Below are positions 1-6,479 of a stretch of 6,479 bases of DNA, in pieces (positions within the stretch are counted from its first letter, which is position 1; each line of letters opens with the position of its first letter). Both the position numbers and the translations under genes were made by a program. Source of the stretch: Holophagaceae bacterium (GTDB taxonomy: Bacteria; Acidobacteriota; Holophagae; Holophagales; Holophagaceae); NCBI GenBank assembly GCA_025353305.1, contig JANXQX010000197.1, positions 1-6,479 on the forward strand. The letters are read 5' to 3'. The notes beneath the pieces were generated by a model. It was not told where the DNA came from and did no database searches. It saw only the letters and a program-made list of their open reading frames with translations.

Positions 1-84
1 CCAGCCATCCATCTCTAGGGAAGCCACCAATGCAGGCGATTTTAAGGACTCGCCATCCACAACAAGGAGGAGGGGTCGGGACAT
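1..84 (-). CDS. Partial N-terminus of a probable response-regulator receiver-domain protein
   Basis: The gene runs off the left edge, so only 28 codons are visible. It begins with ATG at 84 on the minus strand and stays open to base 1. The peptide starts MSRPLLLVVDGESLK and continues to LEMDGW. This matches the beginning of a CheY-like receiver domain: a hydrophobic first strand (LLLVVD), an acidic cluster, then helix 1 ending in LExDG(W/Y). The usual acidic cluster is DDE or DD; here it reads D-G-E, so one metal-binding acidic position appears to be glycine. A purine stretch GAGAAGG lies just upstream, unusually close to the ATG. A plausible promoter (TTGCCG, 18-base spacer, TACACT) lies 5' of it. 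The gene diverges from rpsU. The rest of the protein, including the phospho-acceptor Asp and any output domain, is outside the window, so the call rests on a short stretch. Confidence 0.5.
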   Translation of the reverse strand, partial: MSRPLLLVVDGESLKSPALVASLEMDGW

Positions 85-104
85 GCCTTCTCTGAGAAAA
101 TGAA

Positions 105-134
105 AGTGTAGCCTTTGTATAAGGATAGCGGCAA
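105..134 (-). promoter_or_regulatory. Candidate sigma-70-type promoter for the leftward receiver-like gene
   Basis: Read on the minus strand, TTGCCG (134-129) is followed after 18 bases by TACACT (110-105). Each box matches its consensus at four of six positions. Transcription would start near base 98 and give a leader of about 14 bases before the ATG at 84. Placement is good, but no experiment or conservation supports it. Confidence 0.35.
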
Positions 135-135
135 C

Positions 136-160
136 TTGGCCCCGGGGCCTATTGGCCAAT
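136..160. repeat. Cluster of perfect palindromes between the divergent genes
   Basis: GGCCCCGGGGCC (138-149) is a perfect 12-base palindrome. ATTGGCCAAT (151-160) is a perfect 10-base palindrome directly beside it. In addition, TTGGCC at 136-141 is the reverse complement of GGCCAA at 154-159, so the two can combine into one larger fold. A GAATTC palindrome follows at 164-169. The cluster lies in the rpsU upstream region, beside the candidate leftward promoter. It could be an operator for a dimeric regulator or a leader structure. I recognise no specific regulator site. No convincing plus-strand promoter for rpsU was found in 85-259; TATTCT at 197-202 is a possible -10 box without a good -35 box. 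Confidence 0.4.
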
Positions 161-259
161 TCGGAATTCGCACATGGATTAATGGCTCTTCTCGTGTATT
201 CTGGAAGGCCGCCATGACCTTGAGGTCCGGCGAATCTGAGGCGGAAGGGGTGATACTGC

Positions 260-472
260 ATGCCATTAGTCAAGATCAAGGAAGACGAGACGTTTGAAAA
301 CGCTCTGCGACGCTTCAAGCGCAAGTGCGAGAAGTCTGGAATCCTCAGCGAGCTCAAGAAGCGCCAGCACTTCGAAAAGCCGTCCGCGAAGCGGAAACGG
401 AAGATGCTCGCCGCCCGGAAGAAGACCCTGAAGCGCCTCTCCCAGGAGCGCCGCCTCATGAAGGGCGCCTGA
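260..472 (+). CDS. rpsU: 30S ribosomal protein S21
   Basis: This 70-residue, strongly basic protein has the usual length for bacterial S21, or slightly more. The N-terminus [20 protein letters not shown] and the following [11 protein letters not shown] segment are the classic S21 signature: short strand, then helix with conserved R-R-F-K and a K-C-E-K-SG motif. The C-terminal half (about residues 36-70) is a Lys/Arg-rich helical tail ending RRLMKGA. S21 binds the small subunit near the 3' end of 16S rRNA and helps mRNA engagement at initiation. The ATG at 260 is preceded by GGAAGGGG at 243-250, nine bases away, a usable Shine-Dalgarno. A strong terminator begins 23 bases after the stop, so the gene is probably transcribed as a single unit. 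Nothing in it is truncated or odd. Confidence 0.97.
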
Positions 473-495
473 TCCAGGCAGCTCCCCATTCCAAG

Positions 496-533
496 CAATC
501 AAAAAGGCCCGATTTCTCGGGCCTTTTTGATTG
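496..533. terminator. Strong intrinsic terminator after rpsU, symmetrical
   Basis: A perfect 17-base-pair stem (496-512 with 517-533) closes a four-base loop TTTC at 513-516. The stem core is GGCCCGA/TCGGGCC, flanked by AAAAA on the left arm and TTTTT on the right. This gives a U-run for rightward transcripts and, by symmetry, one for leftward transcripts. It should end rpsU and insulate mutS2 from it. Confidence 0.93.
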
Positions 534-538
534 GGGCC

Positions 539-627
539 GTGGGCGGTAGGCTGTGGGCTGTGGGCCACAGAAGGTCTTGCCTACAGCCCAAAGCCTCCAG
601 CCTCCAGCCTCCAGCCTCCAGCCTAGA
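539..627. repeat. Inverted array of 7-base repeats forming a long hairpin
   Basis: On the left are four consecutive 7-base units: GTGGGCG, GTAGGCT, GTGGGCT, GTGGGCC (539-566). After a 12-base gap come complementary-sense units: GCCTACA, GCCCAAA, then four exact copies of GCCTCCA (593-620) and a broken GCCTAGA (621-627). The two halves are the same family of unit in opposite orientation. They can fold as 541-565 pairing with 579-603: 25 positions with three mismatches and two G-U pairs, around a 13-base loop at 566-578. The core, 554-565 with 579-590, is continuous apart from one G-U. Every frame in this stretch lacks a plausible gene. It begins five bases after the rpsU terminator. Confidence 0.85.
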
Positions 628-659
628 AAATAGGCCTTGGCTAAACACGGTTCCGAAAG

Positions 660-708
660 CGGCAATCCTAGCCTCAAACGACCATCAGCAATCGTAAATC
701 GGCAATCC
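660..708. repeat. Degenerate 7-base array and 9-base direct repeat just before mutS2
   Basis: CGGCAATCC occurs twice, at 660-668 and 700-708. Inside the second part the sequence falls into three consecutive 7-base units sharing AATC: GCAATCG (688-694), TAAATCG (695-701) and GCAATCC (702-708). The array ends four bases before the mutS2 ATG and occupies the place where a ribosome binding site would normally be. It has the same 7-base period as the hairpin array upstream but a different unit. Between the two arrays (628-659) I see no gene; TTGGCT at 637-642 with GGCAAT at 661-666 (18-base spacer) is a weak promoter candidate. Confidence 0.55.
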
Positions 709-712
709 ACCC

Positions 713-3145
713 ATGCGAATATTCAACCCCGTTCAAGCCGAGCTGGAGGCCCTGGAATTCCCGGACCTGCGGGAGTTGATTGGGCGCGGGGCGAGAACGC
801 TTGCCGGGCGCGCGGCCCTGGCCGCCATGCACCCATTCGATGGCCGGGCAAATCTGCGGCGCTTGCGGCAGATGGAGCTGGAACCGCTTTGGCGGCAGCG
901 GCCAGCGGACCTGCCAATCTCCAACCTGGACACCGCTTTTCAGGAATTGCTGAACCCCGCCGGATGGCTGCTTCCAGAACATTGGCGCAGTTTCCGGGAG
1001 GGTCTTCCGGCCTTGGCGCACCTGGTGCGATCCGTCGCGAGCCTGGTGTGGCCAGCGGATTTGATCGCGCCGGAAGGCGCTCATCCAGGCATTGACTGCC
1101 TGCAGGTCACCGCGACCCTGCTGCCGGACCCGACTCCCTTCGCCGAACGGTTCCGCCGCGTCTTCACCGAGGACGGCCTGCTGGATGCTCTCAAAGTACC
1201 GGGCCTTGCAGAGCTGCACAGCCTGCGCCAGCGGGCTTTCCAGTCGGTGCAAGCCAAGTTGAACAGGCTCCTCAGGGACCATGCGGAAGCGTTCCAGGAA
1301 GCTTCCATCGTGGAGCGCAATGGACGATTCTGCCTTCCCGTCCGCTCGGATCGCCGGGGGCAGATGGAGGGTCTGGTGCTGGACCGCTCCAACACTGGCG
1401 CCACTTTGTTTCTGGAGCCCATGAGCGTGGTGGCGCTCAACAACGAGTATGTGGAAGCTGACAGCAGGTACACACAAGCAGTCCAGGCCTTCCTGCGGCG
1501 CCTGTTGGAGGAGTTGCGCGAGCATCGCGAAGACTTCATGAGGTGGCGCGACTTCCAGGGTGAGGTCGATGAGATCATCGCGCTGCTGCGCTGGCAGAGC
1601 CTCTGCGCAGGCTCGCTGCCGGAGCTGAATGCCAAACGGCTGCATCTGGCCGTCGCCCGCCATCCACTGCTGCTGGCGAAGGTGCGGGAGGCCCTGGAGC
1701 TGGAACCGCTTGATCACGATGTGGTGCCGCTATCTCTCGAGCTGCACGATGGCTGTCCGGGGCTCGTGATCTCAGGCTCCAATACCGGCGGCAAAACCGT
1801 GGTGCTGAAGACCGTGGGTTTGCTGGCCTGCCTGGGTCATGCGGGTTGCGCCATCCCCGCCGAAAATGGAAGCACCCTGCCCCCGTTGCCGAGTTTGCAC
1901 GCCGATATTGGCGATCACCAGTCCCTGCTGGGCAGCCTCTCCACTTTTTCCAGCCATATAATCCACGTGAAGAATATCCTTCAGCATGCCAGGCCAGGCG
2001 GTCTGGTGCTGCTGGATGAATTGGGCACCGGCACCGATCCCAAAGAAGGCGCCGCTTTGGGCATCGCCATCCTCCAGGCCCTGAGCCGCCGCGGCGCATG
2101 GGTGCTTTGTTCCACCCATCTTGGCGAGATCAGCCGGTGGGCCCTTTCCAATGCGCGCTTCCAGAATGCATCGGTGCAGTTCGACGAAGAAAAACTCGCC
2201 CCCACCTACCACCTGATGGTGGGTCTGCCGGGCCAGAGCCGCGCCCTGTCCATCGCCAGGCGCCTGGGCCTGCCACCGCAGGTCCTGGACCACGCGAACC
2301 AGGTCCTGGGCCGGCGGGAAAAGGACTGGCGCGAATTCCTCCAAAAACTCGAGTCGGATCGTCTGCGGGTTCTGCAACTCGAATCCGAATTGCATACGGG
2401 CCAGCAGCTCCTGGAAAAGGACCGCCGAATCCTGCAGCAGCGCGAAGAGCACCTGCGCGAATCGCATGAAAAGGCCCAACGCGAAGGCACCGAAAAAGTG
2501 GAACGCGTGCTGGATTTCCTGGACCACGAAGGCAAGCGCCTGGTGAAAGAACTGAAATCGAAAGCCAGGCTTTCAGAAAACGCCGACCGCTTGGGCATGG
2601 AGACCAACGAACGCGTGAAGCTGCTCACGAAGATCTCCGGTTCTGAGCTGAAGTCCATGGTCCACAAACCCAATCCCACAAAGGATCTTCCAGGCCTGAA
2701 GCTGGATGGATTCGCCCGCCACCGGGGCCTGGGACTGGAAGGCCGCATCACTGCCATCAAGGGCGATCGCGTGACCCTGGAAGTGGCTCCCGGCAAACGG
2801 TTCGAGGCCCGGGCTGGCGAGCTCGATCCCCTGCATCGCAAGGATCTTGAAACGCCTAAAGCGCTGGAAGGCAGGGTGCGTGTCCGCGTGGATGGCAGCG
2901 ACGCCATGGAAGAACTGAACCTCATCGGCCGCGCCAGCGACGATGTGGATTCCGAAGTCCACCGCTTCGTGGAAAGCGCCCTCGCAGGGGGCCGCCTCCA
3001 TATCCGGATCGTCCACGGCCATGGCACCGGAAGGCTGAAAAGTTCCGTGCGCCTGGCGTTGCAAGGCCACCCCGGCATCAAGCACATCGAGGACGCCCCC
3101 TTGAGCCAAGGCGGCGCCGGAGCGACACTGGTCACACTCAGGTGA
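713..3145 (+). CDS. mutS2: MutS2-family ATPase with C-terminal Smr domain
   Basis: The 810-residue protein is about the usual MutS2 length and lacks the mismatch-recognition domain of MutS. The N-terminal region (about 1-310) contains the family block RNGRFCLPVRSDRRG...GATLFLEP at 202-236. The ATPase follows, with Walker A GSNTGGKT (355-362), signature GSLSTFSSH (407-415), Walker B LVLLDE (431-436), D-loop LGTGTDP and switch His469 in STH. A charged coiled coil spans about 535-640, a KOW-like segment about 668-712 and the Smr domain about 730-810 with HGHGTG at 768-773. The Smr front motif, normally LDxRG or LDxHG, is LNLIG at 735-739. Family members are known to suppress recombination or to split collided ribosomes; which applies here is not visible. 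An in-frame TAA at 695-697 makes 713 the earliest start, and no Shine-Dalgarno precedes it. No terminator follows the stop. Confidence 0.95.
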   Translation: MRIFNPVQAELEALEFPDLRELIGRGARTLAGRAALAAMHPFDGRANLRRLRQMELEPLWRQRPADLPISNLDTAFQELLNPAGWLLPEHWRSFREGLPALAHLVRSVASLVWPADLIAPEGAHPGIDCLQVTATLLPDPTPFAERFRRVFTEDGLLDALKVPGLAELHSLRQRAFQSVQAKLNRLLRDHAEAFQEASIVERNGRFCLPVRSDRRGQMEGLVLDRSNTGATLFLEPMSVVALNNEYVEADSRYTQAVQAFLRRLLEELREHREDFMRWRDFQGEVDEIIALLRWQSLCAGSLPELNAKRLHLAVARHPLLLAKVREALELEPLDHDVVPLSLELHDGCPGLVISGSNTGGKTVVLKTVGLLACLGHAGCAIPAENGSTLPPLPSLHADIGDHQSLLGSLSTFSSHIIHVKNILQHARPGGLVLLDELGTGTDPKEGAALGIAILQALSRRGAWVLCSTHLGEISRWALSNARFQNASVQFDEEKLAPTYHLMVGLPGQSRALSIARRLGLPPQVLDHANQVLGRREKDWREFLQKLESDRLRVLQLESELHTGQQLLEKDRRILQQREEHLRESHEKAQREGTEKVERVLDFLDHEGKRLVKELKSKARLSENADRLGMETNERVKLLTKISGSELKSMVHKPNPTKDLPGLKLDGFARHRGLGLEGRITAIKGDRVTLEVAPGKRFEARAGELDPLHRKDLETPKALEGRVRVRVDGSDAMEELNLIGRASDDVDSEVHRFVESALAGGRLHIRIVHGHGTGRLKSSVRLALQGHPGIKHIEDAPLSQGGAGATLVTLR

Positions 3146-3188
3146 GCGGTTTACATGCCCAGCTCTTTCCCATGAAACCCGTCACACC

Positions 3189-3197
3189 TGCCACAAT
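3189..3197 (+). promoter_or_regulatory. Weak candidate extended -10 element before the SRPBCC gene
   Basis: TGCCACAAT at 3189-3197 fits the extended -10 pattern TGn followed by a hexamer matching TATAAT at four of six positions. No good -35 box lies 17-18 bases upstream. The gap after mutS2 is only 78 bases and holds no terminator, so read-through from mutS2 is an equally good explanation for expression of the next gene. Confidence 0.22.
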
Positions 3198-3223
3198 CGG
3201 AAATCTTAAACAGGAAGGCTTTC

Positions 3224-3649
3224 ATGACCTCCATCGCCACCGACACAGCTGCCCTTGCCCTGCCCGCAGAGAAGTTATTCACGTTTCTCGCGGACCTTTC
3301 CAACCACCGGGCCTTCCTGGAACCTGAGGCGAAGGATTTCAGCGGCGACTCGGATACCCACCGCTACAAGATCGAAGTGATGGGCATGACCATGCCCGTG
3401 GAAGCGGTCATCGGCGAAAAGGTTTCACCTACACTCGTCACGCTGGTGCCCGGCGCAAAAAAAATGTTCGATCACACCCTGCGTTTCGAGATCACGCCGA
3501 GCGGCGGGGAATGCCACCTGCGGATCGTGGACGAAGCCGACCTGCCGGCGATGATGAAGATGATGGGCGCCGAGAAACTGCTGAAGGCACAGCTGGACAG
3601 CGCCCTGGTGAAGATCCAGGACTTGGCGAAGGCAGGCAAGCTGGGGTGA
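3224..3649 (+). CDS. Small SRPBCC/START-like (Bet v1 fold) protein
   Basis: The 141-residue product looks like a single-domain SRPBCC protein, a fold with a deep cavity for hydrophobic ligands. Visible features fit: an N-terminal strand, the helix ALPAEKLFTFLADLSNHRAFL (about 11-31) typical of the family's first helices, alternating strands through the middle (RYKIEVMGMTMPVEAVIGEKV, TLRFEITPS, CHLRIVDEAD), and a long C-terminal helix (about 108-138) rich in Met and Leu. There is no signal peptide or membrane segment, so it is probably cytoplasmic. The ATG at 3224 has AGGAAGG at 3212-3218 with a five-base spacer, one of the best ribosome binding sites in the window. It follows mutS2 by 78 bases without a terminator and may share its transcript. 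The ligand or reaction cannot be read from the sequence. An eight-base A tract (3457-3464) lies inside the gene. Confidence 0.82.
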   Translation: MTSIATDTAALALPAEKLFTFLADLSNHRAFLEPEAKDFSGDSDTHRYKIEVMGMTMPVEAVIGEKVSPTLVTLVPGAKKMFDHTLRFEITPSGGECHLRIVDEADLPAMMKMMGAEKLLKAQLDSALVKIQDLAKAGKLG

Positions 3650-3666
3650 AATAATCCAAAGTTACT

Positions 3667-3686
3667 GGTCCACTGTCTTGTGGGCC
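3667..3686 (+). terminator. Weak hairpin after the SRPBCC gene
   Basis: GGTCCAC (3667-3673) can pair with GTGGGCC (3680-3686) around a six-base loop, giving seven pairs, one of them G-U. No T-run follows, so it is not a convincing intrinsic terminator. It is the only clear hairpin I found between 3650 and the next gene; the rest of 3650-3765 shows no gene or clear promoter. Confidence 0.25.
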
Positions 3687-3765
3687 CACTCCGTACCTTG
3701 CGATATGAGGCCAAGTTCCCTTCGGGCACCATCCATTCGTTCAAGGCATGATGAAGGCACACACT

Positions 3766-3778
3766 GGAGCCTTCGATT
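3766..3778 (+). promoter_or_regulatory. Ribosome binding site and ATT start codon of the first DUF4139 gene
   Basis: GGAG at 3766-3769, six bases, then ATT at 3776-3778. The next gene has the same arrangement: AGGAG (5487-5491), five bases, ATG at 5497. Translation from the ATT gives MRALSLALTASLLLPAQ, which lines up with MRIPTLALALAALPLCAQ of the neighbour. The reading frame is open only from 3755 (TGA at 3752-3754), and it contains no ATG, GTG or TTG before 3899. A second possibility is CTG at 3764, preceded by GAAGG at 3753-3757 with a six-base spacer. The ATT fits better because the two proteins then align from residue 1. Confidence 0.6.
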
Positions 3779-5443
3779 CGCGCCCTCTCTCTTGCCCTAA
3801 CGGCTTCCCTGCTTCTGCCCGCCCAGGCACCTGAAATCCGAAGCAACGCCAAGGATCGCAGCAATCTGTCCCTCACTATCTACCAGGATGGTTGGGCAAT
3901 GGTGCAGGACACGCGCCGCGTAGACCTACCCAAAGGCCCATCCCGCCTAGCTTTCGCGGATGTGGCCGCACAGATGAACCCACGAACGGCGCTGCTTCAT
4001 GCCATGCAACAAAACGATGACACTCGCCTGGGTGAACGGAATTTTGAATTCGAACTCATCACCCAGGGCACCCTCTTGACGAAGTCATTCGGTACCAAAG
4101 TGCGGATGAAGGTTCCAAATTCGGATGAGAACGGCATCACCCTTGATCCCGTTGAAGGCACCCTAGCTTCACTGCCTCAAACCGATTTATGGTCACCCCT
4201 CCCCACCGTCTGGACCCGCCAGTTTCTTGGGCTCCACAAACGGGAATTGGTGCAAAAAGAAGGCCCCTTCCACTATCGCCTTGCCAAGGCGGAGCCGAAC
4301 GTGCTCGTGCAAACTCCAGAAGGGCTGAGTACAACCAAGCCCGGTGAGGTTGCGCTTACGAAGATGCCGCTTGACCTGCGCGCCCAGCCCACCCTGGTGC
4401 AGGATCTGGTAAGCCCGACGGGAGGCCCGCGGGACTTGGAACTGGCCTATCTCACACAAGGCCTGAACTGGTCTTCCCACTACGTGGCCACTCTCGACAG
4501 CGACCTGCAGCAAATGGACCTGGATTGCTTCGTGACCGTTGAAAATAAAAGCGGCGTGGCTTTCGAGCGGGCGAAGATTTCACTACTTGCGGGGGAAGTG
4601 AATCGAGTGGCAGAATCCAATCCCTTTGAAGATGAAGATGAATCACTCTCCACAGCAGCAGTCGTCGTAGCGGTAGTGGCGACGCCACCCACTTTCAGTG
4701 AGCAACAGCTCCTGGACTACCACCTTTTCACATGGAGCGCACCAACAACCCTGAAGCAGAATCAGGAGAAACAACTTTTGCTGTTTTCGGCGCGTCGCAT
4801 TCCTTTGAATCCTCTGATTCAGGTTGCCCTGGAACTGGATGCGGCGGAGAACCATGCCAGGGATTACGAGAAAGGCCAATCAATTCCTGTATGGCTTACT
4901 GCTTTGTTCAAGAACACAGCGGCCTCCAATCTGGGACGCCCCCTCCCCTATGGAATCGTGGCGGCGGTCTACCGCACCCATGAAGGCCTCGCTTTCCCCC
5001 TTCCAGAAGAACTTTTCTTGGATTCAGTATCCAAGGGGGAAGACGCCACCTTGAATCTGGGAATCGCTCACGGGTTAACAGCAAATTTGTTTCATCTCGA
5101 ATCTCGGAAAGAAACGCGGTTGGAAATTGTTAACCGTATAAAAGGACCCCTCGCCAAGGTCTTTCTGCAGTCAATCTTCACCCGGAAAACCTTTGAGGAA
5201 GCGGCCGGGCCCTACGAAGGAATTGACCGGCCAGGCACGATCGCCACATATCGATTGGATCTCGTCAACGACTTATCCCGATCAAAGCAAATGGAGCTGT
5301 TAATTCAAATGTTGGAGGGCATGCGGCTGCTCCGCGCGGATGCTCCCCATGAAAAACGGGACGCTAATTCTGAACTCGCCAAAGTACTCCTGCCCGCCCA
5401 TTCAGAAACTTCCCTCACCCTTCAAGTTTGGCGGCCCAACTAG
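3776..5443 (+). CDS. Exported DUF4139-family protein, first of a tandem pair, with non-standard start
   Basis: From the ATT the product is 555 residues; a caller restricted to usual starts would begin at 3899 (514 residues) and lose the signal peptide and the first conserved strand. Residues 1-19 form a signal peptide (MR, hydrophobic core, ending PAQA). LSLTIYQDGWAMVQDTRRVDLPKG then matches SLAVTIYNENLALVKDTREVRLPKG in the next gene. Further shared blocks are RAxPTLV, LELxYLTxGLxW and AGxVNR. The C-terminal half contains FKNTAASNLGRPLPYG, typical of DUF4139. Compared with its neighbour it carries about 38 extra residues between NFEFEL and RAQPTL (roughly residues 129-171). It also has an acidic patch FEDEDES followed by a hydrophobic STAAVVVAVVA run. 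Its codon choice is visibly less GC-biased. Relatives are annotated DUF4139 or mucoidy-inhibitor-like; the function is unknown. The stop is TAG at 5441-5443, and 53 bases without a terminator lead to the paralogue. Confidence 0.8.
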   Translation: MRALSLALTASLLLPAQAPEIRSNAKDRSNLSLTIYQDGWAMVQDTRRVDLPKGPSRLAFADVAAQMNPRTALLHAMQQNDDTRLGERNFEFELITQGTLLTKSFGTKVRMKVPNSDENGITLDPVEGTLASLPQTDLWSPLPTVWTRQFLGLHKRELVQKEGPFHYRLAKAEPNVLVQTPEGLSTTKPGEVALTKMPLDLRAQPTLVQDLVSPTGGPRDLELAYLTQGLNWSSHYVATLDSDLQQMDLDCFVTVENKSGVAFERAKISLLAGEVNRVAESNPFEDEDESLSTAAVVVAVVATPPTFSEQQLLDYHLFTWSAPTTLKQNQEKQLLLFSARRIPLNPLIQVALELDAAENHARDYEKGQSIPVWLTALFKNTAASNLGRPLPYGIVAAVYRTHEGLAFPLPEELFLDSVSKGEDATLNLGIAHGLTANLFHLESRKETRLEIVNRIKGPLAKVFLQSIFTRKTFEEAAGPYEGIDRPGTIATYRLDLVNDLSRSKQMELLIQMLEGMRLLRADAPHEKRDANSELAKVLLPAHSETSLTLQVWRPN

Positions 5444-5496
5444 GTCTGCCTTTGCTTCAGTTTCCCTTCACCCCCACCCTAATCCCAGGAGTCCCC

Positions 5497-6479
5497 ATGC
5501 GCATCCCCACTCTCGCCCTCGCCTTGGCCGCGCTACCGCTTTGCGCGCAGTTGAAGGAGATTCCCACGACCCAAAGGGACCAGCAGTCCCTTGCCGTCAC
5601 CATCTACAACGAGAATCTGGCGCTCGTGAAGGACACCCGCGAAGTGCGGCTGCCCAAGGGCGAGGTGGCGCTGGCCTTTCAGGAAGTCTCGGCGCAGATC
5701 AGGCCCGAGACCGCGCTGCTGCGCGATATCACGCACCCTGATGGGTTCTGGGTCGCCGAACAGAATTTCGATTTCGATTTGCTCACTCCGCAAAAGCTGC
5801 TCGATAAATATGTCGGCGAGAAAGTCGGCGTCATCACGACGCAACGCGAAGAAAATGGCAAGCTCACCGAGAAACGCGAGGAAGCCCTGGTGCTGGCCAC
5901 CAACAGCGGCACGGTATTGCAATTCCCCGACCGCATCGAGACCAGCTACGTGGGGCGTATCGTCTTCCCAAAAGTGCCGGAGAACCTGCGGGCACGGCCC
6001 ACGCTGGTGATCTCCCTGAACTCCCCCGTGGCCGCCGCGCAGAAGCTGGAACTCAGCTACCTCACGGGCGGCTTGGCCTGGCGGGCGGACTACGTGGCGA
6101 ACCTGGCTTCGGACGAAAAGACCATGGATCTGAGCGGCTGGGTGACCCTCACCAACACCAGCGGCGTGGCCTATCCCAATGCGACCCTGCAACTGGTGGC
6201 GGGGGACGTGAATCGGGCGCCAGCCCCACGGGCCGCCTACAAGAACGGCGGAGCCATGAGGGCGGACATGGCGCCCGCGCCTCCGCCGCAGATGCAGGAG
6301 GAAAACCTCTTCGAATACCATCTCTACACGCTGGACCGGCCCACCACCATCAAGGCGGCCCAGACCAAGCAGGTGGCCCTGCTCAGCGCCTCCAGCATCC
6401 CGGTGCGGAAGGAATACCTGTTACGCGGCGAGAGCTATTACTACCAGGGGAGCTATGGCGAGATCGGCGCGAAATTGAA
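5497..6479 (+). CDS. Exported DUF4139-family protein, second of the pair, partial at right edge
   Basis: The frame is open from ATG at 5497 to the last base: 327 complete codons, with the C-terminus missing. AGGAG at 5487-5491 with a five-base spacer marks the start. MRIPTLALALAALPLCA is a signal peptide, probably cut after Ala17. The Cys is not in a good lipobox, so a lipoprotein is unlikely. The mature protein begins with strands SLAVTIYNENLALVKDTREV (31-50), continues through RARPTLV and LELSYLTGGLAWRADYV (184-200), and reaches AGDVNR. A Pro/Ala/Met-rich linker (MAPAPPPQM) follows, then EYHLYTLDRPTTIKA. These are the N-terminal and early DUF4139 segments of the family; the C-terminal part lies outside the window. 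It is clearly paralogous to the gene just upstream but shows stronger GC-ending codon bias. The family sits outside the cytoplasm; its biochemical role is not known to me. A GTG or ATG downstream would lose the signal peptide, so the chosen start is well supported. Confidence 0.88.
   Translation, partial: MRIPTLALALAALPLCAQLKEIPTTQRDQQSLAVTIYNENLALVKDTREVRLPKGEVALAFQEVSAQIRPETALLRDITHPDGFWVAEQNFDFDLLTPQKLLDKYVGEKVGVITTQREENGKLTEKREEALVLATNSGTVLQFPDRIETSYVGRIVFPKVPENLRARPTLVISLNSPVAAAQKLELSYLTGGLAWRADYVANLASDEKTMDLSGWVTLTNTSGVAYPNATLQLVAGDVNRAPAPRAAYKNGGAMRADMAPAPPPQMQEENLFEYHLYTLDRPTTIKAAQTKQVALLSASSIPVRKEYLLRGESYYYQGSYGEIGAKL

Follow-up and report, generated by a model that had tools for sequence, protein, structure and literature searches.

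The window, i.e., the whole stretch of 6,479 nucleotides that was analysed, contained, in this order, rpsU (S21), mutS2, a gene coding for an SRPBCC protein, and two DUF4139-like genes, referred to below as gene 1 and gene 2 (Table 1). An Rfam scan of the window gave no matches at gathering score. Gene 1 resembles the MuiA/DUF4139 proteins in its remote sequence match and in having a tandem paralogue of the same family, but it is a remote relative only, scoring below the curated cut-offs of both Pfam DUF4139 (PF13598; E value of 6e-4, 19.9 of 31.8 bits) and MuiA (TIGR02231; 18.6 of 112.6 bits). Several gene 1 homologues carry a PF13598 annotation in the database. The SRPBCC protein matched NCBIfam NF047960 (Rv0910 family) weakly, with 26.1 of 100 bits, far under the cut-off, and this family name is not transferable to it. 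The SRPBCC gene and mutS2 are neighbours in the window (3145-3224), the gap between them being about 2.3 kb in genome G056 and about 5 kb in genome G059; in Geothrix G001, they sit on separate contigs.

Table 1. Coordinates of the genes and start-region features in the window.
Feature	Position	Strand	Remarks
SRPBCC (Polyketide_cyc2-like) gene	3224..3649	+	Also precedes gene 1 or gene 2 in relatives
Leader block	3719..3778	+	Common to the window and the leader of DUF4139 gene 2 in G056-G060
Predicted hairpin	3745..3784	+	Inner stem GAAGGC 3753-3758 / GCCTTC 3769-3774
ATGATG	3748..3753	+	Out of frame with gene 1; ATG 3751 to ATT 3776, 25 nt
CTG, alternative in-frame non-AUG start	3764..3766	+	AAGG 3754-3757 at a 6-nt spacer
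GGAG, Shine-Dalgarno (SD) core	3766..3769	+	6 nt from ATT; invariant in six aligned leaders
ATT, proposed start codon	3776..3778	+	Spacer CCTTCG 3770-3775 before, CGC after
Gene 1, predicted DUF4139-like exported protein	3776..5443	+	From ATT 3776, 555 codons plus stop
Gene 1 signal peptide, (M)RALSLALTASLLLPAQA		+	Judged by eye
ATG, first canonical start	3899..3901	+	
AGGAG, gene 2's own SD	5487-5491	+	
Gene 2, DUF4139 paralogue	5497..6479	+	ATG start; cut by the window end

The stop-to-stop frame of gene 1 (3755-5443; 562 codons; N-terminal reading RHTLEPSIRALSLALTASLLLPAQAPEIR) contains no internal stop, and ATG 3899 is its first ATG, GTG or TTG codon, as claimed in an earlier note on this DNA, every checked coordinate of which proved right. 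Initiation at 3899 leaves the signal peptide and the first conserved strand out of the product; that both are encoded ahead of this codon was confirmed by reading and alignment. The ATT codon reported at 3776, preceded by GGAG at a six-base spacer, is indeed present, and gene 1 read from it aligns, as had been stated, with gene 2 from the first residue of the latter (ATG 5497). An in-frame ATG codon occurs in the signal-peptide interval of 90 of the 93 DUF4139 5' regions considered (fetched loci and the window, a few of which may be one gene counted from two overlapping loci); the three exceptions are two loci cut by a contig end (L113 and L089) and gene 1 of the window. The lack of an in-frame ATG codon in the latter is more than chance. 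An ORF of 27 codons runs from the ATG at 3751 to a stop at 3832-3834. A +1 frameshift from this ORF into gene 1 was considered and rejected, as the ORF product up to the stop at 3834 would displace the hydrophobic signal peptide.

Relatives were reached via two loci of Geothrix, which belongs to the Holophagales (Acidobacteriota), and 77 genomes of this order were searched. Based on mutS2 DNA, the nearest genomes were G059 (86%), G056 (82%), G060 (81%), G057 (78%), and G058 (76%). A leader of the form GCATNATGAAGGCA....GGAGCCTTC stands ahead of a DUF4139 gene in five of the 77 genomes. The leader pattern GCATNATGAAGGCANNNNCYGGAGCC occurred exactly, without mismatches, once in each of G056-G060 and in none of the others among the 77 genomes, and with two mismatches once each in G040, G041, G049, and G068; its reversed control gave no matches in the 77 genomes. 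The gene behind the leader is gene 2 itself in G059, G060, G057, and G058; in G056, the leader shares a contig with the first 50 codons of gene 2, and the remainder of the gene is on another. The codon aligned with ATT 3776 is ATG in G059, G060, G056, and G058 and AGG in G057. Following GGAGCCTTC, the sequence reads C-ATG in G059, G060, and G056, C-AGG in G057, ATGATG in G058, and G-ATT in the window. The distance from the leader ATG to the start ATG is 25 nt in G059, G060, and G056, as it is to the ATT codon of the window. G059 and G060 have a second ATG codon 31 nt from the leader ATG, and G057 has one at this same distance, two codons past AGG, while G058 displays two adjacent ATG codons, 24 and 27 nt from a leader ATG that is itself in frame with the gene.

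As judged from this DNA alignment, ATT 3776 occupies the place of the start ATG. An ancestral ATG, proposed earlier from the paralogue, thereby gains support beyond the paralogue, since four of the five related leaders have ATG at this codon. Caution is needed, as a deletion fusing the leader to gene 2 in the relatives could have supplied gene 2's own ATG; the identical spacing suggests that leader and gene 2 are joined in register. The one-base insertion that had been put forward as separating ATG ATG 3748 from the gene 1 frame probably does not apply to the window, as the stretch from the leader ATG through GGAGCCTTC spans 24 nt there and in all five relatives.

The leader contains an inverted repeat, GAAGGC/GCCTTC, that is invariant in the six leaders and encloses a loop of 10 nt in the window and the five relatives; in the predicted hairpin, GGA lies in the loop and the start codon in the 3' arm. 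In G058 (L084, minus strand, near 4282-4307), a perfect 15-bp hairpin was found (MFE of -27.3, z-score of -5.55). The fold of the window was not better than that of shuffled sequences (z-scores of -1.34 for 61 nt and -0.06 for 100 nt), and those of the remaining leaders were not clearly better (z-scores of -0.8 to +0.4). According to the predictions, G059 and G057 favour other folds, and the A and U of AUU are unpaired in the window, the start region being largely paired in G060, G056, and G058. The inverted repeat may represent a translational hairpin or a DNA operator and is a lead only; the invariant stem gives no covariation, and an operator in the DNA would have the same appearance.

Protein searches, including an N-terminal one, gave five close relatives of gene 1 (P0003-P0007), in none of which Met is predicted at the 3776 codon. 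P0006 (565 aa, 69%; reading MKALTLEFSIRAFIFGLTASLLLPAQ) is the only close orthologue that reads through this codon and has Ile there (TLEFS-I-RAF). It begins with MKALTLEFSI, which fits the leader ATG-AAG-GCA and needs 27 nt versus the 25 nt of the window. Judging from its protein sequence only, the predicted start of P0006 appears to be the upstream ATG of the leader, put in frame by 2 additional nt, and its Ile may have arisen afterwards, once the codon was internal. A simple 2-nt deletion after ATG 3751 in the window, as an explanation of this difference, became improbable, as the G056-G060 leaders show the spacing of the window to be usual. P0003 (five members on two contigs) differs from the window in one residue out of 514 and is also called only from the ATG at 3899, which speaks against a sequencing error at 3776. 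The call for P0005 lies at the position matching 3899, that for P0004 within the hydrophobic signal core, and that for P0007 further downstream; P0003-P0005 and P0007 could represent improbable internal start calls or cut contigs. P0004 has a mosaic structure: two 80-column windows in the N-terminal part match P0005 without a difference, and the C-terminal half resembles the window at 94-97% for most of its length, a pattern that may reflect recombination or an assembly chimera. P0007 shares more with P0004 (74.5%) than with the window (69.2%).

More distant relatives of gene 1 (P0008-P0014, P0030-P0032, P0066, and P0067) start with Met at or near the 3776 codon; the N-terminal search returned eight proteins, and the two additional ones among them, P0066 and P0067, show about 50% similarity and have MR as their first residues. 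A contig search with P0001 and a search of viral contigs yielded 70 and 52 pattern stretches, respectively, none of which was confirmed, and a class-level genome search with P0006 (E value of 1e-60) yielded three of 93 genomes, all of them already in the order-level search. The comparison of first codons recommended in the earlier note returned ATG in four leaders and AGG in one, besides Ile in P0006, the latter being perhaps started upstream. Because Met is predicted in none of the five orthologues and P0006 has Ile, the ATG codon was probably lost before the species of the window and that of P0006 split, with 555 codons kept open. Hence, the loss that had been ascribed to this copy may predate this genome.

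With P0006 as a query, 70 of the 77 Holophagales genomes gave a match at an E value of 1e-3, many of them through gene 2, compared with 71 for gene 2 as a query. Among the matches listed, a separate gene 1 lies upstream of gene 2 in G001, G002, G022, G034, G054, and G066, and a gene 1-like copy occurs on a separate contig in G065; all seven 5' regions have ATG at the signal peptide. Gene 1 was not found among the matches listed for the five nearest genomes (G056-G060). G061 (L013) and G063 (L086) have a gene 1 frame of 79 aa directly upstream of gene 2, apparently remnants of a lost tandem copy. Gene 1 is dispensable and looks like an old, often lost tandem partner of gene 2. An extra, diverged DUF4139 copy was present downstream of gene 2 in G058 (L084, reverse-complement coordinates 3223-4695).

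Between the window and P0004, 68 of 544 residues differ, with a mean BLOSUM62 score of 0.01, compared with -0.49 (standard deviation of 0.22) in a neutral simulation, the latter figure being taken from the stop-free runs (3.9% of 1500). These replacements are milder than neutral. When 30 neutral replacements were simulated (substitutions alone), 24% of the runs were stop-free, so that, when the branch is short, little can be concluded from an intact frame. The changes on the window and P0004 branches numbered 23 and 15 with P0006 as outgroup (mean BLOSUM62 scores of 0.30 versus 1.20), 33 and 8 with P0007 (-0.03 versus 1.50), and 16 and 4 when both outgroups agreed (0.38 versus 2.25). The window branch looks to change faster and less conservatively than that of P0004, a comparison that is uncertain because P0004 is a mosaic and P0007 is closer to P0004. 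The GC3 of gene 1 is 0.60 versus 0.83 for gene 2; because gene 1 is likewise 0.15-0.17 under gene 2 in G001, G002, and G054, part of this low GC3 seems to be a trait of the family, tied to weak expression.

The gene infC was found in four of six relatives searched (L118, L119, L120, and L121). The IF3 N-terminus follows ATC in G057, G058, and G060 and ATT in Geothrix G001, each behind a GGAGG SD. As counted by eye, G001 and G060 have no in-frame ATG, GTG or TTG from the upstream stop to the ATC or ATT codon, and in G057 and G058 the sole canonical option is a TTG codon 22 codons further up. Hence, ATC or ATT appears to be the start codon of infC in these relatives, judging from the frames and from infC of other bacteria (PMC5472188). 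Because infC appears to have such a start in four of the six relatives, AUH initiation is plausible for gene 1.

From the open frame, the spacing, the ATG codons of the relatives, the absence of a canonical start, and the Ile of P0006, we infer, with somewhat more confidence than doubt, that gene 1 would use a functional but weak AUU start at 3776, perhaps an IF3-sensitive one. Gene 1 would then be an intact, exported DUF4139-family gene of low expression, in which AUU replaced the ancestral AUG, probably before the species of the window and that of P0006 separated. GGAG, six bases upstream, would position the ribosomes and fMet-tRNA would initiate inefficiently at AUU 3776, yielding (f)MRALSLALTASLLLPAQA as the signal peptide. 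IF3 should keep the yield well under that of an AUG start, as for infC and other AUH-started genes, and the yield of gene 1 could respond to the level of IF3. The short SD (GGAG), the dispensability of gene 1, the faster window branch, and the Met of the distant relatives count against this reading. In a more elaborate version, considered rather doubtful, the AUU start would be clade-specific and long kept in the 3' arm of a conserved, SD-displaying hairpin, IF3 and folding together setting the yield, and P0006 would have escaped via the upstream ATG.

Unlikely, but to be taken seriously, is the loss of the start, whereby the ATG codon mutated and gene 1 is in early decay, producing no signal peptide and either a nonexported fragment from 3899 or nothing. 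It fits the five nearest genomes, in which gene 1 was not found among the matches listed, the 79-aa frames of G061 and G063, the downstream call of P0007, the faster and less conservative change of the window branch, and G057, in which the codon at this place is non-ATG as well, though an ATG stands two codons on. Against such decay, 555 codons are open, the replacements are milder than neutral, and the lack of Met at the codon is common to P0006, the frame of which is intact. P0006 itself inspires an improbable alternative, according to which an ancestor gained 2 nt and thereby the leader ATG (3751) as a start, the former start codon, now internal, drifted to Ile, and the copy in the window subsequently lost 2 nt from the CACACA tract (a real deletion or a sequencing error), which cut the frame off from its ATG. 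The match of the P0006 N-terminus with the leader, the CA run at that very spot in the window, and the in-frame leader ATG of G058 agree with this history, yet it requires one extra indel, P0003-P0005 are not called from the upstream ATG either, and the constancy of the 24-nt stretch and the 10-nt loop in the window and the five relatives makes the window look unchanged there and P0006 derived. Initiation at CTG 3764, four codons upstream of ATT and behind the SD AAGG (3754-3757), is very improbable. Of this option, also raised in the earlier note, the reading frame and the 6-nt spacing held up, and Leu-Glu is kept at the same place in P0006; however, the corresponding triplet is CCG in four of the five relatives, where it belongs to the leader ahead of ATG, and the extension would lengthen the signal peptide by residues that include Glu but none of positive charge.

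Gene finders generally accept only ATG, GTG, and TTG as starts. The AUU start of gene 1, if used, would escape standard gene finders, by which infC of these Holophagales relatives would be missed or shifted. Given the ATG in the relatives and the apparent capture of a new ATG in P0006, one could follow within a single gene what a rare start costs and what becomes of it. As a suggested rule, orthologue groups that are all called from improbable internal starts may be candidates for AUH initiation. According to PMC5472188, experimental characterisation exists for very few noncanonical start codons of bacteria.

Among known systems, infC (IF3) has an AUU or AUC start and is subject to autocontrol by IF3 (PMC5472188). 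Gene 1 resembles infC in having an AUH codon behind an SD where AUG would be, but the SD of infC (GGAGG) is stronger and its feedback has a clear logic, whereas gene 1 has no known link to IF3. The E. coli gene pcnB is said, in work by Binns and Masters of 2002, to have an AUU start; it would be similar as a non-IF3 gene limited by such a start, and it differs in its product and in that its start was shown by experiment. In S. aureus, PMC13009471 describes AUH starts for cvfC1 (AUU) and ccpN (AUA), with extended SDs and initiation-arrest profiling data, the AUU of cvfC1 yielding about 10% of AUG in a reporter in poor medium. Gene 1 would share with these an AUH start outside infC, kept across species there and possibly in gene 1, but it has a four-base SD, and its AUU start is a prediction from sequence. 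Similarly, sigR of Streptomyces has a GTC start repressed by IF3 (PMC5472188); this rare start codon too shifts annotation to a nearby canonical start, whereas the codon is GTC, the gene codes for a regulator, and genetics has been done. According to both sources (PMC13009471 and PMC5472188), the S. aureus and Streptomyces starts are real and of lower yield, and the Streptomyces one was misannotated. Like AUH-started bacterial genes of the infC, pcnB, and cvfC1 type, gene 1 has no canonical start before its conserved N-terminus and has an SD at the proper distance (GGAG, 6 nt), and stops inside the frame, as expected of a pseudogene, are absent. Its GGAG falls short of an extended strong SD, including the GGAGG of the relatives' infC, although such an extension, typical of these S. 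aureus cases, may not define all AUH-started genes.
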